In this document: in pieces, positions 1 through 50,141 of the stretch
Layout: each line of letters begins with the position of its first letter
Numbering within the stretch: position 1 is the stretch's first letter
Origin: an uncultured Bermanella sp.
GTDB lineage: Bacteria; Pseudomonadota; Gammaproteobacteria; Pseudomonadales; Oceanobacteraceae
Assembly (NCBI GenBank): GCA_913058575.1
Contig: CAJXRF010000043.1
Span: forward strand, 1 to 50,141
Length of the DNA stretch: 50,141 nt
Direction: 5' to 3'
Position numbers and translations under genes: made by a program
Notes under the pieces: model-generated
Seen by the model: the letters and a program-made list of their open reading frames with translations, nothing else
What the model was told of the DNA's origin: nothing
Database searches by the model: none

Positions 1-2
1 GC

Positions 3-128
3 GTAAATTCATCCTTAAATGCTGAGGGGTTCTATCGCAATATGGGGTTTGAAACTTTCAAACCGGAAAAAGAGATGCCTGGCTTTGTTGTTCCGCTTAT
101 ATATAACTTCCGGAGTTTCTCAAGGTAG
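3..128 (+). CDS. GNAT-family acetyltransferase, C-terminal fragment (cut by window edge)
   Basis: The reading frame is open from the window edge to a TAG stop and encodes about 41 residues. The stretch NAEGFYRNMGFE is the typical last helix and strand of a GNAT N-acetyltransferase (N-x-x-G/A-x-x-F/L-Y-x-x-x-G-F), which packs against acetyl-CoA. The substrate cannot be told from this part. The upstream part lies outside the window. A second GNAT gene follows on the same strand after about 370 bases, but the fragments are not obvious duplicates. Confidence 0.6.
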   Translation, partial: VNSSLNAEGFYRNMGFETFKPEKEMPGFVVPLIYNFRSFSR

Positions 129-502
129 TTTTCATTTTTTATTGTCACACTACCTGAAATTTCACTTCAGGGTTTAGCTCTACAAAATCAATAAACCCCC
201 AATTTCACTCCTATTCACGAATACAGGACAATAGCATGCAATAAATTAAATCTTGTGGCCCATCTTAGAAATAAATATTGCAGAGCGGAGGTAGTAGAGC
301 ATTGATATAAAAATGTAATCCTAGTAAGAAATATTGAAGGTTTATAATTTGGGTATTCTTTAAATGGAATATTACCTATCACCAGTTTTTATTTCTGTAT
401 TATAGAAAATAGTCTTGGGTCTTGGGTAGTAAATTTACATTGAATTCATATAGCAATAAGCCGGCCTAAAATTGCCAATGTTTTAAATCTAGAGGTAGTA
501 CA
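129..502. other. AT-rich intergenic spacer, no gene seen
   Basis: This is 374 bases between two GNAT genes. I see no ORF with a credible start, no tRNA and no strong terminator. A short direct repeat (cttgggt twice near 413-427) is the only local structure. The last bases contain the ribosome binding site of the next gene. Confidence 0.5.
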
Positions 503-985
503 ATGATAAATACACTGAGTTATATACCTGTCGACTTAGAGAAAACCTTTAATCTTTGCATTCAGTTTAGAGAGGATACCTATCAATGTAGCTTCCAGAA
601 TTTAAAGGGGTGTTCTGATCAGGTTGAATTCAACGGTGAGAAGTATGGTAAGTATCTTAGGTCTTATAAACCAGAAGGTTTAAGGCACATAGTATATAAA
701 GGTGGAATCATAGGCCAACTTGAATTCAAACTTATGCCTACAAACCCTAAAATAGGTTATATAAATTTGATCTATGTGGCGCAATCCTACAGGGGAAGAG
801 GAGTTGCTGAAAAAGCCATGAATTTTGTTATGGAGTATTTTAAAAATAACTCCTGTGAAGAGGTAATGCTGTCAGTCAGCAGAACAAACCAGCGTGCTAT
901 AAAGTACTATTTAAAGCATGGCTTTCAATTTCGTAAAAAGAGTATCAAAGACCCGTTGGTTGATGTTTATAGTCATAATATTTAA
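503..985 (+). CDS. GNAT-family N-acetyltransferase
   Basis: A 160-residue protein with a GNAT core in its second half. The acetyl-CoA pyrophosphate loop YRGRGVAEKA (about residues 93-102) fits the motif A consensus R/Q-x-x-G-x-G/A. The segment TNQRAIKYYLKHGFQF (about 125-140) is motif B, with the tyrosine and Gly-Phe that close the acyl-CoA site. The first 60 residues match nothing I recognise, so the acceptor substrate is unknown. The ATG is preceded by agaggtag at a good distance. It stands alone, with long AT-rich spacers on both sides, which suggests accessory DNA. Confidence 0.8.
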   Translation: MINTLSYIPVDLEKTFNLCIQFREDTYQCSFQNLKGCSDQVEFNGEKYGKYLRSYKPEGLRHIVYKGGIIGQLEFKLMPTNPKIGYINLIYVAQSYRGRGVAEKAMNFVMEYFKNNSCEEVMLSVSRTNQRAIKYYLKHGFQFRKKSIKDPLVDVYSHNI

Positions 986-1467
986 GTATTATCGTACAGG
1001 AGTGCAATAATACTTTTTACGAATATACTAATGACCACTTCGATAAACTTATAATTAATTATTATCGATAGTGTATACAAGCGCCATCACTTCTTTCTGT
1101 TCGATAGAGTAATGACTCATATGTAACCTATTTCACCTTCTGTGGATATTTAAAGAAGACGACAAGTAACCTGATACGAAGAGCTTCACCGCTGTCCCGC
1201 AGTTTTCATAAATCCCAACATATCGTTTGGCTCTTATCTTTCAATAATTCTGGAGGCTTTAATAGCGCTACAACGCATTTTCGATCAAAGCTGTGTCGCT
1301 TGAAAAGCTGAATGATTTGAAGCCATTGAAAATTAAGGGAGAAATTAAAGACTCCCACTAAAATATTGAAAACCTCCATAATAGCCATATTCTAGGTTGT
1401 ATTGATGTAGTGGAAGTTTTTAATTATTCAAGGGCCTATGACGTTAAGTTAATTTTGTTAAGCGTCA
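986..1467. other. AT-rich intergenic spacer; imperfect hairpin at its end
   Basis: This is 482 bases without a gene I can support. A 60-codon minus-strand ORF inside it has no family resemblance and no ribosome binding site. At 1439-1467 an imperfect inverted repeat (tgacgttaa ... ttaagcgtca) lies directly behind the stop codon of the sulfatase gene. It could be that gene's transcript end, but it has no clear T-tract. Confidence 0.4.
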
Positions 1468-3018
1468 TTAGAACGTTGGACAATTGCCCGTGGCTAAACA
1501 AGGGCGTTGTGTTTTTAGTTGGTTGCACATATCGCTGCTATCACCAGTCACATCAAAAACATCTTGCTCCTCGGTAATATCAGTTAACAGGTTAAAACAT
1601 TTCTCATCGGTTTCATTCGTGTCTTGTACATACATGTATTTCACTTGGCTCGCGGCATCGAGTATTGCCCAATAGTTGTTGTCTTCGTTGTCTACTGTGC
1701 CTTGGGTGCCTGAATCGGCAAACAATTCGCTGTATAAGGTGGTGCGATCATTTTGTACTTGGCTGTTGTCTAGGTAGGGTTTAAGAGATTGTCCGTCTAC
1801 AGGATTAGCTGAACTGGCATTGGCCACTTCTAAAACGGTGGAAAAAATATCTTGTACTTGTACCAGAGCATTTTGTTCACCGATGTTGAGGGTGATGTTA
1901 CTTCCGGCACCTATAATTAAGGGCACGTTAACGCCCCCTTCATAAACGGTGCCTTTACTGTGATTGCGAAGAAAAGGTGTTCCGTCTTGCTCTTCTACTG
2001 TACCTGCTGCTGGGCCGTTATCGGCTACAAAAATAATCACCGTGTTGCTGGAATCTATTTGGGAAATAATATTGCCAATATAGTGGTCCATCACTTCAAT
2101 CATGGCGCGGAAACAATCATTTTTAGTGTCAGTGCTGTTATCGCAGGTTTCTCCAAGTTCTCCATTTAAGTCTCGACGGTCACCCACATCAATGGGAACT
2201 TGTAACGGGGTATGCCCTGCATTAAAGGCCACTGTGGCAAACCATGGGCCGGTTTGGTTATTAATCCATTCCACAGTATCTTGAGCGGTAACCGTGGTGG
2301 CGTAGTTTTGCTCGTTGTAACCCGAGTATTCCACCGTGGTATCGACACTGCCATCGCTGGCTTTTATGTATTTTGTCCATTGGTAATAATCACTAAGGTT
2401 ATCTTTAGGGCCGGCCCAATAATCAAAGCCCTGTCGATCTGGAGTATGGGTTCCCCAGCCTAAATGCCATTTGCCAAACAAGGCTGTGCTGTAACCAGCC
2501 TGGCTTAGAATTTCGGCACTTAAAATTTCGTCGGTAGACTGTCCAGGCGTTAACAGCTGGTGATTATAGGCATGTTGTCCGGTGTAAATACTGGCACGGG
2601 AGGGAGAACACATGGGGTTAGCCCAAGCGTTTCTAAACAACACTCCATTATTGGCAATGGCATCGATGCTGGGCGTGGCTGCGCTGTAATCGGGCTGCTC
2701 GTTATAGAGGGATATATTGTCTACCCCTAAATCATCAGCAATGATCAATAGAATATTACTTTGGCCGTTGGAGGGTAAGTTTGCTACAGGCGTGTCTGTG
2801 GTGGGGTCGGTACTTGTTTCAGTAGTCGTATCTGAGTCGGTATCACTGGATGACTCATCGTTAACTGAGCCGTCATTCTCAGCCCGATCATTTGGTTCTT
2901 CTGCACTATCGCTAGCGCCTCCACAGCCGCTTAGTGTAAAAATACTCGCCATCACTAATAGGCAAGTCCAGTTTGAAATAGAGGTTCTTTTAAAAGGTTG
3001 CTGGGTACTGAAATTCAT
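1468..3018 (-). CDS. Sulfatase, outer-membrane or periplasmic lipoprotein
   Basis: A 516-residue member of the type I (formylglycine) sulfatase family, which hydrolyses sulfate esters, here probably on a sulfated glycan or small arylsulfate. An N-terminal lipoprotein signal ends in the lipobox LSGC (Cys32), followed by a long Asp/Ser/Thr-rich linker (about 35-80) that would tether the enzyme. The catalytic domain begins with ILLIIADDLG, giving the metal-binding Asp95/Asp96. The modification motif CSPSR (Cys137-Arg141) matches C-x-P-x-R, where Cys becomes formylglycine. GKWHLGWG and VADNG carry further expected active-site residues. No formylglycine-generating enzyme or anSME gene is near, so maturation must come from elsewhere. 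The substrate cannot be inferred from context. Confidence 0.88.
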   Translation of the reverse strand: MNFSTQQPFKRTSISNWTCLLVMASIFTLSGCGGASDSAEEPNDRAENDGSVNDESSSDTDSDTTTETSTDPTTDTPVANLPSNGQSNILLIIADDLGVDNISLYNEQPDYSAATPSIDAIANNGVLFRNAWANPMCSPSRASIYTGQHAYNHQLLTPGQSTDEILSAEILSQAGYSTALFGKWHLGWGTHTPDRQGFDYWAGPKDNLSDYYQWTKYIKASDGSVDTTVEYSGYNEQNYATTVTAQDTVEWINNQTGPWFATVAFNAGHTPLQVPIDVGDRRDLNGELGETCDNSTDTKNDCFRAMIEVMDHYIGNIISQIDSSNTVIIFVADNGPAAGTVEEQDGTPFLRNHSKGTVYEGGVNVPLIIGAGSNITLNIGEQNALVQVQDIFSTVLEVANASSANPVDGQSLKPYLDNSQVQNDRTTLYSELFADSGTQGTVDNEDNNYWAILDAASQVKYMYVQDTNETDEKCFNLLTDITEEQDVFDVTGDSSDMCNQLKTQRPCLATGNCPTF

Positions 3019-3140
3019 AGGGACAGCCAGAGTTTAACGATGTAAAGAGTGTCCTATTCAAGAGGTAGGCTGTCAAAATAGATGTGTGAGTTTGTGATGC
3101 TACTTATCAAAAATAGCGGTTTTTGCACATTTTCTTAACG

Positions 3141-3866
3141 TTACTTTACGCTGTGAATCATTTTTAATGAAACACCATAGTGATAGCGTATTTGCTCATC
3201 AGTATATTGCTGGCTTTTACCCACAGGGCAAGCAACTCTAGCAAGGCAGGTATTTTGGCATAAAGAATTTTCTTTAAGCCGATACTGTAAGCAAGCATCC
3301 ATATTAAAGGCCGCTTCGCTAACTGCTTGAGCCGGGCATTGAGTGATGCACACCTTGCTTTGGCAAGTGTTGCAAGGAGATTGGCTTTTAATAGGTTCAG
3401 AAGTGATGAAATCGCTATTGCACAGTACTGCCGCGCGATAAGCAAACCAAGTTCCATACAAGTTATTAATGCCTACCAAAAACGGGCTAGGGTGATGCCA
3501 ATGTGCTAACTGGCCTAGCGCTTGTAATGGAGTAGGCAGTGTTGATGGGTATATTATTTTTTTGTTCAACGTTGGGTGATGCTGCTTAAACCAGCCATTG
3601 ATGCTGCTAACTGTAAAATCATCTATAGGGTCACTTGATTGCTTTTGTAATTGTGTCATACCGTTTACTGCAAGTGTTTCCCATAATGGTTTGCCTGCAT
3701 GAGCCACGAGAATGAGCTGGGTAAAATCATTCAAATCACTATTTTGCTGTTCTAATTCTTTCAAAATAGATTGGGGAAGCTGTTGTATATCAAATACAAA
3801 GTGCAGATTTAAGCCTTTTTTTATAAGCGACTGTGGCTTAAATATTATTGGGGGCTTAACGGTCAT
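3141..3866 (-). CDS. Putative 4Fe-4S protein of unknown function (eight C-terminal cysteines)
   Basis: A 241-residue protein I cannot assign to a named family. The C-terminal third has Cys165-x2-Cys168-x4-Cys173-x3-Cys177 followed by Pro, a ferredoxin-like [4Fe-4S] binding pattern. Four more cysteines (192, 203, 207, 213) follow, the last also before Pro, which could hold a second cluster. The arrangement recalls the ferredoxin tail of epoxyqueuosine reductase, but the N-terminal 150 residues lack the cobalamin domain sequence seen in QueG (a true queG occurs at 31.9-33.0 kb). No signal peptide or membrane segment is visible, so it is probably a cytoplasmic redox protein. It is divergent from lpxL. 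Confidence 0.7.
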   Translation of the reverse strand: MTVKPPIIFKPQSLIKKGLNLHFVFDIQQLPQSILKELEQQNSDLNDFTQLILVAHAGKPLWETLAVNGMTQLQKQSSDPIDDFTVSSINGWFKQHHPTLNKKIIYPSTLPTPLQALGQLAHWHHPSPFLVGINNLYGTWFAYRAAVLCNSDFITSEPIKSQSPCNTCQSKVCITQCPAQAVSEAAFNMDACLQYRLKENSLCQNTCLARVACPVGKSQQYTDEQIRYHYGVSLKMIHSVK

Positions 3867-4019
3867 AGGGCGCTCATATGAGGCAGCTAAAAGAAATTTA
3901 AGTGAGTGTAACCTTTGTGACAGTGGTCGTTAAGGGCATTATGTGGGTTGAAGATATTCAGGTACAATACTCCCTCTAATTGCTCCATACAATAACAATA
4001 AATTTTATAAGTTTTCTAT

Positions 4020-4922
4020 ATGACCAATTTACCGTCCATATTTAACGTTAAATACTTGCCCTCGCGAATAATGGTGTTTGTTTTATACAGTATTTCATTT
4101 TTATCCATTAAAAATAAAATGCGCTTTGGAAGTTGGTTGGGGCATTTGGCCAAGCGTAAACTGTCATCTCGCGCCAATATTGCCCGTAAAAATTTAAAGG
4201 CATGTTTTAAAGATAAATCAGATAAAGAAATTGAAGATATGGTGGAGGATTGTTTTGTACAACTGACCACTGGCTTCATTGAAGGCACGCACGCTTGGTG
4301 GCAGGACATGAAGCCTCACCAAGCACGAGTAAAATCAACCGGCATTGAGCATCTAATAGAAGCGCAAAAAAAAGGCAATGGGGTTTTATTATTAGGTGGC
4401 CACTTTGCGGTGGTAGATTTTGCCATACCTTTAATAGCGGCCCAAATCAAAAACCTCGCTTATATGTACCGGCCCAATAATAACCCCATTATAAATGACA
4501 TGATTGAAAAAGGGCGAGCTCGCGCTGGGGTAAGCAGCTTTACGAAAAAACAATTAAAAGAAATGAAAAATTTCATGGCCGACGGTGGTGTGGTTTGGTA
4601 TGGCTGTGATCAAGATTTCGGAAAGAAAGGCGAAGTGTTTGCGCCATTTTTTGGTGTAGAGGCCATCAATATCACCACCCCAAGTTGGATCGTAAAAGAA
4701 ACCGGCGCGGCGGTTATTTTTATGGGCATGCGCAGACTGGGTGAAGAGGAATATGAAATAGAATTCTCAAAAGAATTACCTGAATTTGGCCATGGTGATG
4801 AGCAAGATGCGCGTTGCTGGAATAAAGAACTAGAAGAATCGGTGAGCCGTTTCCCCACTCAGTACATGTGGGTACATAAGCGCTTCAAAACTCGGCCAGA
4901 GGGTGAGAAAGATTTTTATTAA
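4020..4922 (+). CDS. Lipid A biosynthesis acyltransferase (LpxL/LpxM family)
   Basis: A 300-residue inner-membrane acyltransferase that adds a secondary acyl chain from acyl-ACP to Kdo2-lipid IVA. A hydrophobic N-terminal anchor lies at about residues 16-30. The catalytic HX4D motif is visible as His128 ... Asp133 in GGHFAVVDFA. The following YMYRPNNNP segment and the later GAAVIFMG and QYMWVHKRFKTRP segments are standard for this family. The length is normal (E. coli LpxL 306). Sequence alone does not separate LpxL from LpxM/LpxP, so no symbol is given. The Shine-Dalgarno is weak. It is a single gene, convergent with the gene at 4974-6635, with a shared hairpin between. Confidence 0.9.
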   Translation: MTNLPSIFNVKYLPSRIMVFVLYSISFLSIKNKMRFGSWLGHLAKRKLSSRANIARKNLKACFKDKSDKEIEDMVEDCFVQLTTGFIEGTHAWWQDMKPHQARVKSTGIEHLIEAQKKGNGVLLLGGHFAVVDFAIPLIAAQIKNLAYMYRPNNNPIINDMIEKGRARAGVSSFTKKQLKEMKNFMADGGVVWYGCDQDFGKKGEVFAPFFGVEAINITTPSWIVKETGAAVIFMGMRRLGEEEYEIEFSKELPEFGHGDEQDARCWNKELEESVSRFPTQYMWVHKRFKTRPEGEKDFY

Positions 4923-4931
4923 GTGTTCTTT

Positions 4932-4964
4932 AAAAGGCACTGTAGAATCTAAAATAGTGCCTTT
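4932..4964. terminator. Hairpin between convergent genes
   Basis: A perfect 9-bp stem (AAAGGCACT / AGTGCCTTT) with a 14-base loop sits 10 bases after the acyltransferase stop and before the 3' end of the convergent gene. The T-rich side is short, so termination strength is uncertain; it could serve both directions. Confidence 0.6.
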
Positions 4965-4973
4965 GTAAAAAGA

Positions 4974-6635
4974 CTAATTACAAGATTCAAGGCATATATC
5001 AGATATCTCCACATCGGCTCCCGGGGTTAAGCCTGAACCCCTCATAATGGTTAGGCTATGTGTTCCGGGTTCATCAATATTAATTTCCTCAGTGATCCAA
5101 TGCCCATTAGTTCCCGGTATGCTTTTTAAGGTTGTATATCCGTACATTCCATAATCAAGGCTTCTTCTGCCAGAGAAAAGGATTAAAGCATCTGGTTTAT
5201 CATCAACTGTTTTATAAGTAATATGAACTGTATTTGGACCAGTCATATATGTATTTAGCTCTATGATGGCACGGCTACTAAAAGAATCGTTTGTGTAAAT
5301 ACCACCCTGTCGACCTATGTTGCTTTTTTTCCAGCCTGTAATATGCCATATGGATTTTCTACTGCCTTCTATAGGTTGATCACTATATCCATCAACCCCT
5401 AAAAAAATCGCTGAATTTCCTTGGTTGGAGTTAAAGACTAGTTTATCGATATAGATTAATGGATGGTGGATTTTAGATTTAATGACTACTGAACAAACAT
5501 CACCTGGCATTAATGTTCCGCAATTATTTTTATTTAGGGTGAATACTTGCCGCTTATCTATTTTAAAACTATCTAAAGTAAATATTTTTTCATCAGAATT
5601 ATTTTTAATCTTTAAGGTTAATTTGTTGCGAGTGTGAATAGCCTGGCGTCCCACTTCATATGCCGTCGCTACTGACAGTCCTTGTTTTTTTAATGCCACT
5701 AGGTTGGACCAGTCGGTAACACGACTAATGTTAGTAAACCCCTTATGGTCAGTTATGTCCTTTTTCATTCCAACCAAAAGCTGTTGCCCATCATTAGTTG
5801 TCGCTAAAATTGCCGCCCCTATGACACCCTGTTTTTGAAAGCACTCATCAATTTCGATAGGCTTTAAGCAAAGAGTGGGCGCATATTCATTTTGATAAGG
5901 TGTATCGCAAAGGGAGGGGGGCTGAGCTTGATAATCTTTAATCGCAATTTCAGAAGAACTCCAATTTACGTATTTTCCTATTAAGGAAAATTTTGTGGTG
6001 TTATTTTCTAATAACTCATCAATTTGAATTTTACTTGCTAATTTAATCGCAATGGCCTCTTCTGGGACGGAATCAACGATATATATTGAATCGCTTGTGG
6101 AAATTGGATGTTGGTATCGTACAGTTTCTACCGTGCTCAAGGGAATCGGCTCTGAATTACCATCAGGCAATAAAAAAACGGCTTGAAAAGGCGTGGTGAA
6201 ATACCCAATGCCAGTACCCGGGCAGCTTAGCGAATCATCAATTGAGCCGGTTAATACTCCACTGCCTAACTGATCTGACCAGGTATCATCTAGTGTTAGA
6301 TTTTCAGTGGCCGAAATGATGGGGGAGCCTGTAATTGGGTCGATAGGAATAGGAGTAATAATAATAGGGTCAATAGGTGGGCTAATAATAATCGGATCAA
6401 TGGGTGGGGGGGCCACCGGAGAAATAGGAGAGGCGTAATGACAACTCCCCTGTGACAGTATTTGATTGTTTCCAATGTAACTAGCATTGCATAAATGATT
6501 GCCCTTATCATCTTGTATGGAGACTAAAAATGCCGTGTTGGTTTCGGATAGTGATTCATTGGCCTGAGCGTTTATTGGTAATAATAAAAATAATCCTAAA
6601 GATAACGCATTAATTTTTCTAACAGATAAATTCAT
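4974..6635 (-). CDS. Secreted trypsin-fold protein with degenerate catalytic triad (pseudoprotease)
   Basis: A 553-residue exported protein with a signal peptide (about 1-25, cut after NAQA). The start is placed at the internal ATG because AAGGAAG lies just ahead of it; the longer ORF start at 6656 has no such site. Residues 36-315 follow the S1 trypsin plan: CNASYIGNNQILSQGSC mirrors the C42-C58 disulfide region, EEAIAIKL the Asp102 strand, CFQKQGVIGAAI the Ser195 loop and FTNISRVTDW the last helix. All three catalytic residues appear replaced: His57 by Ser64, Asp102 by Ala194 and Ser195 by Ile272. A Pro/Ile-rich repeat (about 72-106) is inserted after the first disulfide. Residues 340-425 look like a choice-of-anchor or ASH-type beta domain (NNCGTLMPGDVC), and the rest like a beta-sandwich binding domain. 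It probably binds rather than cuts. Substrate unknown. Confidence 0.65.
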   Translation of the reverse strand: MNLSVRKINALSLGLFLLLPINAQANESLSETNTAFLVSIQDDKGNHLCNASYIGNNQILSQGSCHYASPISPVAPPPIDPIIISPPIDPIIITPIPIDPITGSPIISATENLTLDDTWSDQLGSGVLTGSIDDSLSCPGTGIGYFTTPFQAVFLLPDGNSEPIPLSTVETVRYQHPISTSDSIYIVDSVPEEAIAIKLASKIQIDELLENNTTKFSLIGKYVNWSSSEIAIKDYQAQPPSLCDTPYQNEYAPTLCLKPIEIDECFQKQGVIGAAILATTNDGQQLLVGMKKDITDHKGFTNISRVTDWSNLVALKKQGLSVATAYEVGRQAIHTRNKLTLKIKNNSDEKIFTLDSFKIDKRQVFTLNKNNCGTLMPGDVCSVVIKSKIHHPLIYIDKLVFNSNQGNSAIFLGVDGYSDQPIEGSRKSIWHITGWKKSNIGRQGGIYTNDSFSSRAIIELNTYMTGPNTVHITYKTVDDKPDALILFSGRRSLDYGMYGYTTLKSIPGTNGHWITEEINIDEPGTHSLTIMRGSGLTPGADVEISDICLESCN

Positions 6636-6774
6636 TATGCTTCCTTTTGTTGACATAAAAATAATATTTCCAATATGGAAATCAACACGAGAAATGCAAG
6701 AAAGGTGCTCAGTAATAGTTAATTACATTAAGCTGGTGAAAAATAAGGATTAGGTATTAAGCCATATCCTAATT

Positions 6775-7269
6775 TTATCTATTCATACTAATAACGCCTT
6801 TTTCTTCAAGAGATGTTCTAAAGTCTTCACTTCTGAAATAATTAGCAAAAAAGTCAGTAATGCCTAATAACGATGAAGATCGCACATTTAAGCGGTTTTC
6901 TTGGGCTACATATAACACCTCAAAGTAGTCTAAAAAGTGAAAAACCTTAGTGTGTGTTTTTGCATAAATATAACCTGGGTATTCATGTTCAATATTGGCT
7001 CCTTGCAAGCTTGCAACGCTTTCGCGAATCAATGGCCAAGCTTGTTCATAGGGCATAATTAGCTCAAAAGGCTGAATGCTATGCACAAAAGTTACGGCCT
7101 CAGTGGAGGCACAGTTGGGAAGTGGAGGGCACCACCAAAGGGCTTGAACGGGGTCTGATTGTTTTAACGGAAAAATTAAGCAACCGCTTAATACACTGGT
7201 AAAACCAATTAAAAAGAGAGCTTTTAAGAAGCTTTTAAACTGAACAAAAGAAGATTTAAAAAATTGCAT
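6775..7269 (-). CDS. DUF1499 lipoprotein
   Basis: A 164-residue protein with a lipoprotein signal ending in LSGC, so it is probably anchored in the cell envelope. The body matches DUF1499: PNCAST near the start, AWPLIRESVASLQGANIE in the middle, and the hallmark FLDYFEVLYVAQENRLNVRSSSLLGITDF. The function of the family is unknown. The longest ORF would begin with TTG four codons upstream; I chose the ATG because neither site has a strong ribosome binding site and ATG is more usual. It lies 139 bases behind the start of the pseudoprotease gene on the same strand and may or may not share a transcript with it. Confidence 0.72.
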   Translation of the reverse strand: MQFFKSSFVQFKSFLKALFLIGFTSVLSGCLIFPLKQSDPVQALWWCPPLPNCASTEAVTFVHSIQPFELIMPYEQAWPLIRESVASLQGANIEHEYPGYIYAKTHTKVFHFLDYFEVLYVAQENRLNVRSSSLLGITDFFANYFRSEDFRTSLEEKGVISMNR

Positions 7270-7512
7270 TTTAAGCCACAATTAATGATTAGATTATTTC
7301 ATAATATTAACCCCCCTAGTCTTACACACTTCTTATAATATTAATCATTTATTCAGTATTTAGACTGATCTTTTAGCCGATTCTTAAGAAATTTTCACCA
7401 AGCATTCAAATTGTCACATTCGATTACGGATCTATACAAATAGTCTGTGAAACATTCCGGCAAAGGCTGCGTTCTATGTCCATACTGAAACTAAGTTTCG
7501 CAGGAGTGAATC

Positions 7513-7995
7513 ATGATGAACATTTTGTATCGCTTTTTCTTGTTGCTTTTATTGTCTGTCCCTTTTTGTTATGGCAGCGAGGACAGCCCCCAGAACTTGA
7601 GTGATAATGTGGATAAGGCTTTATTCAGCTTACAAGGATGGGATAACCAATTGATTAAAGAGCAATTAACTCTGCGTATCGAAGATAATCAGCATTTAAT
7701 TACTTTTTTAAACGAGAACAAGCTAGGTAAGACTGACCAAGATACTGATGAGTCATTTCAGACCTATGTGAACTCATTAATGGAAGATCAGCAAAATTTA
7801 ACTTATATAACTGGCCAGCTAATTACCATTAGTGATAAAGAGTTGATTAATTTAGATGGAACTCTAGCCAAGAAACCATTGTTCCGTCAGCGCCTTCAAA
7901 AAGAATTAGATTCAAATTTAGCGAGAAAATCTAGCGACATTTTACTCTTTAGAATGCTTTATTTTAGCCTTATGGAGAAATATGCAATACGCTAA
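7513..7995 (+). CDS. Small exported protein of unknown function
   Basis: A 160-residue protein not recognised as any family. It opens with a clear signal peptide (MMNILYRFFLLLLLSVPFC, cleavage near YG-SED), so the mature part is periplasmic or secreted. The rest is mainly polar and probably helical, with no cysteine and no obvious catalytic motif. The ribosome binding site AGGAG is strong and 7-10 bases from the first of two adjacent ATG codons. A hairpin follows directly after the stop. Confidence 0.65.
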   Translation: MMNILYRFFLLLLLSVPFCYGSEDSPQNLSDNVDKALFSLQGWDNQLIKEQLTLRIEDNQHLITFLNENKLGKTDQDTDESFQTYVNSLMEDQQNLTYITGQLITISDKELINLDGTLAKKPLFRQRLQKELDSNLARKSSDILLFRMLYFSLMEKYAIR

Positions 7996-7998
7996 TGG

Positions 7999-8020
7999 TG
8001 GCTAGCTTGTAAGCTAGTCA
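7999..8020 (+). terminator. Hairpin after the 7513-7995 gene
   Basis: The stem GGCTAGCTT / AAGCTAGTC has a 2-base loop and lies 4 bases beyond the stop codon. It is followed by a loose T-rich run (ttattcttatt). It is a plausible transcript end. Confidence 0.5.
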
Positions 8021-8104
8021 TTATTCTTATTCCATAAAATAGTTAATAAGCATCTTGAATCACTATTTTTTTCTTTGGTTGATCAAAAATGGCCGAAGAG
8101 TTGG

Positions 8105-8320
8105 ATGGCTGCTATTGTCCAATGTATGAGAGCATTATTTTTAAGGCACAATGGACTTTTGGCCGCTTCGTTAAGCGTGATACTAATGATGGGTGGAAGT
8201 ATTCATCTGGTGAAAAATACGTTAGCAGATCCACCCAAGCAAAGCTGTATTAAGGGAATTGATACCGCTATTGCAATGAGTTTAGGTTCTTGGTTTAACA
8301 TCAAATGCCGAAAAGAATAA
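8105..8320 (+). CDS. Small membrane or exported protein, unknown
   Basis: A possible 71-residue protein. The ORF can be extended to a TTG at 8075, but the ATG at 8105 has a purine-rich stretch (gaagag) just ahead. It has one hydrophobic segment (about residues 18-37, LLAASLSVILMMGGSIHLV) followed by LADPPKQSC, which could be a signal-peptide cleavage region. The remainder is short and has two cysteines. No homology is recognised. It ends 26 bases before the 3' end of the convergent fbpC. Confidence 0.35.
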   Translation: MAAIVQCMRALFLRHNGLLAASLSVILMMGGSIHLVKNTLADPPKQSCIKGIDTAIAMSLGSWFNIKCRKE

Positions 8321-8345
8321 GCTTGCAAGAGATGTGAATTAAAAA

Positions 8346-9425
8346 TTAATTCTGACTTTGGGCAACCCAAACGGGTAGATAACGATATTGAATGATTACT
8401 TGAGTATTGATTTCAAGAGCTTGTTCACTTTCGATAAATAGCGTTTTCTCTCCCAGAGTCACTTCGTTGCGATAACGGTACCCCACATACAAACTATCAA
8501 TAATCGTGACACTTTCACCTTGCGCAACGTTTAGGTTAAAGCCGTTTTCTCTTAATAAAAAGTATCCATCATTTTTAAGTTCAGAAAGAGGCTGGCTAAA
8601 CAGAGCACCACTGACTTTCTTAGCGGCGATTAAATTTCCCGACTCCATGAATTTGGCCACAAATGGATCTGCGGGTTTTTCATATAAGTTTTGAGAGGTA
8701 TCCATTTGCACAAGTTTGCCATCATTTAAAAGGGCTGTTTTATCGGCAAATGCAAACGCCTCTTGCTTGGCATGCGTGACAAATATGCAGGTAATATTAT
8801 GGCTTTTTAATAGGCGCCTAAGTTCGTTCATAAGGCTTTGTTTGACTTGTGCATCAATGTTGGAAAAAGGCTCATCCATTAATAACAGCTTAGGACGATT
8901 GGCTAAGGCTCTGGCCACAGCGGTTCTTTGTTGTTGGCCACCAGATAGTTCGTGTGGGTAGCGACCTTGTAGGCCATCTAAATGCACTAACTTTAGGGTT
9001 TGCTCAATAATGGCATCGATGGCCTGTGCGGGTTGCCCTTTAAGCGAGAAGGCAATGTTTTGTGCCACATTCATGTGGGGGAATAAGGCATAGTCTTGAA
9101 AAATAAAGCCAATATCTCGCTTCTCTGGTGGCAATTCAAACGCATTTTTTTTAAGCAATTTTCCAAATAATTCAATCTTGCCGTGCTGGGTTTTTAACAA
9201 CCCGGCCATGGCTTTTAAGGCGGTGGTTTTTCCGCAACCACTTGGGCCTAACAAACATAAAATTTCTCCTTCATTTAAGCTTAAGGAGAAATCTTGCAGT
9301 ATGGTTTTATCGTCAAACTTAACCGTTAACTGTTCTATGTTTAGTGTTTTGATGGGGGCGCTGTTCATAATAGTTTGTGGCTGTTCAGCACTTGGCAAGT
9401 GAAAGGCTTGGGTATTTGATGTCAT
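8346..9425 (-). CDS. fbpC: Ferric iron ABC transporter ATP-binding protein
   Basis: A 359-residue ATPase that powers ferric ion import across the inner membrane with FbpB. It shows Walker A GPSGCGKTT, Q-loop FQDYALFPHM, signature LSGGQQQR, Walker B LLLMDEP and the H-loop VTHAKQEAF. The C-terminal 110 residues form the regulatory OB-type (TOBE) extension usual for the FbpC/PotA class. It is the last gene of the fbpA-fbpB-fbpC operon; the start lies 12 bases after the fbpB stop and has AGGGTG upstream. An internal Met20 would also be possible, since the first 25 residues are poorly conserved. Assignment to iron rests on fbpA and the Fur box. Confidence 0.9.
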   Translation of the reverse strand: MTSNTQAFHLPSAEQPQTIMNSAPIKTLNIEQLTVKFDDKTILQDFSLSLNEGEILCLLGPSGCGKTTALKAMAGLLKTQHGKIELFGKLLKKNAFELPPEKRDIGFIFQDYALFPHMNVAQNIAFSLKGQPAQAIDAIIEQTLKLVHLDGLQGRYPHELSGGQQQRTAVARALANRPKLLLMDEPFSNIDAQVKQSLMNELRRLLKSHNITCIFVTHAKQEAFAFADKTALLNDGKLVQMDTSQNLYEKPADPFVAKFMESGNLIAAKKVSGALFSQPLSELKNDGYFLLRENGFNLNVAQGESVTIIDSLYVGYRYRNEVTLGEKTLFIESEQALEINTQVIIQYRYLPVWVAQSQN

Positions 9426-9437
9426 GAATGATGCACC

Positions 9438-11069
9438 CTAAGACATTTTTTGTGTACGACTAAGTACAAAAATGGGAATTAAGCTTACCGCGATAATCAG
9501 TAATGCCCCTAAGGCCCCATGCTCTAATTGCTCATCGCTGGCAAATTGATAAACATAGGTCGATAGGGTTTCAAAATTAAATGGCCTTAACAATATGGCT
9601 GCGGGTAACTCTTTAACGCATTCGATGAATACTAATAATAGTGCACTGATGGTGGCAGGCGTAATTAAAGGAAGGTGTATATCCTTAAACAGGCGCCAAG
9701 AGTGAGTATTTAAACTGCGTGCAGCGGCATCAAGGTTTGGGGGGATATGCTCATATGCACTGTGCACACTGCCGTTAGCAATGGCCGCGAAGCGAATAAC
9801 AAACGCCATCAACAATGCAAAACTGCTGCCGGACAAGATAAGTCCCACACTGTCCATGTTCCAGCTTTCAAGTATTGCATTTAGCCCTAAATCCATAGCG
9901 CCCAGTGGAATTAAAATAGCAATGGCCAGTACGGTGCCTGGAATGGCATACCCTATTGAAGCTAAATTCTGTTGGCTAGCATGAAGTTTTTTGGGGAAAA
10001 ACCGTTGGTTGGCATTAAACAATAAAGCCAGTGCTGTACAAATAACCCCAGCAGATGCCGCAAGCGTAAAAGTATGCTGAGCATGAAGCCATAATTTGCC
10101 GTTAAGGTTTTCGGTTAGGTAATCAAGGTTATAACTGATAAGGGTTAACACGGGTATCACGAAGCCTAAAGATAGAATGCTCAGGCACACCATCCAAATG
10201 AGCAATAGCTGTTTTTTGGAGGCTGTTTTTTTGGTGAGGCTGTGGCTGCCTTTTAAGTCGTAATGCTTTTGCGATTCTCTTTGTTTGCGCTCTAACCAGG
10301 AAAGACTCACAACAAATAATAATAATAAACATGAGATTTTGGCCGCCGTGCTTAAGCTTCCGTATACCAACCAGCTATCGTAAATGGCCGTGGTGAGGGT
10401 GCTAATGGCAAATAAATGTACGGTACCAAAATCAGCCAGGGACTCCATTGCCACCAAAGTACATCCTATGGCAAGGGCAGGGCGGGCAAGTGGCAGGCGA
10501 ATTTTAAAGAATATACGGCGCTCATTGGCCCCTAGTAAGCGACCAGCGTGCTCTAAATGATCGCTCTGATTGGCAAAGCCATTACGCATTAATATGTAAA
10601 TGTAAGGGTACAAAGCCAATGCCAACATGAGGCTGGCGCCTGTGATGGAGCGAATGTCGAAAAACCAATAATCACTGGGGCTGCGCCATTGAAAAAGGTC
10701 CCGTAAAAGCGTTTGAATAGGGCCTGCGTAATCTAGCGCTTCTGTGTAGACGTAAGCACTGATGTATGCAGGAATAGCCAATGGAAAGACCATGGCCCAT
10801 TGTAAGATACGGCGCCCTTTAAATTCATAGCGAGCACACCACCAAGCAGGGGCAATGGAAAATAAACAAGCAAAAATGAGGGTGCCAAAAACCACCAGTA
10901 AGCTGTTGGTCAGGTAATCAAATAAAACTGACTGAGCAAGGTCTTGAAAGGTATCGTCATTCAGTGCAGCTGCACTGAAAAACGATTCGTACATCAGGGC
11001 CAAAACCGGTGCAAAAATAAGCAGGGCAATGGCGCCTGAGGAAATAGATAAAACGTTTATTGATCGCAT
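9438..11069 (-). CDS. fbpB: Ferric iron ABC transporter permease (fused double domain)
   Basis: A 543-residue inner-membrane permease of the FbpB type, in which two binding-protein-dependent transport domains are fused in one chain (about 12 membrane segments). The first EAA-type cytoplasmic loop is EHAGRLLGANERRIFFKIRLPLARPA and the second LDAAARSLNTHSWRLFKDIHLPLITPA; both contact the ATPase. It starts 7 bases after the fbpA stop and precedes fbpC, so the three genes are one operon. Length and domain order agree with the Fe(III) transporters of Pseudomonas and Neisseria-like systems. Confidence 0.9.
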   Translation of the reverse strand: MRSINVLSISSGAIALLIFAPVLALMYESFFSAAALNDDTFQDLAQSVLFDYLTNSLLVVFGTLIFACLFSIAPAWWCARYEFKGRRILQWAMVFPLAIPAYISAYVYTEALDYAGPIQTLLRDLFQWRSPSDYWFFDIRSITGASLMLALALYPYIYILMRNGFANQSDHLEHAGRLLGANERRIFFKIRLPLARPALAIGCTLVAMESLADFGTVHLFAISTLTTAIYDSWLVYGSLSTAAKISCLLLLFVVSLSWLERKQRESQKHYDLKGSHSLTKKTASKKQLLLIWMVCLSILSLGFVIPVLTLISYNLDYLTENLNGKLWLHAQHTFTLAASAGVICTALALLFNANQRFFPKKLHASQQNLASIGYAIPGTVLAIAILIPLGAMDLGLNAILESWNMDSVGLILSGSSFALLMAFVIRFAAIANGSVHSAYEHIPPNLDAAARSLNTHSWRLFKDIHLPLITPATISALLLVFIECVKELPAAILLRPFNFETLSTYVYQFASDEQLEHGALGALLIIAVSLIPIFVLSRTQKMS

Positions 11070-11076
11070 GGCGCGA

Positions 11077-12075
11077 TTATAAGTCGAACTTCACTTTATC
11101 CACTAACTTTAATGCTGCTTTTCTTTGGGCTGCCACTTGATTTAGAGCAATAGTATCCGCTTTGAAGTCTCCCCAGCTCTGTACCAATTTAGAAGGAGCC
11201 ACTCCAGGCTTAACTGGGTATTCCATATTTAGCTCGCTATACATGGCTTGTGCTTTGTCTGAGCTTAGGAAACTTAGTAGTTTCAAAGCTGCATCTTTAT
11301 GAGGAGCATGTTTGGCTATGACGGCACCTGACACGTTTATATGAGAGCCGCGGTCTTGTTGGTTAGGAAAGTTTAGCTCAACAGAATCTGCCCAAACTTT
11401 TTGTTTGTCATCCATTAGCATTTTGCCAAAGTAGTAGCTGTTGCCTAAAGAGATGTCGCACAAGCCAGAGTTAATGGCTTTCACTTGGCCACGGTCATTG
11501 CCTTGTGGCTTGCGGGCTAGGTTATTTTTAACGCCAGTTAACCATTGCTCGGTTTGATCAACACCATCATGCGCGATCATGGAGGCAATTAAACCTAAGT
11601 TGTAAGGGTGCTTACCACTGCGCGTACAGATTTTGCCTTTGTATTTGGCACTGGATAAATCTTCATAACGAATGTTCAGCTTACCCACACGCTCTTTAGA
11701 GCTATAAATGTTTCGTACTCGCTTGGTCAGTGCTACCCATTGACGGTCTTCATCGCGAAATTGTGAAGGGATGTTGCTTTGTATTAGGCTGTCTTTATCA
11801 AATGCTTGAGTGAGGCCCTGATCTTTTAAATCTAATAACTTAGAAAAATCAGAGGTTAATACCACGTCGGCTGGGCTTAATTTACCTTCACGTTTAATGC
11901 GTTGAATCAGGCCTTTTTTAGCAAAAATAACTTCGCTTTTAATGCCGGTTTCTTTGGTGAATTCATCAAGAATCGGTTGAATTAAGAAGTTCTGGCGAAA
12001 GGAATAAACATTAACGGTTTCAGCCATCGCTTGATGGCATATGGCTAGAAAGCCCAGTACAACAAGAATACGCAT
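11077..12075 (-). CDS. fbpA: Ferric iron ABC transporter periplasmic binding protein
   Basis: A 332-residue periplasmic iron-binding protein of the transferrin-like FbpA/FutA class. The signal peptide is about residues 1-18 (cut after AMA). The mature start ETVNVYSFRQ and the segment GLCDISLGNSYYFGKM hold the tyrosine pair that coordinates Fe(III) in this family. RSGKHPYNLGL and GAVIAKHAPHKDAALKLLSFLSS are also typical. First gene of the operon; a perfect Fur box lies 23-37 bases ahead of the ATG, so the operon should be repressed by iron-loaded Fur. Confidence 0.92.
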   Translation of the reverse strand: MRILVVLGFLAICHQAMAETVNVYSFRQNFLIQPILDEFTKETGIKSEVIFAKKGLIQRIKREGKLSPADVVLTSDFSKLLDLKDQGLTQAFDKDSLIQSNIPSQFRDEDRQWVALTKRVRNIYSSKERVGKLNIRYEDLSSAKYKGKICTRSGKHPYNLGLIASMIAHDGVDQTEQWLTGVKNNLARKPQGNDRGQVKAINSGLCDISLGNSYYFGKMLMDDKQKVWADSVELNFPNQQDRGSHINVSGAVIAKHAPHKDAALKLLSFLSSDKAQAMYSELNMEYPVKPGVAPSKLVQSWGDFKADTIALNQVAAQRKAALKLVDKVKFDL

Positions 12076-12097
12076 GAGTATGATACAGCCTTTTAAT

Positions 12098-12112
12098 TGA
12101 TAATGATTATCA
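12098..12112 (-). promoter_or_regulatory. Fur box upstream of fbpABC
   Basis: The 15 bases TGATAATGATTATCA are a perfect 7-1-7 inverted repeat, identical to the core Fur recognition pattern TGATAAT-N-ATTATCA. The centre lies about 30 bases upstream of the fbpA start, where it would overlap the promoter. Iron repression of fbpABC is the natural inference. Confidence 0.93.
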
Positions 12113-12216
12113 TCTTAGCATAGGCTTTAATCAGTAAAAAGGCACTTAAGTGCAAATTTATGTAAGTCTTGATGCGTATCAAGGCATACATTCAGTGAGG
12201 CTAAATAAAGAGCTAT

Positions 12217-12370
12217 TTAGCTGGTTTCGTTGGCCTGTAAGGCGCTGATGTGTTCAATTAGCTGGGTTCAATTTAACTGGTTTCGTTGGCTTGTAAGGCG
12301 CTGATATGTTCAATTAGCTGGGTTCAATTTAACTGGTTTCGTTGGCTTGTAAGGCGCTTATATGCTCTAT
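12217..12370. repeat. Three tandem 56-bp repeats copying the 3' end of the cyclase gene
   Basis: Three copies in 56-base register begin at 12217, 12273 and 12329. The 12329 copy is the real end of the cyclase gene. On the minus strand each copy reads IEHISALQANETS followed by TAA. Copies at 12217 and 12273 are nearly identical to each other. The genic copy differs from them at several codon third positions and in its upstream part. The two extra copies lie after the stop codon and are not part of the frame. Confidence 0.9.
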
Positions 12371-13690
12371 CTGACGTTCAATTAAGGCTTGGTAATTGGA
12401 GGTTAAGTGCTCTGCCCAAAAGGTTTCAATTATTTGTTCGGGCTGGCTGCCTTGCATGCTCTGACTGGCATTTAAAATGAGCTGTCCTCCTAACCGGCCC
12501 TGATCGACCACCTGCTTACTGACCAATAAACGGTTAACTTCGCTTTTGCGACACAAGCGTGCTGCCACATGAATGGCATCACCAATGGCGGTGTAGGTGA
12601 GGGTGTCTTTGTCGCCAAAGGTACCGGCTAAAATATTGCCTGTGTGTAGCCCTAGCTGAAACTCAACCACGGGCAATGATTGCTCAAGGCGTTGCTTATT
12701 AAATTGTTTTAACAACCCCACAATTAGCAACGCAGTACACACCCCATGAAAGCAGTCTTTTTCATCTTGCTGGGGAATGCCAAATAACACCATGACACCA
12801 TCTCCCACGTACTTATCCACATTTCCGTTATATAGGCGCGCCGCTTGGTGAATAAAGAAATAATACTGGTTTAAGAGGGCGGCCAGTTCTTGTGGAGACA
12901 GAACCTTTTGAGCGTATTGAAAATCTACAAAATCAATAAACAGTATGGCGGCATGGGCATAAGTGTCGGGCAATTGCGGCTGCTGATAGTTAAGGCTTTG
13001 GTCATTGTTTACATTGGGTGTCATGAAATGATTAAGGGCCTGGTGCATGGCAAGGCTTGAGCTTTGCTGATCTTTGTAGCGTTTAATTTCCTTGCTTAAG
13101 CGAGCAAGCTCTCCCCAGTGATGGCTATGCTGGTTTCTATCCAGAGCGTCTAAAGATTGAATGTCTTCACTGCTTTGTTCAATTTTGATGCCTAGCTTCT
13201 TGCCTGCAAACCAACCAACCACCCCAGCCACGATGGAAAACAGCAAACTAAGTATGCCCCATAGCCCATAAATTTTTTGAATGGCGTGATTAAGCGGGGT
13301 TTCATCAATGCGTACTTCTAAAAGGCCAATCACTTCATTTTGATATTGAATACTCATGGGCTGGCCAGCGTCATTATTTGCTTGGCCTTGTTCGGCAATA
13401 ACATGATTGTCTAAATCATATACCGCGCTATAGCGAATATGAGGGTGCTCAACTAGCGTTGTTAGAATAACGTTAAGACTTAATAGGTCTTGGCTGAAGA
13501 TGGCGTCAGAAGCTTGTACGCTGGCTTGCCTGCTAAGCGTGTTACGCAGTTGCAGGGCTTGTTGCTCTAGCTGATGTGTTGCTGCGCGGGTAATCGGCAG
13601 CGCCACGATCAAGCTGGCTAAAATACTTAGGGCAAGGCTAAAAAATAAAACTCGGTATCTAAAGGGCCAATTTTGTTGTTGTAATGTCAT
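12329..13690 (-). CDS. Membrane-bound class III adenylate/guanylate cyclase
   Basis: A 453-residue protein with an N-terminal membrane segment (about 12-34), an extracytoplasmic region of roughly 100 residues, a second membrane segment (about 142-161) and a C-terminal class III nucleotide cyclase domain (about 240-400). FIDFVDF carries metal-binding Asp253; VDKYVGDGVMVLFG carries Lys293 and the second metal Asp297; GDAIHVAAR keeps the catalytic Arg378. The usual catalytic Asn four residues before this Arg is His374. It would make cAMP (or cGMP) in response to an envelope signal. The ORF can start at a TTG four codons earlier; ATG is preferred. The last 13 codons are repeated twice downstream. 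Confidence 0.85.
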   Translation of the reverse strand: MTLQQQNWPFRYRVLFFSLALSILASLIVALPITRAATHQLEQQALQLRNTLSRQASVQASDAIFSQDLLSLNVILTTLVEHPHIRYSAVYDLDNHVIAEQGQANNDAGQPMSIQYQNEVIGLLEVRIDETPLNHAIQKIYGLWGILSLLFSIVAGVVGWFAGKKLGIKIEQSSEDIQSLDALDRNQHSHHWGELARLSKEIKRYKDQQSSSLAMHQALNHFMTPNVNNDQSLNYQQPQLPDTYAHAAILFIDFVDFQYAQKVLSPQELAALLNQYYFFIHQAARLYNGNVDKYVGDGVMVLFGIPQQDEKDCFHGVCTALLIVGLLKQFNKQRLEQSLPVVEFQLGLHTGNILAGTFGDKDTLTYTAIGDAIHVAARLCRKSEVNRLLVSKQVVDQGRLGGQLILNASQSMQGSQPEQIIETFWAEHLTSNYQALIERQIEHISALQANETS

Positions 13691-13955
13691 GGCGTACTGC
13701 AAATTATAATAGTGAGATAACGAGACATAATATCGGTAAATTCCACTGGCTCATATGGCGCTATGGTTATAAGTAAGTGAGTTGTTTAACAGTTTTGTTA
13801 TATATACTGATAATTAAGTCGAGTAAATAATGGCTTAATTGCTAAATTGTTTGAGCTGGATTCTCAAAAATGCCTTGAAATGGTTTATCATTACGCCGCT
13901 TTGGATAGGCCCCTGCCGTTTCCTTCTTTAGTTTTAATATCAAATAGGTGAAATC

Positions 13956-14126
13956 ATGAGCGATGCCAAGAAAATTCTTGAAGAAAAACTAGCCGAAATG
14001 GATAAAGGTTTGTTTTACATGGGCCGCGATCGCGCTCGTGCTTTGTCTTACCATGAGACTGAAGATCTGATTGATGAGCTTCGTGAGTCTGTTGCCTTAA
14101 TGCAAGAGCAAGTTAAAACGCTATAA
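13956..14126 (+). CDS. Conserved-looking 56-residue protein upstream of serB
   Basis: A short frame of 57 codons with a good ribosome binding site (aggtg, 6 bases before ATG). The product is highly charged, begins MSDAKKILEEKLAEMDKG and ends in a likely amphipathic helix (ETEDLIDELRESVALMQEQV). Codon use matches the neighbouring genes, so it looks real. It lies 68 bases ahead of the serB start on the same strand and may be cotranscribed. I do not recognise the family; no catalytic motif is visible. Confidence 0.6.
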   Translation: MSDAKKILEEKLAEMDKGLFYMGRDRARALSYHETEDLIDELRESVALMQEQVKTL

Positions 14127-14194
14127 ATTTCTGAGCAAAAATCAGAAAGATCAAAGGTAAGACATCTTAATATCAATAAGCAGAGGCCTTTAGC

Positions 14195-15412
14195 GTGAAA
14201 GAAGTTGTTCTGATCAAGGTGAACGGTGCCGATAAACCTGGTGTCACCGCCAGTATTACTGGCATCCTTGCCAAGTACAACGTGAATATCTTGGACATTG
14301 GCCAAGCTGAAATTCACGATAATCTTTCCTTGGGTATTCTGGCTGAAATCCCGAGTAATGCCGAATCGGCTCCTGCTCTAAAAGATGTTTTATTTCACGG
14401 TTATGAAATGGGCATGACGGTGACATTTACACCAGTCACCACTCAAGAATATGAATCTTGGGTATCTGCTCAAGGTAAACCTCGCCATATTATTACCCTG
14501 CTGGCTCGCAAATTAACTGCCGAGCACTTATCTCGCGTCACTGAAATTGTGGCACGCTATGAATTGAATATTGACAATATTTCTCGCCTGTCAGGTCGTG
14601 TGCCTTTGGAAGGGGAGACGGTTAATAATTTAAGCCGTGCTTGCGTGGAGTTTTCAGTGCGTGGCCATGTTGATCAGGGGTCCATGCGTGCTGATTATTT
14701 AAATCTTTCCAGCGAGTTAGGCGTGGACATTGCGGTACAGGAAGACACCCCTTTCCGTCGTAATCGCCGCCTTGTGGCATTTGATATGGACAGCACCCTG
14801 ATAGAAGCCGAGGTGATTGATGAGCTTGCTAAAGAAGCGGGTGTGGGTGATGAAGTGGTGGCCATTACAGAAAGCGCCATGCGCGGTGAAATAGACTTTA
14901 ATGAAAGCTTCATTCGCCGAGTGGCTTTATTAAAAGGCTTAGATGAATCGGTATTGGCCGATGTGGCGCAGCGCTTACCGATAACAGAAGGGGCTGAGCG
15001 TTTAGTGAGCTCTCTTAAAAAATTGGGATATAAAACCGCTATTTTATCCGGTGGTTTTCAGTATTTTGGGCGGTTTTTACAGAATAAACTGGGCATAGAC
15101 TATGTGCATGCCAATGAGCTTGAAATTGTAGATGGCAAGGTCACGGGTAACGTTACCGGTACCATAGTGAATGGAGAGCAAAAAGCCTTTTTACTGCAAG
15201 AAATTGCCAACAACGAGGCTATTTCTTTAGAGCAAACCATTGCCGTGGGCGATGGTGCTAATGATTTGCCTATGCTGAGTAAAGCGGGTTTAGGCATTGC
15301 TTTTAGGGCAAAGCCTTTGGTTCGCCAAAATGCAGAACAAGCTATTTCTACACTGGGTTTAGACGGCGTATTGTATTTAATTGGTATTCGCGATCGAGAC
15401 GATTTAGGCTGA
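14195..15412 (+). CDS. serB: Phosphoserine phosphatase
   Basis: A 405-residue enzyme for the last step of serine synthesis, dephosphorylating O-phosphoserine. The N-terminal 180 residues form two ACT-like regulatory domains (GADKPGVTASITGILAKYNVNILDIGQ; HIITLLARKLTAEHLSRVTEI). The HAD phosphatase domain starts at FDMDSTL, with nucleophile Asp197 and acid/base Asp199, then SGGFQYFG and the metal site GDGANDLPML. This long ACT-ACT-HAD form is typical of pseudomonads and mycobacteria rather than the shorter E. coli enzyme. The start codon is GTG, preceded by CAGAGG. A strong terminator follows. Confidence 0.95.
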   Translation: MKEVVLIKVNGADKPGVTASITGILAKYNVNILDIGQAEIHDNLSLGILAEIPSNAESAPALKDVLFHGYEMGMTVTFTPVTTQEYESWVSAQGKPRHIITLLARKLTAEHLSRVTEIVARYELNIDNISRLSGRVPLEGETVNNLSRACVEFSVRGHVDQGSMRADYLNLSSELGVDIAVQEDTPFRRNRRLVAFDMDSTLIEAEVIDELAKEAGVGDEVVAITESAMRGEIDFNESFIRRVALLKGLDESVLADVAQRLPITEGAERLVSSLKKLGYKTAILSGGFQYFGRFLQNKLGIDYVHANELEIVDGKVTGNVTGTIVNGEQKAFLLQEIANNEAISLEQTIAVGDGANDLPMLSKAGLGIAFRAKPLVRQNAEQAISTLGLDGVLYLIGIRDRDDLG

Positions 15413-15433
15413 AGCCGACTTTCTTTAGGCGCA

Positions 15434-15460
15434 TAAAAAAACCGGCAAGGCCGGTTTTTT
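15434..15460. terminator. Bidirectional terminator between serB and fimX-like gene
   Basis: An A-run, a GC stem (CCGGC / GCCGG, extended by A-T pairs) and a T-run of six make a classic intrinsic terminator readable from both strands. It lies 22 bases after serB and 27 bases before the 3' end of the convergent gene. Confidence 0.9.
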
Positions 15461-15486
15461 GTTTTTCATAGCTTGTGATTCACAGT

Positions 15487-17562
15487 CTATTCATCGCTAA
15501 AGCTGTAATCCATATTAGCGCCAGGGCCGCTTAAGTAATAACCCTGAATATAGCTCACACCGCTGGTCCATAATTGGGCGACGATGTTGGCATTTTCTAC
15601 AGAAGGCACAATCGATGCTTTTTGATGCTCTGAGATACCAGCCAACAATTCTTTCAAGCCCGCCATGCCTTTTTCACTTTCAAGTTCTTGAGTGAATGAA
15701 CCATCTACTTTTACAAAGTCCACATGTAAATAATCAAATAACTTGAATGGGTCTATGGCTGAACCAAAGCGGTTAATGGCCACCAAGCAACCCAGTCTGC
15801 CTAAGGCATTCGTCATGGACTTGGCTTGTTTTAAGTGGCTGATGGCATCGGCTTCCGTGAACTGGAAAATCATGCTTTTGCTAGGCAATTTAGAGGCGCG
15901 CAATAATTTTTGAAGCCAGGTAAGTAGGCTTTCATCTAGTAAAGATTCATTAGTCAGGTTAATGAATAAGCGCGTGTCGTTACCTTGAGCTCTTTGTTGA
16001 GCTAGGCGTTTAACGGTATTTAAAATTACCCAGCGGTCTATCTTGCGCTTTAACTCGGTTGAAATGTCAGGTAAAAATTCTTGTGGCGAGACGTCAGAGC
16101 CATCGCTGTCTACAAGGCGCAGTAAGGTTTCGTAGTGCTCCCCTTCTTCGTCTCTTAAGTTAATGACCGGCTGAAATAGAAGTTTAAAGGTATTATCTTT
16201 AATGGCCGATTCTAGTTTTGCGGTTAAGCGCTCACCACCTGAGTTGGCTAGTTGAGCAGGGTTATATAGGTAAAAGCCATTACCCGTTTCGTGCCCTTCT
16301 AATTTACGAACGTAATAACTGGCTTCGTGAGCATGTTGCAATACTTGTTTAGGGCTTTGTGAGCTTTCGTTTATAAGGGCGAGACCCACACTGACGGTAA
16401 TTTGAATGGTGCGTTGATCTACCGCCACTAGGTGCTCTTTTATGGATTTACGAATGTGTTCGGCAAATCCTTGGGCTTGTTCAGGGTCACTGTCGTGCAG
16501 TAGTACTCCGAAAATATCTTCCCCTACTCGTGCCACCAAATCTTCTTCACGGCATTTACTGCGCAGTAAATGGGCCACATCACAAACAATGAGGTCGGCG
16601 CCTTCGATGCCCACATCGGCTTTACACTGACCAAAGCCATCAATATTCACATAAGCAACCGCGCCTTTGGATCCGCTAATTACAGCTTGATCCACAGCAT
16701 CGGCCAGTTTTTCATTGAAGTATTGTTTGTTGTATAGGCCGGTTAATAAATCTTGGGAGCTAATTTGTTTTAGTTTAATTTCTAAATCTGCGTTGCCACT
16801 ATTGGTGCGGATGATGATTTGCATGCAGGCTTCGTCTTCATAAGTGGCCTGTGCAAAGTGAATGTTGGTATCGACTTCTTTGCTGGCAAAGTTCAGCATC
16901 TTGCACTGAAATTGGCCGCTTCGAGATTTTCCTGAATTAAAGTCTTTTAAAAATAACTTGAAACGCCCTTGGTCTTTTGTGGCAATCATGTCCATTAATG
17001 GCGTGGTTAATAGATCATCGGCATCTTCATAGCCAAAGATGGCCGAATAACTTTCATTAACAAATAAATGCATGCCATCGTGAACATAAGCTATGGCATC
17101 TTGGGCGCTTTCTAATAAAACTTGGCAGCGTTTCTCTGCCTCACGTAATAGAGCACCCGCTTCGCGAAGTTCTCGGCGCAGTTTAAGATTGTTAATTTCT
17201 CTTAGCAGTACCTGTAATACATGGTTGTATTCACCGGTGGGCACCAAGTCCATAGCGCCAAGTTTTAAGACTCTTTCTGCGTCTATGCTGTCAACTTCTT
17301 CACTGAAAAAGATCGTGGGGATATCTTTACCTTGGCGTTGAATTTCAGCCAGTACTTCTTTGCCTGTTAAATTAGGAAGCTTCATTTCACATAGGCAAAT
17401 GTCCCAAACTTGCTCATTTAATTTACTTTTTAGTGTATCTAAATTTTGAACTAGGCTTGCTCGTGTGGCGTGTCCAGCATTTCTTAATAAACTCGTGAGG
17501 GTTTCGGCTTCTTGTGGAGATTGTGAACAAATTAATAGTCGAAGGGCTTCTTTGGCCTGCAT
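15487..17562 (-). CDS. fimX: FimX-like c-di-GMP receptor: degenerate REC-PAS-GGDEF-EAL
   Basis: A 691-residue four-domain protein with the architecture and length of Pseudomonas FimX, which binds c-di-GMP and promotes type IV pilus assembly and twitching. REC (about 8-125): the phospho-acceptor Asp is Glu59 (LCEMKLP) and the N-terminal acidic pair is absent. PAS (about 147-255). GGDEF (about 268-400): the signature is RVGEDIF (345-351), so no cyclase activity is expected. EAL (about 445-680): EAL reads ETL (478-480), the later Glu is Gln in FQFTEADA, and DDFG is NRFG, so no hydrolysis is expected, but binding may remain. The likely role is a c-di-GMP effector. No pil genes are in the window. 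The next gene upstream is its usual neighbour. Confidence 0.85.
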   Translation of the reverse strand: MQAKEALRLLICSQSPQEAETLTSLLRNAGHATRASLVQNLDTLKSKLNEQVWDICLCEMKLPNLTGKEVLAEIQRQGKDIPTIFFSEEVDSIDAERVLKLGAMDLVPTGEYNHVLQVLLREINNLKLRRELREAGALLREAEKRCQVLLESAQDAIAYVHDGMHLFVNESYSAIFGYEDADDLLTTPLMDMIATKDQGRFKLFLKDFNSGKSRSGQFQCKMLNFASKEVDTNIHFAQATYEDEACMQIIIRTNSGNADLEIKLKQISSQDLLTGLYNKQYFNEKLADAVDQAVISGSKGAVAYVNIDGFGQCKADVGIEGADLIVCDVAHLLRSKCREEDLVARVGEDIFGVLLHDSDPEQAQGFAEHIRKSIKEHLVAVDQRTIQITVSVGLALINESSQSPKQVLQHAHEASYYVRKLEGHETGNGFYLYNPAQLANSGGERLTAKLESAIKDNTFKLLFQPVINLRDEEGEHYETLLRLVDSDGSDVSPQEFLPDISTELKRKIDRWVILNTVKRLAQQRAQGNDTRLFINLTNESLLDESLLTWLQKLLRASKLPSKSMIFQFTEADAISHLKQAKSMTNALGRLGCLVAINRFGSAIDPFKLFDYLHVDFVKVDGSFTQELESEKGMAGLKELLAGISEHQKASIVPSVENANIVAQLWTSGVSYIQGYYLSGPGANMDYSFSDE

Positions 17563-17788
17563 AAAAGCGGTCCTGTACCTACCAGGAAGTTGAACACACC
17601 CATCTGGTGATTCAGTAACCCGTTATTTAATTTTTAAGTTGGCTGGAGTATAACCTGTTGGAGGAGAGGTAATAAGGGCTTTTCGTGCTTAATTAGTATC
17701 TATGTTGGACAAGATTGTTTAAGCGCAGTCTTACCCAAGTAGTATCGGAATAAATGTTTGGGAAAATACTTAGTTAATGAATACTTAC

Positions 17789-19543
17789 TTATAGTTTATC
17801 CCATATAGATGCGAACTCATCGCCAGTATCATCGCTATTGGTACTGGTGTTGAGTACCTGTGTCAGTGTTTGGAAAGTGTATTGCACAAAGCTGCGGGAG
17901 ATATTTACCCGTTTTAAAAGCTGAATACGTTGATTGACCTTGTCATTTTGCCATTGAACTTTACTGCCAATTTTAAAGGGTAGAGTTGGCAATATGAGCG
18001 TTTCCTGCTGGTCTGCGGCAGGCAAAGCTGGTATGCAAATGCCGCGTAAGTATTCGCCATTTTCACCGGTTTTATTCAGTATACGCACCGCCACAGCTTC
18101 TACCTTGGGTGACAGTAACTCAATACCCAGTTGGGTCGCTTGATTTCTTTGTGTGCGAATCCAGCGAATACATCCTAAAGACCAGTGATTCATACGCTCT
18201 TCTTTTATCACAACAAGCTCACCGGTTTGTACGCTACTGGGTGGGTTCTCCATGGTAATACCGTAGCCAAATGGACTGGTGTTAATGATTTGGGCGTTGG
18301 AGTACTTGCCTTGCGGCCCATCGTCTATACCTTCTTGGCCGTGTTTACTGATGAAATCGATGCTATCAAAAGCAATGTTGTCAGTGTCTTGGCTGAAGTG
18401 GTTGCCAGCGTCAAAACTTTTATCCCAAATATCATTACTTTTAGGTTCTTTTTTTTCTTTAACCTCTGTATTCCACTGCTTTAATAAATACGGGAAACTT
18501 TGCTCATTAGCGGCAAAAAAATGGCTGGCTAATAAACCTATGCCTATTTGAATTTCGCCACTGTTTTGCGTTCGACGAAAGCTACGTTCTGCTGCGGCGC
18601 CCCACGAATTCACAAGATGACTTAAAATTGGGTCGGTTATGTTTTTAGGGATGGTTAAGGGGGATGTTTCTTTATTGATATGTTTTTGTAATGCCAGCAC
18701 AAGCACATTTAAGGAAAGTGAGCAGCTAGCATTAGCAATACTTGGATTGACTAATGAGCGGTAAGCTGGGATGGAATCTTTATGTTGATTAAAAAGAAAG
18801 AGTGCCTGAGCATCACTGCCATGGCTGAGTTTGACAAGGCTAGACCATAGCTCTGTGGCTGCATATAAGTTGGCTAAATCAACTTGGCGTAGTTGGTTTG
18901 GTTTACTGCAACCCATGAGCAGCATGCGTAAATACGCTTCGGAAATATTTGAACTGGCCACATATTTTGCGCGACTGTCTTTTACCGGATATTGTTGAAT
19001 ATTTTTTTCATCAGCCATCAAATAAAGTTGGTGCAGTTCAAGCCAAGCATTTTTTGGGGCGCTGCTGTAAAGCTGCATAGATCTTAAAATGGTTTGGCTT
19101 AAATCAGTAAGAGCGCGATGAATGGCGAAGGTGAGTAGTTTTTTTTCGCTTTTTCTGGAAGGTTCTTGCAGTTCATCTAATACTATTCGTTTGTAGCCTG
19201 TTGCCAACTGATTTTGCAGTGTCTGGGTGAGTGTCACGATCTTTAGATCGTTATCATTAAGCATAACCGATTGTTGTAGAAATCGCTTACTCAATAATTC
19301 ACAAATGCCATATACCTGAGTACGGATGATTTCTAACATTTTATAGCGATAACTACTTTTAATTTCCGTGACATTTAATTCGCGGGTGGCAAGAAAAAGC
19401 ATTTTGGCCGCTGCGCCCACATTGGCCATGGGCAGATTTTTAGCCCAGCTTTCAAAGCCATCTAAAGTATTGTCACAAAAGGACAGTTTTTGTTGTTGAA
19501 TATCAGGAACTGAAATTTGAAATGGTGCGTCATGCCCTTCCAT
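17789..19543 (-). CDS. Conserved FimX-neighbour protein with PilZ-like C-terminal domain
   Basis: A 584-residue cytoplasmic protein. The N-terminal two thirds are alpha-helical and I cannot assign them. The C-terminal part (about 410-500) contains NTSPFGYGITM, QTGELVVIKE and WSLGCIRWIRTQRNQATQLGIELLSP, the strand pattern of a PilZ-like beta barrel. The canonical RxxxR motif of c-di-GMP binding PilZ domains is not obvious, so binding is uncertain. Position next to fimX and epmB matches the pseudomonad layout and suggests work with FimX in surface motility. The longest ORF begins at a TTG; I use the ATG ten codons later, which has GAGAG ahead of it. Confidence 0.6.
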   Translation of the reverse strand: MEGHDAPFQISVPDIQQQKLSFCDNTLDGFESWAKNLPMANVGAAAKMLFLATRELNVTEIKSSYRYKMLEIIRTQVYGICELLSKRFLQQSVMLNDNDLKIVTLTQTLQNQLATGYKRIVLDELQEPSRKSEKKLLTFAIHRALTDLSQTILRSMQLYSSAPKNAWLELHQLYLMADEKNIQQYPVKDSRAKYVASSNISEAYLRMLLMGCSKPNQLRQVDLANLYAATELWSSLVKLSHGSDAQALFLFNQHKDSIPAYRSLVNPSIANASCSLSLNVLVLALQKHINKETSPLTIPKNITDPILSHLVNSWGAAAERSFRRTQNSGEIQIGIGLLASHFFAANEQSFPYLLKQWNTEVKEKKEPKSNDIWDKSFDAGNHFSQDTDNIAFDSIDFISKHGQEGIDDGPQGKYSNAQIINTSPFGYGITMENPPSSVQTGELVVIKEERMNHWSLGCIRWIRTQRNQATQLGIELLSPKVEAVAVRILNKTGENGEYLRGICIPALPAADQQETLILPTLPFKIGSKVQWQNDKVNQRIQLLKRVNISRSFVQYTFQTLTQVLNTSTNSDDTGDEFASIWDKL

Positions 19544-19720
19544 GATAATTCTCTCATTAGTCGCAGCCAGCAAGGCAATACCCTCGATACTTTATTATTA
19601 TAGTAGTGAGCGTTTACTGTGCGTTGATTGGCACTCATCCGTAAGTGGCTCATTTGTTAAATTCTAATCAGTAAAGGCACTATTCGCCAATAAAACGAGT
19701 CGAAATAGCGATTAACGGGG

Positions 19721-20770
19721 TCATATTGGCGATAACGGAGTAGATATGGGGGTTTTCGACGGACGTCCATCCACTTCTCGTACTAATTTGGGAACGAGGA
19801 AGCCAGGTAATTTATTTTGAAGTGCTAGCATTAAATTTTGCCCATCCGCTTCTTTAACATCAAAATGATGCGCACCCATGACCGGATCAAGTAAGTGCAA
19901 ATAGTAAGGTAATACGCGGCAGGTGAATAATCTCTCACTAAGATTAACAAGGGAATTCAGGTTGTCGTTAATGCCTTTTAATAACACACTTTGGTTTAAA
20001 AGATGAATCCCTGCGTGATGCATTGTTTGCAATGCAGCTGCTACCTCCTCATCAATTTCATTCGCGTGATTACAATGCACTACCATGACCACATTTAAAG
20101 AGCTGTCGTGTAATCGTTGCACCAGTTCATTCGTCACCCTTGCCGGAATCACAATAGGTAAGCGGCTATGAATACGTAATCGAGTTACATGAGGGATGGC
20201 TTCAATGGCTGATATCAAAGCAAACAGTCGTTTGTCGTTATTCGTCAGCGGATCACCACCGCTTAAAATAACTTCGTTTATTTCTGGTCGTGCTTTGATG
20301 TAATCCAGCGCGCTCAGCCATTGCTTTAGGCTTAAATTATTTTCATCGTAGGGAAAGTGACGTCTAAAACAATACCGGCAATGAATGGCACAGCTGCCGT
20401 TAGTAATGAGCAACACTCGACCGTGATACTTATGAACAATGCCCGGGGTTTTATTACTGCTCGCTTCGCCTAATGGATCAAGCACAAAGCCTGTGGGGGT
20501 GGGTTCATTTTCTTCTTTTAAAGGCAATACTTGGCGTAACAGAGGGTCATGGATATCGGCTGGTGTAATGCGATTCAAATAAGCTTTGGGTACACGAATA
20601 GGAAAGTCTAGGGCCCCTTGATTGGCAGCTGGTAAATAATGAGGATCAAGATTGAGCTTGGATATGAGCTCACGGCCCGTGGTCACGACATCGGCAAGCT
20701 GTTGCTGCCAAGAGGCTTGTGTAGAAGTGTCCACAGTCTCAATGGGGGCTGGATGAAAAATGTGCGTCAT
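19721..20770 (-). CDS. epmB: EF-P beta-lysylation protein EpmB (lysine 2,3-aminomutase type)
   Basis: A 349-residue radical SAM enzyme that converts (S)-alpha-lysine to (R)-beta-lysine for elongation factor P modification. The radical SAM cluster motif is Cys127-x3-Cys131-x2-Cys134 in NGSCAIHCRYCFRRHFPY. SGGDPL and RIHSRLPIVIPARV bind SAM and PLP-substrate in this family. The length (E. coli EpmB 342) and lack of the C-terminal extension of catabolic lysine aminomutases support EpmB. It is divergent from efp, with epmA just downstream of efp, so all three parts of the pathway sit together. Confidence 0.95.
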   Translation of the reverse strand: MTHIFHPAPIETVDTSTQASWQQQLADVVTTGRELISKLNLDPHYLPAANQGALDFPIRVPKAYLNRITPADIHDPLLRQVLPLKEENEPTPTGFVLDPLGEASSNKTPGIVHKYHGRVLLITNGSCAIHCRYCFRRHFPYDENNLSLKQWLSALDYIKARPEINEVILSGGDPLTNNDKRLFALISAIEAIPHVTRLRIHSRLPIVIPARVTNELVQRLHDSSLNVVMVVHCNHANEIDEEVAAALQTMHHAGIHLLNQSVLLKGINDNLNSLVNLSERLFTCRVLPYYLHLLDPVMGAHHFDVKEADGQNLMLALQNKLPGFLVPKLVREVDGRPSKTPISTPLSPI

Positions 20771-20942
20771 GGTTAGGTCGTTTGATATTTAGATTGCATC
20801 ATAATGTTTAGTTGAGCGTGATCAAGAGTTTTGGGGTAAATCTGAGCTTTCCTCTTCTCAAGCGCTTCATATGTGCCTGTTTAGGGAATTTAATGTATCA
20901 TATTGGCCTATTTTTTTAGTAATCCTGAGTCGGTGATCATTA

Positions 20943-21515
20943 ATGGCGAACTTCTCAACCAACGAATTTAAATCTGGTCTTAAAGTGATGTTAGAAGGGG
21001 ACCCGTGTTCCATTCTTGAAAACGAACTGGTTAAACCAGGTAAGGGCCAAGCTTTTAGTCGTGTAAAACTGCGCAACCTTAAAACGGGCCGTGTTTGGGA
21101 GCGTACCTTTAAGTCGGGTGAAAAACTGGAAGGTGCGGATGTCATGGAATATGACATGGAATACTTATACACCGACGGTGAGTTCTTTCACTTCATGGCC
21201 ACAGATGGTTCGTTTGAGCAATTTGGTGCGCCAGTTGATGCAGTAGGCGAGACGAAAAACTGGTTAAAAGAGCAAGAGAAATATGAAGTGACCTTGTTTA
21301 ATGGTGAACCTATTGCGGTTGCCGCCCCTAACTTTGTCGATCTTGAAGTGGTTGAAACCGATCCTGGTTTAAAAGGCGACACTGCCCAAGGTGGCTCTAA
21401 ACCAGCTTATCTAACAACAGGCGCCATGGTTCGTGTGCCTTTGTTTATCAATATTGGTGAAGTATTACGTATTGATACCCGTACTGGTGAATATGTATCA
21501 CGCGCCAAAGGCTAA
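20943..21515 (+). CDS. efp: Elongation factor P
   Basis: A 190-residue translation factor that enters the E site and rescues ribosomes stalled at polyproline. The first domain carries VKPGKGQAF, with Lys34 at the expected tip position for beta-lysylation by EpmA/EpmB. The two OB domains follow, ending in the conserved [22 protein letters not shown]. The ATG is placed by similarity to the family start [10 protein letters not shown]; a terminator-like hairpin follows the stop. Confidence 0.97.
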
Positions 21516-21562
21516 TTGATTGCCCTAGCTTACGGGTGTTGTTGAAAGCACGCGGTTAAGTT

Positions 21563-21610
21563 AAAGCCCAAAAAGAGCTTGTTATAAAACAAGATATTTT
21601 TGGGCTTTTT
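21563..21610 (+). terminator. Terminator downstream of efp
   Basis: An outer stem AAAGCCCAAAAA / TTTTTGGGCTTT encloses an inner stem CTTGTT / AACAAG, and T residues continue the 3' arm. It begins 48 bases after the efp stop. It directly abuts the 51-bp repeat array. Confidence 0.75.
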
Positions 21611-21748
21611 ATGTTCAGGATGAACGGTATAACGCGATGCCAAGGAAGGCAAAGAGCGTATATGTTCAGGGTGAACGGTCTAAAGCAGTGCCAAGGAAGG
21701 CAAAGAGCGTATGTGTTCAGGGTGAACGGTCTAAAGCAGTGCAGTTAA
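21611..21748 (+). repeat. 51-bp tandem repeat array (2.6 copies) that is open as a 45-residue ORF
   Basis: Copies begin at 21612, 21663 and 21714, period exactly 51 bases; the third stops after about 30 bases. Each copy contains the short palindrome GTTCAggGTGAAC (or its variant). Because 51 is 17 codons, the array also reads from ATG 21611 to TAA 21748 as repeats of MFRVNGLKQCQGRQRAY. The second and third copies are closer to each other than to the first. No ribosome binding site is visible, since the preceding bases are the T-tract of the efp terminator, so translation is doubtful. Confidence 0.85.
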
Positions 21749-21812
21749 TCGAACATTAAAAATGCGCCATTAGTCTCTTGCATGGCCTTTTATCCAATAC
21801 TCGGAATTTAAT

Positions 21813-22754
21813 ATGTCTTGGCAACCTTCAGCTTCAATCGAGGCCTTAAAAGAACGGGGAATGTTTTACCGTTATATTCGCGACTTTTTTTATGGGCGTG
21901 ATGTGCTTGAGGTGGAAACCCCATTGCTATCCCATGCTGCTGTGAGTGATGCTAATTTATTGCCTGTGGTTGTTCAATGCATGGGTAAAGCGAGTTATTT
22001 ACATACCTCTCCTGAGTACCCCATGAAGCGTTTATTGGCATCTGGAAGCGGTGATATTTTTCAAATTAGCAAAGTCTTTCGGGATGAGGAGCTGGGTTCA
22101 CGACATAACCCAGAGTTTTCTATGCTGGAGTATTATCGCCTTCATTTTAATGTGGCCACTTTAAAAGACGAGGTCGCTCAGTTGGTGGGAGATTATTTAA
22201 ATATTCAAACTCGTCAAGATTACAGTTACCGACAAGCCTTAATTAAATATGCCCATGTTGATCCATTTGCAGCAAGTGATGAGCAGCTGAGTGAAATGGT
22301 TGTGCCGTTTATGGGGTCGCTTACGTTAAATCGTGATGAGTGCTTGGATATCATTATGAGTCATGTGGTGGAGCCTTTACTGCCTAAAAATTGCCTAGTG
22401 TTTGTGAGTCAATATCCAGCCAGTCAGGCGGCTTTAGCGCAAACCTATGAAAATCATGAAGGGCATATAATCGCCGAACGTTTCGAGCTGTACGTGAATG
22501 GTTTAGAGCTAGCCAATGGCTATCATGAATTAACGGATATTGTTGAACAAAAAAAGCGCTTCGCAATTGAGAAAGTAAAACGAGAAAATCAGTTAGGTGT
22601 TCAGCGAGAGACAGATCAGCATTTTCTTGATGCCTTGCAACACGGTTTGCCCAATTGTGCAGGAGTGGCTTTGGGGTTGGATCGTATTTTAATGCTAAAG
22701 CTTGGCGCTAAAAACATCAGTGAAGTGATTAGTTTTAACTTTGATCGTGCTTAA
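21813..22754 (+). CDS. epmA: EF-P lysine ligase EpmA (GenX/PoxA)
   Basis: A 313-residue paralogue of the class II lysyl-tRNA synthetase catalytic domain without the tRNA-binding OB domain. It activates beta-lysine and attaches it to EF-P Lys34. Class II motif 2 is visible as FRDEELGSRHNPEFSMLEYYR-like sequence (about residues 90-110) and motif 3 as GVALGLDRILML (about 288-299). The length matches E. coli EpmA (325). It follows efp on the same strand, but a terminator and a repeat array separate them, so it likely has its own promoter. Confidence 0.95.
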   Translation: MSWQPSASIEALKERGMFYRYIRDFFYGRDVLEVETPLLSHAAVSDANLLPVVVQCMGKASYLHTSPEYPMKRLLASGSGDIFQISKVFRDEELGSRHNPEFSMLEYYRLHFNVATLKDEVAQLVGDYLNIQTRQDYSYRQALIKYAHVDPFAASDEQLSEMVVPFMGSLTLNRDECLDIIMSHVVEPLLPKNCLVFVSQYPASQAALAQTYENHEGHIIAERFELYVNGLELANGYHELTDIVEQKKRFAIEKVKRENQLGVQRETDQHFLDALQHGLPNCAGVALGLDRILMLKLGAKNISEVISFNFDRA

Positions 22755-22773
22755 TGAATGGTGCGAACTATAT

Positions 22774-22798
22774 AGCCTAACAAAGAGTCAGTTAGGCT
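22774..22798. terminator. Hairpin between convergent epmA and motB
   Basis: A perfect 8-bp stem AGCCTAAC / GTTAGGCT with a 9-base loop lies 20 bases after epmA and just before the 3' end of motB. There is no long T-run, so it may act as a weak terminator or a 3' end stabiliser. Confidence 0.5.
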
Positions 22799-22807
22799 GA
22801 ATCGCGT

Positions 22808-23815
22808 TTACCAGAATGCTTCATCCTCTACGTCGGGCGGCGCGTCGTATTCATTGGTTTCGTTGTCTCTTTGATTTTTTAAATCTTCTAATAATGAACC
22901 CGAGCGCTGAATGGCGTTATCGCGATCCGTGTCTGGTGAACCTAAATCCCCTTCATCTATAAAGCCGCCAGCCCTTGATGCAATGGCTTTGTCGGTGCGC
23001 TTATTTAATACCACAATGGCAATACGACGGTTAATGGCACTTTGGGGTTCGGTGATATTAAAGTGTGCTTTATCTCCCATGCCCACTACCTGAGCTATTT
23101 TAGCTTCTTCTAAACCTGCATCTCCTAGTGCACGACGAGCGGCATTGGCACGACTGGCGGATAACTCCCAGTTGCCCGCGTCCCATACATTGGAAGTACC
23201 GCTGCTATCGGTATGGCCTGTAATGGAAATGCGATTGGGTACTGCTCCAAAAATTGGGGCCAATTCGTAAAGAATGTCTTCGGCGTAATATTTTAAGCGA
23301 GCCGATCCTGGATCAAACATGGGGCGATTGGTTTTATCGACGATTTGAATTCGCACACCTTCACTGGTGATATCGATTTTAATTTGGTCTTTGTAGGGGC
23401 TAAGGGTTGAGCTGTCACTGACCTTTTGTTGAAACTCGGCTTCCATGGTTTCAAGGCGTGCCATCTCAATGGCTTCAGCGGCACTCTCAATTTCTTCTGC
23501 TTGCAGCACTTTAGTGGGGTCCACGGTTTGGCTTTCTGAGACATTATCTTGCACCGATGGACTGCCGCCTAAATCGATTACCCATTTACTGGGGACTTTT
23601 TTGCCATCTTCAAAAGCTGACGGGTCATTAAAGTAACCGGCGACTTTGGCAATCTCTTCTTCGTTGGAGCTATTAATAAGCCACAGAATTAAAAATAGCG
23701 CCATCATAGCCATGGCAAAGTCGGCCATGGCCACTTTCCAAGCGCCACCATGATGGGCTTCGGCGCCTTTTTTAACGCGGCGAATCACCACATTATGTTG
23801 TTCAAACTTATCCAT
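22808..23815 (-). CDS. motB: Flagellar motor stator protein MotB
   Basis: A 335-residue stator subunit with one membrane helix (about 27-48) that carries the proton-binding Asp32 in MADFAMAMMALFLILWL, and a periplasmic OmpA-type peptidoglycan-binding domain (about 165-275; SITGHTDSSG, NWELSASRANAARRAL). The N-terminal HHGGAWKVAMADF pattern is of the MotB (H+) rather than PomB type. A Gly/Asp-rich tail follows. It lies 56 bases downstream of motA and forms an operon with it. Confidence 0.93.
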   Translation of the reverse strand: MDKFEQHNVVIRRVKKGAEAHHGGAWKVAMADFAMAMMALFLILWLINSSNEEEIAKVAGYFNDPSAFEDGKKVPSKWVIDLGGSPSVQDNVSESQTVDPTKVLQAEEIESAAEAIEMARLETMEAEFQQKVSDSSTLSPYKDQIKIDITSEGVRIQIVDKTNRPMFDPGSARLKYYAEDILYELAPIFGAVPNRISITGHTDSSGTSNVWDAGNWELSASRANAARRALGDAGLEEAKIAQVVGMGDKAHFNITEPQSAINRRIAIVVLNKRTDKAIASRAGGFIDEGDLGSPDTDRDNAIQRSGSLLEDLKNQRDNETNEYDAPPDVEDEAFW

Positions 23816-23871
23816 TAGTTTGAGGCTACCTGCTGTATTTTAATGTGAAACATTAAAATATTGGGTGTTGA

Positions 23872-24723
23872 TTAACGTGAGCGCACTACATTTTCTAACT
23901 CTGCGAAACTTGGACGATCATGAGCAAATAGCACTTTACGGCCAAACTCTACTGCCAGCTGCGGAGGTAAGCCATTCACCGACGCCACTATGGTGGCCTT
24001 GGCCGACTCGTATAATTTGATTTCCTCATTGGCGATGTGCTCCATTCTTGAAGCGATAGGGGCAAAAAAACCATAACCAAATAACACCCCTGAAAAGGTA
24101 CCCACTAATGCAGCTGCTATATGGCGGCCTAACTCTTCCATGGGGCCGTCTATGGCGCCCATGGTAATAACGATGCCCAATACGGCGGCTACGATTCCGA
24201 AGCCTGGCATGGCATCGGCAACGGTTTGCATGGCATGGCCGGGCATTTTTAACTCATGCAACCGGCTGTCTATTTCCATATCCATTAAGGAATCCAGCTC
24301 ATGGGCTTGCATATTACCAGCAGCAATTAAACGAAAGCAGTCTGCTACAAAATCGGCGAGGGCGGCGTTGGCTTGAATGGCGGGGTATTTAGAGAATATG
24401 CCACTGGATTGAGGGTTTTCCACATCCCCCTCGATAGACATCATGCCTTCTTTGCGGCTTTTATTAAGAATGTCATAAATGAGGCGCAGGCTATCCATAT
24501 GCATGGCTTTGTTAGCCTTAGCGCCCATAATGACCTGAGGCATGAGCTTAAATATGGCTTTATGCACAGGCCAAGGGTTACCGGCAATGTGGGCGCCGGC
24601 ACCTGAGCCTAAAATAATAATAAATTCATAGGGCTGCCACAGCGCAATCAATACCCCATGGCTACCTAAGTAGCCAAAGATAATGCTTCCGATGACGATG
24701 GCATAACCTAATAAAAACAGCAT
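23872..24723 (-). CDS. motA: Flagellar motor stator protein MotA
   Basis: A 283-residue inner-membrane protein with four membrane helices (about 1-22, 30-50, 170-190, 200-225) and the large cytoplasmic loop that contacts the rotor protein FliG. The loop contains RKEGMMSIEGDVE with the expected charged Arg and Glu. Pro in DAMPGFGIVAAVLG marks the conserved proline of helix 3. Starts MLFLLGYAIVIGS, very like E. coli MotA. First gene of the motA-motB pair. No other flagellar genes are present in the window. Confidence 0.93.
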   Translation of the reverse strand: MLFLLGYAIVIGSIIFGYLGSHGVLIALWQPYEFIIILGSGAGAHIAGNPWPVHKAIFKLMPQVIMGAKANKAMHMDSLRLIYDILNKSRKEGMMSIEGDVENPQSSGIFSKYPAIQANAALADFVADCFRLIAAGNMQAHELDSLMDMEIDSRLHELKMPGHAMQTVADAMPGFGIVAAVLGIVITMGAIDGPMEELGRHIAAALVGTFSGVLFGYGFFAPIASRMEHIANEEIKLYESAKATIVASVNGLPPQLAVEFGRKVLFAHDRPSFAELENVVRSR

Positions 24724-24867
24724 TCCATTGTTTCCTTGGTGGCTTATACACAGCCAAAAAATCCATTTACCAGGTTACAGAGCTACATGTATTTAAATTG
24801 TAGACCTAGTTATTCAAAGTCGGACTATAGTTAAGTAAAGGCCACAACATGAAATTCCTCAAATCCA

Positions 24868-26496
24868 ATGGAAGTAAAATCAGCAAAGGGTGCAAAGGCT
24901 TGGTTAGAAATAACCAAAAAGGCCCCTATCCCTATATTAAAGGCCTCCGCTAAGCTGCTAACCCAGCAAATTAAAGGGGGCGCATCTTTGGCTAAAATGG
25001 CTGTGACCATAGAGCGAGATCCTGCTTTATGCCTACACCTGTTTTTGGCAGCCAATAGAAAAAGTCGTGCCCATAATAAGGATAGCGATGTAGAAATTCT
25101 AAGCCTAAACCACGTTATTACTATTTTAGGCATGCAAGGGGTAGTGGATTGCGTTAAACAAGCGCCCCAAATGAAGCTGCATAAAAGTGATGCTTACCAA
25201 AAAGCCTATTTGCAGGCACAGGCTAATAGTCATTTTGGTGGGCAGCTTATGGATCACTGGGTGAAAGTGAACCACAACGGCTCTGCCGAAAAACTCAAGT
25301 GGGCTACTATATTAGCCGGTGCCCCTAGGTGGATCTTATGGCGAGAAGCCTACCTTCAAATGCGCAAATATGAATGGCTGGTAGAGCATGACTTTCAAGC
25401 TGCGCAGCAAGCGGAAAAAAAAGTATTCGGCTGTAAGCTAGATGACATAATTTGTGTATTAGGCAGAAAATTAATGCTACCCAACTTAGCTCAGTCGGTA
25501 CTTGAGCGTAACCAGTTACCAAGGCTGCCTCAATGGGGCAAGCTAGCCAGCACAAGGTATTTAGATTTCCTTGATAACGACTCAAAACTTAAGCGTTTAA
25601 AATCTAGTCCTAATACGCTGATGGCGGTGATTTTACATCTCGCGCAGCAATTGCCTCTGGGTTGGATGTCAGCTAAGAGTTTGCGGGCACAAAAGGTGTT
25701 GTCTCACTTAACCGGGCAGCAGCTAGATTCAGTGATACAGCAAAACCATCAGCTGGCAGTAGAGGCGAGCCGTCAGGGTGTGGCCGGCCATACCTTATTA
25801 CCGGCGGTATCATTATTGTGGCCTAACAAGGTGATTAATCAGCGCCCTTGGTTACGCCTTCCTATGTTGTGTTTGTTGCCAGAAAAGGAAACTGAAAAGG
25901 CTAAAAAGAAATCAGTGCTGCAGAGCACGCGAGTAGATTTAATGGATATTCCTCCCCCAAGGGAGCCTGATAGGCGCTTATTGATGGATTTAATTAATCA
26001 GTTTAAAAGTCAGTTGGGCAGCTTTGATACGGTTCATGATATTCTGCTCACCTGCAATAAGGCCATATTTGATGGCTTAGGCATGCGCCGCGCCTGTATT
26101 TGCGTGCTAAGTCAGGGTGGGAAAGTACTCATACCGCATTATTGCGTAGGCATTCCCAGTGATAGCCAGGTGAGGGGGTTAAAAATTGCCATAGCTGAGA
26201 ATCGATTATTCACCAAGTTGTTGAGCAAAATAGCCAGCTATAAGGTCGATGTAGATAATTATTCGCAAGTATTAAATATGCTTAGCGCAGAAGTAGCCGA
26301 GGTGATGCTGAATAAAAACTTCATGGTTATGTCTATCTTTGCCAATGATAAGCCGATTGGTGTGGTGTATGCCGATGCTGATAGCAAAGAAGAACATATC
26401 AGTGAAACCGAATATATGGCCTTTAAAACCATTTGCCAAAGTACTAGTTTTGCTTTGGGCAGCTACGCTCATAAACAAAAAAAGAAAGCGGGTTAA
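24868..26496 (+). CDS. HDOD domain protein with C-terminal GAF-like domain
   Basis: A 542-residue cytoplasmic signalling protein. The first ~220 residues match the HDOD fold (IPILKASAKLLTQQIKGGASLAKMAVTIERDPALCLHLFLAANR; SLNHVITILGMQGV), a degenerate HD phosphohydrolase relative without metal ligands. The middle is unassigned. Residues ~375-535 look like a GAF domain (FDTVHDILLTCNKAIFDGLGMRRACICVL ... FANDKPIGVVYADADS). An in-frame TGA at 24850 sets the 5' limit, so ATG 24868 is the furthest possible ATG start, yet it has no clear ribosome binding site. A better one (aaagg) serves an out-of-frame ATG at 24849 that opens a 34-codon ORF overlapping the start. Substrate or ligand unknown. Confidence 0.75.
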   Translation: MEVKSAKGAKAWLEITKKAPIPILKASAKLLTQQIKGGASLAKMAVTIERDPALCLHLFLAANRKSRAHNKDSDVEILSLNHVITILGMQGVVDCVKQAPQMKLHKSDAYQKAYLQAQANSHFGGQLMDHWVKVNHNGSAEKLKWATILAGAPRWILWREAYLQMRKYEWLVEHDFQAAQQAEKKVFGCKLDDIICVLGRKLMLPNLAQSVLERNQLPRLPQWGKLASTRYLDFLDNDSKLKRLKSSPNTLMAVILHLAQQLPLGWMSAKSLRAQKVLSHLTGQQLDSVIQQNHQLAVEASRQGVAGHTLLPAVSLLWPNKVINQRPWLRLPMLCLLPEKETEKAKKKSVLQSTRVDLMDIPPPREPDRRLLMDLINQFKSQLGSFDTVHDILLTCNKAIFDGLGMRRACICVLSQGGKVLIPHYCVGIPSDSQVRGLKIAIAENRLFTKLLSKIASYKVDVDNYSQVLNMLSAEVAEVMLNKNFMVMSIFANDKPIGVVYADADSKEEHISETEYMAFKTICQSTSFALGSYAHKQKKKAG

Positions 26497-26581
26497 ACTC
26501 CCTTTTTACCTTCCATAAAATACTGACACACGCCACACGCTTGATTACAATGCCTCAGCTAATTCAAGGGGTATGTGTGTT

Positions 26582-27397
26582 ATGGACCTATCGTTAATTA
26601 TTGAACCCAACGAACTGCAGCCGTACTTAGGCCATGAGTCGTTATTGATTTTAGATTTAGGTAAAAGTGAAACGTACCAGCAAGCTCATGTGCCTGGAGC
26701 CATTCGAGTGGCACCTGCCGATATTCAGCTAGGCACAAAACCAGCCCCTGGACTGTTGCCTAGTAAAGAGCAATTAAGTTTGTTGTTTAGCCGTTTAGGG
26801 CTAACAAACGATACCCATGTAGTGGTTTACGATGATGACGGCGGTCCTTGGGCGGGTCGTATGATTTGGGTGCTCGACAGTATTGGCCACAAACATTACA
26901 GTTTTTTAAATGGGGGCATTCATGGTTGGCTAGCGGAACAGCGCCCTATTGAATCAGTCGTTAATTTAGGCGTAGCCAAGGATTATAAGGTAGCGGACAT
27001 TGATGAAAGCGTCAGCATTAATAAAGAGCAGCTTTTAAAAGCCATTGAAGACAGCAGTATTCAGATCTGGGATGCTCGATCTTATAAAGAATACACAGGT
27101 GAGAAAATGGTTAGCCAGCGTGGCGGCCATTTACCGGGTGCCAAGAGCTATGAATTTAGTAAAGCCTTAGATGGTGAGAATGCTTTAAAGCTGCGTGATC
27201 TTGAAGAGATTAAAAATGAATTACTGGCGTTAGGTATTAATGGTGAAAAGACGATTATTAGTCATTGCCAAACCCATCGTCGTTCTGGTTTAACTTATGT
27301 TTTGGCTAAAGCATTGGGCTGGCCTATGCAGGCTTATGCGGGTTCGTGGGCTGAGTGGGGCAATGACCCTAACACTCCCATTGAAACTGGTGAGTAA
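26582..27397 (+). CDS. rhdA: Thiosulfate sulfurtransferase (rhodanese)
   Basis: A 271-residue two-domain rhodanese, the same length as Azotobacter vinelandii RhdA. The N-terminal inactive domain contains LDLGKSETYQQAHVPGAIRV. The C-terminal active domain has WDARSYKEYTG and the catalytic loop SHCQTHRRS, with the persulfide-forming Cys229 and the RhdA-type CQTHxRS loop rather than the classical CRxGx(R/T). It transfers sulfane sulfur from thiosulfate to cyanide or a cellular acceptor. I moved the start three codons in from 26573, because AAGGGG is only one or two bases from that ATG but well spaced from this one. It precedes psd, as in pseudomonads. Confidence 0.9.
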   Translation: MDLSLIIEPNELQPYLGHESLLILDLGKSETYQQAHVPGAIRVAPADIQLGTKPAPGLLPSKEQLSLLFSRLGLTNDTHVVVYDDDGGPWAGRMIWVLDSIGHKHYSFLNGGIHGWLAEQRPIESVVNLGVAKDYKVADIDESVSINKEQLLKAIEDSSIQIWDARSYKEYTGEKMVSQRGGHLPGAKSYEFSKALDGENALKLRDLEEIKNELLALGINGEKTIISHCQTHRRSGLTYVLAKALGWPMQAYAGSWAEWGNDPNTPIETGE

Positions 27398-27494
27398 TAT
27401 TAAATAATCCTCAAGCGCCTTTTAAGGGTTTTGAGAGTTTGATTAAGAGCCTCTTGAGGCATTGAAATAAATTTAACCGTTAGGAAAGTAACAC

Positions 27495-28346
27495 GTGAAT
27501 AAAGATAGTTTATTTGTATTTTTACAATATTTAATTCCCCAGCATGCCCTATCACGTTTAGTGGGCTGGTTTGCTAGCAGTGAAATAGACTTTATTAAAA
27601 ATACCTTTATTAGCAACTTTGCGAAAAAGTATGCCGTTAACATGCAAGAGGCCAAAGAAGAAGATTTAAGCAAATACAAAAGCTTTAATGATTTTTTCAC
27701 TCGTGAATTAAAAGACGGTGCTCGTCCAATCGCGGATGGAGAAAGTACGTTAGTAAGCCCAGCGGATGGCGCAGTAAGCCAGTTAGGTAAAATAGAGCTA
27801 GGCCGTGTGTTTCAAGCAAAGGGCCGTGACTTTAGCGTAACTGAATTACTAGGCGGTGACAGTGATCGCGCAGCGACATTTTTAAATGGTGACTTTGCCA
27901 CCATTTATTTATCCCCTAAAGATTATCACCGCGTGCATATGCCGTGTGCCGGTAAATTGCTCGAAACTATTTATGTGCCAGGGGATTTATTCAGTGTAAA
28001 CCCCACAACAGCTCAGGGTGTGGACGGTTTATTTGCTCGTAACGAGCGCTTAGTTTGCATGTTTGAAACGCAATACGGCCCCATGGCGTTAGTGCTGGTG
28101 GGTGCTATGATCGTGGCAGGAATTGAAACGGTTTGGTCTGGCCAAGTATGCCCGTTGCCTAAAAAAGCCCAAGTACAAGATTATACACAAAGTGAAATAC
28201 GCTTAGAAAAAGGTGAAGAAATGGGGCGCTTTAAATTAGGCTCAACTGTCGTGCTTTGCTTCCCTGAAAATACCGTATCCTTTATGGAAGCCATTAAGGC
28301 TGAGTCGCCTTTGGTGATGGGCGAAGCATTGGCTGAAAAAGCCTAG
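27495..28346 (+). CDS. psd: Phosphatidylserine decarboxylase proenzyme
   Basis: A 283-residue inner-membrane enzyme that makes phosphatidylethanolamine from phosphatidylserine. The self-cleavage motif LGST is present near residue 252 (GRFKLGSTVVLCF); cleavage before the Ser yields the pyruvoyl cofactor. FNDFFTREL, SPADGAVSQLG and YHRVHMPCAGKL are standard family blocks. The start is GTG with TAGGAAAG upstream. A terminator follows the stop. Confidence 0.96.
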   Translation: MNKDSLFVFLQYLIPQHALSRLVGWFASSEIDFIKNTFISNFAKKYAVNMQEAKEEDLSKYKSFNDFFTRELKDGARPIADGESTLVSPADGAVSQLGKIELGRVFQAKGRDFSVTELLGGDSDRAATFLNGDFATIYLSPKDYHRVHMPCAGKLLETIYVPGDLFSVNPTTAQGVDGLFARNERLVCMFETQYGPMALVLVGAMIVAGIETVWSGQVCPLPKKAQVQDYTQSEIRLEKGEEMGRFKLGSTVVLCFPENTVSFMEAIKAESPLVMGEALAEKA

Positions 28347-28354
28347 TGAAACAT

Positions 28355-28386
28355 AAGTGGAAGCCTAAGGGCTTTCACTTGTTTTT
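28355..28386 (+). terminator. Terminator downstream of psd
   Basis: The stem AAGTGGAAGCC / GGCTTTCACTT has one G-T wobble and a small loop, followed by gttttt. It starts 9 bases after the psd stop and also faces the 3' end of the BLUF gene. Confidence 0.75.
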
Positions 28387-28389
28387 ATG

Positions 28390-28818
28390 TTAGGTGAATT
28401 TTTCAAAGTCGTTAATGAAGCGCCGCATTAGGTTGACTAGCTGTTTACTTGATATTTTAAACGTTTCTAAATAAGCATTTTTTAACTCTTCTAAATATTG
28501 CCACTTCTCTAATTCAGGGGTATTTACCTTAAATGCCTCCATGTGCCAATTGGTAAGGCCTCTTTCCTCGCTGGTTTCATCAATTAAAATGGATAAATCA
28601 GAATGGCGTTTATCAGCTTTAATTTTTTTAACTAACTTATGAATCGCTTTTTTATCGCCTTCTAGTATCTGAACAAACTGCTTGTGATCACTGAACAGCA
28701 CACCCGTAATATCATTTTGGGCATTATTCTTACGGGCGCTTCTGACGATATTATTAAGGTCATCAGGCATCTTTTCTAAAGAGCCTGAATAAGTACTGGT
28801 ATACATGAGGATGTGCAT
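28390..28818 (-). CDS. Stand-alone BLUF blue-light photoreceptor
   Basis: A 142-residue protein in which nearly the whole chain is a BLUF domain (about 1-95), a flavin-binding blue-light sensor. The residues that drive the photocycle are present: Tyr6 in LMYTSTYS, Asn in ARKNNAQNDITGVLF, Gln50 in FVQILEG, and Trp91/Met93 in NWHMEAF. About 45 helical residues follow, with no enzymatic output domain, so it would act by protein-protein contact. The ATG at 28818 is preferred over the TTG four codons upstream; neither has a good ribosome binding site. It lies between psd and rsgA with no cotranscribed partner apart from, possibly, rsgA upstream on the same strand. Confidence 0.9.
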   Translation of the reverse strand: MHILMYTSTYSGSLEKMPDDLNNIVRSARKNNAQNDITGVLFSDHKQFVQILEGDKKAIHKLVKKIKADKRHSDLSILIDETSEERGLTNWHMEAFKVNTPELEKWQYLEELKNAYLETFKISSKQLVNLMRRFINDFEKFT

Positions 28819-28861
28819 AAGAATAACCAACGTACAGAGGTCTTATTATTATGGACGACTT

Positions 28862-29899
28862 TTAGGATTTTTCTGGTGAGCGAACGTTTACTTCCCCTAA
28901 GCTGTCGACAATTTGCTGAAAGCTATTGAATCGTCCTTCGCTAATGTGGCCATCCTCTAAGGCTTTTTTAATGGCACAGCCTGGTTCTGCTTGATGCTTG
29001 CAGTCGCGAAATTTACAGTAACCAATGAAATCCTCAAACTCTTTAAAGCCTTCTAAAATTTCATGCTCTTCCATATGCCACAAACCAAATTCTCGAATAC
29101 CTGGGCTGTCAATTAAGTCGCCACCACTGGGGAAATGAAACAAGGTGGCGGTGGTGGTGGTGTGACGGCCAGTTTTGCTTTGTTCTCGAAGCCCGCCGAC
29201 GCGAATATCTTCATCTGGCAGTAGGGTAGAAATAATTCGAGATTTCCCCACACCACTTTGGCCCACAAAAACACTAATGCGATCTTTTAGGAACGTCTTT
29301 AATTCATCTAAACCGTTTTCATTTTTGGCACTAGCTTGAATAAAGCGATAACCAATCTTTTCATAGTCTTCAATTAGGCTGGTGAAGTGAGCTTGGTTGT
29401 CATCGTTAAGCAAATCAATTTTGTTTAAACACAGTACTGGCTCTATTTGGCTTATTTCGGCGGCGACTAAATAGCGGTCAATGAGATTGCGGTGTGCATG
29501 GGGCTCAGGGGCCACCACAATCACCATATAATCGATGTTGGCCGCCACTGACTTCAGCTCACCGTACATGTTCGGGCGTTGTAATTCACAACGGCGATCA
29601 TGTTTAGCCACCACCACTCCTTGTTCGTTATTACCAAGGCGCCAAGCCACTTGATCACCAGTCACAAGGCCGCCAAGGTTAGCCCGCATATAGCAACGTT
29701 TTTGCAAGCCGTCGCCGCCTTCTACTAAAACCTGGGTGCCAAAATGAGAAATCACTTGCCCGTTCTGTTCAGGGCCTAAATCGCCCCCTTCCAGTTCGTG
29801 GTGGATTTGATCTTCTTTTTTGTTGGCGCGATCACCACGTTCTTGCTGAATTTTACTAATTCGCCACGCTTGTCGCTTGTTGAGCTTTCGTTTTGCCAT
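28862..29899 (-). CDS. rsgA: Small ribosomal subunit biogenesis GTPase RsgA
   Basis: A 345-residue circularly permuted GTPase that acts in late 30S maturation. It has an OB fold at about 55-110, then the G4 motif LNKIDLL, the P-loop [10 protein letters not shown] and the G3 region [12 protein letters not shown], in permuted order. A zinc-binding tail contains [24 protein letters not shown]. It is divergent from orn, with 84 bases between the starts. The N-terminal stretch is Lys/Arg-rich, as in other gammaproteobacteria. Confidence 0.95.
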
Positions 29900-29983
29900 G
29901 TAACTATGTTCAAATTAGTCTTTAATGAATTATATAGAGATTTGACCCAGTTAAGCACTCAATGGGGCAAAAAGGGCGTAAAC

Positions 29984-30526
29984 ATGGAAAAAAAGCACAA
30001 TCTCATCTGGATTGATCTAGAAATGACCGGTTTAGAACCCGCCACAGATGTGATTATTGAAATTGCCACCATCGTCACCGATGGCGATTTAAACATATTG
30101 GCAGAAGGTCCGGTATTGGCCATTCACCAACCCGATAGCCTAATTGAGAATATGGACGACTGGAACACCAAAACTCATGGTAATTCAGGCTTGGTACAGC
30201 GAGTAAAAGACAGCAAGGTAAATGAAGCTGAAGCTGTACAACAAACCATTGAGTTTTTAAAGGCCTACGTGGGCAAAGGTGTCAGCCCCATGTGTGGTAA
30301 TAGCGTTCATCAAGATCGCCGCTTCATGAATAAATACATGCTAGAACTAGAAGATTACTTCCATTACCGCAACTTAGATGTAAGCACTCTTAAAGAATTG
30401 GGCCGCCGTTGGGCTCCTGAAAAACTTAAAGGCTTAAAGAAGAAGGGAACCCACCAAGCACTGGATGATATTCGCGAAAGCATTGAAGAGCTTCAGTATT
30501 ACCGTAAACATATTATGTCGATTTGA
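29984..30526 (+). CDS. orn: Oligoribonuclease
   Basis: A 180-residue DEDD-type 3'-5' exonuclease that degrades 2-5 nt RNA and the c-di-GMP breakdown product pGp[11 protein letters not shown] holds the first catalytic Asp and Glu, [10 protein letters not shown] the next Asp, and [14 protein letters not shown] the last His and Asp. I start it at [16 protein letters not shown]; the longer ORF from 29798 would overlap rsgA and encode an unrelated leader. With FimX in the same window, Orn links to c-di-GMP turnover only in a general way. Confidence 0.97.
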
Positions 30527-30544
30527 TACTTTACTGGCAGATAT

Positions 30545-30575
30545 AAAAAAGGCGAACCTTAGTTCGCCTTTTTTT
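30545..30575. terminator. Bidirectional terminator between orn and the NYN gene
   Basis: AAAAAAGGCGAAC and GTTCGCCTTTTTT form a perfect stem with a 4-base loop, A-rich on one side and T-rich on the other, typical of a two-way intrinsic terminator. It lies 19 bases after orn. Confidence 0.92.
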
Positions 30576-30634
30576 GTAATCATTTGGTGCATATCTAAGC
30601 GTGTATTAATTTTACGTATGCTTTAGTTTGATTG

Positions 30635-31108
30635 CTAAAGCAGCATATCCTTTTCAATATTAATAAATTCATCGCAACTTTGAATAAGCCCGTTAGCGGT
30701 TAAAAACTCTACGCCGTAGACCTTTGATTTAACCTGATATTTATCTCTTATTTTTTTTAATAAAATCGCAAAGTCGCCGTCACCGCTTAGCAGTACCACT
30801 TCGTCAACATCAGTTGCGGCTTCTAATACATCAATAGTAATACCTACATCCCAGTCACCCTTTGCACTGCCATCGCGGCGTTGAATGAAGGGTTTAAGCT
30901 TTACTTCAAAGCCAATGTTTCGAAGTGCATCTTGAAATTTTATTTGGCTATCAATACCTCGATCAATGGCATAGGCAAAGGCATGGGTGATTTCACCTTG
31001 CAAGGCCAGTGTGGCCCATAGCTTTTTGTAATTGAACGAGCGTTTGTACATGTCGCGGGTGGTGTAATAAATGTTTTGTACGTCTACAAATACGGCAATT
31101 TTCTTCAT
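30635..31108 (-). CDS. NYN domain (PIN-like) protein, LabA/DUF88 family
   Basis: A 157-residue single-domain protein of the NYN family, PIN-like folds predicted to be metal-dependent RNases. The conserved acidic residues are visible: Asp in AVFVDVQNIYY, Asp in KGDWDVGITID and two Asp in LLSGDGDFAILL. The real target is unknown. I chose the second ATG because AAAGGA touches the first ATG but is well placed for the second. It lies 39 bases downstream of rsuA on the same strand, so queG-rsuA-NYN may be one transcription unit. Confidence 0.85.
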   Translation of the reverse strand: MKKIAVFVDVQNIYYTTRDMYKRSFNYKKLWATLALQGEITHAFAYAIDRGIDSQIKFQDALRNIGFEVKLKPFIQRRDGSAKGDWDVGITIDVLEAATDVDEVVLLSGDGDFAILLKKIRDKYQVKSKVYGVEFLTANGLIQSCDEFINIEKDMLL

Positions 31109-31147
31109 GGCCATTCCTTTATTATTTTAATTGTTTATAAGGCCAGG

Positions 31148-31858
31148 CTAACCCGTTAAATCAGTAAATTCTTGTGGGGTTAGAGCCCTGTATTCACCTG
31201 AGTGTAATAAAGGATCAAGTTTAACTTTTCCAATGCTTTCGCGGTGCAGTTTCTCTACTCGATTTCCAAGTGCGGCAAACATGCGTTTAACCTGGTGATA
31301 ACGGCCCTCACCTATGGTGATTAACACTTCGGTATCGCTAATGCGTTCAAGCTTACCCGGTTTTGTTTTTTCAGATTCGTTTTTTAATAAGATACCTGCC
31401 AAGATTTGTTCTTCGGCATTATCAATGAGTGGCTCAGCCAACCAGGCTCGGTAGGTTTTTTCTAGATGATGTTTGGGTGAAGCCACTACATGAGAGAACT
31501 GACCGTCATCAGTTACGAATAATAGCCCAGTGGTGTCTAAGTCTAATCTGCCTACCGTGTGTAATTTATGAAGATTGATTTCATCTTGCATTAAACTAAA
31601 AACAACGCGGTGCTCTTCATCTGTATTGGCACAAATATAACCTTCTGGTTTGTTCATCATGAAATAGCGTGGGCCAATTTCTCCGGCCATTGGTAGGTCA
31701 TTTAATAAAACTTGATCGTTTTTTTCGTCTATTTTTAAACTGCTGGACCTTTGCGTTTTACCATTTACCTTAACGCGCCCTTGACGAATGGCCACGCAGG
31801 CTAAAGAGCGTGTTAAGTCGCTGCTTTCACATAAAAATTTGTCTAAACGAATGCTCAT
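31148..31858 (-). CDS. rsuA: 16S rRNA pseudouridine(516) synthase
   Basis: A 236-residue enzyme with an N-terminal S4 RNA-binding domain (IRLDKFLCESSDLTRSLACVAIRQGRVKVNG) and a pseudouridine synthase domain whose catalytic Asp lies in GRLDLDTTGLLFVTDDG. GPRYFMMNKPEGYICA and EGRYHQVKRMFAALGNRVEKLHRESIG follow E. coli RsuA closely, which supports RsuA over RluE/RluF. The start codon overlaps the queG stop (ATGA), so the two are translationally coupled. Confidence 0.93.
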   Translation of the reverse strand: MSIRLDKFLCESSDLTRSLACVAIRQGRVKVNGKTQRSSSLKIDEKNDQVLLNDLPMAGEIGPRYFMMNKPEGYICANTDEEHRVVFSLMQDEINLHKLHTVGRLDLDTTGLLFVTDDGQFSHVVASPKHHLEKTYRAWLAEPLIDNAEEQILAGILLKNESEKTKPGKLERISDTEVLITIGEGRYHQVKRMFAALGNRVEKLHRESIGKVKLDPLLHSGEYRALTPQEFTDLTG

Positions 31859-33021
31859 TGAATGTCTTCTTTCATTTTTTGTTGGTTAAGTGCCCACAAA
31901 ACGTGTTCCTTTACCAAGAGGGAATCAAAATCTAAACGGCTGTTAAGGGCATTTATGATGTCGTTATGAAAATTGGCGTTGCCTAATCCCACTGCGATGT
32001 TTCTTAGCCAGCGCTCATGGCCAGCTCTGCGTATGGGAGTGCCTTCGGTTTTACTTAAAAAGGTTTGTTCATCCCAACTAAACAGTTCGATTAAAGTGGC
32101 GCTGTCTAATTGGTGTCTGGGGGTGAAATCGGGCTCGACACTTGGTTTGGAAAATTTATTCCAAGGGCAGCATAGCTGGCAGTCATCGCAGCCAAATACG
32201 CGATTGCCCATTTTGCTGCGCAAATCTTCTGGAATACTGCCTTTTAATTCAATGGTTAAATAAGAAATGCATTTCCGGCCATCCACGATGTGGTTATCAA
32301 CAATGGCCCCAGTGGGGCAAAAGTCGATACAAGCACGGCAGCTACCGCAATGCATTTCTTCAAAGGGTTTATCAATCGTTAGGGGCAGGTCAGTGAAAAG
32401 CTCCCCAAGGAAAAAATAACTGCCTGCTTTTGGGTTAATGAGCATGGCATTTTTGCCTATCCAGCCTTGGCCAGATTTTTGTGCAAGGCCTCGCTCTAAC
32501 ACTGGTGCACTGTCTACAAATGCTCGGTAATTGCATTCTAGGTTTAAGTCAGCCAGTGCAGCGTTTATTTTTTTACCCAGTTGAGTAATGCGTTTGCGCA
32601 TCAGTTTGTGATAATCACGCCCCAGGGCATAGCGGCTGATGTAAGCTTGCTGTGGGCTATTAATTATTTTTAATGTTTCAATTTCAGGAGGCATGTAGTC
32701 CATGCGCACGGTAATAATGCGCAACGTTTTAGGGACGAGCTTTTCAGGGCGATAACGCATGTCGCCATGGTCGGCCATGTAGGCCATTTCCCCGTGATAA
32801 TTTTTTTTCAGCCAATCCTGTAAGTGCTCTGCATGTTCGCGCATGTTGATATCGGTAATACCCACTTGTTGGAAGCCAAGCTCTTGTCCCCACACTTTTA
32901 TCTCTTCAGCCAATTTATGGCTATCAAGCGTGTTTTTTGCCAGCTGGGAGTTGGGGATATCCATGGCATCACTGTTATTTGTGGTAGGTTTAGTTGGCAT
33001 GGATAGAGCATTCGACTTCAT
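31855..33021 (-). CDS. queG: Epoxyqueuosine reductase
   Basis: A 388-residue cobalamin-dependent iron-sulfur enzyme that reduces epoxyqueuosine to queuosine in tRNA. The cobalamin domain shows YRAFVDSAPVLERGLAQKSGQGWIGKN, with the conserved Asp. Two [4Fe-4S] motifs follow: CGSCRACIDFCPTGAI and CDDCQLCCPWNKFS. The C-terminal HEAT-like region (RRAGHERWLRNIAVGLGN) is complete. The N-terminal 25 residues are not conserved, and starts at Met8 or Met20 are equally possible, since none has a clear ribosome binding site. It is divergent from nnr. Confidence 0.95.
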   Translation of the reverse strand: MKSNALSMPTKPTTNNSDAMDIPNSQLAKNTLDSHKLAEEIKVWGQELGFQQVGITDINMREHAEHLQDWLKKNYHGEMAYMADHGDMRYRPEKLVPKTLRIITVRMDYMPPEIETLKIINSPQQAYISRYALGRDYHKLMRKRITQLGKKINAALADLNLECNYRAFVDSAPVLERGLAQKSGQGWIGKNAMLINPKAGSYFFLGELFTDLPLTIDKPFEEMHCGSCRACIDFCPTGAIVDNHIVDGRKCISYLTIELKGSIPEDLRSKMGNRVFGCDDCQLCCPWNKFSKPSVEPDFTPRHQLDSATLIELFSWDEQTFLSKTEGTPIRRAGHERWLRNIAVGLGNANFHNDIINALNSRLDFDSLLVKEHVLWALNQQKMKEDIQ

Positions 33022-33075
33022 GTGGGTATAATCTGTTAATTTTACGCACTTTCGCGCTCTTTTAATATAAAGGGA

Positions 33076-34671
33076 ATGGCAGGGATGTCTTTAATGTCTA
33101 CGTATAACTCAGCGAACAGTTCGAAACATGAACCTAGGCAAGACGCATTTTTAAATGGTGTACCACTATATAGCGCCCACCAAGTTCAGCTGCTTGACGC
33201 CCGAGCTTTGCAACAAATGAATGCCCAAGGTTATGAATTAATGGAGCAAGCGGGTGAGGCGGCTTTTATGGCCTTACTAAGTGAATGGCCCAGTGTTCGT
33301 CAATTAATCGTGTTATCTGGTAAAGGTAATAATGGCGGTGACGGATTTGTAGTGGCGCGCTTGGCTAAACAACACGAAATTGATGTGCAGCTAGTGTTAA
33401 GTTGTGATGAACGTGAATTAACGGGCACCGCCGAAATAGCCGCTCAAGATACCTTTGCTGAAGGTATTGAAGTGATTGGCGCCAATCAAGTTAAATGGCC
33501 ACAGCCACAAGAGGGTTGTGTGATTATCGATGCGCTGCTGGGAACCGGTTTAAAGCAAGATATTACAGGGGATTTATTGACGCTTATTGATCAAGTAAAT
33601 CAGTCAGGCTTGCCAGTGTTATCTATCGATGTGCCTTCTGGAATTAATTCCACCACAGGTGCGTTACAGGGTGCTGCGATCCACGCAACGACCACCATTA
33701 GTATGATTGCTTATAAACAAGGCTTGTTCACCGGTGCAGGACCAGTTTTTTCAGGGCAGGTACGTTTAGCGCCGTTATCGGTAGATAAAAAATTAGTACA
33801 AGCCGAAGCGCCATCTAGCCACTTAGTGAATTGGCAGCACGCTCAAAAGAAACCCTTGTTTGCAGCTAGGCAATTGGATGCCCATAAAGGGCATTTTGGA
33901 CATGTGATTATCATTGGTGGAGATCATGGCTTTGGCGGCGCCATTAGCTTAGCCACCGGAGCGGCTTTAAAAAGCGGGGTGGGGTTAGTGTCTGTGGCAA
34001 CTCGTAATGAACACGTGCCGGCCATTTTGTCTCGATATCCAGAAGCCATGGTGCATGGGGTAAGTAGTGGGCAAGACTTACAGCCTTTACTGGAAAGAGC
34101 GGATGTTATTGCCATTGGCCCAGGTCTTGGACAAAGCTATTGGGGTGAGCAGCTTTTGCAACAAGTCATGGCGCTCAATACGCCGGTATTACTGGATGCT
34201 GATGCGCTGAACATTCTGGCAAAGGGGCGTATTAAGCATAATTTAGCTCAGCGTATATCTGTGATTACCCCACACCCAGGTGAAGCGGCTCGCTTGTTAG
34301 GTAGTGATACCGTGAAGCTACAGGCGGATCGCTTTAGTGCCGCTAAGCAACTATCAAATCTTTATGAAAGCTGTGTGGTCTTAAAGGGTGTGGGCTCACT
34401 CATTTGCACTGGCGATAAAGTGAGTATTTGCAGTGATGGTAATCCAGGCATGGCCAGTGGTGGCATGGGAGATGTATTAAGCGGTATTTCAGCTAGTCTA
34501 CTGGCTCAGCAAACTGCACAGCAACCAGAAATAACGTCCACCCAATTACATGATTTAGTTTGCAGTGCAGTTTGTTTGCATAGTGCAGCAGCTGATGAAG
34601 CAGCAAAAGAAGGTCAGGCAGGTATGCTGGCTTCTGATGTGGTTAATGGTTTAAAGCAACTTTTAAAATAA
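33076..34671 (+). CDS. nnr: Bifunctional NAD(P)H-hydrate epimerase / ADP-dependent dehydratase
   Basis: A 531-residue fusion that repairs hydrated NAD(P)H. The N-terminal YjeF_N epimerase domain (about 15-240) has SGKGNNGGDGFVVARLA and DALLGTGL. The C-terminal dehydratase, of ribokinase-like fold (about 255-525), has GHVIIIGGDHGFGGA, LDADALN, TPHPGEAARLLG and the catalytic GNPGMASGGMGDVLSG. Three nearby ATG codons (1, 4, 7) compete for AAAGGG/CAGGG sites; the first is kept. It heads a same-strand run nnr-tsaE-ami-mutL with short gaps. Confidence 0.94.
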   Translation: MAGMSLMSTYNSANSSKHEPRQDAFLNGVPLYSAHQVQLLDARALQQMNAQGYELMEQAGEAAFMALLSEWPSVRQLIVLSGKGNNGGDGFVVARLAKQHEIDVQLVLSCDERELTGTAEIAAQDTFAEGIEVIGANQVKWPQPQEGCVIIDALLGTGLKQDITGDLLTLIDQVNQSGLPVLSIDVPSGINSTTGALQGAAIHATTTISMIAYKQGLFTGAGPVFSGQVRLAPLSVDKKLVQAEAPSSHLVNWQHAQKKPLFAARQLDAHKGHFGHVIIIGGDHGFGGAISLATGAALKSGVGLVSVATRNEHVPAILSRYPEAMVHGVSSGQDLQPLLERADVIAIGPGLGQSYWGEQLLQQVMALNTPVLLDADALNILAKGRIKHNLAQRISVITPHPGEAARLLGSDTVKLQADRFSAAKQLSNLYESCVVLKGVGSLICTGDKVSICSDGNPGMASGGMGDVLSGISASLLAQQTAQQPEITSTQLHDLVCSAVCLHSAAADEAAKEGQAGMLASDVVNGLKQLLK

Positions 34672-34690
34672 CTTCTAAATAAAGATAGTC

Positions 34691-35155
34691 ATGACAGAAC
34701 TGAGTGTTAACTTTGAGAATGAACAAGCCATGCTAGATTGGGCGGCTTTAAAAGCCCCAAGTATGCAACTGGGCTTGGTGATTCATTTAGAGGGTGACTT
34801 AGGCATGGGTAAAACCACCCTTAGCCGTGGTTTTATTCAAGGGCTGGGGCATAAAGGCAATGTTAAAAGCCCCACTTATACCTTGGTAGAGCCCTACGAG
34901 CTTGGTAGTCTGTGTGTGTATCATTTTGACTTATACCGATTGTCCGATCCTGAAGAATTAGAATTCATGGGGGTTCGGGATTATTTCTCTGATAATACGG
35001 TCTGCTTAATAGAGTGGCCGGAAAAAGGCCTGGGAATATTGCCTGAGCCGGATGTACATATAAACATTACCCAATGGCAACAAGGAAGGCGTTTGGTATT
35101 GAAATCTTTAAGTCAACGCGGGCAAGACCAGCTTAATCGCTGGAGTGCGCCCTAA
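34691..35155 (+). CDS. tsaE: tRNA threonylcarbamoyladenosine biosynthesis ATPase TsaE
   Basis: A 154-residue P-loop protein that works with TsaB/TsaD in making t6A37 of ANN-decoding tRNAs. The Walker A motif is GDLGMGKT (residues 35-42), followed by [11 protein letters not shown] and the FHFDLYRL-type [14 protein letters not shown] block, with LIEWPEKG near the end. It lies 19 bases after nnr and 27 before the amidase, inside the presumed operon. Confidence 0.95.
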
Positions 35156-35182
35156 AAACAATATAAAAAAGATGAAATTAAT

Positions 35183-36538
35183 GTGCGTATAGCATTAGCA
35201 GTTTTTCTGGTTACCTTTCACTATTTTGCACTGGCTGATATTCAGGGTGTGCGTCTGTGGCATGCACCAGAAAGTTCACGATTGGTCTTTGACCTTGATC
35301 GTGGCACCGACCACAAGCTATTTTCACTGAGCTCTCCGAATCGTTTGGTCATCGACATTGAAGACTCACGCCTATTAAAAGCCATTGAAGACTTGCCGAC
35401 ACAAACGGGGCCTGTGAAAAAAGTACGCTCTGGCATGCGCAATAATAAAGATTTACGCATTGTGTTGGATTTACGTGAAGCGGTTGATCCCAAAAGTTTT
35501 CAGCTCAAACCCAATAAAAATTACGGTCATCGCTTAGTGGTGGACCTTTACCATAAAGGTAAAACCAAAAAGCTGGGTAAAGTTAAACCGATTGCCATTA
35601 GTAAGCCTGTGTATCAAGCCAGTCAGTCATTAAAAAATCAGCGCGATATTATAATAGTGGTGGATGCAGGCCACGGGGGAGAAGACCCTGGCACCATTGG
35701 CCATGGCGGAGTACGAGAGAAAAAAGTGGTGCTGGCCATTGCAAAAAAATTAGAAAAACTTCTGAAGAAAGAGAAAGGTTTTAAAGCTCAGTTAGTGCGT
35801 ACAGGGGATTATTATGTGGGCCTGCGGGATCGTACGAAACATGCCCGTAAAGCCAATGCTGATTTATTTATCTCTATTCATGCCGATGCTTTCAGTAGCC
35901 CTAAGGCCAGCGGCGGTTCGGTATTTGCCCTTTCACAAAAAGGCGCCACCAGTGAGGCTGCAAGGTGGTTGGCAGATAAAGAAAATGCATCGGATTTAAT
36001 CGGTGGTGTGGGCGGCGTAAGCCTTGATGATAAAGAAGATTTATTAGCAGGTGTATTACTAGACTTATCCATGACAGCAAGCCTTGGGGTTAGCTTAGAG
36101 CTGGGCCAAATGGTGCTAAGCAGTATGGGAGGCGTGGGTTCGTTGCACAAACGGCGCGTAGAACAAGCGGGCTTTGCCGTGCTTAAATCTCCTGATATTC
36201 CTTCTTTGCTGGTTGAGACTGGTTTTTTATCCAATCCAAAAGAAGCGAAAAAGTTAAAGTCACCGTCTTATCAAGCACAAATGGCTAAGGCGATTTTCAA
36301 AGGCATTAAACGTTATTTTCAGCAGTCTCCTCCGGTAGGCACTTTGTTAGCCAGCTTGAAAAATGGCAACGGTAAGTTTAACGGCAATAGATTACGTAAA
36401 TACATCATTGCCCCAGGGGATACCTTATCAGTTATTGCCCAAAAGCATGCCACTAGTATGGCAAAACTCAAATCACTTAACGGCCTTAAATCCAGCACCA
36501 TTCGCGTGGGCCAGATACTGAAGGTTCCGGCCTCTTAA
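35183..36538 (+). CDS. N-acetylmuramoyl-L-alanine amidase (AmiB/AmiC type) with LysM
   Basis: A 451-residue periplasmic zinc amidase that splits septal peptidoglycan during cell separation. It has a signal peptide (1-18), an AMIN domain (about 20-125), an Amidase_3 catalytic domain (about 155-378) and a C-terminal LysM (406-449). Zinc ligands are His164 ([10 protein letters not shown]), Glu179 and His233 (SIHADAF), with catalytic Glu345 (LVETGFLSN). The insertion at about 265-335 matches the autoinhibitory helix region that EnvC/NlpD-type activators displace. The start is GTG. The position between tsaE and mutL is conserved in gammaproteobacteria. Confidence 0.94.
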
Positions 36539-36548
36539 AATAGATATT

Positions 36549-38414
36549 ATGAAAAGAATTGAAATATTAAGCCCACGCCTCGCTAACCAAATAGCCGCAG
36601 GCGAAGTGGTTGAGCGTCCTGCTAATGTGGTGAAAGAGTTATTGGAAAATAGCGTCGATGCCGGTGCTACGCGCATAGAAGTCGATGTAGAGCAGGGGGG
36701 CGTAAAATTAATTCGCATTCGCGATAATGGCTTTGGCATTGAAAAAGAGGATTTGCCATTATCGTTAAGTCGTCACGCCACTAGCAAAATTAAAAATTTA
36801 GATGACCTTGAATCAGTACAAAGCTTAGGTTTTCGTGGTGAGGCATTAGCGTCTATCTCATCTGTTTCGCGTCTAGTATTAAGTAGCCACGAAAAAGACA
36901 GTGATCAGGCTTGGCAAGTGACCGCTGAAGGGCGCGATATGGCGGCAGATGTAAAGCCCTGTGCTCACCCAGTGGGTACCACAGTTGAAATGCGTGATTT
37001 GTTTTTCAATACCCCTGCGCGGCGCAAATTCTTACGCACCGAAAAAACCGAGTTTAATCACCTAGAGGAAGTGATTAAACGCATGGCGCTGAGTCGTTTT
37101 GATGTGGGCTTTCAATTAAGGCACAACCAAAAAGTGATTCATTCACTGCGCCCTTGTAGTAGCGAATTTGATCAAGAAAAACGTATTGCCAGTTTATTAA
37201 GTGCGCAATTTATGAAAGAAGCCGTGCACATTGATATGGAAGCGGCTGGTCTAAAATTATGGGGCTGGGTGGGACTGCCTACTTATAATCGCAGCCAAGC
37301 AGATATGCAGTACTTTTTTGTCAATGGCCGAATTGTAAGAGACAAGTTAGTGGCCCATGCTATTCGCCAAGCTTATCAAGATGTTTTATATCATGGTCGT
37401 CACAGTGTTTTTGTTCTGTATTTAGAATTAGACCCAGCTTTAGTCGATGTAAACGTACACCCAACAAAGCATGAGGTACGTTTTCGCGATGGGCGCTTAG
37501 TGCATGATTTTTTATTTCGTACCCTTCACAAGGTATTGGGGCAAGTTCGCCCAGAGGTTCAAAATGAAGAGCAGGCTGTTGACTTACGTGCCCAGCAATC
37601 TGTAACGGGTATTCAGGCAGGAGAGTTTTCAGGGCAAAATAACATGGCCTTGGCGCAAAGCTCGACCCCTTCTGCTTGGTCTCAAAATGCGGCACCATCA
37701 CAAAATAATATTTCAGCAGGGCAAGTTAAAGAGCAAATGGCCACCTATGGTCAGATGCATGAACCCGCTTTAGGCAATGTGGCTCAATCGGTTCAATCAA
37801 CCGCTAAGCCAAATGACCCTAATCAGGTGGTGCCGCCTTTGGGCTATGCGGTGGCGCAGCTGCATGGTATTTATATATTGTCTCAGAACGAGCATGGCAT
37901 GGTGATTGTTGATATGCATGCTGCCCATGAACGCATCACCTATGAGCGCTTAAAGACTGCTTATGATGAACAAGGAATTAGCTCGCAGCCATTGCTGGTG
38001 CCTGAAACCATTCACGTTAGCCAGCAACAGGCCGATATTGCGGAACAGTACCGCGAAGATTTGGGTAAACTAGGTTTTAATTTACAGCGCTTGGGGCCTG
38101 AAAGTTTAGTGATTCGAGAAATGCCCATATTGTTGCGTAATGCCAACAGTGAAGCGTTAGTGGTTAAATTGTTAGAAGATTTTCGATTGTCTGGTTCTTC
38201 ACGCCACATGGTGGAATTTCGCAATGAGGTTTTATCCAGCATGGCGTGCCATGGTTCGGTACGGGCAAATCGTCAATTAACCTTACCAGAAATGAATGGC
38301 TTGCTTCGTGACATGGAAATTACTGAACGCAGTGGTCAGTGTAACCATGGGCGCCCCACATGGACTCAGTTATCTATGAATGAGCTAGATAAGCTCTTCA
38401 TGCGTGGTCGTTAG
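36549..38414 (+). CDS. mutL: DNA mismatch repair protein MutL
   Basis: A 621-residue GHKL ATPase that couples MutS to downstream repair. N-terminal motifs are complete: [16 protein letters not shown] (catalytic Glu), IRDNGFGI and [10 protein letters not shown]. After a Gln/Ser-rich linker (about 345-430) the C-terminal domain carries [12 protein letters not shown], close to the DQHA(x)2E(x)4E endonuclease motif with Gln replaced by Met, and CNHGRPTW, close to the companion CPHGRP motif. The protein is therefore probably of the nicking type found in bacteria without MutH, unlike E. coli MutL. It starts 10 bases after the amidase stop. Confidence 0.96.
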
Positions 38415-38499
38415 TCGCCATTGTTAGGCTATAGTTTAAAGCGCTAGTTCGGCGTTTGTCTGAAAGCTCTTAGTTAATTTATTACTGGTCGTTAATATT

Positions 38500-39456
38500 G
38501 TGTTAGAAACAAAATCCAATTTGCCCCCTGCCATCTTTATTATGGGGCCAACTGCTTCCGGCAAAACGGCCTTGGCCTGTGCGCTGTTTGATAAAATGCC
38601 TTGCGAGTTAATTAGCGTTGATAGCGCTCTAGTTTATAAAGACATGAACATAGGGACTGCAAAACCCACCAAGCAAGAGCAAGCCCAATACCCTCATCAT
38701 TTAATAGACATACGTGATCCCAGCGAGCCTTATAGTGCCATGGATTTTCGGGCCGATGCGTTAAGGATTATGAAAGACATTACCAAGCGGGGAAAAACCC
38801 CTGTGCTGGTGGGTGGTACCATGCTTTATTTTAAGTTTTTATTAGAAGGGGCAGCCAATCTTCCTGTAGCCAATGAAGCAATACGAGCCAAAATAGAGCA
38901 GGATGCTAAAGATAAAGGTTGGCCATACGTACATGAACAGCTTAAAAAAGTAGACCCTGAGTCGGCAGCGCGATTAAACCCTAACGACCCCCAAAGAATT
39001 CAGCGGGCATTAGAAGTATATTTGATTTCAGGCAAAACATTAACTCAACACTGGCAAGAGCAACAACAAGAGCCTTTTCCCTATGAGGTCACGCAATTTG
39101 CCATTTGCCCCCAAGACCGTAAAGTTTTGCATGAGCGCATTGAATTACGTTTTAATCAAATGTTAGAACAAGGCTTTATTGAAGAAGTAAAAAGCTTACA
39201 AGCTCGTGGTGACTTACATGAAGACTTACCCGCTATTCGCGCAGTGGGGTATCGTCAGGTGTGGGAGCATTTAAATGGGAAACTTTCCTATGATGAAATG
39301 GTCTTTAAAGGTGTAGTCGCAACGCGTCAGCTGGCTAAAAGACAAATAACTTGGCTTAGAAGCTGGTCTAATTTACATTGGCTGGACAGTGAAGCAGAAA
39401 ACTTAGCTCAATCTGCCTTGAAAATAGTAGAATCTGGACCCATAGTTGTGGCATAG
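38500..39456 (+). CDS. miaA: tRNA dimethylallyltransferase
   Basis: A 318-residue enzyme that prenylates A37 of UNN-decoding tRNAs with DMAPP. The P-loop [11 protein letters not shown] (about 16-26) is followed by [43 protein letters not shown] and [14 protein letters not shown]. The start is GTG; no clear Shine-Dalgarno is seen. It is followed at 57 bases by hfq, the usual arrangement. Confidence 0.95.
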
Positions 39457-39513
39457 TCCCCGCACATTTGCATAGGGCTTGAGCGTTTTGCTCAAATCAT
39501 TAGGAGAATAACA

Positions 39514-39753
39514 ATGTCAAAAGGGCATTCCTTACAAGACCCTTATTTGAACGCGTTGAGAAAAGAGCGCATTCCAGTATCGATTTTTTTGGTAAACGGC
39601 ATCAAGCTTCAAGGTCAAGTTGAGTCGTTCGATCAATTTGTAATTGTCTTGAAAAACACCGTAAGCCAAATGGTTTACAAGCACGCTATTTCTACAGTGG
39701 TGCCTTCTCGCAACGTTCGTTTAGCACCGCCAGAAGAAGAAAAAGAAGATTAG
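39514..39753 (+). CDS. hfq: RNA chaperone Hfq
   Basis: A 79-residue Sm-like hexameric protein that pairs small RNAs with mRNAs. Sm1 ([40 protein letters not shown], conserved Gln8 and Asp9) and Sm2 with the YKHAIST motif are intact. The C-terminal tail is very short and ends in an acidic EEEKED-like tip. The ribosome binding site AGGAGA is strong. Confidence 0.98.
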
Positions 39754-39773
39754 TTTCGGTCTATCTGTCTTTA

Positions 39774-39819
39774 TTCTGTTCGCTCTATTATTGGTTAATA
39801 AATAGTGGGTCGAATAGAA
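39774..39819 (+). other. Long imperfect hairpin downstream of hfq
   Basis: TTCTGTTCG and CGAATAGAA pair (one G-T wobble) at the base, and CTATTATT / AATAAATAG extend the stem with one bulge toward a small loop. It starts 21 bases after the hfq stop. It has no T-tract, so it is more likely an mRNA 3' structure than a strong terminator. The rest of the 292-base gap to hflX (39754-40045) holds no gene I can support. Confidence 0.4.
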
Positions 39820-40045
39820 GCAAAGATAATAAAAGCTTCAGAAGTGTTTTTGTCGTCTTGGCTATGCAGTGCTGCATTAGTTCTGGGAACCATGAAAGCC
39901 ACACATTCCAGAATATGTATTGTTTATCATTGCCTTATTTAGCAAGTTGCTAATGAATTGAGGCGCCTAGCCTTTGCTTTGCTAAATAATGTGAAAATAA
40001 ATTTTATAAATATATCCATGATCATCGTGGGTAGCGGAGTCGATA

Positions 40046-41356
40046 TTGTTTTTTGATCGTCCTGATAGTGGTGAAGGTGCTGTACTAGTACACATCGATT
40101 TTCCAGAAGGCGCCGACAGGGAGGATCCCCGAGAGTTTGACGAATTGGTGCGCAGTGCCGGACGGGCACCTTTAGCCTTAATTACAGGCACTCGCTCTAA
40201 ACCTGACCCTAGAACCTACATAGGCAAAGGTAAGCTTGAAGAGGTTCGCGAAGCCGTTGAGTTTTGCGAGGCTGAACTTGTATTGTTTAATCACGCCTTA
40301 ACCCCGACCCAGGAACGTAACCTAGAAGAAGAATTGCAGTGCCGTATCTTAGATCGCACGGGTTTGATTTTGGATATCTTTGCTCAGCGCGCTCGAACCC
40401 ATGAGGGCAAGTTACAAGTTGAATTGGCTCAAATACAACATCAGGCCACTCGCCTTGTTCATGGCTGGGATCACCTAGATCGTCAACAAGGTGGTTATGG
40501 CATGCGCGGTACTGGTGAGACGCAATCGGAAGCCGATCGCCGTTTATTACGCGACCGAGTTAAGCTCATAAACAAACGTCTAACCAAAGTACAAGGTCAG
40601 CGAGATCAGAGTCGTCGCGCTCGCAAGCGTTCTGAAACACCCTCTATTTCTTTGGTGGGATATACCAACGCAGGAAAGTCTACCTTATTTAATACTCTAA
40701 CCAATGCCGATGTTTATGCAGCGGATCAAATGTTCGCCACACTTGACCCCACATTACGCCGCTTACCTATTTTAGGTTTGGGTGAGGTGGTTTTGGTGGA
40801 CACCGTAGGATTCATTCGTCACTTGCCTCATAAGCTTGTGGAGGCGTTTAAAGCGACGCTTCAAGAAACCCAAGAAGCCGATTTATTGTTGCATGTCATT
40901 GATGCAGCAGATGATGAGCGCCATGCCAACATGGAGCAAGTAGAAATTGTTCTGGATGAAATAGAAGCTTTAGAGCGCCCCACCTTACAGGTGTTTAATA
41001 AAATTGACATGTTGCCTGGGCAATCGCCACGCATTGATCGTGATGAAACAGGCATGCCTTGGCGTGTATGGGTGAGTGCGAAAAACAACCAAGGTTTAGA
41101 GTTGATTAGCCAAGCAATGGGTGAGCTGTTAAGTCGCACGCTGTTTGAAGAAATAATTGAAATAGAGCCTAAAGATGGACAGTTACGTGCATTATTGTAT
41201 GCTCACCAAGGTGTTTTAAGTGAATCAGTGGCAGAGAATGGCAATATCATTTTAGATATTCGTTTAGAAAAAGATGATTTGCAGAAAATATTGTCTAAAG
41301 CAGGCATTCCAGTGGAGCGATATATTCCACAGGTAAAGGATTTTTGGCAAAAGTGA
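40046..41356 (+). CDS. hflX: Ribosome-associated GTPase HflX
   Basis: A 436-residue GTPase that splits stalled 70S ribosomes. The HflX N-terminal domain (about 20-190) contains ITGTRSKPDPRTYIGKGKLEE and GGYGMRGTGETQSEADRR. The G domain (about 200-370) has P-loop GYTNAGKSTLFN, DTVGFIRHLPHKLVEAFKATL and NKIDML. The start is TTG (MFFDRPDSGEGA), chosen because GGAG lies 6-7 bases upstream and the residues match the family start. It is separated from hfq by an unusually long gap. Confidence 0.95.
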   Translation: MFFDRPDSGEGAVLVHIDFPEGADREDPREFDELVRSAGRAPLALITGTRSKPDPRTYIGKGKLEEVREAVEFCEAELVLFNHALTPTQERNLEEELQCRILDRTGLILDIFAQRARTHEGKLQVELAQIQHQATRLVHGWDHLDRQQGGYGMRGTGETQSEADRRLLRDRVKLINKRLTKVQGQRDQSRRARKRSETPSISLVGYTNAGKSTLFNTLTNADVYAADQMFATLDPTLRRLPILGLGEVVLVDTVGFIRHLPHKLVEAFKATLQETQEADLLLHVIDAADDERHANMEQVEIVLDEIEALERPTLQVFNKIDMLPGQSPRIDRDETGMPWRVWVSAKNNQGLELISQAMGELLSRTLFEEIIEIEPKDGQLRALLYAHQGVLSESVAENGNIILDIRLEKDDLQKILSKAGIPVERYIPQVKDFWQK

Positions 41357-41413
41357 TATGATGAATGGTAACGCTGTTATGTTTACCATAAATTCGTTAA
41401 TAGAGTTTTCATG

Positions 41414-41460
41414 AATAATGAGCGAGTCATTCAGGTTGGATGACTTATTATTATCTTTTT
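41414..41460 (+). terminator. Terminator-like hairpin between hflX and hflK
   Basis: AATAAT...AGTCAT pairs with ATGACT...ATTATT around a 9-base loop, followed by atcttttt. It sits 57 bases after hflX and 28 bases before the hflK ATG. It may end part of the hflX transcripts or attenuate hflKC. Confidence 0.5.
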
Positions 41461-41487
41461 AATTATCAATTAGATTATGGAGTGCTT

Positions 41488-42654
41488 ATGGCTTGGAATG
41501 AGCCTGGTGGTGGTAACAACAAAGATAAAGACCCTTGGGGAAATAATAATCGTGGTGGTAATCAAGGCCCACCAGATTTAGACGAGGCTCTTAAGCAACT
41601 CATGGATAAGCTCAATGGAATGTTTGGTGGTAAAAAACCATCAGGCTCCGGTGGCGATAAAAACTCAGGCGGTGGGGCTGGTGGTATTTTTGGCCTGATC
41701 GTTCTCGTGCTAATAGGCATGTTGGTGTTTAAGTCTGTGTTTACGATTGATGAACAGCAGCGTGGCGTTGTGTTAACTTTGGGCGAATACAATCGTACTT
41801 TAGAGCCTGGCTTGCAATTTGTGATTCCACTTGTTGAAACCGTTAAGCAAATCAACGTAACCGAAGTGCGTAATGCCTCGTTAAAAGAACTTATGTTGAC
41901 CCAAGATGAAAACGTAGTTGAAGTGGCCATGGAAGTTCAGTATCGAGTTATCGATCCTGTTGCCTTCTCGCTTCGTGTTGAAGACCCTGAAAAGTCTTTG
42001 GCTCATGCGGCTGAATCTGCTTTACGTCACGAAGTGGGTAGCACAGATATGGACCCAATTTTAACCAGTGGTCGTACTCTACTTGGCTCGACAGTACGCA
42101 CACGCTTACAAACCTATATGACCAGCTACAATACGGGCATTGAAGTGGATAAAGTGAACATCAAAGAAGCCGCCGCCCCTCAACAGGTGAAAGCAGCGTT
42201 TGATGATGTACAAAGTGCCAAGCTAGATAAAGAGCGCTATGTGAACGAAGCGGAAGCTTACGCGAATACAATCGTGCCTGAGGCTCGTGGTAATGCTCAG
42301 CGTATGCTGGAAGAAGCCAATGCTTATAAAGAGCAGGTCATTGCTCAATCTGAAGGTGAAGCGGATCGATTCTTGAAACTACATAAAGAATATCGTAAAG
42401 CCCCTAAAGTAACCCGCGACCGTTTATATCTTGATAGCATTTCTAAAGTATATGGTAACGCTAGTAAGGTTTTGGTTGATGTTGAGGGTGGCAATAACAT
42501 GATGTATATCCCGTTGGATAAAATCATGGAACAAAGCCGTAGTAAAGCCGTTGGCAGTAGTTCAACTGGCACTGATATTTCCAGAATTGCAGATCGCGTG
42601 ACCGATGAGATAATTCAGCGTCAGTCTGATCGTCGTACTAGGGAGGGTAGATAA
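41488..42654 (+). CDS. hflK: FtsH protease modulator HflK
   Basis: A 388-residue SPFH-domain membrane protein that forms a large cage with HflC around FtsH. A Gly/Asn/Lys/Asp-rich cytoplasmic N-terminus (MAWNEPGGGNNKDKDPWG) leads to one membrane helix (about 75-95, GIFGLIVLVLIGMLVFKSVF). The SPFH domain follows, then a coiled-coil region rich in Ala/Glu (about 240-300). The start is the ATG at 41488, with GGAG six bases upstream; the frame is open 16 codons further but that part has no family likeness. Its stop overlaps the hflC start (TAATG). Confidence 0.96.
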   Translation: MAWNEPGGGNNKDKDPWGNNNRGGNQGPPDLDEALKQLMDKLNGMFGGKKPSGSGGDKNSGGGAGGIFGLIVLVLIGMLVFKSVFTIDEQQRGVVLTLGEYNRTLEPGLQFVIPLVETVKQINVTEVRNASLKELMLTQDENVVEVAMEVQYRVIDPVAFSLRVEDPEKSLAHAAESALRHEVGSTDMDPILTSGRTLLGSTVRTRLQTYMTSYNTGIEVDKVNIKEAAAPQQVKAAFDDVQSAKLDKERYVNEAEAYANTIVPEARGNAQRMLEEANAYKEQVIAQSEGEADRFLKLHKEYRKAPKVTRDRLYLDSISKVYGNASKVLVDVEGGNNMMYIPLDKIMEQSRSKAVGSSSTGTDISRIADRVTDEIIQRQSDRRTREGR

Positions 42655-43526
42655 TGAATCCTAAAGTTATGGTATTGGGAATTGTTGCTCTTTTATTGAT
42701 ATTGCTTGGCTCATCAAGTTTGTTTGTTGTAAATGAAACTGAACGAGCCATCAAATTGCAGTTTGGTGAAATTGTTGAAGATGACATTCAGCCTGGCCTT
42801 CACTTTAAAATGCCGATCATGCAAAAAGTTAAGAAATTTGATGCCCGTTTATTAACACTGGATGCTCGTCCAGAGCGTTTCTTAACGGCCGGCAAAAAAT
42901 TCTTGGTTGTAGATAGTTTTGTTAAATGGCGCATTATCAATGTGCGAGCATTCTATAAAGCTACTTCTGGTGATCGCTATCGTGGCGCCACCTTGCTAGC
43001 CAGTTTGGTGAATGATGGTATTCGTGCCGAGTTCGCTAACCGTACCGTTCAAGAAGTGGTGTCGGGTGAGCGTGATGAGTTAATGGCTCATTTAACCAAG
43101 CAGCTTAACGAGCAGGCTCAATCTCAATACGGTATTGAAATTGTTGATACCCGTGTGAAGGGTATTGATCTACCTGAAGAGCTAATGCAAAACGTTTATC
43201 GTCGTATGTCGGCGGAACGTGAGCGTGAAGCCCGTGAACTTCGTTCACAAGGTAAGGAATTAGCCGAAGGTATTCGTGCTGATGCTGATCGTCAAAAAAC
43301 AGTGTTGGTGGCCCAAGCTTACCGTGAATCGGAAATCACACGAGGTGAAGGTGATGCAACATCAGCTGGTGTGTATGCCAAAGCCTACAATCGTGATCCT
43401 GAGTTTTATGCGTTTACACGTAGTTTAAAAGCTTATGAGGAAACCTTTAATGGTGCTGAAGATGTATTGCTGCTTAAACCAGACAGTGATTTCTTCAAAT
43501 ACATGAAGAGCTCCAAAGGCAAGTAA
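42654..43526 (+). CDS. hflC: FtsH protease modulator HflC
   Basis: A 290-residue partner of HflK. It has one N-terminal membrane helix (about 5-25), then an SPFH domain (ERAIKLQFGEIVEDDIQPGLHFKMP) and the helix with YRRMSAEREREARELRSQGKELAEGIRADADRQ. It shares one base with the hflK stop codon, so the pair is translationally coupled. A terminator follows. Confidence 0.96.
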   Translation: MNPKVMVLGIVALLLILLGSSSLFVVNETERAIKLQFGEIVEDDIQPGLHFKMPIMQKVKKFDARLLTLDARPERFLTAGKKFLVVDSFVKWRIINVRAFYKATSGDRYRGATLLASLVNDGIRAEFANRTVQEVVSGERDELMAHLTKQLNEQAQSQYGIEIVDTRVKGIDLPEELMQNVYRRMSAEREREARELRSQGKELAEGIRADADRQKTVLVAQAYRESEITRGEGDATSAGVYAKAYNRDPEFYAFTRSLKAYEETFNGAEDVLLLKPDSDFFKYMKSSKGK

Positions 43527-43548
43527 TTACGCCTGTAAGCCTCTAAAG

Positions 43549-43572
43549 AACCACGCCTAGCGTGGTTTTTTT
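43549..43572 (+). terminator. Terminator downstream of hflC
   Basis: AACCACGC / GCGTGGTT with a 3-base loop is followed by a run of seven T. It lies 22 bases after hflC and is a strong intrinsic terminator. Confidence 0.9.
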
Positions 43573-43679
43573 ATGTGTAAGGGTTTTTGATTTGTATTTG
43601 GCTAACTTGTTTGGTGTGGTGCTGGAAATACGCTGTCACCAAGCTGTATAAATCACAGCCTGTTTGAATGGCCTTACAC

Positions 43680-43709
43680 TTGGCGTGAAGGCTCAAAAAG
43701 GTGTAGAAT
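43680..43709 (+). promoter_or_regulatory. Likely sigma-70 promoter for DUF2065-hisZ-purA
   Basis: TTGGCG and TAGAAT are spaced by 18 bases. The expected start of transcription is near 43716. A terminator-like hairpin begins almost at that base (see the next entry). Confidence 0.55.
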
Positions 43710-43717
43710 TCGCGCAG

Positions 43718-43740
43718 CCGGGCTTCTTCCCGGTTTTTTT
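43718..43740 (+). terminator. Terminator-like hairpin at the expected +1 of the hisZ-purA transcript
   Basis: CCGGG-cttctt-CCCGG followed by seven T is a canonical intrinsic terminator shape. It lies between the promoter and the DUF2065 start, only 19 bases ahead of the ATG. It could stop read-through from hflC, cap the 5' end of the downstream mRNA, or regulate it. Confidence 0.75.
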
Positions 43741-43758
43741 ATTGTAGTGAAGCTAATT

Positions 43759-43956
43759 ATGGACAGCTCTTTCTGGCAGCAATTGTGGATCGCATTAAGT
43801 CTGGTGTTGGTGATTGAAGGCATTTTACCCTTCTTATATCCACGCAGATGGCGTCGTTTAGTGGCACAAATGGCCGCTATTGACGATAAAACCATGCGTA
43901 TAATTGGCCTGATGAGCATGCTGTCTGGTGTTGGTCTTCTATTTTTAGTGTCATGA
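43759..43956 (+). CDS. DUF2065 small membrane protein (YjeT family)
   Basis: A 65-residue inner-membrane protein with two hydrophobic segments (about 7-24 and 44-63) joined by LYPRRWRRLVAQMAAIDDKTMRIIGL, the conserved core of DUF2065. Function unknown; the gene is regularly found between hflC and hisZ/purA. The GTG at 43747 is also possible, but ATG matches the family start MDSSFWQQLW. Confidence 0.88.
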   Translation: MDSSFWQQLWIALSLVLVIEGILPFLYPRRWRRLVAQMAAIDDKTMRIIGLMSMLSGVGLLFLVS

Positions 43957-43975
43957 AAGAGAGGGTGAGTTCAGT

Positions 43976-45139
43976 ATGAGCCAAGCCGATCGCTGGTTAC
44001 TGCCTGACGGTATTGAAGAACTCTTGCCTCCCGAGGCAAAACAGCTTGAAAGCATGCGTCGTACCCTACTGGATACGTTTGCCTGCTGGGGTTATGAATT
44101 AGTGATTCCCCCTCAATTAGAACATCTTGAGTCGTTGCTAACCGGTGTTGGCAGCGACCTAAATATACACACGTTCAAAGTGACTGATCAGCTTACTGGT
44201 CGTTTGATGGGGGTGAGTGCCGATATTACTCCTCAGGTCGCTCGAATCGATGCCCATAGTTGGCCTAAAGAAGGTGTGAATCGTTTAAGTTATTGCGGCC
44301 CAGTATTGCATACTAAAGCTAAATCTTTATTGAGCAGTCGTGCGCCTATGCAAATTGGCGCCGAATTATTCGGCGAGTCAGCCCCTTGTGCTGATGTTGA
44401 AATATTGTCTTTACTGGTCGAATCACTGCAAGCAGCGGGTGTTAAGCAAATCCATTTAGACTTAGGTCACGTGGGTATTTATAAGGCGTTAGTAGCGGCT
44501 ACGGCATTGTCTGAGCAAGCTGCTGAGCAAATATTTAACACCCTTAATACTAAATCAGTGACTGAATACAGTGTTTTGGTTAAGGAGCATATTCAGGATG
44601 CCAAACTTCAGGCTGCATTTTTGTGTTTGCTTGATATGAATGGCGGCACTGAGGTGCTTGATCAGGCACAAGCACTGTCGGAAGTGGCAGACATAGACGC
44701 TTCCCTAAAGAATTTGAAAGATATCTGTTGTGCCATAAAAGCTCGCTATCCAGAGGTTAGTATTTTCCTTGATTTAGCCGAGTTGCGCGGTTTTGACTAC
44801 CACACAGGTGTTGTATTTGCGGCTTATGTGGCAGGGCACGGTCAAGCAGTGGCTCAAGGTGGACGTTACGATGATACCGGTGCGGTATTTGGGCGTTCCC
44901 GTGCAGCAACAGGTTTCAGTGCAGATATTAAGCAATGGATTCAAATAATTGATAACAACGCATCTACTGTGGAGGCTATTTTTGCTCCACATGATGCTGA
45001 CTGGTCTGTCGTGAGTGAGCTACGCTCACAAGGCAAACGAGTCATTAGTGGGCTATCAGTTAATGATACTCCGGCAGCCTCTGGTTGCACTTCAGCATTG
45101 GTTTGTGAAAACAATCAGTGGATCGTGAAAGCTCTATAA
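43976..45139 (+). CDS. hisZ: ATP phosphoribosyltransferase regulatory subunit
   Basis: A 387-residue class II aminoacyl-tRNA synthetase-like protein that activates short-form HisG in histidine synthesis. It begins WLLPDGIEELLPPEAKQLESMRRTLLDTFACWGYELV and has LDLAELRGFDYHTGVVFAAY and VAQGGRYDDTGAVFGRSRAATGFSADI, the HisZ versions of the HisRS motifs; the HisRS anticodon-binding domain is absent. It lies 19 bases after DUF2065 and 28 before purA. Confidence 0.94.
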   Translation: MSQADRWLLPDGIEELLPPEAKQLESMRRTLLDTFACWGYELVIPPQLEHLESLLTGVGSDLNIHTFKVTDQLTGRLMGVSADITPQVARIDAHSWPKEGVNRLSYCGPVLHTKAKSLLSSRAPMQIGAELFGESAPCADVEILSLLVESLQAAGVKQIHLDLGHVGIYKALVAATALSEQAAEQIFNTLNTKSVTEYSVLVKEHIQDAKLQAAFLCLLDMNGGTEVLDQAQALSEVADIDASLKNLKDICCAIKARYPEVSIFLDLAELRGFDYHTGVVFAAYVAGHGQAVAQGGRYDDTGAVFGRSRAATGFSADIKQWIQIIDNNASTVEAIFAPHDADWSVVSELRSQGKRVISGLSVNDTPAASGCTSALVCENNQWIVKAL

Positions 45140-45164
45140 GAGCAAACATTTCGAGCGGCGCTAA

Positions 45165-46460
<1,296 letters not shown>

Positions 46461-46485
46461 TTTGCTCTCGGCGTGAATGTGTGAG

Positions 46486-46510
46486 AAGCCGACGCAAGTC
46501 GGCTTTTTTT
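46486..46510 (+). terminator. Terminator downstream of purA
   Basis: AAGCCGAC / GTCGGCTT with a 4-base loop ends in a T-run of about eight. It lies 25 bases after the purA stop. Confidence 0.92.
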
Positions 46511-46638
46511 TGTCTGTAAGCCAAGGCAGGCAACTCTAAACCTAATTGCACATGCATTAGGGTAGTCCTAGCCATTGTTTCTTTTGCTAGGAAGTGGCAA
46601 TTTCCCTTAACAAAAATAATGAATAGATAGGAAATACA

Positions 46639-47007
46639 ATGACGAATAAAACAGGTGAGCAAATACGCCGCCAAGTAATGGGTGATGAATTTGTCGATCG
46701 CGCCCTTAACAATGCCGATGAAATGACCCAGCCCTTGCAAGAATATATTAATGATCATGCATGGGGGGCCAGCTGGGTCCGTGATGATCTTGATTTAAAA
46801 ACTCGCAGCCTTGTGACGCTGGGCATGTTAGCGGCACTAAAAGCACCTACTGAAATAAAGGGCCATACCCGTGGCGCTCTGCGTAATGGAGCAACCAAAC
46901 AAGAAATAGCGGCAGTCTTTTTACATTCAGCTGTATACTGCGGAGCTCCTGCTGCACAAGAGGCTTTTCGTGCAGCGAAAGAAATTCTCGATCAGTGGCC
47001 TGACTAA
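46639..47007 (+). CDS. Carboxymuconolactone decarboxylase family protein
   Basis: A 122-residue all-helical protein of the CMD/AhpD superfamily. The layout VMGDEFVDRALNN ... WGASWVRDDLDLKTRSLVTLGMLAALKAPTEIKGHTRGALRNGATKQEIAAVFLHSAVYCGAPAAQEAF resembles 4-carboxymuconolactone decarboxylase (PcaC) and related gamma-CMD proteins. It lacks the CxxC of AhpD-type peroxidase partners. No aromatic catabolism genes are nearby, so a protocatechuate role is unproven. Single gene behind a terminator. Confidence 0.85.
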   Translation: MTNKTGEQIRRQVMGDEFVDRALNNADEMTQPLQEYINDHAWGASWVRDDLDLKTRSLVTLGMLAALKAPTEIKGHTRGALRNGATKQEIAAVFLHSAVYCGAPAAQEAFRAAKEILDQWPD

Positions 47008-47100
47008 GGTCTGGCTTGATTTGAAGTGCGCCAAGCACGTTTTTGTGCCGATAGGCGCTGTATTGCTGATAGTTAACGTGATGGCTAAGGTGGGGTGAAT

Positions 47101-48090
47101 ATGAATCAAGCGCTTATGGAAATCCTTGCTGATGGAAAATTTCATTCGGGTGAAGAGTTGGGCGCCCAAATAGGCATCAGTCGCGCGGCAGTATGGAAGC
47201 AATTGCAAAAGCTGGAGGGTATGAATATTCCCTTGCACAGTGTTAAGGGTAAAGGGTATCGATTACCTGAAGCCGTTGAGTTACTTAGTTTTGATAAGCT
47301 TGTGGCGAAGGGTTTTCCGTCACAGCAATTTGCATCGAGCGCGATAGAATTAAGCTTAGATTCCACCAACGACGCCATGATGCGCAAAGCAGAAGAAAAC
47401 CACGATCAGCGCCATATTTGTTTTGCTGAAATGCAAGTTTCGGGTCGTGGTCGCCGAGGAAGGCAGTGGGTCAGCCCTTTTGCGCGCAATTTGTATTTCT
47501 CTGTTCTATGGCCCTTTTCTCAGGGCATAGCGGCTATTCAGGGGTTGAGTTTGGCGGTGGGTTTAGCGGTTCAGCGCAGTCTAAGTGAGCAGGGAGTTCA
47601 AGGTGTGGGTTTAAAGTGGCCCAACGATATCTTGGTGAGTGCTGGGGTAGCTCGGGGCGCTAAACTAGGTGGTATTCTTATTGAGCTGACCGGAGATGTG
47701 AGTGATGCGTGTCAGGTGGTCATTGGGGTAGGGCTGAATTTAGATCTTAATAATCAGGATTTAGCCAAGATAGATCAAAGCGCTACCGGCATAAAGCAGC
47801 TTGGCGGAGTGTTGGATAGAAATGCTGTGGCAGCTAATGTGGTTCGTCATTTATGTGAGGTGCTTAAGCAGTTCAGCTTGCAAGGCTTTGCGCCTTTACA
47901 GGAAGAATGGAATAGCAATGATGCGTTTAAAGACAGTCCCGTTAAGTTGATATTACCCTCCAGTGAAATACAGGGCATCTGCAAGGGTGTGAATGAGAAA
48001 GGCGAGCTTCAACTTGAGACTGAAAGCGGTATGCAGTCATTTAATGCTGGAGAGGTAAGCTTGAGGGCTATCTCTCAGGGAGAAACCTAA
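47101..48090 (+). CDS. birA: Biotin-protein ligase / biotin operon repressor BirA
   Basis: A 329-residue bifunctional protein. An N-terminal winged-helix domain (about 1-62, GAQIGISRAAVWKQLQKLEG) binds the bio operator; the central ligase domain has STNDAMM, the biotinyl-AMP loop GRGRRGRQWVSP and KWPNDILV, and a C-terminal SH3-like domain ends the chain. A GTG two codons earlier is possible, but the ATG is better spaced from GGTGGGG. It is followed at 2 bases by coaX. Confidence 0.95.
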   Translation: MNQALMEILADGKFHSGEELGAQIGISRAAVWKQLQKLEGMNIPLHSVKGKGYRLPEAVELLSFDKLVAKGFPSQQFASSAIELSLDSTNDAMMRKAEENHDQRHICFAEMQVSGRGRRGRQWVSPFARNLYFSVLWPFSQGIAAIQGLSLAVGLAVQRSLSEQGVQGVGLKWPNDILVSAGVARGAKLGGILIELTGDVSDACQVVIGVGLNLDLNNQDLAKIDQSATGIKQLGGVLDRNAVAANVVRHLCEVLKQFSLQGFAPLQEEWNSNDAFKDSPVKLILPSSEIQGICKGVNEKGELQLETESGMQSFNAGEVSLRAISQGET

Positions 48091-48092
48091 GT

Positions 48093-48782
48093 ATGCGTTT
48101 AGAAGTAGATGCCGGAAATACACGTGCTAAATGGCGCGTGTGTGATCACCGAGGAATATTTGATAGTGGCAAAGATTTACAGACAGCGCTAGCAGAAAAA
48201 CCTAGCTGGAAAGCGCTGGTAGAGGATGTGTGGGTAAGCTCTGTGCATGATGATCAAAATGAATGGATCCTACAGGTGTTTCCTCAAGCTCAATTCGCAA
48301 AAAGCCAGGTGAGTCAAAGTGGCTTGAGCAATAGCTATGAAGATGTTCATAAAATGGGTGTGGATAGGTGGCTAGCCATGCTGGCAGCTTGGAGTAAGTT
48401 TCCAGATCAATCCCATATTGTCATTGATGCAGGCACGGCCCTGACGCTAGACGTGATTGACGAGTTTGGTCGTCATGTGGGTGGGTATATCTGTCCAGGC
48501 TTTAGTCTTATGAAAAGTAGCCTGCTGGGTGGCACTAAGCGTGTGATGGCCGAAGGCGATTGGCAGATCGGCCGTGCGTTAGGGAGCTCAACTCAAGATT
48601 GTGTGGATCACGGTGTTCAAGATATGGTGGCTTGCTGGCTTGAGCATCATAGGGCTCTACAACCAAATGCACGAATATGGGTAACGGGCGGTGATGGGCA
48701 AAGATTAGTTTCGCTCTTGGCTGAGCCTGTTTTATTTGAAGCTGACCTGGTATTGGATGGCTTACAGATTCACTTTTCATAA
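48093..48782 (+). CDS. coaX: Type III pantothenate kinase
   Basis: A 229-residue ASKHA-fold kinase for the first step of coenzyme A synthesis. DAGNTRAKWRV is the phosphate-1 loop, VDRWLAMLAA and VIDAGTALTLDVID carry the substrate and metal residues (Asp), and GGYICPGFSLM follows. It begins 2 bases after birA, so the pair is coupled, as in pseudomonads. Confidence 0.94.
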   Translation: MRLEVDAGNTRAKWRVCDHRGIFDSGKDLQTALAEKPSWKALVEDVWVSSVHDDQNEWILQVFPQAQFAKSQVSQSGLSNSYEDVHKMGVDRWLAMLAAWSKFPDQSHIVIDAGTALTLDVIDEFGRHVGGYICPGFSLMKSSLLGGTKRVMAEGDWQIGRALGSSTQDCVDHGVQDMVACWLEHHRALQPNARIWVTGGDGQRLVSLLAEPVLFEADLVLDGLQIHFS

Positions 48783-48806
48783 TTTGTTTAAGGGTCTTTA
48801 GGGATT

Positions 48807-49454
48807 ATGCGTTGGATATTTATTTCTTTGGTGGTGATCAATTTAGCTTATCTGGGTATGCAGTTATCTGAGCCTCAGCAGCTAATTGAAGATAAAACAA
48901 TTACCGTGCCGGTGGTAAGTGGTACGGCGCCTATTAATTTATTATCTGAAGTGACTGAAAAAACGACTCGTCAAACAAGTGCGCCAGAAAAATCTGAGGC
49001 CTTGTGTTGGGCAGTGGGGCCGTACTTGATCGAGGTCGATGCCAAAAACATGCATGCCCGCTTGCTGGCCTTAGATATTTCAGCTCGCTTAGAAAATAAG
49101 GCGGTGGTGGTTAAAAAGGAGTTCTGGGTGTATTTAGAGCCTTTGGCGAATAAGAAGATGGCATTGCGTAAGCTCAAAGAGCTGCAAAAGCGCGGCGTAG
49201 ATAGTTTTGTTATCACTGAAGGGGAGTTGGCAAATGGTATTTCTTTGGGTTTGTTTGCCCAAAAAGAATCAGTGGATCGGTTACTGAAAAAACTGGCTAA
49301 GAAAAAACTTGTGCCCAAAGTGAAGCCCTTGGAGCGTAAACGTAATCAACACTGGGTTGTGGCGCCTATAAATAAGCGCTCGGTGATTGATGAGAAAACA
49401 CGTCAGCGCTTGCTTGAGGGTAAAGAAAAGCAGTGGAAGCAAATTCGTTGTTAA
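48807..49454 (+). CDS. Membrane-anchored SPOR-like protein
   Basis: A 215-residue protein with one N-terminal membrane helix (about 3-19), a short linker, and a region (about 70-165) with two-fold repeats of the SPOR type: CWAVGPYLIEVDAKNMHARLLALDI and KMALRKLKELQKRGVDSFVITEGELANGISLGLFAQKESVDRLLKKL. SPOR domains bind denuded glycan strands at the septum. The C-terminus is very Lys/Arg-rich. Position after birA-coaX and before the tRNA-tuf operon is the same as in pseudomonads. Confidence 0.75.
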   Translation: MRWIFISLVVINLAYLGMQLSEPQQLIEDKTITVPVVSGTAPINLLSEVTEKTTRQTSAPEKSEALCWAVGPYLIEVDAKNMHARLLALDISARLENKAVVVKKEFWVYLEPLANKKMALRKLKELQKRGVDSFVITEGELANGISLGLFAQKESVDRLLKKLAKKKLVPKVKPLERKRNQHWVVAPINKRSVIDEKTRQRLLEGKEKQWKQIRC

Positions 49455-49461
49455 AAGGTGT

Positions 49462-49489
49462 TTGCATCGCTTAAAAAATTGGGTATAGT
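49462..49489 (+). promoter_or_regulatory. Promoter of the tRNA-Tyr/Gly/Thr-tuf operon
   Basis: TTGCAT and TATAGT are spaced by 16 bases and followed directly by the GC-rich discriminator GCGCGCCC (49490-49497). That discriminator is the hallmark of stable-RNA promoters under ppGpp/DksA stringent control. It is 135 bases ahead of tRNA-Tyr. Confidence 0.8.
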
Positions 49490-49552
49490 GCGCGCCCTCA
49501 ACAGCAAAGAAGTATCGTTGTTGAGAAGCGTAGATACACGTACAAATGCTTG

Positions 49553-49583
49553 CAAGTAATTAATTTTTAAAGAGAATTACTTG
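49553..49583 (+). other. Hairpin in the tRNA operon leader
   Basis: CAAGTAATT and AATTACTTG form a perfect 9-bp stem with a 13-base loop between the promoter and tRNA-Tyr. It is likely part of the precursor leader and could be a processing site. Confidence 0.45.
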
Positions 49584-49623
49584 ACAACAAGGATCTGTAA
49601 AGGCAATATCTGCGCCACAATTT

Positions 49624-49707
49624 GGTGGGGTTCCCGAGTGGCCAAAGGGATCAGACTGTAAATCTGACGCGAAAGCTTCGCTGGTTCGAATCCAGCCCCC
49701 ACCACCA
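49624..49707 (+). tRNA. tRNA-Tyr (GTA)
   Basis: The acceptor arms GGTGGGG and CCCCACC pair, followed by A-CCA encoded in the genome. The anticodon loop is CTGTAAA with anticodon GTA. A long variable arm (class II tRNA) and the T-loop GGTTCGAATCC are present. First of three tRNAs ahead of tuf. Confidence 0.97.
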
Positions 49708-49755
49708 TGATTTAAGGCAAGTCTTAAAGCAGTATGAGTTAGCCTTTAGGATTTT

Positions 49756-49829
<74 letters not shown>

Positions 49830-49835
49830 TTATTC

Positions 49836-49911
<76 letters not shown>

Positions 49912-50023
49912 TATCTTGAAGATATGAAGTAAAAGTTATAAAGAATTTAAAGGTAGTTCATAGCGTAGTTGCAGTGAATTGCCTTTTTTTGCATCTAGCT
50001 ATCACTAAAAACGAGGCGTTATC

Positions 50024-50141
50024 ATGGCTAAGGAACAATTCGATCGTAGTAAGCCGCACGTAAACGTGGGCACCATTGGTCACGTTGACCACGGTAAAAC
50101 TACTCTAACTGCAGCTCTAACTCGCGTAGCGGCTGAAGTAA
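50024..50141 (+). CDS. tuf: Elongation factor Tu, N-terminal fragment (cut by window edge)
   Basis: The first 39 codons are present: [31 protein letters not shown] and on, including the complete P-loop GHVDHGKT that binds GTP. ACGAGGCG ahead of the ATG is the ribosome binding site. The arrangement tRNA-Tyr, Gly, Thr then tuf is the classical tufB operon. Confidence 0.98.

Follow-up and report, generated by a model that had tools for sequence, protein, structure and literature searches.

Why does the coding end of a gene recur twice beyond its own stop codon, and how have the copies come to differ in their DNA while encoding the same residues? Both questions are raised by a class III adenylate/guanylate cyclase gene on the minus strand of the window, by which we mean the whole stretch of 50,141 nucleotides analysed here. 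The gene occupies positions 12329..13702 as an open reading frame of 457 aa counted from a mechanical TTG start (Pfam Guanylate_cyc, E 9.5e-15, residues 247-403); translation may in fact begin at an ATG four codons in.

Three copies of the cyclase gene end lie head to tail

The 3' terminus of the cyclase gene reads ATAGAGCATATAAGCGCCTTACAAGCCAACGAAACCAGTTAA (minus strand), and window positions 12217-12370 hold three 42-nt copies of IEHISALQANETS-stop on that strand, 56 nt apart. Copy 1 (12329-12370) is the genic end itself, the IEHISALQANETS codons plus TAA; copy 2 (12273-12314, 42 nt) encodes the same 13 residues and stop and has no private difference; and copy 3 (12217-12258), the distal one, has three private synonymous differences. 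Two identical 14-nt linkers, ATTGAACCCAGCTA, occupy 12315-12328 and 12259-12272 of the minus strand, one before each downstream copy. Tandem Repeats Finder (TRF) reports the locus as 12215-12364, with a period of 56, 2.7 copies, 95% matches and a score of 272, and a separate repeat search gave copy spacings of 56 and 56, so that the units are adjacent, head to tail and constantly spaced, as in a tandem duplication or minisatellite. An earlier note on this DNA had described three gene-end copies in exact 56-bp steps past the stop codon, all encoding the same 13 residues; coordinates and spacing are confirmed, and each copy does translate to IEHISALQANETS-stop. The array was found once in its own genome, with no second place.

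The same note had stated that the genic copy differs from the others at third codon positions, which is right but incomplete, as the two downstream copies are themselves distinct at three third positions. Copies 1 and 2 are separated by three differences, copies 2 and 3 by three others and copies 1 and 3 by six, all of them synonymous. Copy 2 agrees with copy 3 at ATT, GAA and ATC and with copy 1 at CAT, CAA and AGT, an intermediate position that fits a stepwise series, or else a hybrid of copies 3 and 1, the hybrid being clean only on condition that the CAC of copy 3 is a later change. At the first two codon differences (ATA/ATT and GAG/GAA), a 12-nt deletion between ATTGAAC-like repeats could take the place of substitution; should the opening two codons of copies 2 and 3 have been taken in this way from the ATTGAA upstream, the silent differences fall from six to four firm ones. 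On the 3' side of copy 3 the sequence is ATAGCTC and not ATTGAACC, the ungapped match being AT only, although a 7-nt gap would lengthen it.

The spacers are probably shortened gene ends

Each 14-nt linker, taken with the next base, reads ATTGAACCCAGCTAA, which equals the first 7 plus the last 8 bases of copy 3; no other copy gives this match. A prefix-plus-suffix match of this kind to copy 3 arose in 0 of 200,000 shuffles, and in 164 of 200,000 when ATTGAAC was held fixed. What looks like a 14-nt spacer is therefore probably a truncated gene end (I E P S stop), a mini end that would lie at 12314..12328 on the minus strand, with one base in common with copy 2, and again, in identical form, at 12258..12272. 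It may have arisen in one unit through an in-frame deletion of 27 nt between a pair of GAA triplets, together with one base change. If the linkers are mini ends, the array reads full-mini-full-mini-full and has no real spacer. Its joints (TAA, then TTGAAC) are similar to TTAATTGAAC, which the gene itself carries a few codons upstream.

We also considered the linker as decayed upstream coding sequence (IERQ), but the score of 15 was equalled by 390 of 5000 shuffles, and this reading is weaker than that of a mini end. Exact matches to the linker motif TTGAASCCAGCTAA are found twice at the cyclase and once downstream of the acyl-CoA dehydrogenase gene; allowing at most one mismatch, there are 11 sites in the genome, against 1 for a backward control. 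Eight of these sites carry one mismatch, and we do not claim a mobile motif.

Same-genus relatives carry a single copy

Each of eight same-genus genomes holds a relative of the cyclase, 41 to 70% identical (the match in G008 being partial), and the closest is 70% identical in protein; across species, one copy stands against three. The copy-number comparison that the earlier note had called for was run on these genomes: in all eight, the 441 to 800 nt downstream of the cyclase relative contain no second copy of its end, with top scores of 7 to 10.5 against 34.5 here. A single copy and an unrelated spacer in relatives, the outcome named beforehand as refuting, is what was found, and it argues against an old, selected element, not against duplication. 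Judged against these eight relatives, the array is seen only in this lineage; it would have multiplied in 56-nt blocks and is most likely without function. In the relatives L002 and L003, the spacer after the cyclase gene carries GC-rich repeats (GTACGAGGCC...TGGCCGA) where the window has the array.

Downstream of the array in the window lies an extracellular solute-binding gene (11077..12075, minus strand, read as an open reading frame; Pfam SBP_bac_6, E 2.4e-14), here called fbp-like after the name given in the earlier note. It is preceded by a palindrome, GATAATGATTATCATC, read in the sequence at 12099..12114 (minus strand), outside the array, a putative Fur box. By eye, an fbp-like gene and a similar palindrome follow the cyclase in seven of the eight relatives, and other sequence follows it in L009.

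A role as an RNA or DNA element is unsupported

The earlier note had proposed selection on the repeat as an mRNA 3' or DNA element, and such an element could be an mRNA 3' end, a terminator or a part of the fbp promoter region. In its favour, a 22-nt inverted repeat extends across the stop codon of copy 3: the hairpin GCTAAATA-GCTCTT-TATTTAGC (12200..12221, minus strand) is paired in the predicted fold and is a possible old transcript end. However, the terminator prediction called none at the array, the RNA fold of the array has a z of -0.36, with 64 of 200 shuffles at least as stable, and an Rfam search of the array returned no match. Furthermore, the Fur-box-like site is some 100 nt away from the array and has a similar counterpart in relatives that lack the array, and the array itself is absent from all eight. 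The proposed selection finds no support: none of the eight relatives has a second copy, and the fold is no better than that of shuffles. We see no grounds for a function as RNA or DNA element and consider this explanation very improbable. Translation of copies 2 and 3 was also rejected: their frame runs back four codons to a TGA without an ATG, GTG or TTG, leaving no start codon between the nearest upstream stop and the copies.

Other gene ends of this genome are echoed downstream

The recurrence of gene ends was surveyed in 2,292,164 of the 5,719,961 bases of the genome, comprising the window and 119 further stretches (40 pieces once joined). The last 150 nt of each of 1944 mechanical open reading frames of at least 90 aa were compared with the next 800 nt, and up to 5,832 mismatched pairs of gene end and downstream sequence, three per gene with near neighbours skipped, served as the control. 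Twelve of the 1944 gene ends exceeded the threshold and none of the control pairs did; the cyclase array is thus a repeat and not a chance likeness. Nine of the twelve are in-register copies, which we call echoes, and the other three (C6, C16 and C22) look like tandem paralogues. The nine genes encode an amidase, an acyl-CoA dehydrogenase, MoeA, a NarK-type transporter, GcvH, a YaiI family protein, the cyclase, NarI and a molybdopterin oxidoreductase. Eight of the nine echoes reach the stop codon within one base; in the molybdopterin oxidoreductase echo the ungapped match ends 10 nt short, and the register goes on to a stop. Taken singly, the cyclase array is an ordinary locus; the pattern is unusual.

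Some echoes have visibly decayed. That of the acyl-CoA dehydrogenase has a stop and four amino-acid changes, and by eye the MoeA and GcvH echoes have deletions further up, of 1 nt and 2 nt, respectively. We had taken the GcvH echo as proof of displacement, its terminator being unrepeated, but withdrew this on finding a similar inverted repeat about 105 to 116 nt beyond the echo. An idea about frame was also dropped: the offsets of the first five arrays (56, 149, 86, 89 and 149) are all 2 mod 3, but over the nine echo loci this holds for six, the exceptions being 142 and 88 (1 mod 3) and 96 (0). Of 1928 gene starts, eight matched above threshold, two right at the start codon and a third paralogue-like. 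An excess of 3' over 5' echoes is not claimed (9 against 2 or 3, P 0.065 or 0.15). In one relative, G004, 346 gene ends were scanned with different scoring, a sample too small for a comparison of rates, and matches were found only inside one recent 500-nt duplication.

Two further observations concern the genes involved. Nitrate or molybdenum-cofactor functions account for four of the nine genes with echoes: NarI, MoeA, the NarK type and the molybdopterin oxidoreductase (L045:239-928, L149:1697-2932, L049:10007-11482 and L174:5422-7692). The gene-start echoes lie upstream of the genes at L066:487-1524 and L115:2986-6621, and in the one before a 1211-aa open reading frame the differences are mostly silent.

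The spread of echoes over unrelated genes bears on another explanation, in which the array is the footprint of a since-lost mobile element that integrated at gene 3' ends and carried its own copy of the end (attL/attR). In its favour, elements that integrate in this way can swap gene ends with silent differences. However, given that only 14 nt separate the copies, with no element or integrase gene between them, that neither 72,556 plasmid nor 50,697 phage records match positions 12200-12420, that a search of viral contigs with a degenerate pattern of the end was negative, and that echoes are found at unrelated genes, we find such an origin hardly credible.

Silent differences and the case against free drift

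Under an equal-rate null, in which an echo starts out non-coding and mutations accumulate at the same pace on both branches, about 58-60% of the differences from its gene should be nonsynonymous; a more lenient null places half of the differences on the gene. For the count, codon blocks were placed by eye and each locus contributed a single echo, so that the sum omits the second type of amidase unit as well as the remaining cyclase and NarI copies. Pooled over the nine loci, 46 differences are synonymous and 14 nonsynonymous, one of the latter, in MoeA, adjoining a 1-nt deletion (P=5e-8 against duplication followed by drift, 0.012 under the lenient null). Without the cyclase the counts are 40 and 14 (P=2e-6), and with its four firm differences they are 44 and 14 (P=2e-7). 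Taken singly, four of the nine loci (amidase, acyl-CoA dehydrogenase, NarK and cyclase) fall below 0.05 under the equal-rate null and none does under the lenient one. At the cyclase, where the silent-only pattern was tested after being noticed, P is 0.0025 for six silent differences of six, 0.021 for four of four, 0.057 for six under the lenient null and, by hand, 0.15 (0.62 to the fourth) for four under the lenient null. The cyclase locus alone is moderate evidence against drift (P 0.0025 to 0.15). That most of the divergence arose at the coding position is supported by the pooled loci, and the cyclase locus on its own does no more than suggest it.

These counts bear most directly on a history of slippage duplication and ordinary drift, in which the silent-only pattern reflects luck together with purifying selection on the genic copy. 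Changes in the genic copy must be silent anyway, and it is by placing half of the differences there that the lenient values of 0.057 and 0.15 are reached. Tandem repeats are also common here, with 31 TRF rows of period at least 20 in 1.23 Mb of this genome; the YaiI family gene end is repeated together with its spacer and looks like a plain duplication, and several echoes are visibly decayed, as described above. Against this, drift predicts about 60% nonsynonymous differences, whereas we found none in six at the cyclase and 14 in 60 over the nine loci, and the echoes are about as near to relatives as the gene is. We regard drift as an unlikely account, albeit one that deserves real weight. Of the replication slippage with later drift that the earlier note had offered, slippage survives as part of the best fit, while free drift is moderately disfavoured at the cyclase locus.

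Distances of echoes and genes to relatives

Identity to relatives is close to equal for echo and gene at the loci compared: 0.696 for the NarK echo and 0.683 for its gene (nine homologous loci, one of them a paralogue from the same genome), 0.691 and 0.686 for GcvH (eight loci), and 0.636 and 0.642 for MoeA (five of seven loci, two that do not cover the end having been dropped). For the cyclase, copy 3 scores 0.659 and copy 1 0.675 against three of the eight relatives, the other ends being too different. On these sequence comparisons, the echoes are on average no further than the gene from the relatives' genes, and no donor allele or intermediate came to light among the relatives compared. At the sites where echo and gene differ, outgroups agree with echo and gene in ratios of 3:2 and 6:2 for NarK, 4:1, 2:2 and 3:2 for MoeA, and 2:0 and 0:1 for GcvH; at the six cyclase sites, agreement with the gene and with copy 3 is 2:2 (L002), 4:1 (L003) and 2:3 (L004). 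An impression that the gcvH of G004 is nearer to the echo than to the gene was not upheld, with 39 of 57 for both.

The amidase array

The amidase array consists of 149-nt units of two allele types, five synonymous changes apart, in the order genic A, B, B, A-like, A-like, and the 59-nt spacers between the copies are identical. It occupies L040 1-718, at the start of contig 4 of G000, and runs to the contig start; its far end likely lies at the end of contig 108 (L214 and L215), which we assign to the array by inference. There, one more identical spacer is followed by a last copy that is B-like at four of the five sites and has a stop codon by two C-to-T changes, and a clearly diverged spacer comes after it. 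The amidase array is the clearest case: read in this way, its inner part is homogeneous save for silent differences and its far edge decays. The pattern fits a turnover that refreshes inner copies from the genic end, together with a second allele brought in.

Allele variants of a mixed population could also have been joined in tandem during assembly. Two other arrays, on C4 and C9, lie at contig ends where the assembly broke, so a mixed-strain assembly is possible at those two. However, the cyclase array is internal to its contig of 50 kb, both mini ends are structured and do not differ from each other, and other echoes are visibly decayed; we consider an artefact at the cyclase quite improbable.

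A model for gene-end echoes

We lean, a little beyond an even balance, towards a local tandem duplication of the cyclase gene end followed by exchange, in which the copies either once served as the coding end or came from a diverged allele and have no function of their own. In a first step, a copy of the end would have been joined just after the stop codon, probably at a short match of the stop region (TTAA) to TTAATTGAAC. The 56-nt block of full and mini end would then have multiplied by unequal crossing-over or slippage, to which the exact spacing and the identical mini ends point. Most of the silent differences would have arisen while the sequence was a working gene end, by either of two routes: copies may take turns at the genic position, or the genic end may have been replaced by a diverged allele that came from a different lineage, with the older end staying downstream. 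The recurrence of echoes at other gene ends of this genome and the pooled counts favour such a coding-end history. Gene conversion or slippage had been put forward in the earlier note, and slippage duplication combined with exchange between copies is indeed what fits best.

A more far-reaching version is tentative, and we would not expect it to hold: echo arrays would be a running record of past end alleles, in which exchange between lineages replaces the end, older ends shift downstream, rotation maintains protein identity and usable spare ends are stored. If echoes are displaced alleles, they are small recombination records of single genes that can be read in one genome with no need for a strain collection, and allele replacement and array turnover could be measured from them. 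Should they be nothing more than drifted duplications, the locus is ordinary, silent-only differences over 42 nt being weak evidence alone.

Duplication followed by exchange can be set beside several known systems. Like a bacterial minisatellite or VNTR, the array has head-to-tail units of fixed length at one locus and a single copy in relatives; in contrast, the end of a gene, stop codon included, forms part of the cyclase unit, and its copies differ at silent sites only. Rhs and CdiA genes are known for displaced (orphan) C-terminal tips, in which an old gene end likewise lies downstream of a new one, whereas the cyclase copies are identical in protein and entail no change of specificity. 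Homology-facilitated illegitimate recombination (HFIR) and the formation of merodiploids by transformation could place a diverged allele next to what is left of the old one. The transformation-made merodiploids are of another size, however, with duplications of about 100 to 900 kb in one report (PMC3784515), against 42-nt copies here. A narrow literature search found no work on silent-only gene-end arrays by title or the start of the abstract, which does not imply that they are unpublished.

Other repeats were noticed in this genome. A 366-nt unit is repeated 3.8 times within a long open reading frame at L102:798-2191. In the window, positions 21610-21742 hold 2.6 copies of a 51-nt unit with the palindrome GTTCAGGGTGAAC, in the spacer after the open reading frame 20943-21515, and a unit resembling it at L101:6698-6794 suggests a dispersed repeat family.
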